Source: Cupriavidus metallidurans CH34
Lineage (GTDB): Bacteria > Pseudomonadota > Gammaproteobacteria > Burkholderiales > Burkholderiaceae
Assembly: GCF_000196015.1 (NCBI RefSeq)
Contig: NC_007973.1
Span: 3,534,001 to 3,598,000, forward strand
Direction: 5' to 3'
Length of the DNA: 64,000 bases
Position 1 is the first letter of the stretch; every line of letters begins with the position of its first letter. A model generated the notes under the pieces. That model was not told where the DNA came from, did no database searches, and saw only the letters and a program-made list of their open reading frames with translations. This document shows positions 1 through 64,000 of the stretch, in pieces. Made by a program: the position numbers and the translations under genes.

Positions 1-3000
1 GACAGCCGTGGCACCCGAGTTACGCACCGCGAAGCGCTCGCCGCCCACGCCGTTGAAGAAGGCTTCACCAGCGATGGCGCCGTACAGCACCGTGTTGCCG
101 ACGATGATGTTGCGGGTCGGATCGCCACGGAACTCGTGCGGAGCGCGCACGATCACGCGGCCGCCCGACAGGCCCTTGCCCACGTAGTCATTAGCGTCAC
201 CCACCAGATCCATCGTGATGCCATGTGCCAGGAACGCGGCAAACGACTGGCCGGCGGTGCCCTGGAACTGGATGTGGATCGTGTCGTCGGCCAGGCCTTC
301 GTGGCCGTGCTGCTTGGCGATCACGCCGGACAGCATCGCGCCAACGGTACGGTTCACGTTCTTCACCGGCTGGATGAACGACACGCGTTCGCCCTTGTCG
401 ATGGCCGGACGCGCCTTGGCGATCAGCACGTGGTCGAGCGCCTTGCCGGCTTCCGCCGACAGGCCGTGATCCTGCACGTCGGTGTGGTAGCGCGGCACGT
501 CGGCCGGGAACGGCGGCTGGTAGAAGATGCGGCCGAAGTCCAGGCCACGCGCCTTCCAGTGTTCGATACCGGCGCGCATGTCGAGCAGGTCGGCGCGGCC
601 GATCAGTTCGTCGAACGTGCGGATACCCAGTTGCGCCATGATCTCGCGCGCTTCTTCCGCAACGAAGAAGAAGAAGTTCACAACGTGCTCGGGCTTGCCC
701 TGGAATTTCTTGCGCAGCGCCGGATCTTGCGTGGCCACGCCCACCGGGCAGGTGTTCAGATGGCACTTGCGCATCATGATGCAGCCTTCGGCAACCAGCG
801 GCGCGGTAGCAAAACCGAACTCGTCAGCGCCCAGCAGCGCGCCGATCACGACGTCGCGGCCGGTCTTCATCTGACCGTCGGCTTGCACGCGGATACGGTT
901 GCGCAGGCCGTTCAGCATCAGCGTCTGCTGCGTCTCGGCCAGACCCAGTTCCCACGGCGTGCCGGCGTGCTTGATCGACGACAGCGGCGATGCGCCGGTG
1001 CCGCCGTCATGGCCGGCGATCACCACGTGATCGGCCTTGGCCTTGGCCACGCCAGCCGCCACGGTACCCACGCCCACTTCGGACACGAGCTTGACCGAGA
1101 TGTCCGACACCGGGTTCACATTCTTCAGGTCGTGGATCAGCTGTGCCAGATCCTCGATCGAGTAGATGTCGTGGTGCGGCGGCGGCGAGATCAGACCCAC
1201 ACCCGGCACCGAGTAACGCAGCTTGCCGATGTAGTCCGAGACTTTGTGGCCGGGCAGCTGGCCGCCTTCGCCCGGCTTGGCGCCCTGGGCCATCTTGATC
1301 TGGATCTGATCGGCCGATGCCAGGTATTCGGCAGTCACGCCGAAACGGCCCGAGGCCACCTGCTTGATCTTCGAGCGCAGCGAATCGCCCGCCTTCAATT
1401 CCAGGTCGCGCTCGATCACGCCATCGCCCAGCAGGCCCTTGAGCGTGTCGCCCTGCTTGATGGGGATGCCGCGCAGTTCGTTGCGATAGCGCTTCTCGTC
1501 CTCGCCGCCTTCGCCGGTGTTCGACTTGCCGCCGATGCGGTTCATCGCCACGGCCAGCGTCGTGTGGGCTTCAGTCGAGATCGAACCCAGCGACATGGCA
1601 CCGCTGGCGAAACGCTTGACGATGTCCTTGGCCGACTCCACTTCTTCCAGCGGAATGGCGCGGGCCGGATCGACCTTGAACTCGAACAGGCCACGCAGCG
1701 TCATGTGACGGCGGCTCTGGTCGTTGATGATGTTCGCGTATTCCTTGTACGTCTGGTACTGGCCCTTGCCATCGTCGGCGCGCACCGAGTGCTGCAGCTT
1801 GGCGATCGAGTCCGGGGTCCACATGTGTTCTTCACCGCGGATACGGAATGCGTATTCGCCGCCGGCTTCGAGCATGTTTTCCAGCACGGGGTTGCTGCCA
1901 AACGCGTCGCGATGCAGGCGCAGCGCTTCCTCGGCCACCTCGAAGATGCCGATGCCTTCGACGTTCGACGGCGTACCGTGGAAGTACTTCTGCACCAGTT
2001 CGCGCGACAGGCCGATGGCTTCGAAGATCTGGGCGCCCGTGTACGACATGTACGTGGAGATGCCCATCTTCGACATCACCTTGTGCAGGCCCTTGCCGAT
2101 CGCCTTGACGAAGTTCTTGACAGCCTTTTCCGGCGACAGGTCACCCGACAGGCCCGAGGCCATGTCGGCCAGCGTTTCCATCGCCAGGTACGGGTGCACG
2201 GCTTCAGCGCCATAGCCGGCCAGCAGCGCGAAATGGTGCACTTCGCGGGCCGAACCGGTTTCCACGACCAGGCCGGCCGACGTGCGCAGGCCCTTCTCGA
2301 CCAGGTGGTGGTGAATGGCCGACGTGGCCAGCAGCGCGGGAATGGCCACCTGGCCATCGTCCACGCGACGGTCCGTCACGATCAGGATGTTGTAGCCCGA
2401 ACGCACCGCATCCACGGCTTCCGCGCACAGCGACGCCAGGCGGGCCTCGATGCCTTCCTTGCCCCACGCCACCGGGTAGCAGATGTTCAGTTCGTACGAA
2501 CGGAACTTGCCGCCGGTGTAGTGCTCGATGTTGCGGATCTTGGCGATGTCCTTGAAGTCCAGCACGGGCTGGGACACTTCGAGGCGCATCGGCGGGTTGA
2601 TGTTGTTCAGCTCCAGCAGATTCGGCTTCGGACCGATGAACGACACCAGCGACATCACCATGTTCTCGCGGATCGGGTCGATCGGCGGGTTGGTCACCTG
2701 CGCGAAAAGCTGCTTGAAGTAGTTGTAGAGCGTCTTGTTCTTCGACGACAGCACAGCCAGCGGCGAGTCATTGCCCATCGAGCCCGTGGCTTCCTCACCG
2801 GCCAGGGCCATCGGGGCCATCAGGAACTTGACGTCTTCCTGCGTGTAGCCGAATGCCTGCTGGCGGTCGAGCAGACGCGCCACCGGCTTCTTCTCGGCGG
2901 CTACGTCCTCGGCCTTGGCCTCGAGCTCGTCGAGCTTGATGCGCACGGCGTCGATCCAGCTCTTGTACGGCTTGGCGTTGGCCAGGTTGTCCTTGAGTTC

Positions 3001-4311
3001 CTTGTCGTCGATGATGCGACCCTGCTCCATGTCGATCAGGAACATCTTGCCCGGCTGCAGACGCCACTTCTGGACGATGCGCGACTCGGGGAACGGCAGC
3101 ACGCCGGCTTCCGACGCCAGCACGACGAAATCGTCTTCGGTCACGTAGAAGCGGGCCGGACGCAGACCGTTACGGTCCAGCGTCGCGCCGATCTGGCGGC
3201 CGTCGGTGAAGCAGATCGCGGCCGGGCCGTCCCACGGCTCCATCATCGCGGCGTGGTACTCGTAGAAGGCACGACGGTTGTCGTCCATCAGCGTGTGTTG
3301 TTCCCAAGCTTCCGGGATCATCATCATCATCGCGTGGACGAGCGGGTAACCGGCCATTGTCAGCAGTTCGAGGCAGTTGTCGAACGATGCCGTATCCGAT
3401 TGGCCCGGGTAGATCAGCGGCCAGAGCTTGGGCAGGTCATCGCCGAGCACCGGCGACGAGATCGCGCCGGTACGCGCGTTCACCCAGTTCACGTTGCCCT
3501 TCACCGTGTTGATTTCGCCGTTGTGGGCAACCATGCGGTACGGGTGGGCCAGCTCCCAGGCCGGGAACGTATTGGTCGAGAAGCGCTGGTGGACCAGAGC
3601 CAGGGCCGACACGGCGCGGGCGTCCAGCAGGTCCAGGTAGTACTCGCCCACCTGGTTGGCCAGCAGCAGGCCCTTGTACACGACGGTACGGGCCGACATC
3701 GACGGCACGAAGTATTCCTTGCCGTGCTTGAGCTTGAGCGCCTGGATGGCGTGGCTGGCGGTCTTGCGGATGACGTAGAGCTTACGTTCCAGCGCGTCCG
3801 TGGTCATGATGTCGCGGCCACGACCGATGAAGATCTGGCGGATCACCGGCTCGGTCTTGCGCACGGTCGGGGACATCGGCATGTTCGCGTCCACCGGCAC
3901 ATCACGCCAACCCAGCACGACCTGGCCTTCCAGGCGCACGGTGCGTTCGAGTTCCTGTTCGCAGGCCAGACGCGATGCGTGTTCCTTAGGCAGAAAGATC
4001 ATGCCCACGCCATATTCGCCGGCGGGCGGCAGGGTCACGCCCTGCTTGGCCATTTCCTCGCGGTAGAACTGATCCGGGATCTGGATCAGGATACCGGCGC
4101 CATCGCCCATCAGCGCGTCGGCGCCCACGGCACCCCGGTGGTCCAGGTTCTCGAGGATCTTCAGACCCTGCGAGATGATTTCGTGGGATTTCTTGCCCTT
4201 GATGTGAGCCACCATGCCGACGCCGCAGGCATCGTGCTCGTTGGACGGGTCATACAGGCCCTGAGCCTGCGGGCGGGCGGCGAGTTCGGAGGATTGTTGC
4301 GAGTGGTCCAC
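1..4311 (-). CDS. gltB: Glutamate synthase (NADPH) large subunit, 3'-truncated by window edge
   Basis: Large subunit of glutamate synthase, which makes two glutamates from glutamine and 2-oxoglutarate in ammonia assimilation. About 1437 codons are present of a family usually near 1500-1580 residues; the C-terminus lies beyond base 1. The N-terminal glutamine amidotransferase region has [13 protein letters not shown], and Cys29 is the expected catalytic N-terminal nucleophile after propeptide removal. The stretch [16 protein letters not shown] (about bases 745-795) carries the three cysteines of the [3Fe-4S] cluster in the FMN domain. No ATG lies in frame upstream, so I start at the GTG at 4311; the ribosome site is weak. 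gltD would be expected just outside the window. The opposite strand holds a very long open frame that is only a GC-rich shadow. Confidence 0.96.
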
Positions 4312-4581
4312 GGGCTGAATTCCGGTGAAGGCTGCGCAGCCAGCAAGGCAGACCGAACGGGATGGCTGTGTACGTGCTTCTTCGAGCGACGATGTCAGAC
4401 AGCGGGACCGCAGCGGCGTACACGAGCGTGACGCGCCGCACAATGACTGTGGGTGGAGCAACTATAAAAGAATCGTCCGAGCCCTTGCAAAAAAATTAAA
4501 TGGGGTCAGAGCACATTAAATTTCTCACCATCTCGGCGCACAATTTAATTGGGGACATATTATTTATGGGGCACAAATGCA
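4312..4581. other. gltB upstream region and RAYT 3' flank
   Basis: This gap holds the promoter region of gltB and the downstream end of the RAYT element. It is locally AT-rich around 4470-4570, unlike its surroundings. It contains GGGGTCAGAGCACATTAAAT-like sequence at about 4502-4521 and GGGGACATATT at about 4552-4562, of the kind that flanks RAYT genes. I see no gene in it. Confidence 0.5.
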
Positions 4582-5376
4582 TCATGTTGGTGCGCTGTCG
4601 AAATCCTCTGTATCGCCCGGGCGTTCGCTCTCGGACTCGGTGGATTTCCGGGGGCGTCCTTTCGGCAGCGGATGAATGCGTCGCGTGGCATGACGCTCGA
4701 GCTGCGCCAGGAAAGCATCGTCGCCTAACGGCCAGCCACTGTGCGCATGTTTCTGCAACGTCGCCAGCGTTTTGCCAGACAGCCCTTCCAGCGCCAGCGC
4801 ACGGTAATTGGACTGCCGCTCGAATGGCGTATTGCCAAGCTCCCAGTAAATAGAGTGATCACTCACAAGCGGGCTCGCCTCGATGCCGATGTGATGACGA
4901 TAGCTGCTCCAGCGATCCGCCTCTAGTGTTGCTGTATCGCCCGCGCGCATGGCGTTGGACTCTACGTAGAGCATGGCCGGCAGCAGCCAGGCGCCTGGCT
5001 CGATCACGGCCGAACGGAAGCGCCCTTCCCAAAGGGTGCCGGTACGGCTGGCCGCTCGGTTGAAATGGCGCGCGTAGCGACGGCCGACGGCTTGCATCGT
5101 CAGGCTCAGCGAGTCAGCACCCTTGGGCGTGGCAACCAGGTGGATATGGTTCGGACGCAGAACGTAGGCGTGGACCGCGACGTCATGCTCGCGCGCGGCC
5201 ATGCGCAGGCAGTCGAGGTAATGCAGATAGTCGTCCGGGCCCAGAAACACGGGCTGACGATTGTTGCCGCGTTGCAACACGAGGGCCGGCAGGCCGGCGG
5301 GAGAGAAGCGGGGAAGACGAGCCATCGAACATCCTGCTGAAACGATGGCGCAATGATACGCGGATCTGTCCCCGTT
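4495..5376. mobile_element. Probable RAYT element with short inverted ends
   Basis: The RAYT gene is bracketed by ATCTGTCCCCGTTTATT (about 5364-5380) on its 5' side and GGGGACATATT (about 4552-4562) plus TGGGGTCAGAGCAC (about 4501-4514) on its 3' side. The GGGGACA motif is inverted between the two ends. The exact limits are not determined; the span given is the smallest that includes these motifs. Confidence 0.4.
4582..5325 (-). CDS. REP-associated tyrosine transposase (RAYT, IS200/IS605-like Y1 superfamily)
   Basis: A 247-residue single-domain Y1-type transposase. The HUH motif is PNHIHLVATP (His60, His62) and the likely nucleophilic tyrosine is Tyr84 in AVGRRYARHFNR. GTLWEGRFRS and VESNAMRAG are further RAYT hallmarks. 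Members of this family nick and rejoin single-stranded DNA at REP-like palindromes and are usually domesticated single-copy genes. The C-terminal 40 residues are hydrophilic and rich in R, S and E, and look variable. The gene lies between dgt and gltB, in the same direction as both. Inverted GGGGACA/TGTCCCC motifs flank it. Confidence 0.9.
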   Translation of the reverse strand: MARLPRFSPAGLPALVLQRGNNRQPVFLGPDDYLHYLDCLRMAAREHDVAVHAYVLRPNHIHLVATPKGADSLSLTMQAVGRRYARHFNRAASRTGTLWEGRFRSAVIEPGAWLLPAMLYVESNAMRAGDTATLEADRWSSYRHHIGIEASPLVSDHSIYWELGNTPFERQSNYRALALEGLSGKTLATLQKHAHSGWPLGDDAFLAQLERHATRRIHPLPKGRPRKSTESESERPGDTEDFDSAPT

Positions 5377-5380
5377 TATT

Positions 5381-5401
5381 GGTGGGCGCTAATTGCCCAC
5401 C
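5381..5401 (-). repeat. Hairpin after dgt
   Basis: Perfect 7-bp inverted repeat GGTGGGC / GCCCACC with a 7-nt loop, 10 bp after the dgt stop codon. There is no clear T-run on the minus strand, so it may be a 3'-end stabilising hairpin or a weak terminator rather than a classic intrinsic one. Confidence 0.4.
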
Positions 5402-5411
5402 CGCTGCCTGC

Positions 5412-6560
5412 CTAGTTGCTCTCGCTGACGGCGAAAACCCGCCGGTGCTCGCGGATGGCGTACCGGTCAGTCATGCCCGCGATGTAATGCGCGATCAGGC
5501 GAGGCTGGTCCGCCCCGTGGCCTGCCTGATATTGCGGCGGCAACAGGCGGGAATCCTGCATAAAGGCCGTGAACAGGTCCGAGATGATCCGCTGGGCCTT
5601 GGCCGACATCCGCATCACCAGATAGTGGCGGTACAGGTGCCGGAACAGGAAGCGCTTGAGGGCTGCGGCTTCCTCGTGCACCTTGGGACTGAAGGACACC
5701 AGCGGGCCAGCCGCGCGCACCGCGTCGATAGATTTCGGATTGGCGGTGGCAATGTTGCGGCTCGTGGTCTCGATCAGGTCGACGATCAGCGTATTGATCA
5801 TGCGCCGAACGGTCTCGTTGATTGCCCGGCGCCCATTGATCTCCGGGAACGCCTCGGCCACTTCGGCACGGTGGCGACCCCACATGGGCACCTCGTCGAG
5901 CTGCTCCAGGGTCAGCAACCCCGATCGCAGGCCATCGTCGATATCGTGATTGTTGTAGGCGATCTCATCCGCCAGGTTGGCCAGTTGGGCCTCGAGCGAC
6001 GGCTGCGTGCCCTGCAGGAAGCGGCGTCCCAGCTCGCCGAGCCCCGCCGCGTTGACACGCGAGCAGTGCTTGAGAATCCCTTCGCGCGTCTCGAAGGTCA
6101 GGTTCAGGCCATTGAAGCCGCCGTAGCGCTCTTCCAGTTCGTCCACCACCAGCAGGCTTTGCAGGTTGTGCTCGAATCCGCCGTGGTTCTTCATACAGCC
6201 ATTCAGCGCGTCCTGCCCGGCATGGCCGAACGGTGTGTGGCCGAGATCGTGGGCCAGCGAGATCGCCTCGACCAGATCCTCGTTGAGGCGCAGGTTGCGC
6301 GCGATCGACCGCGCGATCTGCGCGACTTCCAGGCTATGGGTCAGCCGCGTCCGAAACAGATCGCCCTCGTGATTCACGAAAACCTGGGTCTTGTACTCGA
6401 GCCGCCGGAACGCGGTACTGTGGATCACACGGTCGCGGTCGCGCTGAAACTCGCTGCGGGAGGACGAGGCCGGCTCCGCGTGCACCCGTCCGCGGGTCTG
6501 CGCGGAGTGGGCGGCGTACGGAGCAAGGTGGGCTTCAAGGTCGGTCGACAGGGCGGTCAT
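5412..6560 (-). CDS. dgt: Deoxyguanosinetriphosphate triphosphohydrolase-like protein (HD domain)
   Basis: dNTP triphosphohydrolase that removes tripolyphosphate from dGTP or other dNTPs, giving the deoxynucleoside. The 382-residue length fits the type 2 (short) Dgt-like subfamily. Metal ligands of the HD superfamily are visible: RLTHSLEV (His75) and [11 protein letters not shown] (His104-Asp105), with a further conserved stretch [15 protein letters not shown]. It follows aroB on the same strand after 53 bp, as in other Burkholderiales, and is probably cotranscribed with aroK-aroB. Confidence 0.93.
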
Positions 6561-6613
6561 GCGGCAATCCGTTATCCGTTACAGGGTCAGGGCTGCGAGG
6601 CATAACCGTTCGC

Positions 6614-7720
6614 TCAGGCGACCGGGGCCTCGGTGGGAGGTTTCAATATCGCGTGACGCAGCGTCTCGCGCAGGTCCGCGTCCGGCACGGTGGTGATGAA
6701 GGCAGAACCCAGCTTGCGCAGCAGGATGAACTTGATGCTGCCCGCTTCGGCCTTCTTGTCCACCTTCATCAACTCGATATAGCGATCGATACCCAGATCC
6801 GGCGCCACCACCGGCAGCATCGCCGCCTGCGTCAGCGTGCGAATGCGGGCGCGCGTCTCGACGTCGATAAAACCGAGCCGATGCGAGAGGTCCGCGGCCA
6901 TCACCATGCCACAGCCCACGGCCTCGCCATGCAGCCATTCGCCATAGCCCATGCCAGCTTCGATCGCGTGACCAAACGTATGGCCGAAATTGAGAATCGC
7001 GCGCAAGCCGCCTTCGCGTTCGTCCTGGGCCACCACGGACGCCTTGATCTCGCAGGAGCGTCGCACCGCTTCGGCCATCAGGCCGGTGTCGCAGGCGTTC
7101 AGCCCGGCGATATGGTCCTCGATCCAAGCGAAGTAGTCGGCGTCGGCGATTGCCCCGTGCTTGATGACCTCGGCCATGCCCGCCGCCAGTTCGCGCGGGG
7201 GCAACGTGCGCAGCGTGTCAATGTCGGCGATCACCGCGTTGGGCTGGTGGAACGCGCCGATCATGTTCTTGCCGAGCGGATGATTGATGCCGGTCTTGCC
7301 GCCCACCGACGAATCGACTTGCGCCAGCAACGTGGTCGGCATCTGCACGAACGGCACGCCACGCATGTAGCATGCGGCGGCAAACCCGGTCATGTCTCCC
7401 ACCACCCCGCCGCCCAGCGCGATCAGCGTGGTCTTGCGGTCGGCCCCTGCCTGGAGCAGCGCATCGAAAATCAGGTTCAGCGTTTCCCAGTGCTTGAAGC
7501 GCTCGCCGTCCGGCAGCACCACGGTGCGCACGGTCTTGCCAAGGCCGGCAAGCACAGCTTCGACGCGCGCCGCGTACAGCGGGCCCACGGTCTCGTTGGT
7601 GACAATGACGGCATGCTGGCCGCGTACATGCGGGGCCAGCAGGTCGGCGCGGTCCAGCAGGCCGCTGCCAATGTGGATCGGGTAACTACGCGTCCCGAGA
7701 TCGACTTCAAGCGTGATCAT
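6614..7720 (-). CDS. aroB: 3-dehydroquinate synthase
   Basis: Second step of the shikimate pathway: DAHP to 3-dehydroquinate, using NAD+ and a divalent metal in the cytosol. The 368-residue product has the NAD-binding [14 protein letters not shown] (about residues 102-115), the substrate/NAD segment [18 protein letters not shown] (about 135-152) and the metal-binding [10 protein letters not shown] near residue 247. The ATG overlaps the stop of aroK (TGATG-type overlap at 7717-7720), which indicates translational coupling of two consecutive pathway enzymes. Confidence 0.97.
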
Positions 7721-8334
7721 GAATGGGTGTCCTGCGCCGGCGGCCCACCATCCTCGGCAGATTCGGGCACGATTTCCGCGGGCGGAAACACAAAGCCGGC
7801 CATTTCAAGTTGCATAAGAACCATATTAGCAAGCTGCGCCACGGTCGGCTTGCCGGTTTCGATAATGAAGTCCGCCACCTCGCGATAGAGCGGATCGCGC
7901 TCGGCATAGAGTGCCTCGAGGCGACCCTTCGGATCCTCCGTCTGCAGGAGCGGTCGGTTACGGTCATGCCGCGTGCGCAGCCACAGATCGTGCGGGCTGG
8001 CGCGCAGATAGACCACAGTGCCATTGGCCTTCAACGCCGCGCGGTTGACCTCGCGGAGCACCGCGCCGCCGCCTGTGGCCAGAACGATGCCACTGCGCCC
8101 GGTCAGCTCGGCAATCACCTGGGCCTCGCGATCGCGGAACCCCGCTTCGCCCTCATGCTCGAAAATTATCGGAATTCGTACGCCGCAGCGCGCCTCAAGT
8201 TCATGATCGGAATCGAAGAACGGATAGTTGAGACGACGGGCCACGGTGCGGCCGACGGTGGTCTTGCCGGCGCCCATCAGGCCAACAAAGAAGATATTCG
8301 GGCGATTGGCTGTCACTGGACTGAGGTCTTGCAC
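7717..8334 (-). CDS. aroK: Shikimate kinase
   Basis: Phosphorylates shikimate to shikimate 3-phosphate using ATP. The P-loop [12 protein letters not shown] is near the N-terminus; the shikimate-binding FFDSDHELE and FRDREAQV follow, then [10 protein letters not shown] and the lid arginines in RNRPLL. The frame stays open upstream to a TTG at 8457, with an ATG pair at 8406 and GTG codons at 8334 and 8316. None has a strong ribosome site. I chose the GTG at 8334 because family members start only a few residues before the P-loop; the start is uncertain by up to 40 codons. A terminator lies directly upstream, so aroK-aroB-dgt probably has its own promoter after pilQ. Confidence 0.93.
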
Positions 8335-8461
8335 GATAAGGCGGCGGGCACCCGCGTCAGGCCGGGAACCCGCAAGGGGCGTGATGCATACGCCATTGTG
8401 CATCATCCCGCCGCGCTGGTCCTGGCCGACCCTCAGAGCCGCCAACGTTGCCGCCAAATAG

Positions 8462-8493
8462 AAAAAGGCCGCGTCGTTTTGCGACGCGGCCTG
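8462..8493 (-). terminator. Intrinsic terminator after pilQ
   Basis: On the minus strand an 11-bp perfect stem (AGGCCGCGTCG / CGACGCGGCCT) with a 5-nt loop is followed by TTTTTC. It lies 43 bp after the pilQ stop and separates the pil operon from aroK. Confidence 0.9.
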
Positions 8494-8535
8494 CCAGTCT
8501 ACTGCATCCGGGCCCCCTGCTGCACCCGGCCGGCG

Positions 8536-10668
8536 TTATTTGAGCGACACGTTATCGTTCAGGACACGCGGCGTCAGGAACACCAGCAGTTCGGTCCGGT
8601 TGTTGACCTTGGCGTTGTTCTTGAAGAAGTTGCCAAGCACCGGGAGGTCGCCCAGCCAAGGTACCTTGTTCACGGTATTGGACTCTTCCTGGCTATAGAT
8701 ACCGCCGATTACGACCGTGCCGCCGTTCTCCACCAGCACCTGCGTCTGCACGTGCTTGGTGTCGATGGCGAAGCCGTTGTCCGTTCGGATACCGACGCTG
8801 TCCTTGTTCACGTCGACGTCCAGCAGCACATTGCCTTCCGGCGTGATCTGCGGCGTGACTTCAAGCTTCAGGTTGGCCTTGCGGAACTGCACCGAGGTCG
8901 CGCCGCTTGAGGTGGCCGACTGGTACGGCAGTTCGGTACCCTGCTCGATCAGTGCCTTGATGTTGTTGGCCGTCACGACGCGCGGGCTCGAGATGATCTT
9001 GCCCTTGCCGTCGGCTTCCAGTGCGGACAGTTCCAGATCCAGGAATCGGCCCGCGGCGGCGTTGAAGATACTGAATGCCGCCGTAGCCGGGTTCACGCTG
9101 TTGATGGCTGCCGCCGGCAGGCTCAGTGCCGGGGTACCGTCGTTCGTGGCATTCGGCAGCGAGTTACCGTAGTTGCTGCTCAGCGAGCTGCCGGACTTCG
9201 GCAACGCAAAGCCGAGCTTCACACCGAGGTTCCGGCTGAAGGTATCGCTAGCCTCAACGATGCGTGCCTCGATGATCACCTGCCGAACCGGGATATCGAT
9301 CTTCTGCAGGAAGATCTGCACTTCCTCCAGCTTGCTCGATACATCGGACACGAACAGCTGGTTCGTGCGGGGATCCGCCGTCAGCGAACCGCGTTTGGAC
9401 AGCATCCGCGTCGCGCCCATCATGCCTGCTGCGCCACCAACCGGCACCGGCATCGCACCTGCCGCCCCGGCAGTGCCTGTAACCATGCCGAGCAGCATCT
9501 TGCGAACGTCGTCGGCACGCTGGTAGTTGAGCTGGAACACCTGGCTGCGGATCGGCTCGAGTTCGTTGATCTGCTGCATCGCCTCGAGTTCAAGCTTCTC
9601 CTTGGTCGCCAGTTCCGCCTTGGGCGCCACCCACAGCACATTGCCGTTGCGGCGCGAGGCCAGGCCCTTCGAATCCATCACAATCTGCAGCGCCTGGTCC
9701 CACGGCACATCCTTCAGGCGCAGCGTCAGGTTGCCCTGGACCGTGTCGCTCGTGATGATGTTCAGGTTCGTGAAGTCGGCGAACACCTGCAGCAGCGAGC
9801 GGATGTCGATGTTCTGGAAGTTCAGGGATAGCCGCTCGCCGCGGAAGCCTTGGCCCGCGATCAGCTTGTTCGGGTCATCCTTGACCTGCCGCACCTCCAC
9901 CACGAACTGGTTGTCCGTCTGGTACGAGCTGTACTCCCAGTTGCCACGCGGCTCGATCGTCAGTTTCGCGCTGCCATTGGCATCGCTCGCGCGCATGCTC
10001 TGGATTGGCGTGCCGAAATCGGTCACATCGAAGCGGCGGCGCAGATCCGCCGGCACCGACGTGCCCATGAAGTCGACCACGAGGTTCTGGCCCTGCTGCG
10101 CGATGTTGATGCCTGAATCACGCGACGAGAGATCCACCACCACACGCCCGGCGCCATCGCCCCCGCGACGGAAATCGATGTTCCGAATCGACGGACGATT
10201 CGCTGCCATCGCCGATGTCGGCACCGTCGTCGCCGGCGCGAACGTCGGCACCGCGCCGGTCGCGGCCTGCTGGACGTTGTCCAGCATCACCACGAACTGG
10301 TTGCCACGCACCTCGGTGCGATATGTTGTCGACCGGCTCAGGTTCAGCACCACGCGTGTGCGGTCCCCAATCTGCATCACGTTGGCGCTCTTGAGCACCT
10401 TGCCGCCGTACTCGTACTGGGCGCGCCCCGCCGCGAAGCCCGTGTCGAAGAAGTCGATCGCGATCTTCGCCGGATTCTGCGTGGTGAAGTCCGCTGGTTT
10501 CTGCGCCAATGGTCCCTGCAGATCGACCGTAAATACGGTCTGCTCGCCAAGCACGTTGGCTTCCATCTGCTTGACCTGGTTGTTCTGCGCCAGCGCCGCC
10601 GAAGAGGCGAGCACCAGCACCATCGTTGCCGCGCCCGCGAGCGCCTTGACCCATCGTGCCGTGATCAT
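8536..10668 (-). CDS. pilQ: Type IV pilus secretin PilQ
   Basis: Outer-membrane secretin that forms the gated channel for the type IV pilus. The 710-residue product starts with a signal peptide (MITARWVKALAG... cleaved near ALAQ). It then has two AMIN-type peptidoglycan-binding regions (about residues 35-120 and 160-250), an STN/secretin N0 region (LNFQNIDIRSLLQVF), an N1 domain, and the C-terminal secretin barrel with VIIEARIVEAS and VPWLGDLPVLGNFF. The ATG at 10668 overlaps the pilP stop and precedes the signal peptide; an in-frame codon 42 bp upstream would lie inside pilP. Last gene of pilMNOPQ. Confidence 0.95.
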   Translation of the reverse strand: MITARWVKALAGAATMVLVLASSAALAQNNQVKQMEANVLGEQTVFTVDLQGPLAQKPADFTTQNPAKIAIDFFDTGFAAGRAQYEYGGKVLKSANVMQIGDRTRVVLNLSRSTTYRTEVRGNQFVVMLDNVQQAATGAVPTFAPATTVPTSAMAANRPSIRNIDFRRGGDGAGRVVVDLSSRDSGINIAQQGQNLVVDFMGTSVPADLRRRFDVTDFGTPIQSMRASDANGSAKLTIEPRGNWEYSSYQTDNQFVVEVRQVKDDPNKLIAGQGFRGERLSLNFQNIDIRSLLQVFADFTNLNIITSDTVQGNLTLRLKDVPWDQALQIVMDSKGLASRRNGNVLWVAPKAELATKEKLELEAMQQINELEPIRSQVFQLNYQRADDVRKMLLGMVTGTAGAAGAMPVPVGGAAGMMGATRMLSKRGSLTADPRTNQLFVSDVSSKLEEVQIFLQKIDIPVRQVIIEARIVEASDTFSRNLGVKLGFALPKSGSSLSSNYGNSLPNATNDGTPALSLPAAAINSVNPATAAFSIFNAAAGRFLDLELSALEADGKGKIISSPRVVTANNIKALIEQGTELPYQSATSSGATSVQFRKANLKLEVTPQITPEGNVLLDVDVNKDSVGIRTDNGFAIDTKHVQTQVLVENGGTVVIGGIYSQEESNTVNKVPWLGDLPVLGNFFKNNAKVNNRTELLVFLTPRVLNDNVSLK

Positions 10669-11204
10669 GCCGATGCCTCCAGCTTCAGGCTGGTCATTTT
10701 CTCTTTCCACTCTGAGACCCCTTCCCGGACCAATTCGCGCAGCACGATCTCCTGATCGGTGATGCGGACCACCCGGCCATAGTTCTGGCCGAGATACTGA
10801 CCCACCTTTACGTGATGGATCTTGTTATCTACGCGTACGACACCGTAGGTCTCGCCGTTCTTCTTCAGCATCCCGAGCATCTTGAAGTTCTCCAACGGAT
10901 AGTCTTCAAGGGGCTCGTGCCGCCGTCCGGCCTCCGGCGACTCCGACATCGCCTTGTTCAACTCACCGATCTTCGTCTGCGCGAAGGGCTCGGGAGATTT
11001 GGTGCCTGCATACTGGCGCGGCTCGTAGGGCTTGACCTCGGGCAAGGGTTCGGGCGGCGGCACCTTTGCCGCGCGCGTCTGCGCCATCCATTGCTGGAGG
11101 TGTTCATCCTCGCCTGCACCGCAGCCGGCCAGGGCGACAACGGCCAATGCCGCAACCGCCACTGCGCGCAGTGCCATGGGAGGGCGTCGGGTCAGGCGGC
11201 TCAC
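10665..11204 (-). CDS. pilP: Type IV pilus assembly lipoprotein PilP
   Basis: Inner-membrane lipoprotein that links the PilMNO platform to the secretin PilQ. The 179-residue product has a lipoprotein signal with lipobox LAGC (Cys28). A flexible Pro-rich stretch follows, then the beta-rich C-terminal PilP domain, where KVGQYLGQNYGRVVRI is typical. It overlaps pilO by 4 bp and pilQ by 4 bp. Confidence 0.94.
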   Translation of the reverse strand: MSRLTRRPPMALRAVAVAALAVVALAGCGAGEDEHLQQWMAQTRAAKVPPPEPLPEVKPYEPRQYAGTKSPEPFAQTKIGELNKAMSESPEAGRRHEPLEDYPLENFKMLGMLKKNGETYGVVRVDNKIHHVKVGQYLGQNYGRVVRITDQEIVLRELVREGVSEWKEKMTSLKLEASA

Positions 11205-11872
11205 TTGGCACCTCCCTTGGCCTTCTTCGCGGCGTCCGCGGCTGCCTTGCGCTGCGCGGCCTGCTCGTCGGGATCCAATGCACGGTAGGCCATGGCGACG
11301 GCTTCCATTGATAGCGTGCCGTCCTTGCTCACCGACATGTTCAGGTTCCCCATCGAAACAATCCGCGAGAGTGCCGCCACGTCGGCGTTAAAGAGCGCGA
11401 CATCGTGGTAGCGGCCCGTCACTTTCAGGTTGACCGGGATTTCGGCGTAGTACGCCTTGATCGTGGCTGGCTGAGGCTTGAACAGTTCGAACTGCAGTCC
11501 GCGCGCCACGCCTGCGTGGTTTACATCGGCCAGCAGCGCATCCATCTCGGTGCTGTTCGGCAGTTGGTGCTCGGCAAGCGCCACGCGCTTTTCAACCTCG
11601 GCCTTCTGCGCGACCAGCGCGTCGAGGTTCGCAACCTGCGCCACCTTGGTCTGGAACTGCTGCTTCAGCGTTTCCTGCTCGGCCCGCTTGCGGTCCAACT
11701 CGTCGCTCTTGTCGCTCCAGTAGAACTGCCAGCCGAGCGCCAGCACGATGGCGGCGGCAAGCGCGGAGAAGGCCACGCGCGGCGCCGTCGGCCAGGTCTC
11801 CGGCTCGTTCAGGTTCAGGCCACGGAACTGCGCGGTCAGGTCCTGCAGGGAGATTTCGGTATTGAGCGCCAT
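11201..11872 (-). CDS. pilO: Type IV pilus inner-membrane platform protein PilO
   Basis: Bitopic inner-membrane protein that pairs with PilN through periplasmic coiled coils. The 223-residue product has a short cytoplasmic N-terminus, one membrane segment (about residues 30-48), a coiled-coil region with heptad-like charge (SDELDRKRAEQETLKQQFQ) and a periplasmic ferredoxin-like domain. A low-complexity Ala/Lys tail closes it. It follows pilN after 2 bp. Confidence 0.93.
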   Translation of the reverse strand: MALNTEISLQDLTAQFRGLNLNEPETWPTAPRVAFSALAAAIVLALGWQFYWSDKSDELDRKRAEQETLKQQFQTKVAQVANLDALVAQKAEVEKRVALAEHQLPNSTEMDALLADVNHAGVARGLQFELFKPQPATIKAYYAEIPVNLKVTGRYHDVALFNADVAALSRIVSMGNLNMSVSKDGTLSMEAVAMAYRALDPDEQAAQRKAAADAAKKAKGGAK

Positions 11873-11874
11873 GA

Positions 11875-12519
11875 TCAGACCTTTCGACCAGCGGGCGTGC
11901 CCGCGGCGTCGGAGGCGCCCTTTTTCTTGTCGCCCGGGACTTCCGGCGCGCGATAGGAAAAGCGCATCGAGAATTCGAACAACCGGCGCTGTTCGCGCAG
12001 GTTGTTGGTCATGTTGATGGCCTTGGACTCCACCAGATCCGCCTGGTCGAGCCAGGTCACCTGGCTGATGTTGCGCAACAGCTCGGACACCCGCTCGTTG
12101 GACTGCGCCACGCCAGACATCACGAACTTGTCACCGGTCTGCTTGAGGCTGGACAGGTAGACGCCTTCCGGCACCTGACGCACAAGTTCCTCGAGCAGTT
12201 GCACGGGCAGGTTTCGCTGCGCCTGCAGGCTCTCGATCGCGCGTTGGCGATCCAGCAGTGCCTCGATGTCCTTCTTCAGCGAGTTGACCCTGCTGATCGT
12301 CGCATCCATGCTGGCGTTTTCCGTCTTCAGCACCTGATTGCGTGCCGCGACGGCATCGATCTGCGAGTCGATATAGAAGCCGCCGATCAGAACCACGAGC
12401 GCCCCCGCGCCCGCTGCTCCGCCCAGCATCGTGTAGACCTTCTTCCGCCGGGCCGCCTTGCGCGCCTCGTGATACGGCAGCAGGTTGACCGACGGAATGG
12501 AATTCGTCGTCGTGGACAT
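11875..12519 (-). CDS. pilN: Type IV pilus inner-membrane platform protein PilN
   Basis: Partner of PilO; its cytoplasmic N-terminal peptide binds PilM. The 214-residue product begins with the conserved INLLPY-type motif (here VNLLPYHEARKAAR), has one membrane helix (about residues 30-50) and a periplasmic coiled coil followed by an alpha/beta domain. The conserved N-terminal motif supports the chosen ATG. Confidence 0.94.
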   Translation of the reverse strand: MSTTTNSIPSVNLLPYHEARKAARRKKVYTMLGGAAGAGALVVLIGGFYIDSQIDAVAARNQVLKTENASMDATISRVNSLKKDIEALLDRQRAIESLQAQRNLPVQLLEELVRQVPEGVYLSSLKQTGDKFVMSGVAQSNERVSELLRNISQVTWLDQADLVESKAINMTNNLREQRRLFEFSMRFSYRAPEVPGDKKKGASDAAGTPAGRKV

Positions 12520-12536
12520 GCTTGCCCCCCGGTGGG

Positions 12537-13622
12537 TTATTGCAAACCGCGCAGCGCCAGTCCCGCACTGACGATGTACGCAGGCAGGTCACGCTGGAGA
12601 TAGCGCTCGTTGACCTTGCCTGCGGTCATCATGTTTGCGAAAGGATTGGCCAGCGTCGTCGTGATCTGTGTCTGTTGCTGGATAGCCGCCTGCACGCCGA
12701 GCAGGGACGCATGTCCGCCCGAAAGCAGGATCTCGTCCACACGGCCAAGGCTGGAACTGGCGATGAAGTTGCCGATGGCGCCCTGCACTTCCATGGCCAG
12801 CGCCTCGAGCGACGGCTTGAGCAGTTGCGCGCGCCACGACTCCGGCAGCGTGTTCTTGCGCTTCTTGATTTCGGCCTTGAGCGCATCGAGCGTGAACATG
12901 CGCGCGGCGCTCTGGGTGAGCTGATCGCCGTAGCTGTTCAGTGGCTGCTCGTACAGTTCCTTCCAGCCCTGGTAGAAGATCGCCTTGGAGCGGCTACCGC
13001 CAAGATGGACGACCGCCACAACCGGGAGGTCCTTGGCATCGGCTTCCGAGAGACCTTCTGGCACGCCGAGCATCTGCACGATCGAGCGTTGAACGGCGTA
13101 CTCTTCGACGTCCATCACCTGAGGCTTCAGGCCAGCCATCTCGGCGGCCGTCACGCGCTCCTGCACGCGATCGCTATTGGCGGCCGTGACACGCACGCCG
13201 ATGCCGCCTTCGGTTTCGCTGGGACCAATCACCGCAAAGTCGAAGTTGACCGCCTGCGAAGGCGGATAGAGGCGGTGCGCCTCGGATTCGACCTGGGAAT
13301 AGAGTTCGTCTTCCGAGAGATTGTCCGGAAGACTGACCGTCTGGGACTCCGTCAGCATGGACGGCACGCCGAGCACGACTTCCTTCGTGCGGATGCCAGC
13401 CTTGCCGAGCGCGCGCTTCAGCGCGATACCCACGGCCTCGATGTTGACCACGTTGCCATCGGCAACGGCGTTGCGATCCAGCAATTCGCTGGCGCATTTT
13501 TCCAGCCTGAAGTCGTTTCTGCCTGCCCCGACGGACAGCTCCACGACCTTGACGCTAGACGACCCAATATCTACGCCGACCGTAGTCCGGCGTAGAAGAC
13601 CCGACAAGATGCCCCGTCGCAA
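12537..13622 (-). CDS. pilM: Type IV pilus actin-like ATPase PilM
   Basis: Cytoplasmic actin/FtsA-fold protein that recruits PilN. The 361-residue product shows the phosphate-1 motif GVDIGSSSVKVVEL near the N-terminus and the C-terminal ILLSGGHASLLG. The ORF can be extended to a GTG at 13652, but a TTG at 13622 has an excellent AGGGGG site 5 nt upstream and gives a family-like N-terminus, so I start there. First gene of pilMNOPQ and divergent from mrcA. Confidence 0.93.
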   Translation of the reverse strand: MRRGILSGLLRRTTVGVDIGSSSVKVVELSVGAGRNDFRLEKCASELLDRNAVADGNVVNIEAVGIALKRALGKAGIRTKEVVLGVPSMLTESQTVSLPDNLSEDELYSQVESEAHRLYPPSQAVNFDFAVIGPSETEGGIGVRVTAANSDRVQERVTAAEMAGLKPQVMDVEEYAVQRSIVQMLGVPEGLSEADAKDLPVVAVVHLGGSRSKAIFYQGWKELYEQPLNSYGDQLTQSAARMFTLDALKAEIKKRKNTLPESWRAQLLKPSLEALAMEVQGAIGNFIASSSLGRVDEILLSGGHASLLGVQAAIQQQTQITTTLANPFANMMTAGKVNERYLQRDLPAYIVSAGLALRGLQ

Positions 13623-13721
13623 GGTGACCCCCTGACATTTGAACTCGCCCACGGCATGTCTGCTCTAACGGTGCGAGCCAGTTTCTTTGGATGAAACGTT
13701 TTGCTCTTTTATGGTCGACGA

Positions 13722-13749
13722 TTCTTACAAAATCCAAGGGCGCTGGCAA
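13722..13749 (-). promoter_or_regulatory. Candidate sigma-70 promoter for pilMNOPQ
   Basis: Minus-strand TTGCCA (13749-13744), a 16-bp spacer, then TAAGAA (13727-13722), about 100 bp upstream of pilM. Assigned by consensus only. Confidence 0.4.
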
Positions 13750-14043
13750 TGTGCCGGTTTAACCACGCTTTCTTTTTCAGATCGACCCTGCCAAAGCGTT
13801 GCCAAAATCCGACGCTCAACAACAACTTCGTTGCATAGCGTTGCCCCGCGCCAATTCTGCGATCCTTGCCCGTATTCCTGGCGACACACTCGACACCACC
13901 GCTCCCGTTTCCGGCCCGCCGCGCGCGTTCCATGGCAATCGCCTGCAAGGCAGGACACGCAAGCTCCCAGGCCATTACATCTTGTAACAGCGCGATAGCG
14001 CCTTTCGCGCCACAGGAACGCCGGGCCGCCGGAGGGGCGGCGA

Positions 14044-14049
14044 TATAAT
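14044..14049 (+). promoter_or_regulatory. Candidate -10 box for mrcA
   Basis: Perfect TATAAT 28 bp before the mrcA ATG. No good -35 hexamer is seen at the expected distance, so this is either an activated promoter or a chance match. Confidence 0.4.
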
Positions 14050-14076
14050 CCGGGCACTCTGATTAGGTAAACCCTT

Positions 14077-16455
14077 ATGGCCACAGCACAACAGAAGCCG
14101 TCCCTTCCCGTCCGCCGCCCATTGTGGGCACGGATCATGATCTGGGTGATCGGACTGCTTATCGCCGGCATGGCAGCGGTAGCGCTGCTGGTTGGCTATG
14201 CGTTGGTTGTGGCGGCGCCGAACCTGCCGTCGCTGGACACGATCACCGACTACCGCCCCAAGATCCCCCTTCGGATCTATACGGCCGACAACGTGCTGAT
14301 CGGCGAGTTCGGCGAGGAACGTCGCAACTTCGTGCCGATCACCGAAATCCCCGATGTCATGAAGAAGGCCGTGCTCGCGATCGAGGACGACCGGTTCTAC
14401 GAGCACGGCGGCGTGGACTTCGTCGGCGTGATGCGCGCCGGCCTGGCCAACCTGCGCGGGGGTCTGTCGCAAGGTGCCTCGACGATCACGATGCAGGTGG
14501 CGCGCAACTTCTTCCTTTCGAGCGAGAAGACCTACACGCGCAAGATTTATGAAATGCTGCTCGCGTACAAGATCGAGGCGAATCTGAGCAAGGATCAGAT
14601 CCTCGAGCTCTACATGAACCAGATCTATCTGGGGCAGCGCGCCTACGGCTTCGCCAGCGCGGCGCGCGTGTACTTCGGCAAGTCGATCAAGGACGTGACG
14701 CCGGCCGAGGCCGCCATGCTGGCCGGCCTGCCCAAGGCGCCGTCGGCCTACAACCCGGTGGTCAACCCACGCCGCGCGAAGGTGCGCCAGGAGTACATCC
14801 TGCAGCGCATGCGCGACCTGCACTACATCACGCCGGAACAGTACGACCAAGCCGTGCGCGAACCACTGAACGTGCGTAGTGAAGGCAACGAATTCTCGAC
14901 CCACGCCGAGTACGTGGCGGAAATCGTGCGCCAGCTGATGTACGCGCAGTACCGCGAGGAAACCTATACCCGCGGCCTGACGGTCTACACCACGCTGACC
15001 AAGCCCGATCAGGATGCCGCCTACGAGTCCGTGCGCAGCGGCATCATGAACTACGAGCGCAAGCACGGCTATCGCGGCCCCGAAGCGTTCATCGACCTGC
15101 CGTCCGATCCGACCGAACGTGAACAGGCCATCGACGATGCGCTGGTCGAGCATCCGGGCAGCGACGACCTGCGCTCCGCCGTGGTCACGAGCGTCACGCC
15201 GAAACAGGTTCGCGCGACTCTGCTCTCGGGCGAGGTGGCAACGATCGAAGGCACGGCGCTGCGCTTCATCGCGCCGTCGCTGGCGGCCAGCGCGCAGCCC
15301 AAAGTGAAGATCCGCCCGGGCGCGATCATCCGCGTGACGCAGGACCCGAAGGACAACTCGTGGACGGTGACACAATTGCCGGAAGTCGCCGCCGCGTTCA
15401 TCTCGATCAACCCCGAGGACGGTGCGATCCGCTCGATGGTGGGTGGCTTCGACTACAACCGGAACAAGTTCAACCATGTGACGCAAGCCTGGCGTCAGCC
15501 CGGATCGAGTTTCAAGCCGTTCATCTACACGGCTGCGCTCGAAAAGGGCTTCTCGCCGGCCACGGTGATCAATGACGCACCGCTGACGATCGGACCGGAT
15601 ACGGGTGGCCAGGTCTGGGAACCCAAGAACTACGACGGCAAGTTCGAAGGTCCGATGACGATGCGCCGCGCACTGGCCAAGTCGAAGAACCTGGTGTCGG
15701 TGCGTATCCTGCGCGCGATCGGCACGCAGTACGCCCAGGACTACATCACGCGCTTCGGCTTCGAGGCCGACAAGCATCCGGCCTACCTGCCGATGGCGCT
15801 TGGCGCGGGTAGCGTGACACCGCTGCAGATGGCGGGCGCCTACTCGGTGTTCGCCAATGGCGGCTATCGCATTAACCCGTTCCTGATCCAGCGGGTCGAG
15901 GATTCGCGCGGCAAGATCGTCTCGGAGACTCATCCTCAGAAGGCTGGCGGCGATGCCGTGCGGGTGCTCGACGCACGCACCGCGTTCATCGCCGACAGCA
16001 TGCTGCGCGAGGTCGTGCGTAGCGGCACGGCGAACCCGGCCAAGCAGCGCCTGGGCCGTAACGACATGGCCGGCAAGACCGGTACCACCAACGATGCGGT
16101 CGATGCGTGGTTCGCCGGCTACACGCCGAAGCTGGTGGCGATTGCCTGGATGGGCTACGACCAGCCCAAGAGCCTCGGTGTGCGCGAAACCGGTGGCGGA
16201 CTGGCACTGCCGATCTGGGTCGGCTACATGAGCAAGGCGCTCAAGGGTGTGCCGGAAAGCCCGGATCGCCAGCCGCCTGAAGGTGTGGTCATGGTAGCGG
16301 GAGACTGGACGCTCGAGGAAAACGCCGGCGGCGCAGGCGTGGCATCTGTGGGCCTGGGCGACCCATGGCCTGGCAAGCCGGACGAAAGCTCGCGCCCGCC
16401 ACAGGACACCGAGGCGGAAAAGAAGAAGATCCTGGAAATGTTCGGCGGAGCCTGA
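14077..16455 (+). CDS. mrcA: Penicillin-binding protein 1A, bifunctional peptidoglycan synthase
   Basis: Polymerises and cross-links peptidoglycan. The 792-residue product has an N-terminal membrane anchor (about residues 22-45) and a GT51 glycosyltransferase domain with catalytic EDDRFYEHGGVDF. An OB-like insert follows, then the transpeptidase domain with SSFK (QPGSSFKPF, active-site serine), SKN (AKSKNLVSV) and KTGTT (GKTGTTNDA). All three class A PBP motifs are intact. The mrcA/pilM divergent arrangement is widespread in beta- and gammaproteobacteria. Confidence 0.96.
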   Translation: MATAQQKPSLPVRRPLWARIMIWVIGLLIAGMAAVALLVGYALVVAAPNLPSLDTITDYRPKIPLRIYTADNVLIGEFGEERRNFVPITEIPDVMKKAVLAIEDDRFYEHGGVDFVGVMRAGLANLRGGLSQGASTITMQVARNFFLSSEKTYTRKIYEMLLAYKIEANLSKDQILELYMNQIYLGQRAYGFASAARVYFGKSIKDVTPAEAAMLAGLPKAPSAYNPVVNPRRAKVRQEYILQRMRDLHYITPEQYDQAVREPLNVRSEGNEFSTHAEYVAEIVRQLMYAQYREETYTRGLTVYTTLTKPDQDAAYESVRSGIMNYERKHGYRGPEAFIDLPSDPTEREQAIDDALVEHPGSDDLRSAVVTSVTPKQVRATLLSGEVATIEGTALRFIAPSLAASAQPKVKIRPGAIIRVTQDPKDNSWTVTQLPEVAAAFISINPEDGAIRSMVGGFDYNRNKFNHVTQAWRQPGSSFKPFIYTAALEKGFSPATVINDAPLTIGPDTGGQVWEPKNYDGKFEGPMTMRRALAKSKNLVSVRILRAIGTQYAQDYITRFGFEADKHPAYLPMALGAGSVTPLQMAGAYSVFANGGYRINPFLIQRVEDSRGKIVSETHPQKAGGDAVRVLDARTAFIADSMLREVVRSGTANPAKQRLGRNDMAGKTGTTNDAVDAWFAGYTPKLVAIAWMGYDQPKSLGVRETGGGLALPIWVGYMSKALKGVPESPDRQPPEGVVMVAGDWTLEENAGGAGVASVGLGDPWPGKPDESSRPPQDTEAEKKKILEMFGGA

Positions 16456-16473
16456 CCGGCACCGCCTCCAACG

Positions 16474-16502
16474 AAAAACCGGCCCTCGCGGCCGGTTTTT
16501 TC
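16474..16502. terminator. Bidirectional intrinsic terminator between mrcA and cyaY
   Basis: Stem AAACCGGCC / GGCCGGTTT with a 5-nt loop, flanked by an A-run on the left and a T-run on the right. It can therefore end transcripts of both convergent genes. Confidence 0.9.
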
Positions 16503-16527
16503 GTTTCGGCGTGGCGTGCCAGAACGC

Positions 16528-16863
16528 TTACTTCAGCGTCAAGGTGACCCCTGCCTGCTGGCTCATGTACCCGGACAGCGCGGCATACAGTTCGCCACCG
16601 CCCCGCGTATCGACCCATTTGCTGCCATCGTTACGGAAATGGAAGCCACCGGCCTTGGCTGCCACCCACAGTTCCTGCATGGGCGCCTGGCTGTTGACGA
16701 TGATCTTGGAGCCGTCCTCGAACTCGAGTTCCATCACGTTGCCGGTCCGATTGATTTCCACGTCGGCGTCTGCCGCATCGGCGGCGGCTTCGATCGCCGC
16801 TTCCAGCTGGTCCAGTGCCTTGCTGGCCAGCGCCAGGAACTCGCTTTCACTGAGGGGGGGCAT
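16528..16863 (-). CDS. cyaY: Frataxin-like iron-binding protein CyaY
   Basis: 111-residue bacterial frataxin, thought to regulate or feed iron to Fe-S cluster assembly. The acidic first helix (SESEFLALASKALDQLEAAIEAAADAADADVE, positions 16770-16860) and the central NVMELEFEDGSKIIVN and PMQELWVAAKAGGFHF are characteristic. I start at the ATG at 16863, preceded by GGAG at good spacing; the 19-codon upstream extension has no site. Divergent from lptM-lysA, a common neighbour pair. Confidence 0.94.
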   Translation of the reverse strand: MPPLSESEFLALASKALDQLEAAIEAAADAADADVEINRTGNVMELEFEDGSKIIVNSQAPMQELWVAAKAGGFHFRNDGSKWVDTRGGGELYAALSGYMSQQAGVTLTLK

Positions 16864-16980
16864 GCTACACTCCAAGGCCGCCGGCGCCCCGTTCGGAATG
16901 GGCACTCGGGCCGGCATCAATTGATGGAAAAGTCGGGAAACCTTGCGCTTCCCGCAGCCATCCGAGAACCCATCCAGACA

Positions 16981-17253
16981 ATGAAGGACTTCCCGATGCT
17001 GCGTCGTGCTGCGATTGTATCGGCGTTTGCCGCCACACTCGCGATGCCCCTGGCCGGATGTGGCATTCGCGGCCCGCTGTACATGCCGACCGTGCCGCCC
17101 GCTCCGACGGCGCCAACCGTGGCCGATCCCGGACTGGGCAAACCTGATGCGCCCGGAGCCGTCGAGCCCGCGCGCCCCATGTCGGAGCCGTCGACCGCCT
17201 CGCCCGTGCCCGTGGAACCGGCTCGTGACAGTTCCGCCCCCTCAGCACGTTGA
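16981..17253 (+). CDS. lptM: LPS translocon maturation chaperone LptM (YifL-type lipoprotein)
   Basis: Small lipoprotein of 90 residues. The signal peptide ends in lipobox LAGC, followed directly by GIRGPLYMP, the LptM signature (C-G-x-(K/R)-GPLY). The mature part is otherwise a low-complexity Pro/Ala/Glu tail. LptM assists oxidative maturation of LptD in the LPS transport bridge (known for E. coli YifL). The ATG at 16981 is used; the ATG at 16996 is an equally possible start. It sits 13 bp upstream of lysA, the usual neighbour. Confidence 0.85.
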   Translation: MKDFPMLRRAAIVSAFAATLAMPLAGCGIRGPLYMPTVPPAPTAPTVADPGLGKPDAPGAVEPARPMSEPSTASPVPVEPARDSSAPSAR

Positions 17254-17266
17254 GTGCCGTTTGAAT

Positions 17267-18526
17267 ATGACCGATTTCTTTTCGCGCCGCGATGGCATTC
17301 TCGCCGTCGAGCAAGTCCCGCTGACCCGCATTGCCGACCAGTTCGGCTCGCCGACCTTTGTCTACTCGCGGGCCGCGCTGACGGCCGCGTACAACGCCTA
17401 CGCGGCCGCGTGCAAGGGCCGCAACGCCCACGTGCAATATGCGGTGAAGGCCAATTCGAACCTGGCCGTACTGCAGGTCTTCGCGCAACTCGGCGCGGGA
17501 TTCGACATCGTTTCCGGTGGTGAGCTGCTGCGCGTGATCGCGGCTGGCGGCGACCCGCGCAAGGTGGTGTTCTCTGGTGTCGCGAAGAACGTCGCCGACA
17601 TGGAGTTGGCGCTGAGCCACGACGTGCGCGGCTTCAACGTCGAGTCGATTCCCGAACTGGACCGCCTGAACGCTGTCGCCGGCCGTCTTGGCAAGCGCGC
17701 GCGCGTATCGCTGCGCATCAACCCGGATGTGGATGCCAAGACGCATCCGTACATCTCGACGGGCCTCAAGGCCAACAAGTTCGGCGTCGCCTTCGAGGAC
17801 GTGCTGCCGACCTATCGTGCCGCCGCAGCGCTGCCGAATATTGAGGTCACCGGCATCGACTGCCATATTGGCTCGCAGATCACCGAGGTGGCGCCTTATC
17901 TGGAGGCGCTCGACAAGGTGCTCGACGTGGTCGAGGCGCTCGAGGCCGAAGGCATCAAGCTGGAACATATCGATGTGGGCGGTGGCCTGGGCATCACCTA
18001 CAACGATGAAACCCCGCCGGACATCACGAAGTTCGCCACCACGCTGATCGACCGTGTGGCCGCGCGCGGCCACGGGCACCGCGAGGTCCTGTTCGAACCG
18101 GGCCGTTCGCTGGTCGGCAACGCCGGCGTGTTGTTGACCCGTGTGGAATTCCTGAAGCCAGGCGCGGCCAAGAACTTCTGCATCGTCGACGCGGCAATGA
18201 ACGATCTGGCGCGTCCCGCGATGTATGAGGCATTCCACCGCATCGAACCGGTCGCCCCTCGCAACGACGCGGGGGTGATGTACGACGTAGTGGGTCCGGT
18301 CTGCGAGTCCGGCGACTGGCTCGGCCGCGACCGCACGCTGGCCGTTCAGGCCGGCGACCTGCTGGCGGTGATGTCGGCCGGCGCCTATGGTTTCGTGATG
18401 AGCTCGAACTACAACACGCGCGGCCGCGCGGCCGAGGTGATGGTCGACGGCGATACCGTGCATCTGGTGCGCGAGCGCGAGTTGCCGGCGGACCTGTTCC
18501 GCAACGAGCGACTGCTGAAGGTCTGA
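17267..18526 (+). CDS. lysA: Diaminopimelate decarboxylase
   Basis: PLP-dependent enzyme of the last lysine step, meso-diaminopimelate to lysine. The 419-residue product has the PLP lysine in VQYAVKANSN (about residue 60), the conserved HIGSQITEV, the GGGLG phosphate-binding loop (VGGGLGITY), EPGRSLVGNAG, and the active-site cysteine in GPVCESGDWLG. I start at ATG 17267, which gives the usual length; the frame remains open upstream only because of GC bias. Confidence 0.97.
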   Translation: MTDFFSRRDGILAVEQVPLTRIADQFGSPTFVYSRAALTAAYNAYAAACKGRNAHVQYAVKANSNLAVLQVFAQLGAGFDIVSGGELLRVIAAGGDPRKVVFSGVAKNVADMELALSHDVRGFNVESIPELDRLNAVAGRLGKRARVSLRINPDVDAKTHPYISTGLKANKFGVAFEDVLPTYRAAAALPNIEVTGIDCHIGSQITEVAPYLEALDKVLDVVEALEAEGIKLEHIDVGGGLGITYNDETPPDITKFATTLIDRVAARGHGHREVLFEPGRSLVGNAGVLLTRVEFLKPGAAKNFCIVDAAMNDLARPAMYEAFHRIEPVAPRNDAGVMYDVVGPVCESGDWLGRDRTLAVQAGDLLAVMSAGAYGFVMSSNYNTRGRAAEVMVDGDTVHLVRERELPADLFRNERLLKV

Positions 18527-18585
18527 CCTGAGGCCAAAGGCTTGAGGCTTTAGGCCTGATGCCTGACAGGCTCTCGGCCAAAGCA

Positions 18586-18614
18586 AAAAGGGCGACGTTC
18601 TACGTCGCCCTTTT
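18586..18614. terminator. Bidirectional intrinsic terminator between lysA and msrQ
   Basis: Stem of about 13 bp (AAAAGGGCGACGT / ACGTCGCCCTTTT) with a 3-nt loop. It serves both lysA (plus) and msrQ (minus). Confidence 0.9.
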
Positions 18615-18619
18615 CTTCT

Positions 18620-19294
18620 TTATGGCACTGCCCGCCGCCTTTGCTGCCACCACCACACGCGTAGCGCCAGCAGCACGAACACCACTACGGCATAGATCGA
18701 GACCTCCTGGAAATCGTTCTTGCCGGCCTTGTGCCACCAGTAGTGCAGGATCGCCAGTACCGCAATCGCGTAGATTGCCCGGTGCAGCAATTGCCAGCGC
18801 CTGCCGCCAAGCCAGCGCACCATCGCATTGGCCGATGTGGCGGCCAACGGGACCATCAGCACGAATGCCGCAAACCCCACCGTGATAAATGGCCGCTTGC
18901 CAATGTCCTTGATCATGTAGGCTACGTCGAAGCCGCGATCCACCGCGAGCCACAGCATGAAGTGCTGCACGCCGTAAAAAAACGTGAACAGGCCAAACAT
19001 GCGGCGCGACCGGATCAGCCAGTGCCAGCCGGTGATCCGGCGCAGCGGCGTTACCGCGAGCGTGACGCACAGCATGACTAGCGTCCAGGTGCCCGTCGAT
19101 CGTGTGACGAACTCGAGTGGATTCGCCCCGAACTGCGACGTGGCACCGAGGTACATCAATCGCGCGAACGGCAGGAGCGCCAGAAGCCAGGCACAGACCT
19201 TCACCGCGCGCACGCGTGATGGCGCGAGCAACGCCACTCCACCGTGGCGCGGCGAAGCCTGCGCGGCCGACGCCGGCAGATCGCGCTCGGCCAT
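18620..19294 (-). CDS. msrQ: MsrQ, haem-binding membrane subunit of periplasmic methionine sulfoxide reductase
   Basis: Hexahelical ferric-reductase-like integral membrane protein that passes electrons from the quinone pool or flavin to MsrP. The 224-residue product has about six hydrophobic segments and the histidines expected for b-haem ligation (FYGVQHFMLW, LLHRAIYA, ILHYWW). Its start codon overlaps the msrP stop (TGATG), showing tight coupling. Confidence 0.93.
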   Translation of the reverse strand: MAERDLPASAAQASPRHGGVALLAPSRVRAVKVCAWLLALLPFARLMYLGATSQFGANPLEFVTRSTGTWTLVMLCVTLAVTPLRRITGWHWLIRSRRMFGLFTFFYGVQHFMLWLAVDRGFDVAYMIKDIGKRPFITVGFAAFVLMVPLAATSANAMVRWLGGRRWQLLHRAIYAIAVLAILHYWWHKAGKNDFQEVSIYAVVVFVLLALRVWWWQQRRRAVP

Positions 19295-20304
19295 CAGAAA
19301 TTCTTCCTCAGGTCCATACCCTGATAGAGCGACGCCACCTGCGCACCGTAGCCGTTGAACATCAAGGTCTTGCGCTTCGGCGCGAACAGGGCCGAGAAGC
19401 CGCCTCCCCCCTTGTCTTCGCCGATACGCCGTTCCGTGGCCTGGCTCCAGCGCGGATGGTCCACGTCAGGGTTCACGTTCGAGTAGAAGCCGTACTCGTT
19501 CGCCGCGGCGATGTTCCAGCTCGTCGGCGGCTGCTTGTCGACAAAGCGGATCTTCACAATCGACTTGGCACTCTTGAAGCCATACTTCCAGGGCACCACC
19601 ATGCGCACCGGCGCGCCGTTCTGGTTCGGCAACACCTCGCCGTAGAGTCCGAATGTGAGAAGTGCCAACGGATGCATGGCCTCGTCCATGCGCAAGCCCT
19701 CGCTGTAGGGCCATTCCAGCACCCCGCTGCTGATACCGGGCATCTGCTTCTTGTCGGCCAGCGTGATGAACTGGACGAACTTCGCGCCCGGCTGCGGCTC
19801 GACACGCCGGATTAGCTCCGCAAGCGGATAGCCAATCCACGGGATCACCATCGACCAACCTTCGACACAGCGGAGCCGATACACCCGCTCCTCAAGCGGC
19901 GCAAGCTTCAGGAGTTCGTCGAGGTCGTAAACCTTGGGCTGCTTGACCAGCCCCTCCACCGCGACTTGCCACGGACGCGGCCGCAGCGTTGCGGCGTATC
20001 GCGCCGGGTCGGACTTATCGGTGCCGAACTCGTAAAAGTTGTTGTAGGTCGTGACGTCCTCATACGACGTGCGTTTTTCCGTCACCGCGTAGGCATTGTT
20101 CAGCGTGGCCGTCAGCTTGGGGAGCTTGCCTGGCGAGCCCTGCGCGAACGCCTCCCGCGCAAACCAAGGCGTTGCCAGGCCCCCGGCCGTACCCGCTGCC
20201 GCCATGGCCAGCAGGCGCCGTCGCGCCGTGAATACGTGCTGCGGGGTAATCTCGGTGGCAGCGATGTCATCGCCGCGCAGCCATTTCGGAGAGGGAATCA
20301 GCAT
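19294..20304 (-). CDS. msrP: MsrP, molybdopterin-dependent periplasmic methionine sulfoxide reductase catalytic subunit
   Basis: Repairs oxidised methionine in periplasmic proteins, notably after hypochlorite stress. The 336-residue product has a Tat signal ([15 protein letters not shown], cleaved near AFAQ) and a sulfite-oxidase-type molybdopterin domain. The Mo-ligating cysteine is in [15 protein letters not shown] start at the ATG at 20304, preceded by GGGA and leaving a normal twin-arginine N-region; the frame runs open further upstream. It lies 70 bp after an anti-sigma factor gene. Confidence 0.95.
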
Positions 20305-20374
20305 GGTTCGTACGAAGCCTGATGGAGCCTGGGGAGTTTGACAGGGAAGACTGCTGAAAGGTGCGGCAGTGCGA

Positions 20375-21211
20375 TTATCCCCGTTGGTATTGCTGATAGA
20401 CGGCAGTCGCCAGTGCCAGCAGCCGCTCACGATCGATCGGCCCCGCCAGTGCGAAGCCGAGATTGTGATCGACCCAGTAAAACGCCATGGCAGCGGGCCC
20501 GGTGGATTGAGCACCCTGGGCAGGCGCCAGCCGTTCGAGCCGGAATGCGGTATCCGGTGTCCCTTGCGCCATCCGCCGCAGTTGCAGCGACAGGCGTGTC
20601 CCGGCGTCATTCTCATACATCAGGATAGCCATCGGACCGCCCTCAGCCACACCGAGCCGCCCGCCGATCAGGCGAAAGCCTTGTGCGCGGAGATCAGGGA
20701 CCTGCAGCGGCGCACCGAGCCGCTTGGACAGCCAGGCGACCATATGCGCCTCATCGCTGGCGGGAACCTCGACCACATGGCGAACCTCGGGCGCATAAAC
20801 CACATGGCTGGCCAATGCGTCGCGCGCAAATCGTTCGAGTGGAGGCACGCCACCCAGGTCGGCGTCAAAACGGCCACGCGCCATCCAGCCGCTCGTGCCA
20901 CCGATGATGAATGTCGCGACGCTGGCGGCCAGCGCTAGCGCCACGGGCCAGAGCGGGCGGTGAGCCTTTGTGCGCCCGCTGCCGGCGCGCAATCCGCGTG
21001 GAAGCGCGTCCAGCGGTACCGCCTCCTTGAGGACGGCGTTCAATGATGCGTGCAGCCCCGCCGTTTGGCGACGCCAGGCCTCGACCTTGCGCGCGGCCTC
21101 CGGATCGGCTGCCAGGAAGGCTTCGACTTCGGCCCGGCGCGGGCCGCTTAACTGGCCGTCCGCGTATGCATGGAGGTCGGCTTCGCCGACTGGAGTCGGG
21201 GTCACCATCAT
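20375..21211 (-). CDS. Anti-sigma factor, membrane-bound
   Basis: 278-residue protein whose first 70 residues form an anti-sigma-like helical domain ([21 protein letters not shown], positions 21110-21190). This is the pattern of a short ASD without the usual zinc HxxxCxxC. One membrane helix follows at about residues 86-104, then a periplasmic domain. It overlaps the upstream ECF sigma gene by 4 bp, the standard pairing in which the anti-sigma factor holds its sigma at the membrane until a periplasmic signal. The signal here is not known; msrPQ downstream suggests envelope oxidation. Confidence 0.85.
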
Positions 21212-21741
21212 TTCACCCGCTGCAACGAAGTTGTTGCCGCAGCACCATCGGCGCCGCCATCCAGCAGGCGACGCATATGTTCGCGAGCGCGCGCCAGGCG
21301 CGACATCACGGTGCCGATCGGCACGTCGAGCACCCTGGCGGCCTCGGCGTACGAGAACTGCTCCAGGCTGACGAGCAGCAGCACCGCGCGCTGTGGCTCC
21401 GGTAACTGGCCGAGTGCCTGTAACAGATCGCGACGCAGGCCGAGGTCGGCGGTATGGGCAACCACCTCCGGCAGCGTATCCATTGCGGTCACGACATCAC
21501 TCTTGCGCAGATGATTCAGGCGCAGCCGATGCATCAGGGTCAGTAACCACGGCAGCAGCCCATCCGCGCCATCGCCCCATAACGCGCCGGGGCGAAGGCG
21601 AAATCTCCAGCGATAACGCAGGGCACGCTCAAGCGTGTCCTGCACGAGATCGTCGGCCAGCATGGCATCGCCGGTCAGACCACGGGCATGGCGCCGCAAA
21701 CGCGGCGCCAGTACCACCAACTGACGTTCAAACGGTTCCAT
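21208..21741 (-). CDS. ECF-type RNA polymerase sigma factor
   Basis: 177-residue group 4 sigma factor. Region 2 is visible at DDLVQDTLERALRY, with the -10 recognising segment around WLLTLMHRLRLNHLRK. Region 4 is visible as LPEPQRAVLLLVSLEQFSYAEAARVLDVPIGTVMSRLARAREHMR (positions 21265-21400), a clear helix-turn-helix. It lies between a small lipoprotein gene and its anti-sigma gene on the minus strand. Such sigma factors usually control their own operon. Confidence 0.93.
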   Translation of the reverse strand: MEPFERQLVVLAPRLRRHARGLTGDAMLADDLVQDTLERALRYRWRFRLRPGALWGDGADGLLPWLLTLMHRLRLNHLRKSDVVTAMDTLPEVVAHTADLGLRRDLLQALGQLPEPQRAVLLLVSLEQFSYAEAARVLDVPIGTVMSRLARAREHMRRLLDGGADGAAATTSLQRVK

Positions 21742-21770
21742 GCCGGGATTGCCTAGCGACGATCAGGGCT

Positions 21771-22196
21771 TCACGGCATCGCGACGTGCCAGACGGCGTT
21801 GAAGTTGTCGCCTGACTTGTCGCCCGCCTTGGCGTCCTTGGCAAAGCGATAAAGCGGCTTGCCCTTGTACGCCCACTGCCGGGTACCGTCATCGCGCGTG
21901 ATGATCGAGTAGTCACCCGATGCGCTCTTGCCTGGCTCTGCCAGCAGCGGCGGCCAGTTGGTCGAGCACATGCCGTTGCAGACGCTCTTGCCACCGTTCA
22001 CCGGGTCACGATCGAACGTGTACAGCGTCAAGCCCTGCGGATCGGTCAGCGCGCCGTTGGTGACTTTCACGGTAGGCGGCATGTTGCCACCACCCATCCC
22101 CAAGCTGGAACAACCGGCCAGCAGGACAGTGGCAGCACCCAGCGCGAGTGCGATCGGGCGGAGCTTCGATACAGCAGTGTGACGAGAAGCCATCAT
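21771..22196 (-). CDS. Secreted-repeat (COG4315 / Lipoprotein_15 type) lipoprotein
   Basis: 141-residue lipoprotein with lipobox LAGC and a repeated ~45-residue module of unknown function. The first repeat has GLTLYTFDRDPVNGGKSVCNGMCSTNWPPLL; the second has WAYKGKPLYRFAKDAKAGDKSGDNFN. The Cys-x3-Cys followed by W is conserved in this family. No enzymatic role is established. It heads the ECF sigma/anti-sigma run, 29 bp before the sigma gene, and may be a target or sensor. GGAG lies just upstream of the start. Confidence 0.85.
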   Translation of the reverse strand: MMASRHTAVSKLRPIALALGAATVLLAGCSSLGMGGGNMPPTVKVTNGALTDPQGLTLYTFDRDPVNGGKSVCNGMCSTNWPPLLAEPGKSASGDYSIITRDDGTRQWAYKGKPLYRFAKDAKAGDKSGDNFNAVWHVAMP

Positions 22197-22248
22197 GAGG
22201 GTCTCCTTCTTCAGGGCGGTGCCGACAGCCGGCGCCGTTCTCTTTCAG

Positions 22249-22276
22249 TAAACACCCGATGTGATGTGTTTATTCC
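22249..22276 (-). promoter_or_regulatory. Candidate ECF sigma promoter
   Basis: Minus-strand GGAATAAA (22276-22269), about 16 bp, then TGTTTA (22254-22249), roughly 55 bp upstream of the lipoprotein gene. The GGAATAA-type -35 is common for ECF sigmas, so autoregulation by the downstream sigma factor is plausible. Pattern match only. Confidence 0.35.
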
Positions 22277-22434
22277 TCCCACCTCAAAAAAATGTGGCGT
22301 TCAGCGGCGGAAAGTGGCTTCTTAGATAGTAAAAAATGCCTAAAGATGCATATTTCGTAAATCGAAGTGCATTCTCTGCAAAACATCATGCGACGGTTCG
22401 CACCTGTCCGATGTTCAGGGTCCGCTCAGAAGAC

Positions 22435-22463
22435 AAAAAAGCCTGCCGGAATCGGCAGGCTTC
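22435..22463 (-). terminator. Intrinsic terminator after ccsB
   Basis: Minus-strand stem AAGCCTGCCG / CGGCAGGCTT with a 4-nt loop, followed by TTTTTTGTC. It lies 27 bp after the ccsB stop. Confidence 0.9.
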
Positions 22464-22489
22464 GTCATCTGGATAGATGGTCTGGCGGA

Positions 22490-23713
22490 TCAGAGTTCGC
22501 CGTAGCTGTGCAGCCCCGATAGGAACATGTTCACACCGAGGAAGGCGAAGGTCGTCACCAACAGGCCAACCAGCGCCCACCATGCAGCAACCGTACCGCG
22601 CAGCCCCTTCATCAGGCGCATGTGCAGCCAAGCTGCATAGTTGAGCCAGACGATCAGCGCCCAGGTCTCTTTCGGATCCCAGCTCCAGTAGCCACCCCAA
22701 GCCTCGGCAGCCCACAGTGCGCCGAGGATCGTTGCGATCGTGAAGAAGGCGAACCCGACCGCGATCGCCTTGTACATGACGTCGTCGAGCAGCTCGAGCG
22801 AAGGCAGACGCTCGGCCAGAATGCCACGTTGCTTGAGCAGGTAGGCCACCGACACCATTGCCGCCAGCGCGAACGTGCCGTATCCGATGAAGTTCGCCGG
22901 CACGTGGATCTTCATCCACCAGCTCTGCAGGGCGGGCACCAACGGCTGGATCTCCTGGGCATTGCGGCTGACCGTGTACCACAGCAAGAAACCGACTGCC
23001 GCGGACACCACGAGCATCACGAACGGCCCAAGCGCGCGGGTCGCGTAGCGGCGCTGGTAGTACAAATAAAACAGGGACGTGATCAGCGAAAAGAGAACGA
23101 AAACCTCATAGAGGTTCGAGATTGGAATATGGCCGATGTCCGCGCCGATCAGGTACGACTCGTACCACCGCACCATCAGACCCGTGAAGCCCAGCACGAC
23201 CGCAGCCCAGCAGAGCTTGCTGCCAATGCTGTAGCCGGTTTCCGACCGCGAAATCAGTCCAACCCAGTAGAACAGGGTCGAGAGGAACACCAGCGCACTC
23301 ATCCAGAGGATGGCCGACTGGCTCGACAGGAAGTACTTCAGGAAGAAAGCCTGCTCTGCGCGCGCGAGGTCGCCCTGATAGAGTTGGATCGCGAACAGCG
23401 AAAACGCCGCGATGCCGATCATCAGCAGACGGACGGGCTTCCAGTGCCAGCCCAGCAGCGCGAACGTCGGCACTGCGGCAATCAGCACGCCCTTGTCATA
23501 GACGTTCATCCACTGGCCGTAGCGCGAGAGCGCAAACCCGGCGCCGACCACAAGCAGCAGCGCGAAGACCCAGTCGGTCCAGCCCAGGCGGCTCAGAAAC
23601 GAAGGTTCGAGATAGGCGGTGTCCTGGCCGGCAGCGTCACGGGACACATCGTCGGTTGCCGCGGCACGCCGCGGCGTCAGGCCAGGATTGACGTGATTCA
23701 CATTCGAGGACAT
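22490..23713 (-). CDS. ccsB: c-type cytochrome biogenesis protein CcsB (CcsA/ResC family haem handler)
   Basis: Polytopic membrane protein of system II cytochrome c maturation that handles haem at the outer face of the membrane. The 407-residue product shows the tryptophan-rich WWD haem-binding motif WGGYWSWDPKETW and conserved histidines in the membrane domain (KIHVPANFIGYG, LHMRLMKG). It follows resB after about 100 bp on the same strand; the two proteins form the haem lyase complex. Confidence 0.94.
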   Translation of the reverse strand: MSSNVNHVNPGLTPRRAAATDDVSRDAAGQDTAYLEPSFLSRLGWTDWVFALLLVVGAGFALSRYGQWMNVYDKGVLIAAVPTFALLGWHWKPVRLLMIGIAAFSLFAIQLYQGDLARAEQAFFLKYFLSSQSAILWMSALVFLSTLFYWVGLISRSETGYSIGSKLCWAAVVLGFTGLMVRWYESYLIGADIGHIPISNLYEVFVLFSLITSLFYLYYQRRYATRALGPFVMLVVSAAVGFLLWYTVSRNAQEIQPLVPALQSWWMKIHVPANFIGYGTFALAAMVSVAYLLKQRGILAERLPSLELLDDVMYKAIAVGFAFFTIATILGALWAAEAWGGYWSWDPKETWALIVWLNYAAWLHMRLMKGLRGTVAAWWALVGLLVTTFAFLGVNMFLSGLHSYGEL

Positions 23714-23815
23714 GGCATTCCTGCTCTTTGGCGCTACGCGCCTGTTTTATCTGCTGCGCCCCCGCCCGCGGGTCTCCGCACAGGCTGACGCCGGTTCATG
23801 CTCTTGTACTTTGTA

Positions 23816-26068
23816 CTATAGCGATGACGCGTGCTTATCATCTGACGCTGATGGCCCCGATTGCGGTGCCCCTTGCGTCATCGCGGCATCATGACCAGCA
23901 GCCGCTTCCGTCACCTCGGCGCCAACGGCGCGGCCGATATCGGCGCGCAACGCCACGAATTCCTTCTCGAAATCCATCGTGCGACGTTGTGTGGACATCG
24001 CCATCAGGACGTGACTACCGCTGGAGTGTCCGGCAGCATCTGCGCCCTTGTCCTTGATCCAGATCCAGACGCGCCGTTCGCGAATGTAGAACATTGCGAA
24101 CACGCCCAGGACAAGCAGCAAACACCCAAGATACACGATGTTCTTGCCCGGCGCACGAGTCATCTGGAACACGCTGGCCTGGACCTGCTGGAAGTCTTCG
24201 AGCTGCAGAAACACCGGCGCGGCGTAGAAGAAACTGTCCGAAAGCGCATTGATTGCCTGCTGGAGGAAGACACCGCTTTTCGTGTCATTTGGGATGGCCG
24301 GCAGCTTGTCCTGCTCGCGCGCCAGTTGCCAGAGCTCCCACATCGAGCCGTTTAGAATCTTCAGGAGCACGTCCGCGGCCTTTTGCTGATCAGCCTGCGG
24401 GACCGATTTTTCCAGGAAGGCAGCGATCGCCGTGAAACCGCCCGGAGGCGCGTCGGGCGACGTGCGAGTGGCCCCGGCAAACAGGTCCAACGCACGCATG
24501 GCGCTTTCGGCCAGTTGCTTGCGCAGGTCCGCCTTGTCGGCGCCCGGCATCGATATCTCGGCGAATCGGCGGGCAGCTTCGCCACGCATCCCCTTGTCCT
24601 GCAGCGCCGCGCGCAGGCGCATCCAGTCCGCCACACTACTCTGGTCATCGGCCGGAATTCTCAGGTAGCGGAATGGCTCATTCGGCGATTCGCGCATACC
24701 GGCCAGGAACACAGTCTGCCCATCCAATTGCACCGGCAGCATGTAGTTGTTGAACTCGCGCGCCTGACCATTGGCGTCGCGCAGCTTGTACTGCACCGAC
24801 GGACCGACATTGCGCAGGTCCTTTTCCTTGTTCGGATTAGCGGCGGCGCCGAGGTGCTGCTCCAGCGTGCCCAGCGAGGACTTGCGCGCCACACCACGCG
24901 CGTCGGCCTTGCCCGACGCATCCGTGACGGTCTCGACGTTCATCAGCCGGAAATCGCTGAACTCGACGGTCAATCCATCCTTGTCGGCACCGGTGCCCGT
25001 GCCCGCGAGAGGCGCGTTGCCACCGATCGTGCCGGCAAACGGGAACGTCGCATGGGTACTGCCCGTCATGGGATACCCGACGAACTTCAGGCGCGAGCCG
25101 CCGTCTTCGAAGCTCGACTGATAGATGGCCACGCCGTCGATGACCAATGGCTCATTGACCTTGATCGTCGCCTCGGTCTTCTTGCCGGTGGCCCGGTCGG
25201 TCACCACCACATCGGAGGCGAACAACTTGGGCATCCCGGTTGAATAGAAGTCCACGGTGAACTTCTTGAGCATGATCGTGAACGGCAGGTCCTGCACCAG
25301 CGCGCCGTCGGCGATGTTGAGGATCGCGGTCGACACGGTCGCGCCTTCGGGCACGAACGCATTGCCACGGAAGCCCGGGTTGCTCGGCGAGAGCCTGTGC
25401 TTGGCCGGAATCTCGCTGATGATGGCATTGCCGTCGATCGGGCTTTTGCCGCCAAACCACATTTGCGCCCGGATCAGCATGTCGCCATCAAGCAAGCCGC
25501 CCAGGCAGATCACGACAATGGCCGTGTGCGCGAGGATGTAGCCGAGCTTGTTCGCCGAACCGGCTTTGGCAGCCAGCAACGTGGCGCCCTCGTGCTCGAC
25601 GGGCTTGATGCGATAACCCCGGTTGCGCAGCAGCGCATACGCCCGGCCGGCGGCATCGGTGCGGACGCGCGATGCATCGTACTCACCCCGATGATGGAAC
25701 GCGCGGAGGCTGCGCTCGCGCACGTGATCCTTCCACGAGCGCATATCGACGATCATCTTCGGCCCATTGCGCGCGATACAGAGCGATGTCGAGACAACGA
25801 GAAAGCCCAAGATCAGCAGGAACCACCAGGAGCTGTACACCTTCTGCAGGGACAGCGCGTGGAACAGGTCCGCCCAGAACGGCCCGAACTGATTGACATA
25901 GTTCGGGTACAGCTCATTCTGCTTGAGCACCGTGCCGATGATGCTGGCGATGGCAATCACCGTCAGCAGCGTGATGGCGAAGCGCATCGAGGACAGCAAC
26001 TCGACGCCGTCGCGCAGCACGCGGTGATGAGTCTTCAGGTGCAGGCCTGAAGTGGAAGGGGTCGACAT
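23816..26068 (-). CDS. resB: Cytochrome c biogenesis protein ResB (Ccs1)
   Basis: Partner of CcsB in system II haem attachment. The 750-residue product has three N-terminal membrane helices (about residues 25-45, 78-95 and 172-190), a large periplasmic domain, and a fourth helix near residues 640-660 before a charged cytoplasmic tail. The N-terminal MRFAITLLTVIAIASIIGTV and YSSWWFLLILGFLVVSTSLC are typical. It lies downstream of cytochrome c4, a likely client. Confidence 0.95.
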   Translation of the reverse strand: MSTPSTSGLHLKTHHRVLRDGVELLSSMRFAITLLTVIAIASIIGTVLKQNELYPNYVNQFGPFWADLFHALSLQKVYSSWWFLLILGFLVVSTSLCIARNGPKMIVDMRSWKDHVRERSLRAFHHRGEYDASRVRTDAAGRAYALLRNRGYRIKPVEHEGATLLAAKAGSANKLGYILAHTAIVVICLGGLLDGDMLIRAQMWFGGKSPIDGNAIISEIPAKHRLSPSNPGFRGNAFVPEGATVSTAILNIADGALVQDLPFTIMLKKFTVDFYSTGMPKLFASDVVVTDRATGKKTEATIKVNEPLVIDGVAIYQSSFEDGGSRLKFVGYPMTGSTHATFPFAGTIGGNAPLAGTGTGADKDGLTVEFSDFRLMNVETVTDASGKADARGVARKSSLGTLEQHLGAAANPNKEKDLRNVGPSVQYKLRDANGQAREFNNYMLPVQLDGQTVFLAGMRESPNEPFRYLRIPADDQSSVADWMRLRAALQDKGMRGEAARRFAEISMPGADKADLRKQLAESAMRALDLFAGATRTSPDAPPGGFTAIAAFLEKSVPQADQQKAADVLLKILNGSMWELWQLAREQDKLPAIPNDTKSGVFLQQAINALSDSFFYAAPVFLQLEDFQQVQASVFQMTRAPGKNIVYLGCLLLVLGVFAMFYIRERRVWIWIKDKGADAAGHSSGSHVLMAMSTQRRTMDFEKEFVALRADIGRAVGAEVTEAAAGHDAAMTQGAPQSGPSASDDKHASSL

Positions 26069-26129
26069 GTGCGGTAATACCCGAAATCCGGTTTGGTGCT
26101 TGATGTGACGCCGGTTGGGCGCCGGAAAA

Positions 26130-26172
26130 CAAAAGAGGGTGGACGTGCTTTGGCAAGCAGGCCACCCTCTTC
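26130..26172 (-). terminator. Intrinsic terminator after the cytochrome c4 gene
   Basis: Minus-strand stem AAGAGGGTGG / CCACCCTCTT with an 18-nt, partly paired loop, followed by TTGTTTT. It separates cytochrome c4 from resB. Confidence 0.75.
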
Positions 26173-26237
26173 GATTGCTGCTGGCACGGCTGGTTCACCC
26201 CCCAAGGGGATACCCTGCCATGCCGGCCGGATACGAC

Positions 26238-26897
26238 TTAACGGACGCCGGCGACGTAGTCCGCGACCGCCTTGATCTCGGTATCCGACATCTGGGCGGC
26301 GATCGTGCTCATGACCGAATTGTTGGTACGGGTGCCCTGGCGGAACGCCACCAGTTGCGCTTCGGTGTACTCGGAATACTGGCCGCCGATTCGCGGATAT
26401 TGCGCCGGGATGCCAGCACCGGTCGGGCCGTGGCAGCCAGCGCAGGCCGGCACGCCCTTGGCCGCGATACCACCGCGGTAGATCTTCTGGCCAACCTCGA
26501 TCGTGTCCTTGTTCTTCGCGGTGGCAGGCTTGACCTGCTGCTTGGCGAGATAGGCGCCGATGTCCTTCATTTCCTGGTCGTTCAGCGCCGACGCATAGGG
26601 CGTCATGATGGCGTTGTTACGGCTCTTGGCCTTGAAGTCTGCCAGTTGCTTGTGCACGTACTCCGCTTGCTGGCCAGCCAGCTTAGGATTGGTGGCCGCG
26701 GCACTGTTGCCGGCTGCGCCGTGGCAGGAAAGACATGCCGGCACATTGCGATCGGGTGCGCCTTGCGAATACAGCGTCTCGCCCTTGGCGGGATCTGCCT
26801 TGGCGGCGGCCTGCTCTGCGGCAGATGCCAGCCCACTCATGGCGGCCATCGGAACGGCCAGCGCCATGACACCCAGAAGTTTCGCAATGCGGTTCAT
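26238..26897 (-). CDS. Cytochrome c4 (dihaem periplasmic cytochrome c)
   Basis: 219-residue dihaem c-type cytochrome with a signal peptide (cleaved near ASAAE). The haem motifs are CLSCH (about residues 54-58) and CAGCH (about 154-158). The methionine ligands lie in NAIMTPYA and NSVMSTIA, giving two equal domains. Cytochrome c4 carries electrons from the bc1 complex to terminal oxidases, including cbb3. Its position next to resB-ccsB is conserved in related bacteria. Confidence 0.95.
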   Translation of the reverse strand: MNRIAKLLGVMALAVPMAAMSGLASAAEQAAAKADPAKGETLYSQGAPDRNVPACLSCHGAAGNSAAATNPKLAGQQAEYVHKQLADFKAKSRNNAIMTPYASALNDQEMKDIGAYLAKQQVKPATAKNKDTIEVGQKIYRGGIAAKGVPACAGCHGPTGAGIPAQYPRIGGQYSEYTEAQLVAFRQGTRTNNSVMSTIAAQMSDTEIKAVADYVAGVR

Positions 26898-27228
26898 TCG
26901 TATACCTTGTCAGATTTGTTATGAACACCGTAATGCATGCCGATCTTCCCTTGCCAGGCGGTGAGGAAGCGCCTTTTCGAGCAAGGGGTGAGACCGGTAT
27001 ACGCAACACCCGCCAACCTGCCCCGGACATTGCTTCCCGGGCGATTTAAGGCATCGCCGATGACATCGCGCAAGGATGCCACACGTCACCTGCTCAGGAG
27101 ACCGTAAACCGGGTTATTGTACAATAAATCGCTTTCCGGATTGACTTAGATCAGTCTCTATGGCGACGTCCCTTCCAGGGGTCGTATACCACCCCGCCGA
27201 CTCGTCACCTGCCTCAACACTCCAGCGC
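26898..27228. other. Divergent region between cytochrome c4 and engB
   Basis: 331 bp if engB starts at 27229. It contains the 14-bp perfect palindrome TTATTGTACAATAA (27114-27127) and an FNR-like box at 27141-27154. The engB frame can also be extended to ATG 27160. No other gene is seen. Confidence 0.5.
27141..27154. promoter_or_regulatory. FNR/ANR-like box
   Basis: TTGACTTAGATCAG matches the FNR consensus TTGAT-N4-ATCAA at 8 of 10 fixed positions. On the minus strand a TACAAT hexamer (27121-27116) follows, placing the box about 39 bp before a presumed start of transcription toward cytochrome c4. Confidence 0.35.
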
Positions 27229-27912
27229 ATGTCCCTCCTACATCAGGCCCGCTTCTTTACGACCGTCAACCACCTCCGCGACCTGCCTGCCACGGCCGTC
27301 CCAGAGGTGGCGTTCGCCGGCCGCTCCAACGCCGGCAAGTCCACGGCCATCAACATCCTGTGCAACCAGAAGCGGCTGGCGTTCTCGTCACGCACGCCCG
27401 GGCGCACGCAGCATATCAACTTCTTCACCGTGGCGCCGGTCAAGGCGCCCGATCCTGTCGGCTTCCTGGTCGACCTGCCCGGCTACGGCTATGCGGAAGT
27501 GTCTGGCAGCGCCAAGTTTCACTGGCAAGGCCTGCTTTCCGACTACGTGCAGGCCCGGACTCAGTTGTCCGGCCTGATCCTGATGATGGATGCGCGCCGC
27601 CCGTTCACGGACCTCGATTGCCAGATGGTCGAGTGGTTTCTGCCGACCGGCAAGCCGATCCACGTGTTGTTGACCAAGGCGGACAAGCTGACCACCAGCG
27701 ATAATGCCAAGGCGCTGCGCGAAACGCGCAAGGTGCTCGCCGATTACGCGGCGCAGATGGAAAACCCGCCGGCGCTCACCGCCCAGTTGTTCTCCAGCCT
27801 GAAGCGTCGCGGCATCGAAGAAGCGCAGCGGGTAGTGGCGGGTTGGCTGGCGTTGCCTGAAGCGCAGCCTGCCGTTGCGAAGTCGGATACGCCCGACACG
27901 CCGCAGGGCTGA
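27229..27912 (+). CDS. engB: Ribosome biogenesis GTPase EngB (YihA/YsxC)
   Basis: Essential small GTPase needed for large-subunit assembly and cell division. The 227-residue product has G1 [10 protein letters not shown]2 region [10 protein letters not shown]3 DLPGYG, G4 TKAD and G5-like FSSLKRRG. I start at the ATG giving [10 protein letters not shown], the N-terminus conserved in relatives as I recall; an in-frame ATG at 27160 would add 23 unmatched residues. Neither start has a clear ribosome site. Confidence 0.93.
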
Positions 27913-27936
27913 GGCCACGCATCGACTTCGAACCGG

Positions 27937-27966
27937 CAAAAAAAAGCCCCGTTGCGAACAACGGGG
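27937..27966 (-). terminator. Minus-strand intrinsic terminator with no minus-strand gene before it
   Basis: Read on the minus strand, stem CCCCGTTG / CAACGGGG with a 4-nt loop is followed by about eight T. Both neighbouring genes (engB, hemB) are on the plus strand. It therefore ends either an antisense or small RNA, or none. Confidence 0.6.
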
Positions 27967-28070
27967 ACGAACTTTCCCGCCGGTTCAGGGCGGGTACCCG
28001 CTCAGGGAGGAGTAGCGGGGGACATCCGCGCTGCGCGGAGCAACACAGGGTGTCCGCGAGTATGATAGCG
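27940..28070 (-). ncRNA. Candidate small RNA between engB and hemB
   Basis: The minus strand upstream of the orphan terminator has a TATCAT hexamer (28068-28063). Structured GC-rich sequence follows: TCCGCG / CGCGGA inside GGACA / TGTCC, and the palindrome GCGGGTACCCGC. A transcript of roughly 120 nt ending at the terminator would fit. It has no protein-coding potential that I can see. I could not match it to 6S or SRP RNA. Confidence 0.3.
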
Positions 28071-28140
28071 GGCACGCACAAAAGTTCTTTTTTCTTTCGG
28101 CGTACTTCTGCTGTTGTCTGCCGCGGGCTTTTCGCGGTGA

Positions 28141-29175
<1,035 letters not shown>

Positions 29176-29182
29176 GCGGCGG

Positions 29183-30364
29183 ATGCAGCTGCTAGGCTTC
29201 TCGGCCAACCAGGTACATCCGCTGGACACACTCGACGCGGCACGCGACTTCCTCTCCGGAAATGCGGCCGCGCGGTTTGTCTGGGCGGACTTTGGCACCG
29301 AGGAAGTCACGCCAGCGCCCAGCGTCTGGCGAGACAGCCTGATGGCGCTGACGGGTGCTCCCATCCTCGACCTGCATCTGGCCGACGCCACCAATCCTGC
29401 GCATCCGTCGTTCTTCGATACGACCCACGCGTACGACATGGTGATCTTCCGCAAGCTCACCTTCGAAACCAGCCGGCAGTTCGCCGAGGCCGAAGCCAGA
29501 CAGTCTGTTGCGCAGCGCAAGGCATCACGCAAGTACGCGCCGGGCTTCCTGCCAGCGCTCGCCCGCATTGATACACAGCCAGTTGCATTCTTCGTCTTCG
29601 ACAACGTACTGGTAACCGTGCGGCCCTCGCCGTCACGCACTATCGAACAGGTACGCCAAAGGCTACTCGAGAGCTGTGGCGCGCCTCGCCCCGCGTCCGC
29701 GCGCGCCGGCGGCACGGCGGCGCTGGTGCATGGCGTCAGGCCGCCAACCCGGCCCGAAGACCTCATGCTGCGACTGCTGAACGCGATGGTCGACCGCTAC
29801 TTGGATCTGCGTGCCCCGCTGACCCGGCAGCTCGATCGCTGGCAGCGGGCGCTGCTGAGCAGTCGCCATAGTTTCTCAAGCTGGGAAGGTCTGCTGGATG
29901 CGCGCATCCAGCTCAGGCGGCTGGAGCATCTCAGTGAAGAGCAGCGGGATGCGCTGCAGGAGTTTCGCGACAGTCTGCTCGACAACCGCTATAGCGCCGA
30001 AGATGCCGAAGGTATGCAAGAAGCGAGCCGCGACGAAGTCCTGCTCGTACGCATCAACGACCTGATGGAGCACATCCTGCGCGTGCTGGCGCACGCCCGG
30101 CGACTCGAGGATTCGATCGAATCCGCGGTGCAGATCCACTTTTCCGCAGTGGCCCACCGAACCAACCGGACCATGCGCGCGCTGACCGTCATCACGGCGG
30201 TCTTCATGCCGCTGACGCTCATCACGGGCATCTTCGGCATGAACTTCGCGCGAATGCCGTGGCTGCAAGAGCCTGAAGGCTTCTGGTGGTCGATCGGGTT
30301 GATGGGAGCCGTGGTCGCCGTGATCGGTGGCGTCTGGGGCCTGGGCCGCTGGCTGGATCGCTAG
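29183..30364 (+). CDS. CorA-family magnesium/divalent cation transporter
   Basis: 393-residue membrane protein with the CorA signature GMN (ITGIFGMNFARMP) between two C-terminal helices (about residues 330-352 and 366-386). It has a long cytoplasmic coiled-coil-rich N-terminal domain. The signature and topology support Mg2+/Co2+ or related cation transport; the exact ion cannot be read from sequence. It is about 70 residues longer than E. coli CorA, mostly in the N-terminal domain. It begins 7 bp after hemB and is probably cotranscribed. Confidence 0.88.
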   Translation: MQLLGFSANQVHPLDTLDAARDFLSGNAAARFVWADFGTEEVTPAPSVWRDSLMALTGAPILDLHLADATNPAHPSFFDTTHAYDMVIFRKLTFETSRQFAEAEARQSVAQRKASRKYAPGFLPALARIDTQPVAFFVFDNVLVTVRPSPSRTIEQVRQRLLESCGAPRPASARAGGTAALVHGVRPPTRPEDLMLRLLNAMVDRYLDLRAPLTRQLDRWQRALLSSRHSFSSWEGLLDARIQLRRLEHLSEEQRDALQEFRDSLLDNRYSAEDAEGMQEASRDEVLLVRINDLMEHILRVLAHARRLEDSIESAVQIHFSAVAHRTNRTMRALTVITAVFMPLTLITGIFGMNFARMPWLQEPEGFWWSIGLMGAVVAVIGGVWGLGRWLDR

Positions 30365-30382
30365 GACGCGGACCGGGCCGGG

Positions 30383-32320
30383 TCAGGTCTGCGACCGCGG
30401 CCCCAGCGCGCGCTCAAGGCTTTCGAGGAAGCGCGATGCCGATTGATAGCCGATCACCCGCACCGGGCGCTCCTGTCCATCCTTGCCGAAAAGGATGATG
30501 CCCGGCGGGCCGAACAGACCGAAACGCTTCAGTAACGCGCGATCGTCGGCATTGTTGGCCGTCACGTCAGCCTGCAACAGGACGACGTCCGCGAGTTGCG
30601 CCCTGACTTTCGCGTCCGGGAACGTCAGCTTCTCCATCTCCTTGCAACTGACGCACCAGTCGGCATAGAAATCCAGCAGCACCGGACGCCCGGCAGCGGA
30701 GGCCTGTGCGATCCGCGCATCGAGTTCGGCGATGTTCCGCACGCGCTCGAAGCGAATCTCGGCGGCATGCGGTGGCAGCGTGGCCGCCGACAGACTCAGA
30801 TGGGAAAGCGGCTGCAAGGGATTTCGTCCGCCCGACGCCACACCAACGATCTGAATCGCGCCCACCAATGCCGCCAGCAGGCCAAGCCCCTTGCCCAGTC
30901 GCATCACGCCCCGTGGGTCCGGGCCCAGCGCATCGAACGCGCCGAGATAGACGGCCGCCACAAGCAGCAGCGCTGCCCATGCCAGCATCACGACCCACGC
31001 TGGCAGTACGGGCGTCACCATCCAGATCGCCACGCCCAGAAGCAGGAAGCCGAAGAAGCGCTTGGTAGCCTCCATCCACTTGCCCGCTCGTGGCAGCAGA
31101 TTGCCGGCGCCCATCCCAACCAGCATCAGCGGCACGCCCATGCCGAGAGCCATAGCCATCAGGGCCGCTCCGCCGGTGATGGCATCGCCGGTTTGCGCGA
31201 TATACGCCAGCGCGCCCGCGAGCGGTGCCGTGACACAGGGCCCCACGATCAGCGCAGAAATCGCCCCCATCAGGGCCGCACCGACAAACTGCCCGCTCTG
31301 TCGGCGATTCGAGGATTCGGTCAGTCGGGCTTGCCAGCGCTGCGGCATCTGCAGTTCGTACATGCCGAACATGGACATCGCGAGCGCGACCATCAAGGCT
31401 GCGAAAGCGCCAAGCACCCAGGGCGTCTGGAGCGCCGCGGCCAGGCCTTCGCCAGCCAGACCGGCCGCTACGCCCACCGTGGTGTAGACCACGGCCATGC
31501 CAAGCACGTAGGAGAGCGACACCAGGAACGCACGCCCGCGCGTGACATGCTCGCCGACGACGATCGACGAAAGAATCGGCACCATCGGCAGCACGCACGG
31601 CGTGAATGTCAGAAGAATGCCGAGGCCGAAGAACAGGGCCCCGATCAGCGCGAGATTGCGGCTGGCGAGTGCATTGGCGATCCTATCGGTGTCGTCGACC
31701 ACCTTGCTTGGACGCGTCGGCGCCGCGCGATCCGGTGCAGGTTGCACTGCGGCAGGAGCCTGCGCCTCCGGCGTCGACTGAGCCGCCGCACCACGATCGC
31801 CGAACAAGTTGCCAAGTGCGGAGCCACCGACCTTGTAGACGCTTTCCATCGGCGGATAGCAAAGCCCCTTGTCCGCACAACCCTGCGACGTCACCACGAG
31901 CGACCAGCGGCCATCTGCGGGCGCCTGCTCAACCGGCACCTTGATCACAACGGCGCCACGATACGTCTCCATGTCCTTGCCGAAGGTCTCATCGAAATGG
32001 ACCTTTCCGGCAGGCATCTCCGGCTTGCCGAGTTTTACGTCAGCCGGCTGAGCAGCGAAGGAAAAGCGCTCACGGTACAGGTAGTAGCCATCTGCCACGT
32101 CGAAGCGAACCTCGACGGTCTTCTGGTCGACCTGTCTGGCGGCAAATCGAAAGGCCTGCTCCGGCGGCAGGAAATCGTCTTCGGTCGCCGCATGTGCAAC
32201 GTTCCAGAAGAAGAGGCAGGCGAATACAGTCAGCCAAAGTGCGGCGATATGTCGCACCAGATTCCCGCGCGTTGCACCGGCTTTCCACATTGTTCCGATG
32301 CTGCTACCCGTCATTACCAT
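30383..32320 (-). CDS. dsbD: Thiol:disulfide interchange protein DsbD
   Basis: Moves reducing power from cytoplasmic thioredoxin to periplasmic DsbC and cytochrome c assembly factors. The 645-residue product has a signal peptide and an N-terminal immunoglobulin-like domain with the Cys pair in QGCADKGLCYPP. An eight-helix membrane domain with TPCVLPMVP and GPCVTAPLAG follows, then a C-terminal thioredoxin domain with DWCVSCKEM. All three Cys pairs are present. The start at 32320 is the first ATG after the cutA stop; ATG 32290 is possible. Confidence 0.95.
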   Translation of the reverse strand: MVMTGSSIGTMWKAGATRGNLVRHIAALWLTVFACLFFWNVAHAATEDDFLPPEQAFRFAARQVDQKTVEVRFDVADGYYLYRERFSFAAQPADVKLGKPEMPAGKVHFDETFGKDMETYRGAVVIKVPVEQAPADGRWSLVVTSQGCADKGLCYPPMESVYKVGGSALGNLFGDRGAAAQSTPEAQAPAAVQPAPDRAAPTRPSKVVDDTDRIANALASRNLALIGALFFGLGILLTFTPCVLPMVPILSSIVVGEHVTRGRAFLVSLSYVLGMAVVYTTVGVAAGLAGEGLAAALQTPWVLGAFAALMVALAMSMFGMYELQMPQRWQARLTESSNRRQSGQFVGAALMGAISALIVGPCVTAPLAGALAYIAQTGDAITGGAALMAMALGMGVPLMLVGMGAGNLLPRAGKWMEATKRFFGFLLLGVAIWMVTPVLPAWVVMLAWAALLLVAAVYLGAFDALGPDPRGVMRLGKGLGLLAALVGAIQIVGVASGGRNPLQPLSHLSLSAATLPPHAAEIRFERVRNIAELDARIAQASAAGRPVLLDFYADWCVSCKEMEKLTFPDAKVRAQLADVVLLQADVTANNADDRALLKRFGLFGPPGIILFGKDGQERPVRVIGYQSASRFLESLERALGPRSQT

Positions 32321-32348
32321 GTGTTGATATTCCGATACTTGAGAAGCT

Positions 32349-32729
32349 TCAGACCTTGTCGTCAGCACCCGTCGCTTCGCTCCGGACCCAGCCCAGATAG
32401 GCCGGCAAACCGGCCGCCAGCGGCCATGCGACAAGCTCCGGCACGTCGTAGGGATGCATAGCGCGGATCAGTTTTTCCAAGGCCGCGTACTGACGCTGCG
32501 TCGTCTTGATCAGCAGCGGCCATTCCTGCGCTTGCTCCAGCCTGCCCTGCCACCAGTACTCCGACTGGCATGGTGCCATCCGGTTCACACACGCCGCTAC
32601 GCGCGCCTCGAGAATGGCCGCGCTCAGGCGGATCGCCGACGCCTCGTCGGGCAGGTTCGTCATCACAATCAGTACCGACTCCGTCGGGTCCGCCGACTGA
32701 GCGGAAGGGGAAGCGTTCGAAGCGGTCAT
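32349..32729 (-). CDS. cutA: Divalent-cation tolerance protein CutA
   Basis: 126-residue CutA1-type trimeric protein, linked to copper tolerance in E. coli but of uncertain molecular role. Conserved elements are ARVAACVNRM, SEYWWQGRLEQAQEWPLLIKT and HPYDVPELVAWP. The ATG at 32729 is chosen; a 9-codon upstream extension is possible. It lies directly upstream of dsbD, a frequent pairing. Confidence 0.93.
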   Translation of the reverse strand: MTASNASPSAQSADPTESVLIVMTNLPDEASAIRLSAAILEARVAACVNRMAPCQSEYWWQGRLEQAQEWPLLIKTTQRQYAALEKLIRAMHPYDVPELVAWPLAAGLPAYLGWVRSEATGADDKV

Positions 32730-32761
32730 AGCCAGATTCCAGCGCAAACGAGGCACAAAAC

Positions 32762-32787
32762 AAAAGAGCCAGGCAAAAGCCTGGCTC
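32762..32787 (-). terminator. Intrinsic terminator at the end of the ribosomal cluster
   Basis: Minus-strand stem GAGCCAGGC / GCCTGGCTC with a 4-nt loop, followed by TTTTGTTTTG, 55 bp after the rplQ stop. Confidence 0.9.
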
Positions 32788-32841
32788 GATTGTAGTGCCG
32801 TGTCCAGAATCCCGTCAGCGAAAGACGGGATCAGGCATCAC

Positions 32842-33237
32842 TTATTCCGCCGCTTCTTCAGCCGGGGCTTCGGTGATTTCCGGACGATCCACCAGCTCGA
32901 CCAGCGCCATCGGCGCGTTGTCGCCCTGACGGAAGCCGAACTTCAGGATACGGGTGTAGCCGCCCGGACGGGTCGCATAGCGCGGGCCCAGTTCGGTGAA
33001 CAGCTTGGTAACCATGTCGCGGTCGCGCAGACGGGCGAAAGCCAAACGGCGGTTGGCAACGGTGTCCTTCTTGGCCAGCGTGATGAGCGGCTCGACAACC
33101 TTGCGCAGTTCCTTCGCCTTGGGCAGGGTGGTCTTGATCAGCTCGTGCTGGAACAGCGAGTTGGACATGTTGCGCAGCATCGCGAGACGGTGCGACGAGG
33201 TGCGGTTCAGTTTCCGCAAACCATGACGGTGACGCAT
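32842..33237 (-). CDS. rplQ: 50S ribosomal protein L17
   Basis: Large-subunit protein near the exit tunnel. The 131-residue product starts [20 protein letters not shown], the standard L17 N-terminus, and ends in an acidic Ala/Glu tail. Last gene of the alpha operon, about 150 bp after rpoA. Confidence 0.98.
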
Positions 33238-33388
33238 GATAATTCCTTTCGATTTCAGTGTTTAACCAGCTCTTCTATCGCCTTTGCTTACGCAACGGCG
33301 CGGGCCGGTGGGGCTTCCATGCCACGGGCGGAATGCCTGTGGCGCGTGCGAAGTGTGGGGCGGCGTTACCGCTGCCCCACGCCTTCAA

Positions 33389-34369
33389 TTACTTCTCCAG
33401 ACCTGCGGGCGGCCAGTTCTCGAGCTTCATGCCGAGCGTCAGACCACGCGAAGCCAGGACTTCCTTGATCTCGTTGAGCGACTTGCGACCCAGATTCGGG
33501 GTCTTGAGCAGTTCGTTCTCGGTACGCTGGATCAGGTCGCCGATGTAGTAGATGTTCTCGGCCTTCAGGCAGTTGGCCGAACGCACCGTCAGTTCGAGGT
33601 CGTCGACCGGACGCAGCAGGATCGGATCGATCTGCGGCGCGCGGCTCGAAGCAGCTTCGGCAGCCGATTCGGTGCCTTCCAGGGCGGCGAACACCGACAG
33701 CTGGTCAACCAGGATACGGGCCGACTGACGAATCGCTTCCTCGGGCGAGATCACGCCGTCGGTTTCGATGTTCATCACCAGCTTGTCCAGGTCCGTACGC
33801 TGTTCCACACGCGCCGATTCGACGGCGTACGAAACTCGGCGGACCGGCGAGAACGAGGCGTCCAGCACGATACGGCCGATCACCTTGCTGGCTTCGTCAC
33901 CGAACTTGCGAACGTTACCCGGCACATAGCCGCGGCCTTGTTCAACCTTGATCTGCATGTCGAGCTTGCCACCGGCGGACAGGTGAGCAATGACATGACC
34001 CGGGTTGATGATCTCGACGTCGTGCGGCAGTTCGATATCGGCTGCCGTCACCACGCCTTCACCGTCCTTGCGCAGAGAAACCGTGACTTCGTCGCGGTTG
34101 TGCAGCTTGAACACCACGCCCTTCAGATTGAGGAGCAGGTTGACGACGTCTTCTTGCACGCCGTCGATGGTGGAGTACTCGTGGACCACCCCAGCGATCG
34201 TGACCTCAGTCGGTGCATAACCGACCATCGACGACAGCAGCACGCGACGCAGGGCATTACCGAGCGTATGACCGTAACCGCGCTCGAACGGCTCCATCAC
34301 GACCTTGGCGTGGTGGTCGCCCAGCGGTTCAACGGCGATGATTTTTGGCTTGAGGAGTGCTGTTTGCAT
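33389..34369 (-). CDS. rpoA: DNA-directed RNA polymerase subunit alpha
   Basis: Platform subunit of RNA polymerase, 326 residues. The N-terminal assembly domain has [16 protein letters not shown]. The C-terminal domain that contacts UP elements and activators has [32 protein letters not shown] and the arginine equivalent to E. coli Arg265. Confidence 0.98.
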
Positions 34370-34456
34370 TAGGTTGTCCTTTTCAATACCCTCGGCTCGT
34401 TACACCGATAAGGCTGACGTTTGGAACCTGAGAATCCCATCGTACGATGGGCAATA

Positions 34457-34486
34457 AGCCCGGCGCGCCACAAAGCGCGTCGGGCT
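34457..34486 (-). repeat. Hairpin between rpsD and rpoA
   Basis: Inverted repeat AGCCCGGCGCG / CGCGTCGGGCT (one mismatch) with an 8-nt loop, followed on the minus strand by TTATTG. It may be an attenuating or RNA-processing hairpin that tunes rpoA against rpsD. Confidence 0.45.
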
Positions 34487-34544
34487 GAAAGCGAAGCCTT
34501 GCTTGAAAGGCAAGCGCTGAACCGTTCGATGATCGATTCGGCGA

Positions 34545-35168
34545 TTAACGCGAATACAATTCGACGATCAGGCTTTCGTTGATGTCGCCCGAGATGTCGG
34601 CGCGATCCGGGGCTTGCTTGTACGTGCCTTCGAACTTCTTGGCGTCCACAGCAACCCAGGTCGGGAAGCCCGACTGCTCGGCCAGCGACAGTGCTTCGGC
34701 GATACGCACTTGCTTCTTCGACTGCTCGCGCACCGACACGATATCGCCCGACTTGATCTGGGCCGACGGGACATTCAGCGTCTCACCGTTCACCAGGATC
34801 GCCTTGTGCGACACCAGCTGACGCGCTTCAGCGCGGGTCGAGCCGAAGCCCATGCGGTACACCACGTTGTCCAGACGCGATTCCAGCAGTTGCAGCAGGT
34901 TTTCACCAGTGTTGCCCTTGCGGCGATCGGCTTCGGCGAAGTAACGGCGGAACTGACGCTCGAGCACGCCGTAAATACGCTTGACCTTCTGCTTTTCGCG
35001 GAGCTGGTTGCCGTAGTCGGACGTACGAGCGCCCGAGGTGCGGCCGTGTTGGCCCGGCTTGCTGTCCAGCTTGCACTTGTCGGCCAGCGAGCGGCGTGCG
35101 CTCTTCAGGAACAGATCTGTGCCTTCGCGGCGGGAGAGTTTGGCCTTCGGGCCGATATAACGTGCCAC
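34545..35168 (-). CDS. rpsD: 30S ribosomal protein S4
   Basis: Primary 16S-binding assembly protein, 207 residues. The start [21 protein letters not shown] and the S4 domain [24 protein letters not shown] are diagnostic. In E. coli S4 represses the alpha operon; here a terminator upstream suggests rpsD-rpoA-rplQ can be uncoupled from rpsM-rpsK. Confidence 0.98.
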
Positions 35169-35349
35169 TTTATCTTCCTTTGATCGATCACGGCGCCATC
35201 ATGACGCGCCATGAGTCCGTCACCGGTTGTAACGGACGGTGGGCTTATGGTTCTTCATCCGCCAACGGCAGGCAGCCTGCCCCGCACGGACGCAACGCAA
35301 AAGCATGACAACACGTCGGGCTGCAGAGGCAACGCCCCCTTCGTCCAGA

Positions 35350-35388
35350 CGCAAAACGAAAACCTGCTGCAATCAGATTGCAGCAGGT
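35350..35388 (-). terminator. Intrinsic terminator between rpsK and rpsD
   Basis: Minus-strand 12-bp perfect stem ACCTGCTGCAAT / ATTGCAGCAGGT with a 3-nt loop, followed by TTTTCGTTTTGC. It sits about 75 bp after rpsK and 190 bp before rpsD. The rest of the 293-bp gap has no gene and no promoter that I could assign with confidence. Confidence 0.75.
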
Positions 35389-35461
35389 GAACGCGCGATA
35401 CTACCACAGTCCGGAGGCAAGGGATAAGAACCCCCTTGCGATTCTCCGGCAAACCAAGCGC

Positions 35462-35863
35462 TTAGATACGGCGGCGCTTCGGCGGGCGGCAGCCGTTGTG
35501 CGGCACCGGCGTCACATCTTCGATCACCGCGATCTTGATGCCCAGCGCGTTCAGCGCACGGACAGCCGACTCACGGCCGGGACCGGGGCCCTTGATGCGC
35601 ACTTCCAGATTCTTGATACCCTGGTCTTGCGCAACACGGCCGGCGTTCTCGGCGGCAACCTGGGCAGCGAACGGGGTCGACTTACGCGAACCCTTGAAGC
35701 CCTGGCCACCTGCGGTCGCCCACGACAGGGCGTTGCCCTGGCGGTCGGTGATGGTGATGATGGTGTTGTTGAACGAAGCGTGGACGTGCGCAATGCCGTC
35801 GGCAACGTTCTTCTTGACCTTCTTACGCGCGCGCTGGGCGGCGTTATTCGGACCTTTTGCCAT
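35462..35863 (-). CDS. rpsK: 30S ribosomal protein S11
   Basis: Platform protein of the small subunit, 133 residues. [11 protein letters not shown] at the C-terminus and [15 protein letters not shown] are diagnostic. It is 24 bp downstream of rpsM. Confidence 0.98.
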
Positions 35864-35887
35864 TCGATTCTTCCTATGCCTTCGGCT

Positions 35888-36253
35888 TTACTTCTTCAGT
35901 GCCACGCCGGCCTTACGCGGACCCTTACGGGTACGAGCGTTGGTGCGGGTACGCTGACCGCGCATCGGCAGACCCTTGCGGTGACGCATGCCACGATAGC
36001 AACCAAGGTCCATCAGACGCTTGATGTTCATCGTGGTTTCACGACGCAGGTCACCCTCGACCGTGACCTTGCCCACTTCATCACGAAGCTTTTCCAGGTC
36101 GGCGTCGGTCAGGTCCTTGACCTTCTTGTCAAACGGTACACCGGTGGCCTCGCAAATCTTGCGGGCGCGCGAGCGGCCGATACCGTAAATGGCCGTCAGG
36201 CCGATTTCGGTATGCTTGTGGTTCGGGATGTTAACCCCTGCGATACGTGCCAT
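35888..36253 (-). CDS. rpsM: 30S ribosomal protein S13
   Basis: Head protein contacting the P-site tRNA and forming intersubunit bridges, 121 residues. [20 protein letters not shown] and the basic C-terminus [16 protein letters not shown] are diagnostic. Confidence 0.98.
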
Positions 36254-36272
36254 TCGTCAATCCTCTTTCCGA

Positions 36273-36389
36273 TTAGCCTTGGCGTTGCTTGTGGCGGGGA
36301 TCCGACGAGCAGATCACGCGCACGACACCGTTGCGCTTGATGATTTTGCAGTTGCGGCAAATGCGCTTAACAGAAGCCAGCACTTTCAT
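36273..36389 (-). CDS. rpmJ: 50S ribosomal protein L36
   Basis: 38-residue protein, [20 protein letters not shown] followed by [18 protein letters not shown]. The four metal-site residues (Cys11, Cys14, Cys27, His33) are kept, so this is the zinc-binding C+ form. It lies between infA and rpsM. Confidence 0.97.
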
Positions 36390-36420
36390 GATTTTCCTCT
36401 TCCTTCAATTCCTGTTCGCT

Positions 36421-36639
36421 TCACTTCGTCCGGAAGACGATGCGTGCGCGTGACAGATCATATGGGGTCAGCTCGACAGTCACCTTGTCACCCGGAAGAA
36501 TCCGGATGTAGTTCATTCGCATCTTGCCGGAGATATGGCCCAGTACTATGTGGCCGTTTTCAAGCTTGACGCGGAACGTCGCGTTGGGGAGATTTTCCAG
36601 GACCTCCCCTTGCATCTGGATGACGTCGTCTTTTGCCAT
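36421..36639 (-). CDS. infA: Translation initiation factor IF-1
   Basis: 72-residue OB-fold factor that occupies the A site during initiation. [20 protein letters not shown] and [15 protein letters not shown] are characteristic. The position after secY is common in bacteria whose spc and alpha operons are fused. Confidence 0.98.
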
Positions 36640-36663
36640 ACCTGAGCCTGTCCCAACCTGTTT

Positions 36664-38007
36664 TTAACGCAAGGTCAGGTTACCCTTGAAATTCGCCTTC
36701 TTCAGCAGCGACTCATACTGCTGCGACATGACGTAGGACTGTACCTGTGCCATGAAGTCCATCGTGACGACCACGATGATCAGCAGCGAGGTTCCGCCGA
36801 AATAGAACGGAACGTTCCAGCGCAGCACCAGGAATTCCGGCAACAGGCAGACTAGTGTGATGTAAATCGCACCAGCCAGCGTCAGGCGCACCAAGATCTT
36901 GTCGATATAGCGCGTCGTTTGCTCGCCCGGACGGATGCCCGGAATGAAGGCACCACTCTTTTTCAGGTTATCCGCCACTTCCCGGCTGTTGTACACCAGA
37001 GCCGTATAGAAGAAGCAGAAGAAAACAATCGCAGTTGCATACAGCAGGATGTACACCGGCTGACCCGGCGACAGCGTGGCAGCCAGGTCCTTGATGAACC
37101 GACCCACCGCACTCGTCGAGTCCGACGTAAACCAGCCCGCAATCGTTGCCGGGAACAGGATGATCGACGATGCAAAGATCGGCGGAATCACCCCTGCCAT
37201 GTTCAGCTTCAGCGGCAGATGCGACGACTGACCGCCGTACACCTTGTTGCCGACCTGACGCTTGGCATAGTTCACCAGAATCTTGCGCTGGCCACGCTCG
37301 ATAAACACCACGGCGAAGGTCACACCCGCAATGATCGCCACGATAAAGATCGCCGCGATGATGCTCATGGAACCCGTACGGACCAGTTCGAACAGTCCGC
37401 CAATCGCATTGGGCAAGCCCGCCGCGATACCGCCAAAGATGATGATCGAGATACCGTTGCCCAGACCACGCTCGGTGATCTGTTCACCCAGCCACATCAG
37501 GAACATCGTGCCAGTCACCAGCGTGATCACCGCCGTGGCCCGGAACATCAGACCCGGTTCCAACACGAGACCAGGCTGCGATTCCAGCGCAACCGCAATC
37601 GACAGCGCCTGGAACGTGGCCAGAACCACAGTGCCGTAACGCGTGTACTGCGTAATCTTGCGTTGCCCTGCCTGCCCTTCCTTCTTCAACGACTCCAACT
37701 GCGGCAGCACGATCGTCAACAACTGCATGATGATCGACGCCGAGATGTACGGCATGATGCCGAGCGCGAAGACGGTAAAGCGCGACAGCGCACCGCCCGA
37801 GAACAGGTTAAACATCCCGAGGATGCCACCTGACTGAGACTGGAAAAGCTTCGCAAGCTGGTCCGGATCAATCCCCGGCACCGGAATATGCGCACCGATG
37901 CGGTAGACGATCAAAGCCAGCACCAGGAACATCAACCGGCGCTTGAGGTCGCCGTACTTCGCCGTGTTCCTGGCCTGCGCGCTTGCATTGGGTTTCGCCG
38001 TGGCCAA
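36664..38007 (-). CDS. secY: Preprotein translocase subunit SecY
   Basis: Channel subunit of the SecYEG translocon. The 447-residue product has about ten membrane helices, the plug region [26 protein letters not shown] (positions 37740-37830) and the conserved cytoplasmic C5 loop with PGIRPGEQT. Confidence 0.98.
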
Positions 38008-38056
38008 ACGATGCTCCGACTGTGACTTCGCCTATGCTGCGAATGCTACTGCGTAA

Positions 38057-38491
38057 TTACGCTTCGATCTGGCCGCCAGCGGCTTCGATCGCAGCCTTGG
38101 CACCAGCGGTGGCGCCCAGACCCTTGATCGTCACCTTGCGGGACAGTTCACCGGCCTTGATGACCTTTGCGCTCTTGACCAGCTCGCCCACCAGGCCAGC
38201 TTGCTTCAGGACCAGCAGGTCCACTTCAGCAGCTTCCAGGCGTTCGATGTCGCGCAGGGTCACTTCGGCGGTGAAGGCCTTGGTCAGCGAGGTGAAACCA
38301 CGCTTCGGCAGGCGGCGATACAGCGGCATTTGACCGCCTTCGAAGCCCACCTTGTGGAAGCCGCCCGAACGCGACTTCTGACCCTTGTGACCGCGACCAG
38401 CCGTCTTGCCCAGGCCGGAGCCGATACCGCGGCCGACGCGACGCTTAGCGTGCTTCGAACCGTCAGCCGGTTTCAGGTTGTTCAGTTGCAT
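38057..38491 (-). CDS. rplO: 50S ribosomal protein L15
   Basis: 144-residue large-subunit assembly protein; [20 protein letters not shown] and the Gly-rich [19 protein letters not shown] are diagnostic. I use the internal ATG at 38491 that gives the conserved N-terminus; four extra upstream codons are not conserved. Confidence 0.97.
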
Positions 38492-38510
38492 GTTGCTCTC
38501 CAAGTCCCGA

Positions 38511-38693
38511 TCAGGCCAGAACCTTGACCAGGTACGAGACCTTGTTGATCATGCCGCGCACGGCGGGCGTGTCCTGCAGCTCCGAAACGGAGTTCAGACG
38601 GCGCAGGCCCAGGCCACGAACGGTGGCGCGATGATCCTCGCGCGTGCCGATCAGGCTGCGCACGAGTTGCACTTTTACGGTTTTCTGCGACAT
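38511..38693 (-). CDS. rpmD: 50S ribosomal protein L30
   Basis: 60-residue protein starting [30 protein letters not shown] is typical. Upstream in-frame codons overlap rpsE and are not part of the family. Confidence 0.97.
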
Positions 38694-38703
38694 TTCGTTC
38701 ACC

Positions 38704-39222
38704 TTAGCCGAGGATGTCTTCAACCGACTTGCCACGCTTGGCGGCGATTTCTGCCGGCGTGCTCATCTTGGTCAGACCATCGAGGGTGGCACGAACCATG
38801 TTGTAAGGGTTCGTCGAACCGTGCGACTTGGTCACAACGTTCGTCACACCCATCACTTCGAAGATCGCGCGCATCGGGCCGCCGGCGATCACGCCAGTAC
38901 CTTCCTTGGCGGGCATCATCAGAACCTTGGCGGCGCCGTGACGACCAACAACTTCGTGCTGCAGAGTGCCGTTCTTCAGTGCGACCTTGACCATCTTGCG
39001 ACGGGCTTCGTCCATTGCCTTCTGCACGGCCACCGGAACTTCCTTGGCCTTGCCCTTGCCCATGCCGATGCGGCCATCGCCGTCACCCACCACGGTCAGC
39101 GCAGCGAAACCGAGGATACGGCCACCCTTCACCACTTTGGTGACACGGTTGACCGAGATCATCTTCTCGCGGAGGCCGTCGTCGCGTTCGTCCTGTTGGA
39201 CTTTTGCTTGCATCTTTGCCAT
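38704..39222 (-). CDS. rpsE: 30S ribosomal protein S5
   Basis: 172-residue protein of the small-subunit body, important for decoding accuracy. [23 protein letters not shown] and [13 protein letters not shown] are diagnostic. Confidence 0.98.
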
Positions 39223-39243
39223 GACGTATCTCTCTGTGAGCGC

Positions 39244-39600
39244 TTAGAACTTGAGGCCGGCTTCGCGGGCAGCGTCAGCCAGGGCCTTCACGCGGCCGTG
39301 GAAGCGGAAGCCAGCACGATCGAACGCGACGGTTTCCACGCCGGCAGCCTTTGCCTTCTCGGCAACACGCTTGCCCACCACGGTGGCGGCAGCGACGGTA
39401 GCGCCGTTGCCATTCAGTTCCTTGCGCACTTCTGCCTCGGCGGTCGAAGCCGAAGCCAGCACTTGCGTGCCGCACGGCGAGTACACCTGAGCGTAAATAT
39501 GCGAATTCGTACGGAACACGGTCAGACGATTCACCTTCAGTTCCGCGATCTTGGCGCGGGTCTGACGTGCACGGCGCAAACGAGCGTCTTTCTTGTTCAT
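39244..39600 (-). CDS. rplR: 50S ribosomal protein L18
   Basis: 118-residue 5S rRNA-binding protein; [15 protein letters not shown] and the C-terminal [20 protein letters not shown] are diagnostic. Confidence 0.98.
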
Positions 39601-39611
39601 CATTGCACCCC

Positions 39612-40145
39612 TTACTTCTTCTTGGTTTCCTTCAGGATGACGCGCTCGTCAGCGTAGCGAACACCCTTGCCCTTGTAGGGCTCAGGCGGACGGTACGCGC
39701 GAACTTCCGCGGCAACCTGACCGACTTTCTGCTTGTCCGCACCCTTGATGATGATCTCGGTCTGCGTCGGCGTTTCGGCCTTCACGCCTTCCGGCATCTC
39801 ATGGATCACGTCGTGCGAGAAACCAAGCTGGAGCTTCAGAGCGGCGCCCTGCAGTTGAGCGCGGTAACCCACGCCAACCAGCTGCAGCTTGCGCTCGAAA
39901 CCGGTGGTCACGCCCTTGACCATGTTCGCGGCCAGCGCGCGCATGGTGCCTTGCAGGGCGTTAGCTTCGCGCGATTCGTCGGCCGGTTCGAACGTCAGCG
40001 TGCCTTCGGCAACGTTGACCTTCACCAGGCTATGAATCGGCTGGGACAGCGTACCGAGCGGGCCCTTTACGGAGAGCACGCCAGCCGCCACATTAACTTC
40101 CGCGCCTTTCGGCAGCGCGATGGGAGCCTTACCTACACGGGACAT
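39612..40145 (-). CDS. rplF: 50S ribosomal protein L6
   Basis: 177-residue protein near the sarcin-ricin loop; [17 protein letters not shown], and the C-terminal [19 protein letters not shown] signature. Confidence 0.98.
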
Positions 40146-40154
40146 GTTTGCTCC

Positions 40155-40550
40155 TTACGCGACGTAGCAGAGAACTTCGCCGCCCACGCCAGTGGCACGT
40201 GCCTTGCGGTCGGTCATCAGACCCTGCGGGGTCGAGATGATCGCAACGCCCAGGCCGTTCATCACGTGGGGAATGTCGCTGCGGCCCTTGTACACGCGCA
40301 GACCGGGCTTCGAAACGCGTTCAATGCGCTCGATCACCGGACGGCCGGCGTAATACTTCAGACCAATGGTCAGTTGCGCCTTGCCGCCTTCTTCCTGCAC
40401 CGAGAAGTCTTCGACGTAGCCTTCGTCCTTCAGGACTTTGGCGATCGCAGCCTTCAGTTTGGACGAGGGCATGACCACCGACGCCTTCTGCACGCCCTGG
40501 GCGTTGCGAATGCGCGTCAGCATATCGGCGATAGGATCGCTCATGCTCAT
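40155..40550 (-). CDS. rpsH: 30S ribosomal protein S8
   Basis: 131-residue primary 16S-binding protein and, in E. coli, translational repressor of the spc operon. [14 protein letters not shown] and the C-terminal [11 protein letters not shown] are diagnostic. Confidence 0.98.
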
Positions 40551-40577
40551 ACTGTTTCTCCTGTAGCCTGTGCGTAA

Positions 40578-40883
40578 TTACCAGCTGGCTTTCGTCAGAC
40601 CCGGAATTTCGCCCTTGAAGGCGATTTCACGAATCTTGTTACGCGCCAGGCCAAACTTGCGGAAGGTACCGCGGGGACGACCGGTGATCGCGCAGCGGTT
40701 ACGCTGGCGAGTCGGGTTCGCGTTGCGCGGGAGCTTTTGCAGCTCGAGGCGCGCCAGATAACGCTCTTCTTCCGACTTTTCTTGGTCGTCAATAATGGCC
40801 TTGAGGTTTGCGCGCTTGTCGGCGTACTTCGCCACGAGCTTTGCGCGCTTCTTCTCACGTTCAATCAGAGCCAGTTTAGCCAC
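40578..40883 (-). CDS. rpsN: 30S ribosomal protein S14
   Basis: 101-residue long form without zinc-binding cysteine pairs. [24 protein letters not shown] is diagnostic (positions 40625-40700). Confidence 0.98.
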
Positions 40884-40892
40884 GGTTACCCC

Positions 40893-41435
40893 TTAATTAC
40901 GGAACGGGAACTTGAACGCATTCAGGAGAGCCTTGGCTTCCTCGTCGTTCTTAGCCGTCGTCGTGATGCTGATGTTCAGACCACGCAGTGCGTCGATCTT
41001 GTCGTACTCAATTTCGGGGAAAATGATCTGCTCTTTCACACCGATGTTGTAGTTACCACGACCGTCGAACGATTTGCCCGACACACCACGGAAGTCACGT
41101 ACGCGCGGCAGGGCCACGGTCACGAAACGATCCAGGAATTCGAACATACGCTCACCGCGCAGGGTCACCATCGCACCGATGGGGTAGCCCTGACGGATCT
41201 TGAAGCCGGCGATGGCCTTCTTGGCCTTCGTCACCACAGGCTTCTGACCGGCGATCTTGGTCAGGTCGCCAACGGCCAGCTCAATGACCTTCTTGTCATT
41301 GATGGCTTCGCCAAGGCCCATGTTCAGGGTGATCTTGGTGAAACGCGGCACTTCCATGACCGACTTGTAGCCGAACTGCTTCATCAGCGCCGGCACAACC
41401 TGTTCTTTGTAAAACTCTTGCAGACGTGCTGTCAT
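40893..41435 (-). CDS. rplE: 50S ribosomal protein L5
   Basis: 180-residue 5S rRNA-binding protein contacting the P-site t[17 protein letters not shown] and [16 protein letters not shown] are diagnostic. The second ATG (41435) gives the usual [10 protein letters not shown] start. Confidence 0.98.
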
Positions 41436-41460
41436 GCTCAACTCCTATCTGTGCCCAGAA

Positions 41461-41769
41461 TCAAGCGGCCAGGACGGCACCGGTCGTCTTCAGCACGCGC
41501 ACGCGCTTGCCGTCTTCGACCTTGATACCGACGCGCGACGGCTTGCCATTGGCATCTACGAGCGCAACGTTGGAAATATGCAGCGGCATGAGCTTGTCGA
41601 CCACACCACCGGTGGTGCCCAGCATCGGGTTCGGGCGAGCGTGCTTCTTGGCAACGTTCACACCTTCAACCACGACCTTGTCACCCTGCACTGCTTGCAC
41701 CGTGCCGCGCTTGCCCTTGTCCTTGCCGGTCAGCACGATGACTTCGTCGCCTTTGCGAATCTTGTTCAT
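41461..41769 (-). CDS. rplX: 50S ribosomal protein L24
   Basis: 102-residue assembly-initiator protein with a KOW motif: [20 protein letters not shown]. Confidence 0.98.
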
Positions 41770-41778
41770 GGCGGCTCC

Positions 41779-42147
41779 TTACAGCACTTCCGGAGCGAGC
41801 GACACGATCTTCATGAAGCGCTCGGTACGGAGTTCACGAGTCACCGGCCCGAAAATACGGGTGCCGATCGGCTCGAGCTTGTTGTTCAGCAGGACAGCAG
41901 CATTGCCGTCGAACTTGACGAGCGAACCATCAGCGCGGCGCACGCCCTTGGCGGTACGCACAACGACTGCGTTGTAGATGTCGCCCTTCTTCACGCGACC
42001 GCGCGGCGCTGCGTCCTTCACGGTCACCTTGATGATGTCGCCCACGCTCGCGTAGCGGCGCTTGGACCCACCCAGTACCTTGATGCACAGCACTTCGCGC
42101 GCACCGGTGTTATCGGCCACTTCGAGCCGGCTTTCTGTCTGAATCAT
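41779..42147 (-). CDS. rplN: 50S ribosomal protein L14
   Basis: 122-residue intersubunit-bridge protein, [20 protein letters not shown]. First gene of the spc operon. A 277-bp untranslated stretch with a strong promoter lies before it. Confidence 0.98.
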
Positions 42148-42375
42148 GGTGTTATCTTCCCAACTTAATCCGCCAGACTCTCCATATAGGAAGCCCGCCG
42201 GTCAGTCTTGGTCCCGTCGGTACCTGGCATTGCGCCCCGCACCGCTTGGGTTGATCAACTTGGAAGTCGGTAGTGCCTGCTACCCCGCAAAACATGGAGC
42301 ACCAGACCCTGGCTCGCTTCGCAGGCCCGCCCGGGTGATACTGCAGGGGCAAGCGCAACAAAGCGGAAGTCCAGG

Positions 42376-42403
42376 ATTATAGCATATAACCCTGGACTTG
42401 CAA
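42376..42403 (-). promoter_or_regulatory. spc operon promoter
   Basis: Minus-strand TTGCAA (42403-42398), a 16-bp spacer, and a perfect TATAAT (42381-42376), 229 bp before rplN. The -10 box sits inside a 29-bp near-palindrome (42371-42399). The remaining 220 bp to rplN is an untranslated leader without a gene. Confidence 0.75.
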
Positions 42404-42424
42404 GTCATCAATACACTGTTGTGT

Positions 42425-42703
42425 TTAGATGACGCGCGCAGCTTCTACCAGCCGGGAAACCACCCAGGACTTGGTCCGCGACAGCGGACGGGTTTCCTGG
42501 ATCTCGACCTTGTCGCCTTCCTTGTACTGGTTGGCCTCGTCGTGTGCGTGGTACTTCTTCGAACGCAGCACGTACTTGCCGTACAGGGGGTGCTTGACGC
42601 GGTTTTCGATCAGGACCGTCACGGTCTTGTCCATCTTGTCGCTCACGACACGACCCACGAGGGTACGGCGAAGCGACGTTTCAGTCTTCGCAGCTTCAGT
42701 CAT
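42425..42703 (-). CDS. rpsQ: 30S ribosomal protein S17
   Basis: 92-residue OB-fold protein that binds the 5' domain of 16S r[21 protein letters not shown] and [20 protein letters not shown] are diagnostic. Last gene of the S10 operon, overlapping rpmC by 4 bp. Confidence 0.98.
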
Positions 42704-42894
42704 TTCGCGTTCGCCTTTTCGGTCAGCACGGTTTGCACACGCGCGATGTCCTTGCGCACCTTCTTCAGCTGGCTGGTGTTCTGCAGCTGTTGGGTGGCCT
42801 TTTGCATGCGCAGGCTAAATTGGGCCTTCAGCAGCTCGGAGAGCTCCTGGTTCAGGCCTGCGGCGTCCTTGCCGCGCAGTTCGGATGCTTTCAT
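42700..42894 (-). CDS. rpmC: 50S ribosomal protein L29
   Basis: 64-residue protein at the tunnel exit, [20 protein letters not shown]; two helices forming a hairpin. Confidence 0.97.
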
Positions 42895-42906
42895 CCTTAA
42901 CTCTCC

Positions 42907-43323
42907 TTACGTACCGACCTGACGCACCACGAAATTCGTGGCGATCGGCAGCTTGGCGGCCGCGAGGCGGAACGCCTCACGCGCCAGCTCTTCGCTCACG
43001 CCATCCATTTCGTACAGCATCTTGCCCGGCTGAATTTCAGCCACGTAGTATTCCGGGTTGCCCTTACCGTTACCCATACGAACTTCGGCAGGCTTCTTCG
43101 AGATCGGCTTGTCCGGGAAAATCCGGATCCAGATGCGGCCGCCACGCTTGATGTGACGGGTCATCGCACGACGTGCCGACTCGATCTGACGAGCGGTCAG
43201 GCGACCACGGCCCATTGCCTTCAGGCCGAATTCGCCGAAAGACACGGCGTTACCACGGGTAGCCTTACCCGTGTTGCGGCCCTTCTGCTCCTTGCGATAC
43301 TTCCTACGCTTCGGTTGCAGCAT
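42907..43323 (-). CDS. rplP: 50S ribosomal protein L16
   Basis: 138-residue protein organising the A-site region; [17 protein letters not shown] and [20 protein letters not shown] are diagnostic. The arginine hydroxylated in E. coli L16 lies in the conserved [12 protein letters not shown] region. Confidence 0.98.
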
Positions 43324-43325
43324 TG

Positions 43326-44123
43326 TTATTCTCCACTCTTCGCATCTGCGCCAGGCGCAGCACGACGACCAGCACCGGCACCACCGCGGCGGTTGCCAGC
43401 CGGACGGCCTTCACCTTCGCGGCGACGGCCTTCCGGACGACCCGGGCGACGACGACGGTCTTCTTGCGGCTCTTCAACCACGGGCGCATCGTTGCGGCCC
43501 AGGTGATCACCCTTGTAGACCCACACCTTGACACCGATGATGCCGTAGGTGGTTTCGGCTTCGGAGAAGCCGTAGTCGATGTCGGCGCGCAGGGTGTGCA
43601 GGGGCACACGGCCTTCGCGGTACCACTCGGTACGTGCGATTTCGATACCGTTCAGACGACCCGAGCTCATGATCTTGATGCCTTGGGCACCCAGACGCAT
43701 CGCGTTCTGCATCGCGCGCTTCATGGCGCGACGGAACATGATGCGGCGCTCGAGCTGCTGCGTGATCGAATCGGCGATCAGCTGCGCATCGGTTTCCGGC
43801 TTGCGGATTTCCTCGATGTTCACGTGCACGGGCACACCCATGCGACGTTGCAGCTCGGCCTTCAGCAGTTCGATGTCCTCACCCTTCTTGCCGATCACCA
43901 CGCCCGGACGCGAGCTGTAAATGGTGATACGTGCATTACGGGCAGGACGCTCGATCACGACGCGGCCAACCGATGCGTTCTTGAGCTTCTTCTTCAGGAA
44001 CTCGCGAACTTCGATGTCTTCTTTCAGCATGCCGGCGAACTTCGTGTTGTTGGCGTACCAACGCGAAGCCCAGTTACGGCTGACGGCCAGACGGAAGCCA
44101 GTCGGATGAATCTTCTGTCCCAT
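43326..44123 (-). CDS. rpsC: 30S ribosomal protein S3
   Basis: 265-residue mRNA-entry protein with helicase activity. [18 protein letters not shown], the KH domain [13 protein letters not shown] and [15 protein letters not shown] are diagnostic. It carries a C-terminal extension of about 50 residues rich in R, G, P and E, longer than E. coli S3 (233 residues). Such extensions are common in this group. Confidence 0.98.
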
Positions 44124-44132
44124 CGTGACTCC

Positions 44133-44462
44133 TTAGTTGCCGAGCGTCACAGTGATGTGACAGGTTTGTTTCTCGATGCGGTTGCCGCGGCCCTTCGCCC
44201 GTGCGGTGAAGCGCTTGAGCGAGGTTGCCTTGTCGACGAAGATCGATTTGACCTTCAGCTCGTCGATGTCGGCGCCTTCGTTGTGCTCAGCGTTGGCGAT
44301 GGCCGATTCGACCACCTTCTTCACGATCCCGGCGGCCTTCTTCGGGCTGAAAGCCAGGATGTTGAGCGCACGCTCGATCGGCAGACCACGGATCTGGTCA
44401 GCGACCAGACGCGTCTTCTGGGCGGAGATGCGGGCACCGCGATGAATCGCTTTCACTTCCAT
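44133..44462 (-). CDS. rplV: 50S ribosomal protein L22
   Basis: 109-residue tunnel protein, [20 protein letters not shown], with the beta-hairpin loop [20 protein letters not shown] that lines the exit tunnel. No macrolide-resistance deletion is apparent. Confidence 0.98.
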
Positions 44463-44471
44463 GATGGCACC

Positions 44472-44747
44472 TTACCTCTTCGCTTTCTTGTCAGCCGCGT
44501 GGCCCTTGAACGTGCGAGTGATCGCAAATTCGCCGAGCTTGTGGCCAACCATGTTTTCCGTCACGTACACCGGCACGTGTTGACGGCCGTTGTGCACGGC
44601 GATCGTCAGGCCGATGAAGTCCGGCAGAATGGTCGAACGACGCGACCATGTCTTGATGGGCTTCTTGTCCTTGCCGCCAACGGCCGCTTCCACCTTCTTC
44701 AGCAGGTGGCCGTCGCAGAACGGACCCTTTTTTGCGGAACGAGTCAT
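44472..44747 (-). CDS. rpsS: 30S ribosomal protein S19
   Basis: 91-residue head protein, [41 protein letters not shown] is diagnostic. Confidence 0.98.
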
Positions 44748-44769
44748 ATCTTTAGCTCCTACCTACCGA

Positions 44770-45600
44770 TTAGCGCTTGTGGCGGCGCTGGACGATCATG
44801 CTGTCCGTGCGCTTGTTGCTGCGGGTACGGTAACCCTTAGCAGGGGTACCCCACGGCGACACAGGATCGCGACCAGCAGCAGTCTTGCCTTCACCACCAC
44901 CATGCGGGTGGTCGACCGGGTTCATCACCACGCCGCGAACGGTCGGGCGAATACCGCGCCAGCGAGTTGCACCGGCCTTGCCGATGACGCGCAGGCTGTG
45001 CTCTTCGTTGCCCACTTCACCGATGGTGGCGCGGCATTCGATATGCACGCGACGCACTTCACCGGAGCGCAGACGAACCTGAGCGTACAGGCCTTCGCGG
45101 GCCAGCAGCACGGCGGAACCACCAGCAGCACGCGCAACTTGCGCGCCCTTGCCAGGCAGGATTTCCACGTTGTTGATCGTGGTACCAACCGGGATGTTGC
45201 GGATCGGCAGGTTGTTACCAGCCTTGATCGGCGCTTCCGAGCCGTTCATCAGGGCTTGGCCGGCCACCATGCCCTTCGTGGCGATGATGTAGCGGCGCTC
45301 GCCGTCGGCGAACAGCACCAGCGCGATGTTCGCGCTGCGGTTCGGATCGTATTCCAGGCGCTCGACCTTGGCGGCGATGCCGTCCTTGTCGTTGCGCTTG
45401 AAGTCGACCACGCGGTAGTGGTGCTTATGACCACCGCCCTTGTGGCGGGTGGTGATATGACCATTGTTGTTACGACCCGACTTCTGGAATTGCTTTTCCA
45501 GCAGCGGAGCGTGCGGGGCGCCCTTGTGAAGGTCCTTGTTGACCACCTTCACCATCGAGCGACGACCCGGGGAAGTCGGCTTGGTCTTGACGAGTGCCAT
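44770..45600 (-). CDS. rplB: 50S ribosomal protein L2
   Basis: 276-residue core protein of the large subunit near the peptidyl-transferase centre. The universally conserved histidine lies in [13 protein letters not shown]. Confidence 0.98.
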
Positions 45601-45602
45601 GA

Positions 45603-45917
45603 TTACTTGGCCTCCGCTTCAAAATTGATTTCCTGACCCGGCTTCAGCGACACGTAAGCTTTCTTCACGTGGTTGCGACGGCCCATGAAGCGGCCAAAGC
45701 GCTTTTGCTTGCCCTTCTGGTTCAGGATCTGAACGGACTGCACCTCGACCTTGAACAGCAGTTCGACTGCGGCCTTCACTTCTGCCTTGTTGGCATCGCG
45801 AGCCACTTCGAACACGACTTGTTCATTCTTGTCGGCTACCAGGGTTGCCTTTTCGGAAACCACCGGCGCGAGCAGCACCTGCATCAAACGATGATCGTTC
45901 TTGGCTACTTGCGTCAT
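45603..45917 (-). CDS. rplW: 50S ribosomal protein L23
   Basis: 104-residue protein that docks trigger factor and SRP at the tunnel exit; [16 protein letters not shown] and [18 protein letters not shown] are diagnostic. It overlaps rplD by 4 bp. Confidence 0.98.
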
Positions 45918-46534
45918 TTCAGCAACTCCTCGATCTGCGCGACAGCCGCCTTCGTCACCAGCACCTTCTTGTAGTGCACGAGCGACAGCGGATCAGCATG
46001 ACGCGGCTCCACGACTGCCACGTTCGGCAGGTTGCGCGAAGCCAGGTAGAGGTTCTCGTCGAGGTTGTCGGTGATGATCAGCACCGAGTCCAGGCCCATG
46101 GCCTTGAACTTGTCGGCCAAGAGCTTGGTCTTGGGCGCGTCGACAGCGAAACCGTCCACCACGTTGATACGACCTTCACGTGCGAGCTGCGAGTAAATCG
46201 AGCGCATACCAGCACGGAACATCTTCTTGTTGACCTTCTGGCTGAAGTTCTCTTCCGGCGAATTCGGGAAGATACGGCCACCGCCACGCCACAGGGGCGA
46301 GGACGACATACCGGCACGAGCACGGCCCGTACCCTTCTGGCGCCACGGCTTCTTGGTCGTGTGCTTGACCTCTTCACGATCCTTCTGCTTACGGTTACCG
46401 CTACGCGCGTTGGCCTGGTAAGCGACGACGATCTGGTGAACGAGGGCTTCGTTGTAGTCACGGCCGAACACTTCGGCAGACGCGGCAACGCCGGCGCCGA
46501 TTTGACCGTTGTCCTGGAGGAGCTTGAGTTCCAT
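45914..46534 (-). CDS. rplD: 50S ribosomal protein L4
   Basis: 206-residue tunnel protein; in E. coli also the feedback repressor of the S10 operon. Conserved elements are NQARSGN-type [34 protein letters not shown] and RGGGRIFPN. Confidence 0.98.
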
Positions 46535-46546
46535 TACATGCGCTCC

Positions 46547-47191
46547 TTAAGCTTTGGCCTTGACGGCCGGGGTCACGATGACCTTGCCGCCCTTGGAACC
46601 GGGGATGGCGCCCTTGACCAGCAGCAGCTTGCGCTCTGCGTCGATCTTGGCGATCTCGAGGTTTTGCACGGTGCGGGTAGCGTCACCCAGGTGACCCGTC
46701 ATGCGCTTGCCCGGGAACACGCGGCCCGGATCCTGTGCCATACCGATGGAACCCGGAACGTTGTGCGAACGCGAGTTACCGTGGGTGGCACGACCCGATG
46801 CGAAGTGGTGGCGCTTGATGGTACCGGCGTAGCCCTTACCGATGCTCACGCCCTGCACGTCGATCTTCTGGCCAACCTGGAACAGGTCGACGGAGAGCGA
46901 GCTGCCAGCTTGCAGCTCGGCAGCCTTGGCTGCATCGATGCGGAATTCTTTGATGACTTCGCCAGCTTCCACACCGGCTTTGGCGAGGTGACCCGCCAGC
47001 GGCTTGGTAACGCGGCTTGCGCGTCGGCTGCCAAAGGTGACTTGAACGGCGGTGTAACCGTCGGTCTCGTCCGTCTTGATTTGCGTCACGCGGTTGTCGC
47101 CGACCTCGACCACGGTAACGGGAATCGAATCACCGTCGTCCGTGAAAATACGGGTCATGCCAACCTTGCGACCTACAAGGCCAAGGCTCAT
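46547..47191 (-). CDS. rplC: 50S ribosomal protein L3
   Basis: 214-residue protein near the A-site entrance. [39 protein letters not shown] and the glutamine-containing [14 protein letters not shown] (PrmB methylation region) are diagnostic. I start at ATG 47191, with GGAG 6 nt upstream; the ATG at 47203 lacks a spaced site. It normally follows rpsJ directly, but here rpsJ is more than 5 kb away behind a catabolic block. Confidence 0.98.
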
Positions 47192-47296
47192 GGTTTGCTC
47201 CATTCCCAGCTGCGATTGGCCGGGGCTGATTGATACACGAAAACTGTGTGAGTGCGGGTTGCGCGAAAGAAATTGCGCACGACCAAAACGGTCCCC

Positions 47297-47318
47297 GCTA
47301 CCCGGAGAAACGGGTAGC
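47297..47318 (-). promoter_or_regulatory. Leader hairpin of the rplC operon
   Basis: 8-bp perfect stem GCTACCCG / CGGGTAGC with a 6-nt loop at the very start of the predicted transcript. A second stem TTGCGCG... / ...GCGCA follows at about 47260-47279. The leader is about 125 nt long. Such position fits an autoregulatory leader of the L4 type, but the E. coli L4-leader sequence is not recognisable. Confidence 0.45.
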
Positions 47319-47323
47319 CTTAC

Positions 47324-47352
47324 ACTATAACGCAGGAGCTTGGAAAGGGCAA
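47324..47352 (-). promoter_or_regulatory. Promoter of rplC (S10 operon remainder)
   Basis: Minus-strand TTGCCC (47352-47347), exactly 17 bp, then TATAGT (47329-47324), about 135 bp before rplC. It lies between the end of the foreign block and rplC, so the ribosomal genes downstream do not depend on rpsJ transcription. Confidence 0.75.
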
Positions 47353-47460
47353 GTTCAATTGCCGAATCCCGCGCAGGACCACGTCTGTAGCGGCAGAATT
47401 CGGCGAAATTGCGGCGTAAAGCCAACTCGTGGCGGCGCGATGGCCGCCGAAGTGTGCATT

Positions 47461-47973
47461 TCAGGCGGCCACGCGGACGAAATCGCCCCCGTAGAACACC
47501 AGCGGATCACCATCGGAGGCTGCAAAATCCTCTACCGCACCGACGATCAGCAGGTGATCGCCGAGCGGGTCGGCGCGCTCGACACGGCACGAAAGCGTCG
47601 CGAGCGCCTCGTCAAGATATGGCACGCCACGCGGACAGCGCCAGTGCGGCACACCGGCGAACTTGTCGGGCTGGGGTCTGGCGAATCGACGCGCCAGTTC
47701 GTCGTGCCCGGCCCGGAGGATGCTCACGCCGAACGCCTCTCCTGACTGAAACAGTGCCGCATTGGGCGAATGGCGCGCCAGGCTCCAAACGATCAGCGGC
47801 GGATCCAGCGACAGCGAGGCGAACGAGTTCACGGTCAGCCCCACCGGCCGGCCTTGTGGGGCGCACGCACCAATGATCGCCACGCCCGTCGCGAACCGTC
47901 CGCAGACCCTTCGCAGGGCGCGGGGATCGGGCGCGCCCGCCGGCGTGCTTGCGACTATCTTGGTCGAGTCCAT
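47461..47973 (-). CDS. Flavin reductase, reductase component of a two-component monooxygenase
   Basis: 170-residue flavin reductase of the HpaC/StyB-like FMN-binding split-barrel family, supplying reduced FAD to the oxygenase. Visible features are [16 protein letters not shown], the flavin-binding [19 protein letters not shown] and the C-terminal PLVFYGGDF. It follows the StyA-like oxygenase gene after one base, so the two are translated together. From memory it corresponds to IifD in indole-oxidising clusters. Last gene of the catabolic block; no T-run terminator is seen after it. Confidence 0.88.
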
Positions 47974-47974
47974 G

Positions 47975-49216
47975 TCACGCTGCCTTGGCCAGTTGCTGGT
48001 CGATCAACTGCTGACATGCCAACGGATCGGACCACCACGGGAAGAAATCCGGTGGATTGTCGAATCCGTTGGCAATGCGCGCGGCCAAAGCCGGCGACTG
48101 GCCCGCGGCGCCCAAGAGGCCGAGGATATGAGGCGGCGGCGGGGTCAGCAGCGAGTTGGTCCAGTTGACCACATCGCCCGCATACGCCCAGTACCGCTCG
48201 AACGTCTGGTTCATCCAGTCCGCGTCATAGGGAAGGCCGTCCCGCGCGAGGATGGCATCCAGATAGACCTTGCAGCACTTGGCGGCGTTATTCGAACCCT
48301 GACCAGTGATGGGATCGTTGACGACCACGGCGTCGGCCATGCCGAACACCAGTCGACCGGAAGGCAAGGTCAGTACCGGCTTGCGCACCGTCGGCGCGAA
48401 GCGGCCCGACAGGATGCCGTTGGCATCGGTCAGCGCCACGCGATCGCAACGCTCGGCCTCCCAGGGCAGATAGGTACGCAGGATGCGCAGGCTCTCCTCG
48501 AGGTGTGCTTCCGGCGTGCGCGCTTCGGACCAGCGGTCCATGTCGCCGCCCGGTACCCCTTCGAACACCATGATCTCGCATGGCCCGGATAGCGTAAGTG
48601 CTGGGAACACGAAGTACTCCCCTACCCCCGGGATGAGGTTGAAGCAAACCCGCGAGAAGGGTGTGCGCGGCAACATGCCGGTGACGTACGTCAGCGCCAG
48701 CGCGCGTTGTGGCGCGCTGAAAGGGCTGCGTGCGGCGTCGCGCTCGAAGCGGCTGACGATCTCCCCCTTGCCGGCGGCCAGCAGCACCAGGTCGTGGTCG
48801 AGCGTCAGGGCTTCCAACTCATTCAGCCCAACATCGACAATGCGCAGATCGCCGCCGCGTTCGACAAAGGCATCCATCCACGCCGGCATCTTCAGGCGCT
48901 GGTCCACTGCCTGCGCCACGCGGTCCAGCGGGGCCGCCCAGTCGATCAGCTTCTCGCCGCGCCGTTCCGGATGGGGAATGGCCAGGCCGATACCTTCCAC
49001 GGGCGGGCACGCTTCCTCCCACCAGTTGAGATCGAGATCGCGCTCGGTCTGCAGCGCGCGGTCGAACATGCATTGGCTGGACATCACCTTGCCCGCGCGA
49101 ATCTGGTCCGCGGTGCGATTAGACAGCAATGTCACCCGATAGCCTCTGGCCTGCAGCCCCAGGGCCATCTGTAATCCGGACTGGCCGGCACCGACGATGG
49201 CAATACGTTGGCTCAT
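47975..49216 (-). CDS. StyA-type FAD-dependent monooxygenase, probably indole/styrene epoxidase
   Basis: 413-residue group E flavoprotein monooxygenase. The N-terminal Rossmann motif is RIAIVGAGQSGLQMALGL, the FAD-binding segment DAVVVNDPITGQGSNNA is near residues 300-316, and SNRTADQIRAG follows the first beta-alpha-beta unit as in styrene monooxygenase StyA. The family forms an epoxide on the vinyl group of styrene or the 2,3-bond of indole using FADH2 from a separate reductase. The SDR and DLH-fusion partners upstream favour indole (IifC/IndA-like) over styrene, because no styrene oxide isomerase is present. GGAG precedes the ATG. Confidence 0.88.
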   Translation of the reverse strand: MSQRIAIVGAGQSGLQMALGLQARGYRVTLLSNRTADQIRAGKVMSSQCMFDRALQTERDLDLNWWEEACPPVEGIGLAIPHPERRGEKLIDWAAPLDRVAQAVDQRLKMPAWMDAFVERGGDLRIVDVGLNELEALTLDHDLVLLAAGKGEIVSRFERDAARSPFSAPQRALALTYVTGMLPRTPFSRVCFNLIPGVGEYFVFPALTLSGPCEIMVFEGVPGGDMDRWSEARTPEAHLEESLRILRTYLPWEAERCDRVALTDANGILSGRFAPTVRKPVLTLPSGRLVFGMADAVVVNDPITGQGSNNAAKCCKVYLDAILARDGLPYDADWMNQTFERYWAYAGDVVNWTNSLLTPPPPHILGLLGAAGQSPALAARIANGFDNPPDFFPWWSDPLACQQLIDQQLAKAA

Positions 49217-49249
49217 GGTTGTCTCCGTGATCTGTTTTCGGAAGGCGAT

Positions 49250-50038
49250 TCAGCCAGCCAGCTTGCCGATGGCCGGGACGTTCTGTTCAGGGCCCATGGC
49301 GGCGTATCCGCCATCCACCGCGTAGTCCGCTCCGGTGACGAAGCTGGCGTGATCCGAGCAGAGAAACAGGACCACCTGTGCGACCTCGTCCGGCTCGCCA
49401 ACGCGGCCGAGCATGTGGAAGGGCGCGGCCACGGCATCGGTGCGCGCGCGGTTGCCACCGCTGACTTCGTCCATCAGCCGGCACCAGGTCCATCCCGGTG
49501 AGACGGCATTGACGCGGATGCGGTCCGGCGCGAGGTCCATCGCCATGCTGCGCGTCAGTTGCGCCATGGCGGCCTTGGATACTGGATAGAGCCAGCGCCC
49601 GGTCTGCGCGACCCGCGCCGAGATGCTGGTGAAATTGACGATGGCACCGCCGCCACGCGTGCGCATGTGCGGGTGCACGGCCTGCGCCAGCATGACGCCG
49701 GACACCACGTTCACATCGAGTGCCGCCAGCCAGTCAGCGCGGGAAGAGCGAAAGCCATCATCCAGATAGGTGCAGGCCAGGTTGACCAGAAAATCCACGC
49801 CGCCGAATCGGCTGACCACCTGCGCCACCGCGCTGCGGACCTGATCGTCCTGGGTGATGTCGGTGGGCACGAACATGGCCATCGGTCCCAACAACGCCGC
49901 CACGCGCTCGCCGCCGGCGGCGTCGATATCGAGAATCGCCACGCGGGTGCCCGCTTCGGCAAATGCGCGGGCAACCCCCGCGCCGATCAGTGTGGCGCCG
50001 CCTGTGACGATGGCTACCTTGTCCTGCAAGCCTTGCAT
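49250..50038 (-). CDS. Short-chain dehydrogenase/reductase
   Basis: 262-residue classical SDR. The cofactor site is TGGATLIGAGVARAF and LDIDAAG, with Asp after beta-2 favouring NAD(H). Catalytic residues are Ser in NFTSIS and the YPVSK Tyr-Lys pair. The usual NNAG motif is replaced by NLAC (VNLACTYLDD). In iif-type clusters this position is taken by IifB, which oxidises the indole dihydrodiol to 3-hydroxyindolin-2-one; that role is inferred here. The ATG at 50038 has GGAG upstream; a longer frame running into the previous gene is not real. Confidence 0.88.
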   Translation of the reverse strand: MQGLQDKVAIVTGGATLIGAGVARAFAEAGTRVAILDIDAAGGERVAALLGPMAMFVPTDITQDDQVRSAVAQVVSRFGGVDFLVNLACTYLDDGFRSSRADWLAALDVNVVSGVMLAQAVHPHMRTRGGGAIVNFTSISARVAQTGRWLYPVSKAAMAQLTRSMAMDLAPDRIRVNAVSPGWTWCRLMDEVSGGNRARTDAVAAPFHMLGRVGEPDEVAQVVLFLCSDHASFVTGADYAVDGGYAAMGPEQNVPAIGKLAG

Positions 50039-50124
50039 GATGGTGTCTCCTCGGTTGATGTGCGGGGCGGCCTCTGACGTGCCGTCCCCGCGTTCCGCCC
50101 GTTCCGCAACGTGGGCCGGGGGCG

Positions 50125-51354
50125 TTACTTGCCTTCGCTCTCGCTCCAGCGCGCCATCAGCGTGTTGGATGGCAGGGTTTCGTCCAGCAGCTTGCGTGCC
50201 GTCTCGACTCCGGCCACGGGTAGCCCCTTGGGATCGAGCAGGCCGACCTGTACCAGCACGCTGGCCTGGTCCCAGTAGATATGCTCGTGATAGAGCTTGT
50301 CGCCACGGAACTTGATGATGGCGATCAGCGGGATCTCTACGCGCTTGCCGGTTGGAGGCACGCCGGGGAGCATCCAGTCGATCTCGCAGGTGTGGGTAAA
50401 GCAGAAGAGGATCTCGTCCACTACCTGGCTGGCGCCGATCGTGCGGGACAGCGGAATCAGCGTGGTGTCGGGCGGATTGCTGTGGACGAAGTGGTGCTGG
50501 TAGAAGCGCTTGAGCTGCCGGTAGCCCACGCCACCGGTCATCGTCGGGATGTGGTTGACGTATGGCTCGGCCACCATCGTCGCCATCGTGGCATCGACAT
50601 CGCGCGTGGCGAATTCGTACTCGCAATGCTTATCCCACAGCGCGGAGAAATCGTAGTGCGGGCCCATCTCGGCGCGGAACGCCGCGATCGAACGCTGGTG
50701 CGCCATCAGGGCCGAGGCCTTGTCGAAGTGCTCGCCGCCGGTGCGCGCGAACGCGTGATCCATCCCCGGATAGACGTACAGTTCGACACCGGGTTGGCCG
50801 GACAGCGCTTCGCGGATGCTCGCCTGCGCCTCGGGCGGGCAGAAGCCATCGCGCTCGGCGACATGCAGTACCAGCCGGCCACGGATGTTTCTGGCCTCGC
50901 CAAGCGCGCGCTCGATACCAACCCCGTAGTAGCCGACGGCACAGGCTACGTCCGGCAGTCGGCACGCCGCCAGATAGGCCAGCTTGCCGCCGAGGCAGAA
51001 GCCGAGCACACCGGTCTGGCCAGCGCATTCGGGGCGTTGGCGTAGCGTGGCGAGAGCGGCGCCGACGTCCTGCACGCCCTTATCTTCGTCAAATTGCTGG
51101 TACAAGCCGAGTGCACGCTGGAAGTCCGCCCCACGGTCGGATAGCTCGATCCCGTGCTCGATGCGCCAGAACAGATCCGGCACCAGCACGGTATAGCCTT
51201 CCTCGGCATAGTAGTCGGCCACCTGCCGCATGGTGGCATTGACGCCGAAGATCTCCTGGCACAGCACGATGCCAGGGCCCTTGCCTCCTGCCGGAGTGGC
51301 GAGATAGCCACTGAAGTTGCCGTCCTGGGTCTGGATCTGGATAGTCTGGCCCAT
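50125..51354 (-). CDS. Dienelactone hydrolase / SnoaL-like fusion protein
   Basis: 409-residue two-domain protein. Residues 1-235 are an alpha/beta-hydrolase of the dienelactone hydrolase family with nucleophile motif GFCLGG, Asp in AERDGFCPP and His in PGMDHAF. Residues 250-409 form a SnoaL/NTF2-like cone fold (VNHIPTMTGGVGYRQLKRFY, IIKFRGDKLYHEHIYWDQ). From memory the first gene of indole iif clusters (IifA), which turns 3-hydroxyindolin-2-one into anthranilate without cofactor, has this kind of architecture. ATG 51354 has AGGAG upstream. First gene of the minus-strand operon. Confidence 0.82.
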   Translation of the reverse strand: MGQTIQIQTQDGNFSGYLATPAGGKGPGIVLCQEIFGVNATMRQVADYYAEEGYTVLVPDLFWRIEHGIELSDRGADFQRALGLYQQFDEDKGVQDVGAALATLRQRPECAGQTGVLGFCLGGKLAYLAACRLPDVACAVGYYGVGIERALGEARNIRGRLVLHVAERDGFCPPEAQASIREALSGQPGVELYVYPGMDHAFARTGGEHFDKASALMAHQRSIAAFRAEMGPHYDFSALWDKHCEYEFATRDVDATMATMVAEPYVNHIPTMTGGVGYRQLKRFYQHHFVHSNPPDTTLIPLSRTIGASQVVDEILFCFTHTCEIDWMLPGVPPTGKRVEIPLIAIIKFRGDKLYHEHIYWDQASVLVQVGLLDPKGLPVAGVETARKLLDETLPSNTLMARWSESEGK

Positions 51355-51673
51355 GCCTTTTGCTCCTGTATGTTTTGTGGGTATGGCCGCCGTGCGTGCC
51401 CCGCCGTTGCCTTCATGATCGGAGACCCGCACCGCAGCAAACTAGCCACCTAGTGCAGCGGCTATCCGATTAGTGCAGGAAAGTGTGTCCCCGTTCAAGG
51501 GGGACGTTGGGGCCGGGGACGAATCCGCTATAGTGGTGCGCAGCGAATCAGCCGCTGCGCACTGTGCCAGCCGGCTGACAACAGCCGGAATCACGCGGCG
51601 CGCACGTTCGGTCAAGGTGGCGATCCACCGGCAGAAGCGGCAGCGCCCGGGCCGGCCCCGCCAGGAGCGAGAC
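51355..51673. promoter_or_regulatory. Divergent control region of the catabolic block
   Basis: 319 bp between the DLH-fusion gene (minus) and the AraC-type regulator (plus). It contains two copies of TAGTGCAG at 51451-51458 and 51471-51478, on the same strand and 20 bp apart, with GGCTA between them. This resembles AraC/XylS operators. An open frame through 51473-51673 continues into the regulator but lacks a ribosome site. Confidence 0.55.
51451..51478. repeat. Direct repeat TAGTGCAG x2, 20-bp spacing
   Basis: Two identical 8-bp copies, two helical turns apart. They lie about 100 bp upstream of the DLH-fusion start and 200 bp upstream of the regulator start. Likely binding half-sites for the AraC-type protein. 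Confidence 0.55.
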
Positions 51674-52687
51674 ATGCCGCAGATGCCCCCCACTGCCCCG
51701 GCCATGGTGCCGCTGGCAGGTGCCCTGCTTCACGACACCGGCCGTCTGGTGTTCGATTCGGACGACCTCGACACCACGCGTGCACGGGTTGCGTCGGTCT
51801 TCAAGCCCCATCGACTCACCCTGCATGGCAATGCTCTGCGTGCGCGAATGCATCACGTGCCCGTGGGGGCAGTGTCCTTCAACCGGCTCAGTTACGGCGG
51901 AGACGTGACAATCGACCCAGGCCCGCTCGGCGATTTCTTGCTGATACAGATGCCGATGGCTGGCCAGGCGGATATTCACTGCGGCGGGCAGCACGTTGTC
52001 TCGGATTCGGAATGCGCCTCGGTGCTGACGCCGAGCGAACCCCTGCGGATGCGATGGAGCGCCGACAACGACCAACTCATCGTACGCATCGAACGCAGCG
52101 CGCTGGAACGCGTTTGCGCGGCATATCTGGGCCGGCGACCGAACCAGCCGCTGCGCTTCCAGCTCGGCATGGCCTGGCGCAACACGGGGTGGCAGTCGCT
52201 CGTCCAGTATCTTGCCGACACCTTGAACCACGCGCCGCAAACCGCGAGCCACCCGCTAACTGCCTGCCAGCTCGAGCAGTTGGCAATCGGCACATTGCTG
52301 ACGTTCCAGCCGCACAGCCTGTCCGACGTGTTACGCGAACACGGCAAGCCGCTGGCGCCAAGGCACGTGAAGGTTGTCGAGGAATACATCCATGCCCACG
52401 CCGATGCAGCGGTGACGCCCGCGCTGCTCGCCGAGATGGCGGGGGTCAGTCTGCGCAGCCTGTATGCGGGATTCCGCGAGCATCGGGGCCTGAGCCCGAT
52501 GACCTATCTGCGCACGGTCCGCCTGGAACGGGTGAGGCAGGATCTGCTCAATGACGCATCGCTGTCTTCGGTAACGGCCGCCGCGTTGCGCTGGGGCTTT
52601 GCTCACCTGGGGCGATTCAGCGTCGAATACCGGCGTGCGTTTGGGGAGTGCCCGGGAGAGACCTTGCGACGACGCGGTCGGGGCTGA
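51674..52687 (+). CDS. AraC/XylS-family transcriptional regulator
   Basis: 337-residue regulator with an N-terminal AraC-binding-like effector domain (FNRLSYGGDVTIDPGPLGDF, about residues 70-95). The C-terminal double helix-turn-helix domain covers about residues 235-335 (LLAEMAGVSLRSLYAGFREH; GFAHLGRFSVEYRRAFGECP). Divergent from the catabolic operon, it is its probable activator, as IndR/IifR is in known indole clusters (from memory). The ATG at 51674 has AGGAG 8 nt upstream; a 67-codon upstream extension is not supported. Confidence 0.9.
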   Translation: MPQMPPTAPAMVPLAGALLHDTGRLVFDSDDLDTTRARVASVFKPHRLTLHGNALRARMHHVPVGAVSFNRLSYGGDVTIDPGPLGDFLLIQMPMAGQADIHCGGQHVVSDSECASVLTPSEPLRMRWSADNDQLIVRIERSALERVCAAYLGRRPNQPLRFQLGMAWRNTGWQSLVQYLADTLNHAPQTASHPLTACQLEQLAIGTLLTFQPHSLSDVLREHGKPLAPRHVKVVEEYIHAHADAAVTPALLAEMAGVSLRSLYAGFREHRGLSPMTYLRTVRLERVRQDLLNDASLSSVTAAALRWGFAHLGRFSVEYRRAFGECPGETLRRRGRG

Positions 52688-52714
52688 GCCAGGCAAGAAA
52701 CCGGGTCACCACAA

Positions 52715-52747
52715 AACAAAAACGGCGAACCGAAGTTCGCCGTTTTG
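52715..52747. terminator. Bidirectional terminator between the AraC gene and rpsJ
   Basis: 12-bp perfect stem AAAACGGCGAAC / GTTCGCCGTTTT. On the minus strand it has a UUCG tetraloop and is followed by TTTTTGTTTTG. It ends rpsJ transcripts and, on the plus strand, the regulator transcript. Confidence 0.92.
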
Positions 52748-52781
52748 CTGCAACAGGCCGCCGATGCGGCCCGAAACATAT

Positions 52782-53090
52782 TTACACCTTGATCTCGACG
52801 TCCACGCCTGCCGGCAGGTCGAGCTTCATCAGCGCGTCGACGGTCTTATCGGTCGGGTCGACGATGTCCATCAGGCGCTGGTGAGTGCGGATCTCGAACT
52901 GATCGCGGCTGGTCTTGTTGACGTGCGGCGAACGCAGGATGTCGAAGCGCTGGATACGGGTCGGCAGGGGCACGGGACCCTTGACGATAGCACCGGTACG
53001 CTTGGCGGTATCCACGATTTCGGCTGCCGACTGGTCGATCAGGCGATAGTCGAAAGCCTTCAGGCGGATACGGATCTTCTGGTTCTGCAT
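52782..53090 (-). CDS. rpsJ: 30S ribosomal protein S10 (NusE)
   Basis: 102-residue head protein and transcription antitermination factor. [18 protein letters not shown] and [20 protein letters not shown] are diagnostic. It lies between two terminators, one before it (53131-53158) and one after (52715-52747), and is cut off from rplC by the catabolic block. Confidence 0.98.
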
Positions 53091-53130
53091 GATTGTTCCT
53101 TAAAAGAGCGATGGGCTAGTGGCCCGGATA

Positions 53131-53158
53131 AAAGGGGACATGCCCGCGGGCATGTCCC
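53131..53158 (-). terminator. Terminator or attenuator between tuf and rpsJ
   Basis: 24-bp perfect palindrome GGGACATGCCCG / CGGGCATGTCCC just after the tuf stop, followed on the minus strand by CTTTTATCC. The short T-run suggests partial termination. Confidence 0.65.
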
Positions 53159-53169
53159 AGGAAGATTGC

Positions 53170-54360
53170 TTAGTCGAGGATCTTTGCCACAACGCCGGCG
53201 CCGACGGTACGGCCACCTTCGCGGATAGCGAAGCGCAGACCTTCTTCCATGGCGATCGGGGCGATCAGCTTGACGGTGATCGACACGTTGTCACCCGGCA
53301 TCACCATTTCCTTGTCCTGCGGCAGCTCGATCGAGCCGGTCACGTCGGTCGTACGGAAATAGAACTGCGGGCGGTAGTTGTTGAAGAACGGCGTGTGACG
53401 ACCACCTTCGTCCTTCGACAGAATGTACACCTCACCCGTGAAGTGCGTGTGCGGCTTGATCGAGCCCGGCTTGCACAGAACTTGACCACGCTCCACGTCT
53501 TCGCGCTTCGTGCCGCGCAGCAGCAGACCAACGTTGTCACCAGCCTGGCCTTGATCCAGCAGCTTGCGGAACATTTCCACGCCCGTGCAAGTCGTCTTCA
53601 CCGTCGGGCGGATACCCACGATTTCGATTTCTTCACCGACCTTGATCACGCCACGCTCGATACGACCGGTCACCACGGTACCGCGGCCCGAGATCGAGAA
53701 CACGTCTTCCACCGGCATCAGGAACGTACCGTCCACAGCGCGCTCCGGCGTCGGGATGTACGTGTCCAGCGCGTCGGCCAGGTTCATGATCGCCACTTCA
53801 CCCAGTTCGCCCTTGTCGCCTTCCAGCGCCAGCTTGGCCGAACCCTTGATGATCGGCGTGTCGTCGCCCGGGAATTCGTACTTCGACAGCAGCTCGCGCA
53901 CTTCCATTTCCACCAGCTCGAGCAGCTCGGCGTCGTCCACCATGTCGCACTTGTTCAGGAACACGATGATGTACGGCACGCCAACCTGACGGGCCAGCAG
54001 GATGTGCTCACGCGTCTGCGGCATCGGGCCGTCAGCGGCCGAGCACACCAGAATCGCGCCGTCCATCTGCGCAGCGCCCGTGATCATGTTCTTCACATAG
54101 TCAGCGTGGCCCGGGCAGTCAACGTGGGCGTAGTGACGGTTGGCCGTCTCGTATTCCACGTGCGCGGTGTTGATCGTGATGCCGCGTGCCTTCTCTTCCG
54201 GCGCTGCGTCGATTTCGTCGTACTTCTTGGCTGCGCCACCGAACTTGGCTGCCAGCACCGTGGCAATCGCTGCCGTCAGCGTCGTCTTGCCGTGGTCAAC
54301 GTGACCAATCGTACCTACGTTCACGTGCGGCTTGGTCCGCTCGAACTTTTCCTTTGCCAT
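53170..54360 (-). CDS. tuf: Elongation factor Tu
   Basis: 396-residue GTPase delivering aminoacyl-tRNA. G1 GHVDHGKT, G3 DCPGHADY and G4 NKCD are intact, as is the switch region [15 protein letters not shown]. It is the str-operon copy; relatives usually carry a second tuf elsewhere. Confidence 0.98.
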
Positions 54361-54402
54361 GTTTCAGCTCCTAATGGAATACAGTCTGATTCGATTCTTT
54401 AC

Positions 54403-54429
54403 ACCGCCACGCAGATCATGCGTGGCGGT
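54403..54429. repeat. Hairpin between fusA and tuf
   Basis: 11-bp perfect inverted repeat ACCGCCACGCA / TGCGTGGCGGT with a 5-nt loop and no T-run. Likely an mRNA-stability or processing hairpin rather than a terminator. Confidence 0.5.
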
Positions 54430-54437
54430 ACAGCGTT

Positions 54438-56549
<2,112 letters not shown>

Positions 56550-56667
56550 TTTAATCCTCTATTCGTCCATGAGGCGCAGAAATCTCATGGTCTGCGCCCT
56601 TAACACAAACGGGCGAGATGTGTAAAAACACAGCCCGCCCGGCAACCAACAATGTTTCTCGCGCGCT

Positions 56668-57138
56668 TTAGAAGCGGAAGTGCGAGAACGCCTTGTTGGC
56701 TTCGGCCATGCGGTGCACTTCGTCGCGCTTCTTCATCGCGCCACCACGGCCCTCTGCAGCTTCAAGCAGTTCACCTGCCAGGCGCAGCGCCATCGACTTC
56801 TCGCTGCGTTTTTTCGCGGCCTCGCGCAGCCAACGCATCGCCAATGCCAAACGACGCGACGGACGGACTTCGACCGGAACCTGATAGTTGGCGCCGCCCA
56901 CGCGACGGCTCTTTACTTCCACCACCGGCTTCACGTTGTTGATCGCAACGGAGAACACTTCGATGGGGGCCTTGCCTGCCTTCTTTTCGATCTGGTCGAA
57001 CGCGCCGTACACGATACGTTCGGCAACCGACTTCTTGCCGTCCAGCATCAGCACGTTCATGAACTTGGCAACTTCAACGTTACCGAACTTCGGATCAGGC
57101 AGAATGTCCCGCTTGGGGACTTCACGACGACGTGGCAT
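56668..57138 (-). CDS. rpsG: 30S ribosomal protein S7
   Basis: 156-residue head-assembly protein, [39 protein letters not shown] is diagnostic. In E. coli S7 represses the str operon. A further imperfect hairpin lies between rpsG and fusA at about 56608-56642. Confidence 0.98.
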
Positions 57139-57345
57139 CTTTTTTCCTTTAGATTCAGTTGAGAAGCGGTCTTGCTTGTTCCCGCTCTCCGGTCACCAAC
57201 TAGCTTGCCTTCGCTTAATGGGCAAATTCGCCGGGTGACCACTTACTCGACGGCACGGCGCACAAAAACGCTCCGTTGTACCGCCGCCTGGTGACAGTTC
57301 CATGACTCGCGCCACAGCTCTGTCGGGTATTGCTTGCGTAGAAGC

Positions 57346-57723
57346 TTAGGCAGCCTTCGGACGCTTCGCACCGTACTTCGAACGGGCCTGCCGGCGGTCC
57401 TTCACGCCTTGCAGATCCAGCGAGCCACGGACGATGTGGTAACGCACACCCGGCAAGTCCTTCACACGGCCGCCGCGAATCAGCACGACCGAGTGTTCCT
57501 GCAGGTTGTGGCCTTCACCGCCGATGTACGAAATGACTTCGAAACCGTTGGTCAGGCGCACCTTGGCGACCTTACGCAGTGCCGAGTTCGGCTTCTTCGG
57601 CGTCGTGGTGTACACGCGGGTGCACACGCCGCGACGCTGCGGGCAGTTCTCAAGCGCTGGGCTCTTGCTCTTGATGACTTCAGAGACACGCGGCTTGCGA
57701 ACCAGTTGGTTGATAGTTGGCAT
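57346..57723 (-). CDS. rpsL: 30S ribosomal protein S12
   Basis: 125-residue decoding-centre protein. Residues tied to streptomycin resistance are wild type: the lysines in [12 protein letters not shown] and GGRVKDLPG. First gene of the str operon; a 207-bp gap without a gene separates it from rpsG. Confidence 0.98.
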
Positions 57724-58026
57724 TGTTCAATCCAGCTTGGTTTTTACAAAAACACCCCTCTGCCAGCGGACGACATGAGGGGCAACTACGGGTTTCGGAC
57801 GGGAAAGGTGAGCGAACGCTCTGGAGGAAGGGCTGTGAAGTGACAGACTTGCCAAAGAGCGCGAGCTCGCCAGGATCCCGCTGTCGCCTTGCCTGGTTGC
57901 GAACCGAAATCCACATATCCGACAGACGAGCGAAATCCAAAGCCAAAAACTCGAATCTGGCACTCTAGCAGGCCGGCTTGCAATGGTCAAGCGGTATACC
58001 CGAAGATCCCCCGGGCGCCCTCACGC
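57724..58026. other. Promoter region of the str operon
   Basis: 303 bp between rpsL and the recQ stop. It holds the str promoter and a roughly 230-nt untranslated leader toward rpsL. No gene is seen in it; small open frames there have no ribosome sites. Confidence 0.6.
57962..57990 (-). promoter_or_regulatory. str operon promoter
   Basis: Minus-strand TTGACC (57990-57985), exactly 17 bp, then TAGAGT (57967-57962). Strong sigma-70 match about 240 bp before rpsL. Confidence 0.75.
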
Positions 58027-59874
58027 TCAGACCGCGCGCAGGATTTCGAGGATTTCCTCGCCGTAGCGTTCGAGTTTCGACGCACCGATTCCGGGCACTT
58101 CCGCCAGCTCATCGAGCGACTCGGGTGCGCTGCGCGCCAGTTCCGCCAGCGTGGCGTCATGGAAGATCACATAGGCGGGCACGCCATGCTCGCGCGCCGT
58201 GGTGGTCCGCCAGCCGCGCAGCGCTTCCCAGTTGGCCAGCATGTCGGCATCCATCGTCGCCGTATGGTCGATCCGCGCCCCGCGCGCGCCACGGTCGCCG
58301 GACTTGCCCGGCTTGCTGACCTGGCGGCGCAGGGTGATCAATTCCTCACCCTTGAGCACGGCACGCGCCGAATCGCCTAGCAGCAACGCTCCGTGTCCAC
58401 CGTGATCGATGACCAGAAGCCCGTGCGCGATCAACTGACGGAAGATCGCGTGCCATTCGGATACCGAGCGATCCTTGCCGATGCCGAACGTCGACACCTT
58501 GTCATGCCCCCATTGCCGGATCTTCTCGTTGGCATTGCCACGCAGCACGTCGATCAGATGTGTGGCGCCAAAATAGACGCGGCTCGCCTGCGCGATACGG
58601 TAGACACACGACAGCGCCATCTGGGCCTCGCGTGTCCCATCCCATGTGGAAGGTGGCTCCAGGCAGGTATCGCAATTTCCACAAGGCTCGGCCGTCTCGT
58701 CGAAATACGCCAGGATGCGCACACGCCGGCAGCCAGCGGTTTCACACAAACCCAGCAAGGCATCGAGCTTGGACGACGAGACGCGCTTGTGCGCCTCGTC
58801 CGCTTCCGACTCGTCGATCATGCGTTTCTGCTGCACCACGTCGCCCAGCCCGTATGCCATCCATGCATTGGCGGGCAGGCCGTCGCGTCCCGCGCGTCCG
58901 GTTTCCTGGTAGTACCCTTCCATGCTCTTGGGCAGGTCCAGGTGCGCCACAAAGCGTACGTCCGGCTTGTCGATACCCATGCCGAAAGCGATGGTGGCTA
59001 CCATCACGATCCCTTCTTCCTCGCGGAATCGGGCCTGGTGCGTCTGGCGAATCTGGGAGTCCATGCCGGCGTGATAGCCCAGCGCGTTGATGCCGTGGCT
59101 GGACAGCCACGCTGCGGTATCCTCGACCTTCTTGCGCGACAGGCAGTAGACAATGCCGCTGTCGTGCCCGCCAGTCGCGTTCATGTGCTCTGCCTTGATG
59201 AACGCGAGCAACTGCTGCCGGGCGTTGTCCTTTTCGATGATCCGATAGCGGATATTGGGGCGGTCGAAGCTTGAGATGAAGACGCTCGCCTCGTCCAGCG
59301 CCAGACGCTCGACAATCTCCTGGCGCGTCAGTGCATCGGCCGTGGCCGTCAAGGCGATACGCGGAACACGCGGAAAGCGCTCGTGCAGGACCGACAGCTG
59401 GATGTACTCGGGCCGGAAGTCATGTCCCCATTGCGATACGCAATGCGCTTCGTCAATCGCAAAGAGACCCACGCGTGTCCGCTCGAGCAGATCGAGGAAC
59501 CGCGGCGTCATCAGCCGCTCCGGCGCCACATAGAGGATATCCAGCCGCCCCGCCAGCAGGTCCCGCTCGACTGCCGATGCCTCGCTGCTGCTCAGCGTCG
59601 AGTTGAGCACCGCGGCGCGAACCCCCGCCTCCGTCAGTGCGGCGACCTGATCCTGCATCAGCGCGATCAGTGGCGATACGACGATACCCACGCCGTGGCC
59701 TGCCTGCTGCCGGAGCAGCGCGGGAATCTGGTAGCAGAGCGACTTGCCGCCACCGGTCGGCATCAGCACCAGGCAATCACCGCCTTCGGCCACGTGGTCG
59801 ATGATCTCGCCCTGCCGGCCGCGGAATGCGTGGTAGCCGAAGACTTCTTTGAGGATCGCCAGGGCGCGCGACAT
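58027..59874 (-). CDS. recQ: ATP-dependent DNA helicase RecQ
   Basis: 615-residue 3'-5' helicase of recombination and fork repair. The order is: aromatic-rich N-terminus [15 protein letters not shown], Walker [21 protein letters not shown] box [15 protein letters not shown], motif [14 protein letters not shown], the zinc-binding cysteines (CRRVRIL...CGNCDTC), the RQC winged helix and a C-terminal HRDC domain. I start at ATG 59874; the 20-codon extension upstream is not conserved. Confidence 0.97.
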
Positions 59875-60113
59875 GGGACAGCGGGATTCGGAAAGCCAGG
59901 AAAGGCGTAACCATACCACTAAGGCCCGGCTCACCTGTATGTGTCCGTGTCAATGTCGTGAAGACTTCAACGGCCGACAACCGCGTTGCCCCAATCCGAC
60001 GCATCCCGGCTCACCTTGCCTCAGCACAACCATCGCACTGCCCGTCAGGCCTAGGATGATTCGAAGCCGCGCATTCTGTGACGCGAGCAACGGTTCAGCG
60101 AACCCCACGGAAG

Positions 60114-61661
60114 ATGCAAACCCATTCCTTTGCCCTGCCGATCTCCATTACCCGGGACGGCACCGAGCCGTACAAGCGGCAGATCATGCGACAGATCGAA
60201 TGGCTGATCGTCTCCGGGTGCCTGCAACCTGGAGATCGACTCCCTTCGATTACCGCTCTGATGGCGATGTTGCGCGTCTCGCGCAATACCGTGGTTGGCG
60301 CATATGAATGCCTGGCCGATACTGGCCTGCTGCGTGGAGAGCCGGGCCGGGGATTCTTCGTCGCGACCGATACACCGCGAATGTCTTCGCTGCCGTCACC
60401 CGGCGTGAAAACATCGGGGAATGCCACATCCGCGCACCAGTTCGCCGAATCCGGCGCGGACATCGCCACCCCCGGCGTTCACACCTCGCCGCCGCCGTCG
60501 CCAGTACGCTTCGACTTCAAGATCGGGCGCCCCGCGCCGGATGCCTTCCCGGCGCGTCGTTGGGCGAAACTGGCGAACCCGTTGCTGCGCCATATGGGGC
60601 ATGCCATGACGGAGTACACGCCCGCTGAAGGCCTGTGGGGGCTGCGGGTGCAGATCGCGGATTACTTGGCCGCGACACGTGCGCTGGCCGTAGATCCAGG
60701 CCAGATCATCGTCGTCGCCGGCGTGCAGGAAGCACTCCACCTCCTTGCCACGCACTTCATCCGCCACGGCAGCCGCGTCGTGATGGAATCCCCGGGCTAT
60801 GCGGGGTTCTGCAACCTTCCGCGACTGGGGAATGCCGTTCATGTCACCGTCCCCGTCGACGCGCAAGGGCTATGCACCCATGCCCTGCCGGAAGCACCGG
60901 TGCAACTGGCCTATACCACGCCATCGCACCAGTACCCGCTCGGCTACACAATGTCGCTCGACAGGCGGCGCGAGTTGCTGGCGTGGGCAGCACGCGTCGG
61001 TGCCTGCGTGATCGAGGATGACTATGACGGAGACTTCGCCTATGACAGCGCGCTGCTCCCGCCACTGGCCGCACTCGATCCCACACGCGTCGTTTATGTG
61101 AGTACCTTCTCGAAAGTGCTGGGTCCAGGGCTCCGTCTTGGTTTCATGGTCTGCCCCCCAAGACTCGCCGATGCAATGGCACGCCGAAAAGCACTGCTGA
61201 ATCATGGGTGCCCATGGCTGGAGCAGGCAGTGCTTGCGCGTCTGTTTGAGTATGGGGACTACAGCCGCCATCTCTACAAACTGCGCCGGAGATATCGCGC
61301 CCAGCGCGACGCCTTGCTGGCCGGCCTGCGCAGTATCTGGGGTGACGATTGCCAGATCAGCGGGGCAAGTACCGGAATGCACCTGGCCTTGCACCTCCCG
61401 ACCGACAGCCCACCCGCTGACGAGATCGTTCAGTGCGCACTGGCCAACGGCATCCGCCTTTACCCGCTGCCGGAAGCCGCCTGCGGGAATGCATCGGAGA
61501 AGACCGATCGGGTCGTGCTGTTTGGCTATGCCTCGTTGACGACCAAGCAAATCGGCGAAGCCATGAGCCTGCTCAAATCCGTGCTGACTGCCCGCTTCAG
61601 GCGTGCGGTGGCGGAGCCCGCCACCGCACGCTCCATCACTTCGGTGGCTTCACCTTGCTGA
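60114..61661 (+). CDS. MocR-family (GntR/aminotransferase fusion) transcriptional regulator
   Basis: 515-residue regulator with an N-terminal GntR winged helix (LPSITALMAMLRVSRNTVVGAYECL, positions 60240-60315). A fold-type I aminotransferase domain follows, with the PLP aspartate in IEDDYDGDF and the Schiff-base lysine in STFSKVLGPGLRLGF. The family includes PdxR and GabR/TauR types; the effector cannot be told from sequence. A GTG at 60078 is an alternative start. The ribosome site before ATG 60114 is unusually close. It is divergent from recQ, and its 3' end overlaps the convergent cytochrome gene by 26 bp. Confidence 0.9.
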   Translation: MQTHSFALPISITRDGTEPYKRQIMRQIEWLIVSGCLQPGDRLPSITALMAMLRVSRNTVVGAYECLADTGLLRGEPGRGFFVATDTPRMSSLPSPGVKTSGNATSAHQFAESGADIATPGVHTSPPPSPVRFDFKIGRPAPDAFPARRWAKLANPLLRHMGHAMTEYTPAEGLWGLRVQIADYLAATRALAVDPGQIIVVAGVQEALHLLATHFIRHGSRVVMESPGYAGFCNLPRLGNAVHVTVPVDAQGLCTHALPEAPVQLAYTTPSHQYPLGYTMSLDRRRELLAWAARVGACVIEDDYDGDFAYDSALLPPLAALDPTRVVYVSTFSKVLGPGLRLGFMVCPPRLADAMARRKALLNHGCPWLEQAVLARLFEYGDYSRHLYKLRRRYRAQRDALLAGLRSIWGDDCQISGASTGMHLALHLPTDSPPADEIVQCALANGIRLYPLPEAACGNASEKTDRVVLFGYASLTTKQIGEAMSLLKSVLTARFRRAVAEPATARSITSVASPC

Positions 61662-61965
61662 AGTAGCGCGACAATGCATCGATCGCAGCATCGTCCAGCG
61701 GTTCGGCCATTGGCCGCATCACAGGATCGTTGCGGCGCCCAGCCTTGAAATCGTGCAACTGCTTGGCCAGGTATTCCGGCTTCTGCCCCGATAGGTTCGG
61801 GTACAGCCCAACGCTGCTGATGCCATCGATGCCATGGCAAGAGGCACACAGCGGCAGGATTGCCTTCACCTTCTCGTCAAGCTTCGGTGTCTCGGCGTGC
61901 ACTCCTACCGAGAACAGCACCAATGCAAGCGTGACGGCGCTACGGTTCAAACGAAAATCGGTCAT
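61636..61965 (-). CDS. Small periplasmic c-type cytochrome
   Basis: 109-residue monohaem class I cytochrome c with a signal peptide (cleaved near VHAE), haem motif CASCHG (about residues 40-44) and methionine ligand region DPVMRPMAEPL. It resembles one half of cytochrome c4. It lies 15 bp after the cytochrome cd1-like gene and is its likely electron partner. Confidence 0.88.
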   Translation of the reverse strand: MTDFRLNRSAVTLALVLFSVGVHAETPKLDEKVKAILPLCASCHGIDGISSVGLYPNLSGQKPEYLAKQLHDFKAGRRNDPVMRPMAEPLDDAAIDALSRYFSKVKPPK

Positions 61966-61980
61966 CGCGTCACTCCTCCA

Positions 61981-63540
61981 TCAGTTCTTGCGAGTGGGCG
62001 GCAGGCCCACGGTGATCCATTGCGTCCGGGCACGCGAGAAGATGCCTGCCGGGCTTTCCATCTTGTGTTCGGCGACCAACTCCAGTGTCTTGCTGTCGTA
62101 GATACGAATCCGGTCTCCGTAGTAGCCCGCGCTCACGTACAGATACTTGCCATCACGCGTGTACTCCGGGAAGAACGCATGGCCACCGGCTTCGAGCGTG
62201 CGCACGACTTCAAGCTTCTGCTTGTCAATAAGCTGGATCTGTGAGGCCCTCTTGTCCTTGCTGACGATATCGACCGCGACATACGGCGCATCAGGATGGG
62301 CTGCCGGCGATTCGGTCGGGCCGGCCACGCGGATGTTCTTCACAACCGAGAAATCCTTGGTGTCCCAGACTGTCACCACATCGCCCTTGTCGCACTTGCC
62401 GATGTTGGTACCAAAAGCCAGCATTCGGCCGCCGATCGGCGTCACCGCGCCAGATCCGACGTGCGGCTGGCAGCCCGCTGGAATATCGCGAACCACCTTG
62501 TCTTCCTTGAGATCGATGGCGACGATCTTGTTGTCGTCATACGAGGCCACCATCGAATATCGCCCATCTGGCGTCAGGAACGTATCGTGCAACTTGCGTC
62601 CGACCTTCTCGAGCTTGGTGACGGGCATCCCCTCTCGATCCGGGTCCACGATCCAGATCTGCCCCGCCTGGCGCAGAGTCAGCGCGAACTTGTTGTTAAT
62701 CCGGCTGCCGATTACCGGCCCGCCTGCCGACTGAATGAACTTGCCGTCCGGGTCCGTGCCTTCCAGCCGAAGGTGCTTCACGGGTTCGAGCGTATCCGCC
62801 TTCAGGATCATGACGAGGTTTGGCACGAATGAACTGGCGGCAAGCCATTTGCCGTCGTTCGACACGGCGATGCCCGGCCCCGTCAAACCCGTCTTGATCT
62901 TGCGTACAACCTTGAGCGAGTAAAGGTCGATCTTGTAGACGTAGCCATCGTCGCTCTTGAGCCACGCCCATCGCTCATTGACCGGGCTGAAATCCATGAT
63001 GTGCGGCGCAATCGGTGTGGCAATCTCGCCAACCACCTGATTGGTTTTGCCGTCGAGGAAGACCGTCTTGGCGTTATCGGAACCCATTCCCCGGCCATAG
63101 CGTCCACGGGCCATGACCACCATCAGGTCGTAGACCGAGTCGATCTTGTAAGTCGGCTTCGACGGGAGCGTCTTCTCGTCGATCAGCACTTCCAGGCTGT
63201 CCTGGGCCTGCTTCATCGACCATTCCGGCTTGCTGACCGGCTGCGAATGGATGTACTCCGCCAGCAAATGAATATCTGCATCGGGCAGGCGCGAGTGGAA
63301 TGGTGGCATCAGCGTATCGGGGATACCGGTCATGATCGTGCCACGCAACGCAGCCTCGCTCTGCACAAGGCGGTCCTTGTGCAAGGCGGGCCCCACATAC
63401 CCGCCCCGGCTTGCCGAGTGACACACTGCACAATTGGCCTGATAGAGCGCGTCGGCGCGCTTTATCTCCTCGGCGGTCATGGCCGAGATGGCCGACGACA
63501 CACCGGTCAACGTGACAAACAACATCGTTCTTCCGAACAT
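61981..63540 (-). CDS. Cytochrome cd1-like protein (NirN/NirS family)
   Basis: 519-residue protein with a signal peptide, an N-terminal cytochrome c domain (haem motif CAVCHS; TLMPPFHSRLPDADI supplies the likely Met) and a C-terminal eight-bladed haem-d1 propeller. Histidines in the propeller are HIMDFSPVNERW, KLHDTFLTPDGRY and CQPHVGSGAV; the latter two occupy the places of the NirS active-site pair. The cytochrome c domain layout and the LHDTFL segment look closer to NirN (dihydro-haem d1 dehydrogenase) than to NirS, but this is by memory of the families. No haem d1 biosynthesis genes are in the window. The ATG at 63540 precedes a good signal peptide. Confidence 0.85.
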   Translation of the reverse strand: MFGRTMLFVTLTGVSSAISAMTAEEIKRADALYQANCAVCHSASRGGYVGPALHKDRLVQSEAALRGTIMTGIPDTLMPPFHSRLPDADIHLLAEYIHSQPVSKPEWSMKQAQDSLEVLIDEKTLPSKPTYKIDSVYDLMVVMARGRYGRGMGSDNAKTVFLDGKTNQVVGEIATPIAPHIMDFSPVNERWAWLKSDDGYVYKIDLYSLKVVRKIKTGLTGPGIAVSNDGKWLAASSFVPNLVMILKADTLEPVKHLRLEGTDPDGKFIQSAGGPVIGSRINNKFALTLRQAGQIWIVDPDREGMPVTKLEKVGRKLHDTFLTPDGRYSMVASYDDNKIVAIDLKEDKVVRDIPAGCQPHVGSGAVTPIGGRMLAFGTNIGKCDKGDVVTVWDTKDFSVVKNIRVAGPTESPAAHPDAPYVAVDIVSKDKRASQIQLIDKQKLEVVRTLEAGGHAFFPEYTRDGKYLYVSAGYYGDRIRIYDSKTLELVAEHKMESPAGIFSRARTQWITVGLPPTRKN

Positions 63541-63684
63541 GGACCAGACTCCAAGTACCCCACGCAATCGCGCAGCAACAATTGAAGTCTGTTCCGTCGA
63601 GTGACGGCGCGCAGGGGATGGAAACTGAAAGGTGATGGGTACGGTTGGCAGGTTAGGGAACGACTGCCGTGGGTACGGCTGCAG

Positions 63685-64000
63685 TTAGCGTCTCCCCGGC
63701 AACGGTATGTCTTGCCGCCGGAATTCGTCCGGGTCAACCGGCGGAGTTAGCGGGGCCGGCGATGCACTCTGACGCAGCACATCCATCTGGCCTTGGCGCG
63801 CCTGATCCTCGAGCCGTTCGCACAGGCGTGCATTGCCGCGGCCCGAGAGGCAATCATAGTGTTCCTCGAACCGCTGACGGCGATGTTCCTCCACCGTGGC
63901 GCCCGGCTGGCTGGCCGACAGATCGAGCCATAAGGCCTCGTCGGCTGCCGCCCGCGTCGAAGCCAGCATCAAGCTCCCGGCAATTGCAAGTCCACGGACA
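63685..64000 (-). CDS. Secreted protein of unknown function, 5' end beyond the window
   Basis: The frame is open to the window edge. The visible part begins inside a hydrophobic stretch (RGLAIAGSLMLAS...AAADEALW) that looks like a signal peptide, followed by about 85 charged residues with two cysteines (YDCLSGRGNARLCERL). The stop is at 63685. I do not recognise the family. The start codon lies outside the window. Confidence 0.5.
   Translation of the reverse strand, partial: VRGLAIAGSLMLASTRAAADEALWLDLSASQPGATVEEHRRQRFEEHYDCLSGRGNARLCERLEDQARQGQMDVLRQSASPAPLTPPVDPDEFRRQDIPLPGRR

What the first reader, a model, noticed from the sequence alone, without database searches (positions are those of the whole stretch)
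47430..52747. Indole-type oxidation operon inserted inside the S10 ribosomal protein operon
rpsJ (52782-53090) and rplC (46547-47191) are adjacent in most bacterial genomes. Here a five-gene block separates them: DLH/SnoaL fusion, SDR, StyA-like monooxygenase, flavin reductase, and a divergent AraC regulator. Content and order match, from memory, iifABCD plus its regulator (indole to 3-hydroxyindolin-2-one to anthranilate). A catabolic cassette in one of the most conserved operons is striking and raises the question of how ribosomal expression survived.
Basis: partly seen in the sequence, partly recalled or inferred. Interest (0 to 1): 0.85.

Follow-up and report, generated by a model that had tools for sequence, protein, structure and literature searches.

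The report
Indole-degradation operon lodged between ribosomal genes
In more than half of the Cupriavidus genomes examined, an operon that looks like the known indole-to-anthranilate pathway sits between two ribosomal protein genes; it is an old insertion at a point where the ribosomal genes were apparently already read as two separate units, and several species have since kept only one of its genes there.

Summary
In detail: a five-gene block (AraC regulator, DLH-SnoaL, SDR, indole-type monooxygenase, flavin reductase) lies between rpsJ and rplC. By gene order, families and residue signature it is an iif/ind operon.

It is not a recent insertion and, by sequence signals, breaks no transcription unit. 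The full block is at the same site in 31 of 56 Cupriavidus junctions; one more has a split oxygenase, one keeps three genes, 8 keep only DLH-SnoaL, 15 are empty. A terminator follows rpsJ in 56 of 56 Cupriavidus and 6 of 6 genomes of genus g23. An rplC promoter fits a strict pattern in 50 of 55, with near variants by eye in the rest. The block sits between them.

New points: (1) 39 of 40 block-bearing genomes show no terminator-like site between the catabolic genes and the rplC promoter, so read-through into the S10 operon is possible. (2) DLH-SnoaL (iifA) alone arose about five times and stays under purifying selection. (3) All 11 second iif-type clusters found lack iifA; 7 of those genomes lost the local oxygenase yet kept iifA here. 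Whether iifA serves the remote cluster is untested.

The parts
52782..53090 (-). rpsJ (ribosomal protein S10); last gene of the upstream (tuf-side) unit
   Evidence: PF00338 125.6 bits, NF001861 172.3 bits
52719..52746 (.). Intrinsic terminator after rpsJ (12 pairs, T tail); A-rich on its other side, so it may also end araC
   Evidence: rpsJ direction 56 of 56 Cupriavidus and 6 of 6 g23 genomes; araC direction 28 of 32 full-block genomes (the one with split oxygenase included), 7 of 9 partial ones, 5 of 15 empties
51674..52687 (+). AraC-family regulator (iifR-like), divergent from the operon, convergent with rpsJ
   Evidence: PF14525 175.1 bits, PF12833 80.7 bits; AndR model 191.6 bits, under its 350 cut-off; start ATG preceded by AGGAG
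51429..51479 (-). Conserved element upstream of iifA, candidate AraC-type operator (GGATAGCCGCTGC ... GGCTAGTTTGCTGC)
   Evidence: Compared by eye over 41 upstream sequences; regulator binding is inferred
50125..51354 (-). iifA-like DLH-SnoaL fusion
   Evidence: PF01738 147.1 bits, PF12680 31.6 bits; the long fusion found once per genome, at this site, in 41 of 60 Cupriavidus (G052 in two pieces)
49250..50038 (-). iifB-like short-chain dehydrogenase
   Evidence: PF13561 208.9 bits; NF006121 436.5 bits; in-frame ATG upstream of my query seen
47975..49216 (-). iifC-like group E flavoprotein monooxygenase
   Evidence: PF17885 148 bits; best solved relative 7z4x, 619.8 bits over residues 3-405; S46 Q48 M50 V73 I76
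47461..47973 (-). iifD-like flavin reductase
   Evidence: PF01613 124.6 bits
47353..47460 (-). Spacer between the catabolic operon and the rplC promoter, no terminator-like site found
   Evidence: None in the window; none in 39 of 40 block-bearing genomes by a search that finds the rpsJ terminator in 56 of 56
47324..47352 (-). Predicted rplC promoter (TTGCCC-17-TATAGT)
   Evidence: Only promoter-like hit (1.2 expected by chance); strict pattern in 50 of 55 Cupriavidus and 6 of 6 g23 junctions
47192..47323 (-). rplC leader, with a conserved stretch before the ATG; no Rfam family reached its gathering score
   Evidence: Sequences; Rfam
46547..47191 (-). rplC (ribosomal protein L3), first gene of the downstream S10 unit
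   Evidence: TIGR03625 285.2 bits

Best explanation
This is an iif/ind-type indole degradation operon. IifC and IifD oxidise indole, IifB makes 3-hydroxyindolin-2-one, IifA opens the ring to anthranilate, and a divergent AraC-type regulator switches it on. It entered, most simply once, in an ancestor of the main Cupriavidus clade, between the rpsJ terminator and the rplC promoter, a point that already separated two ribosomal transcription units. Both signals were kept, so ribosomal expression was not interrupted. The operon points the same way as the S10 operon and has no terminator-like site before the rplC promoter, so an induced transcript may run on into rplC. Later lineages lost it completely (up to four times) or kept only iifA (about five times). 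Shown here: anatomy, families, distribution, conserved signals, lone iifA. Taken from published work on relatives: the reactions. Inferred only: that the signals work as predicted, regulator binding, and read-through.
For: Families and order. Residues S46, Q48, M50, V73, I76, as listed for indole monooxygenases in PMC13101512 (passages). Best solved relative 7z4x, which I recall as VpIndA1. Published iif operon with the same order and an AraC regulator: PMC4577076 (passages). Cupriavidus sp. IDO (G055, matched to L122 by its 79834-base contig) is described as an indole degrader with more than one iif cluster in PMC6221969 (passages) and carries the block here. Same site in 31 of 56 junctions. 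Outside the genus: none of the 59 other loci among the best 80 (of 481) DLH-SnoaL loci shows rpsJ or rplC in its stretch; 20 of 20 outgroup junctions show no block gene, 18 of them 145-289 bp long. Terminator and promoter. Loss scars of the flavin reductase in two empty junctions, G039 and G007. Block tree shares 9 of 27 splits with the ribosomal tree against at most 2 in 200 label shuffles.
Against: No activity, transcript or binding data. The two trees share only 9 of 27 splits, and G058, G017 and G043 carry a block or iifA of another clade's type, so exchange within the genus, or weak resolution of the ribosomal tree, is likely. Remnants show loss only for G007 and G039; G018, G036, G005, G027, G028, G004 and G009 show none and are read as losses from the tree alone, where G005/27/28 and G018/36 could be primary absence. 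In the other outgroups only 4 of 14 show the terminator and 4 of 13 the strict promoter pattern. Taken singly, the promoter and terminator scans of the window do not exceed chance; the weight rests on conservation. The own genome has no AntA over its cut-off (476 against 671.9 bits), so the fate of anthranilate is open.
Confidence: 0.8

Rival explanations
1. The block is a recent, species-specific insertion that broke the S10 operon, with ribosomal expression rescued afterwards.
Against: Full block at the same site in 31 of 56; terminator and promoter already present in empty and g23 junctions; synonymous divergence of 0.59 between the window's block and that of G006, its nearest relative by oxygenase.
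Confidence: 0.03
2. The operon acts mainly on another substrate (a substituted indole, skatole or styrene) and indole is incidental.
For: PMC13101512 describes separate skatole enzymes among group E oxygenases (passages). L128, a close outside relative, has its cluster among other catabolic genes.
Against: Indole-type and not styrene-type residues; StyA model 209.7 bits against a 550 cut-off; full iifABCD order.
Confidence: 0.12
3. The lone iifA has a role of its own, unrelated to the remote second cluster, or simply has not yet decayed.
For: G015 and G053 keep iifA with no iifC match at E<=1e-20. All 11 second-cluster genomes have an isatin hydrolase relative, absent in the 6 other genomes of that search, so an iifA-free route is possible there. 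The operator-like element is lost in G041, G043 and G053 and only half kept in G015 and G034. The highest dN/dS values (0.107, 0.141) are in pairs with iifA-only genomes.
Against: iifA is kept in 7 of 7 second-cluster genomes that lost the local oxygenase, against 2 of 11 others (genome counts, not independent events).
Confidence: 0.45

Closest known systems
iif operon of Acinetobacter (A. baumannii ATCC 19606; Acinetobacter sp. O153)
   Same: iifA-B-C-D order and families (DLH, SDR, flavoprotein oxygenase, flavin reductase) and an AraC regulator transcribed oppositely (PMC4577076, passages)
   Different: No iifE porin at this site (269 bp from iifD to rplC); the regulator lies upstream, as that paper says for P. 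syringae, not downstream; the location is between ribosomal genes
ind/iif cluster of Cupriavidus sp. SHE and IDO
   Same: Same genus; IndA of SHE acts on indole and IDO has more than one cluster (PMC6221969, passages); IDO's S10-site block is seen here
   Different: The ribosomal location did not appear in the listings or in the passages I saw; SHE's own sequence and its 2017 paper were not seen
Styrene monooxygenase StyA/StyB
   Same: Two-component group E flavoprotein monooxygenase
   Different: Below the StyA equivalog cut-off; carries indole-type residues
dhoAB/ipoABC of the P. syringae WHOP region
   Same: Homologues of iifA/iifB and iifC/iifD proposed to turn indole into anthranilate (PMC12538310, passages)
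   Different: Two operons with a porin, on a genomic island

Membership tests
iif/ind indole degradation operon | iifA-iifB-iifC-iifD order, families as published | tested here: met
   against PMC4577076 (passages); compared by family and order, not by aligning the Acinetobacter proteins
iif/ind indole degradation operon | AraC-family regulator transcribed oppositely | tested here: met
   51674-52687(+)
iif/ind indole degradation operon | Induction by indole | not testable with these tools
   Needs expression data
iif/ind indole degradation operon | Indole to anthranilate activity | not testable with these tools
   Needs assays
iif/ind indole degradation operon | iifE (MetA-type porin) in the operon; PMC6221969 says its role was ruled out, so I do not treat it as defining | tested here: not met
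   Only 269 bp between iifD and rplC
Indole monooxygenase (group E) | S46-Q48-M50-V/I73-I76 of the published signature (PMC13101512) | tested here: met
   All five at the exact positions by the protein's own numbering
Indole monooxygenase (group E) | A96, sixth position of that signature | tested here: inconclusive
   Position 96 is proline and 95 alanine; it fits only with a one-residue offset that I did not resolve
Styrene monooxygenase StyA (NF045732) | Score over the equivalog cut-off | tested here: not met
   209.7 bits against 550
S10 operon, uninterrupted | rpsJ and rplC in one transcription unit | tested here: inconclusive
   Sequence signals speak against it: terminator 56 of 56, promoter 50 of 55 by strict pattern; no transcript data

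The most novel reading that the evidence does not exclude
A catabolic pathway has come apart around a ribosomal junction. The gene for its ring-opening step, iifA, is kept alone between rpsJ and rplC and completes indole degradation begun by a remote second cluster that lacks iifA. In the complete forms, indole-induced transcription reads on into the S10 operon, tying ribosomal protein supply to this substrate.
Probability: 0.25. Interest if true: 0.7.

Novelty: new variant of a known kind. Interest (0 to 1): 0.5.

Why it matters
It suggests that a catabolic operon can persist across much of a genus beside highly conserved ribosomal genes if it lies between a terminator and a promoter and points the same way. 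It gives a natural series (empty, full, partly deleted, iifA alone) at one orthologous site for testing how gene clusters decay and which enzyme is kept. It also gives content to the published remark that Cupriavidus sp. IDO has more than one iif cluster: the one here has iifA, the other has an isatin-hydrolase relative instead.

Tried and rejected
Recent insertion: rejected. StyA styrene monooxygenase: rejected. Rfam leader or riboswitch at the junction: nothing reached a gathering score; three weak rows. The idea that second clusters without an isatin hydrolase need iifA: at first striking, since all 5 second clusters lacking it are in genomes with iifA alone at the S10 site; but each of those 5 genomes has an isatin-hydrolase relative elsewhere at 62-68% identity, so I no longer lean on it. 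Shared operator with the second cluster: both upstream regions hold GGATAGCnGC by eye, but this was not tested against chance, and the element is lost in G041 and G043, which do have a second cluster. Block remnants in the other empties: G016 gave only matches of about 30 bases in both orientations, which look like a repeat and not a remnant. Anthranilate dioxygenase as the next step: no AntA over its cut-off; the 2-aminobenzoyl-CoA route was not searched. No structure prediction, homologous-protein search or search of the phage, plasmid or E. coli collections was run.
Full report
WHAT IS THERE. Between rpsJ (52782-53090, -) and rplC (46547-47191, -) lie five open genes: an AraC-family regulator (+), then DLH-SnoaL, SDR, StyA/indole-type monooxygenase and flavin reductase (all -). 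By start codon I place the regulator at 51674-52687, the DLH-SnoaL gene at 50125-51354 and the SDR at 49250-50038. My queries for these three began up to a few codons off those starts, which should not alter the matches. With these starts the gaps inside the operon are 86, 33 and 1 bp (one search printed 95 for the first, from my earlier SDR start); 269 bp separate the flavin reductase from rplC and 94 bp the regulator's stop from the rpsJ stop.

WHAT IT ENCODES. Order and families match the iif operon described in PMC4577076 (passages). The monooxygenase scores 209.7 bits against the StyA model's cut-off of 550, has 7z4x as best solved relative (619.8 bits; I recall it as the indole monooxygenase VpIndA1), and carries S46, Q48, M50, V73 and I76 of the indole-type signature quoted in PMC13101512 (passages). 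The sixth position fits only with a one-residue offset. In 33 aligned sequences (31 of the genus plus L128 and L129) S46, Q48, M50 and V73 are invariant and I76 is in 32 of 33. The pathway steps (dihydrodiol, 3-hydroxyindolin-2-one, anthranilate) are taken from PMC6221969 (passages) and were not tested.

WHICH GENOMES CARRY IT. I searched 60 genomes of the genus; 56 gave rpsJ and the other four were left out. The junction was read in 55 fetched stretches and the window. 31 have the full block (G049 is cut by its contig end); G038 has the oxygenase in two pieces; G002 keeps DLH-SnoaL, SDR and flavin reductase; 8 have DLH-SnoaL alone (G015, G017, G029, G034, G041, G043, G052, G053; in G052 its frame is broken, as are rplC and its second oxygenase, in an assembly of 86% completeness); 15 are empty.

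OUTSIDE THE GENUS. Of 200 genomes of the family, 37 have the monooxygenase at E<=1e-60, 25 of them in other genera at 41-71% identity. For 16 of these 25 the rpsJ row is listed, and there the oxygenase is on another contig; for the other 9 the row was cut from the listing. A scan of named genomes gave 481 DLH-SnoaL relatives, of which the best 80 were kept. 21 of the 80 have rpsJ beside the gene and 59 show neither rpsJ nor rplC in their stretch. Twenty outgroup junctions show no block gene: 18 are 145-289 bp, one has another 3.1 kb insert (L075), and one shows no rplC in the stretch (L074).

HOW RIBOSOMAL EXPRESSION IS KEPT. A terminator follows rpsJ in 56 of 56 Cupriavidus junctions, whatever their state, and in 6 of 6 genomes of genus g23 (unnamed; I think Ralstonia), but in only 4 of 14 other outgroups. 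An rplC promoter (TTGCCC-17-TATAGT in the window) fits a strict pattern in 50 of 55 Cupriavidus, 6 of 6 g23 and 4 of 13 other outgroups; the five Cupriavidus misses show near variants by eye. Scans of the window alone do not exceed chance (1 promoter-like site found, 1.2 expected; 7 terminator-like, 5.6 expected). The conservation is the evidence. The block lies between the two signals. The terminator also reads as one in the regulator's direction in 28 of 32 full-block genomes (G038 included), 7 of 9 partial ones and 5 of 15 empties.

A POSSIBLE LINK TO THE S10 OPERON. The search that finds the rpsJ terminator in 56 of 56 finds a terminator-like site between the last catabolic gene and the rplC promoter in 1 of 40 block-bearing genomes, G006. 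No predicted signal in the other 39 would stop an induced iif transcript from running into rplC. This is inference; there are no transcript data, and factor-dependent termination was not examined.

HISTORY. A tree of six ribosomal genes (2979 nt; 55 of the 56 genomes plus 7 outgroups) puts six empty genomes outside all carriers; the other nine empties nest inside. Under a single gain, the block was lost completely four times and the oxygenase ten times, those four included. Flavin-reductase remnants in G039 (80.7% over 197 bp) and G007 (75.2% over 133 bp) show loss there; the other nested empties show none. Block and ribosomal trees share 9 of 27 splits over 30 genomes, against at most 2 in 200 label shuffles. 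G058, G017 and G043 are placed differently in the two kinds of tree, so the site may also have been exchanged within the genus.

IIFA ALONE. The lone DLH-SnoaL arose in {G053}, {G017, G043, G052}, {G029}, {G034, G041} and {G015}. It is a full-length frame in 7 of these 8 genomes. In 18 pairs that I chose, dN/dS is 0.04-0.14 for the 11 pairs that include a reduced genome (iifA-only or G002) and 0.03-0.09 for the 7 full-full pairs. The long fusion occurs once per genome, at this site, in 41 of 60 genomes; the other hits end by residue 252 and so cover essentially the DLH domain.

THE SECOND CLUSTER. Eleven genomes have a second oxygenase at about 59% identity (63% and 49% for the two pieces in G052) elsewhere. 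All 11 clusters are regulator, SDR, oxygenase, reductase, followed by a gene that I call phytoene-desaturase-like from its look, without a family search; none has DLH-SnoaL. Six also hold a gene whose best solved relative is an isatin hydrolase (1e-116); the other five genomes have relatives of it elsewhere. Seven of the 11 lost the local oxygenase but kept iifA, against 2 of 30 iifA-bearing genomes without the second cluster (Fisher p=0.0004). Among genomes without an intact local oxygenase, leaving out the six basal empties, iifA is kept in 7 of 7 with and 2 of 11 without the second cluster (p=0.002). These tests ignore relatedness. Counted as events from the same call, iifA was kept in 4 of 4 oxygenase losses with the second cluster and in 2 of 6 without, so the link is suggestive only. 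G015 and G053, with iifA but no oxygenase, speak against it.

VERDICT. A known kind of pathway in an unusual, old and explicable place, with two open questions worth testing: read-through into the S10 operon, and why iifA alone is kept. The literature searches showed no mention of the ribosomal location in their listings or in the passages read from five papers. The library holds only open-licence papers; of the two 2017 papers, that on Acinetobacter O153 was not held and that on Cupriavidus SHE was not looked up.

Noticed in passing
L075 (G105, genus g14), 560 to about 3700: Another genus has a different 3.1 kb insert between rpsJ and rplC, with a large FAD-dependent oxidoreductase-like frame and an outer-membrane-like frame (named by eye); the junction seems permissive beyond Cupriavidus.
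   Followed up: partly
L039 (G030), between rpsJ and araC: About 1.9 kb extra DNA with broken frames that resemble a tannase/feruloyl-esterase-like gene (named from memory), between rpsJ and the regulator.
   Followed up: partly
L142, L158, L171, L172, L174, L177-L179, L181, L183-L186 (Achromobacter, Bordetella): An iifA-like DLH-SnoaL gene near an AraC gene, but no iifC match within the fetched stretch; iifA may partner other oxygenases there.
   Followed up: no
window 53135-53158, - strand: A terminator-like hairpin also lies between tuf and rpsJ, so rpsJ itself may be partly uncoupled from tuf.
   Followed up: no
L098 (G049), 798-3395: A third kind of oxygenase cluster (about 41% oxygenase, reductase, SDR) in a genome that also has the S10-site block; possibly a skatole-type enzyme.
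   Followed up: no
L128, 6147-19072: Burkholderia sp. IMCC1007 has a close iifABCD relative (74-83%) inside a longer run of catabolic-looking genes (aldehyde and alcohol dehydrogenase, ferredoxin-type reductase, thiolase- and CoA-ligase-like frames, named by eye), with no rpsJ or rplC in the stretch.
   Followed up: partly
L102 (G097, genus g23), L104 (G128, genus g24): iifBCD-like clusters without iifA in the stretch but with an isatin-hydrolase-like and a phytoene-desaturase-like gene, like the Cupriavidus second cluster; suggests two interchangeable ring-opening modules.
   Followed up: partly
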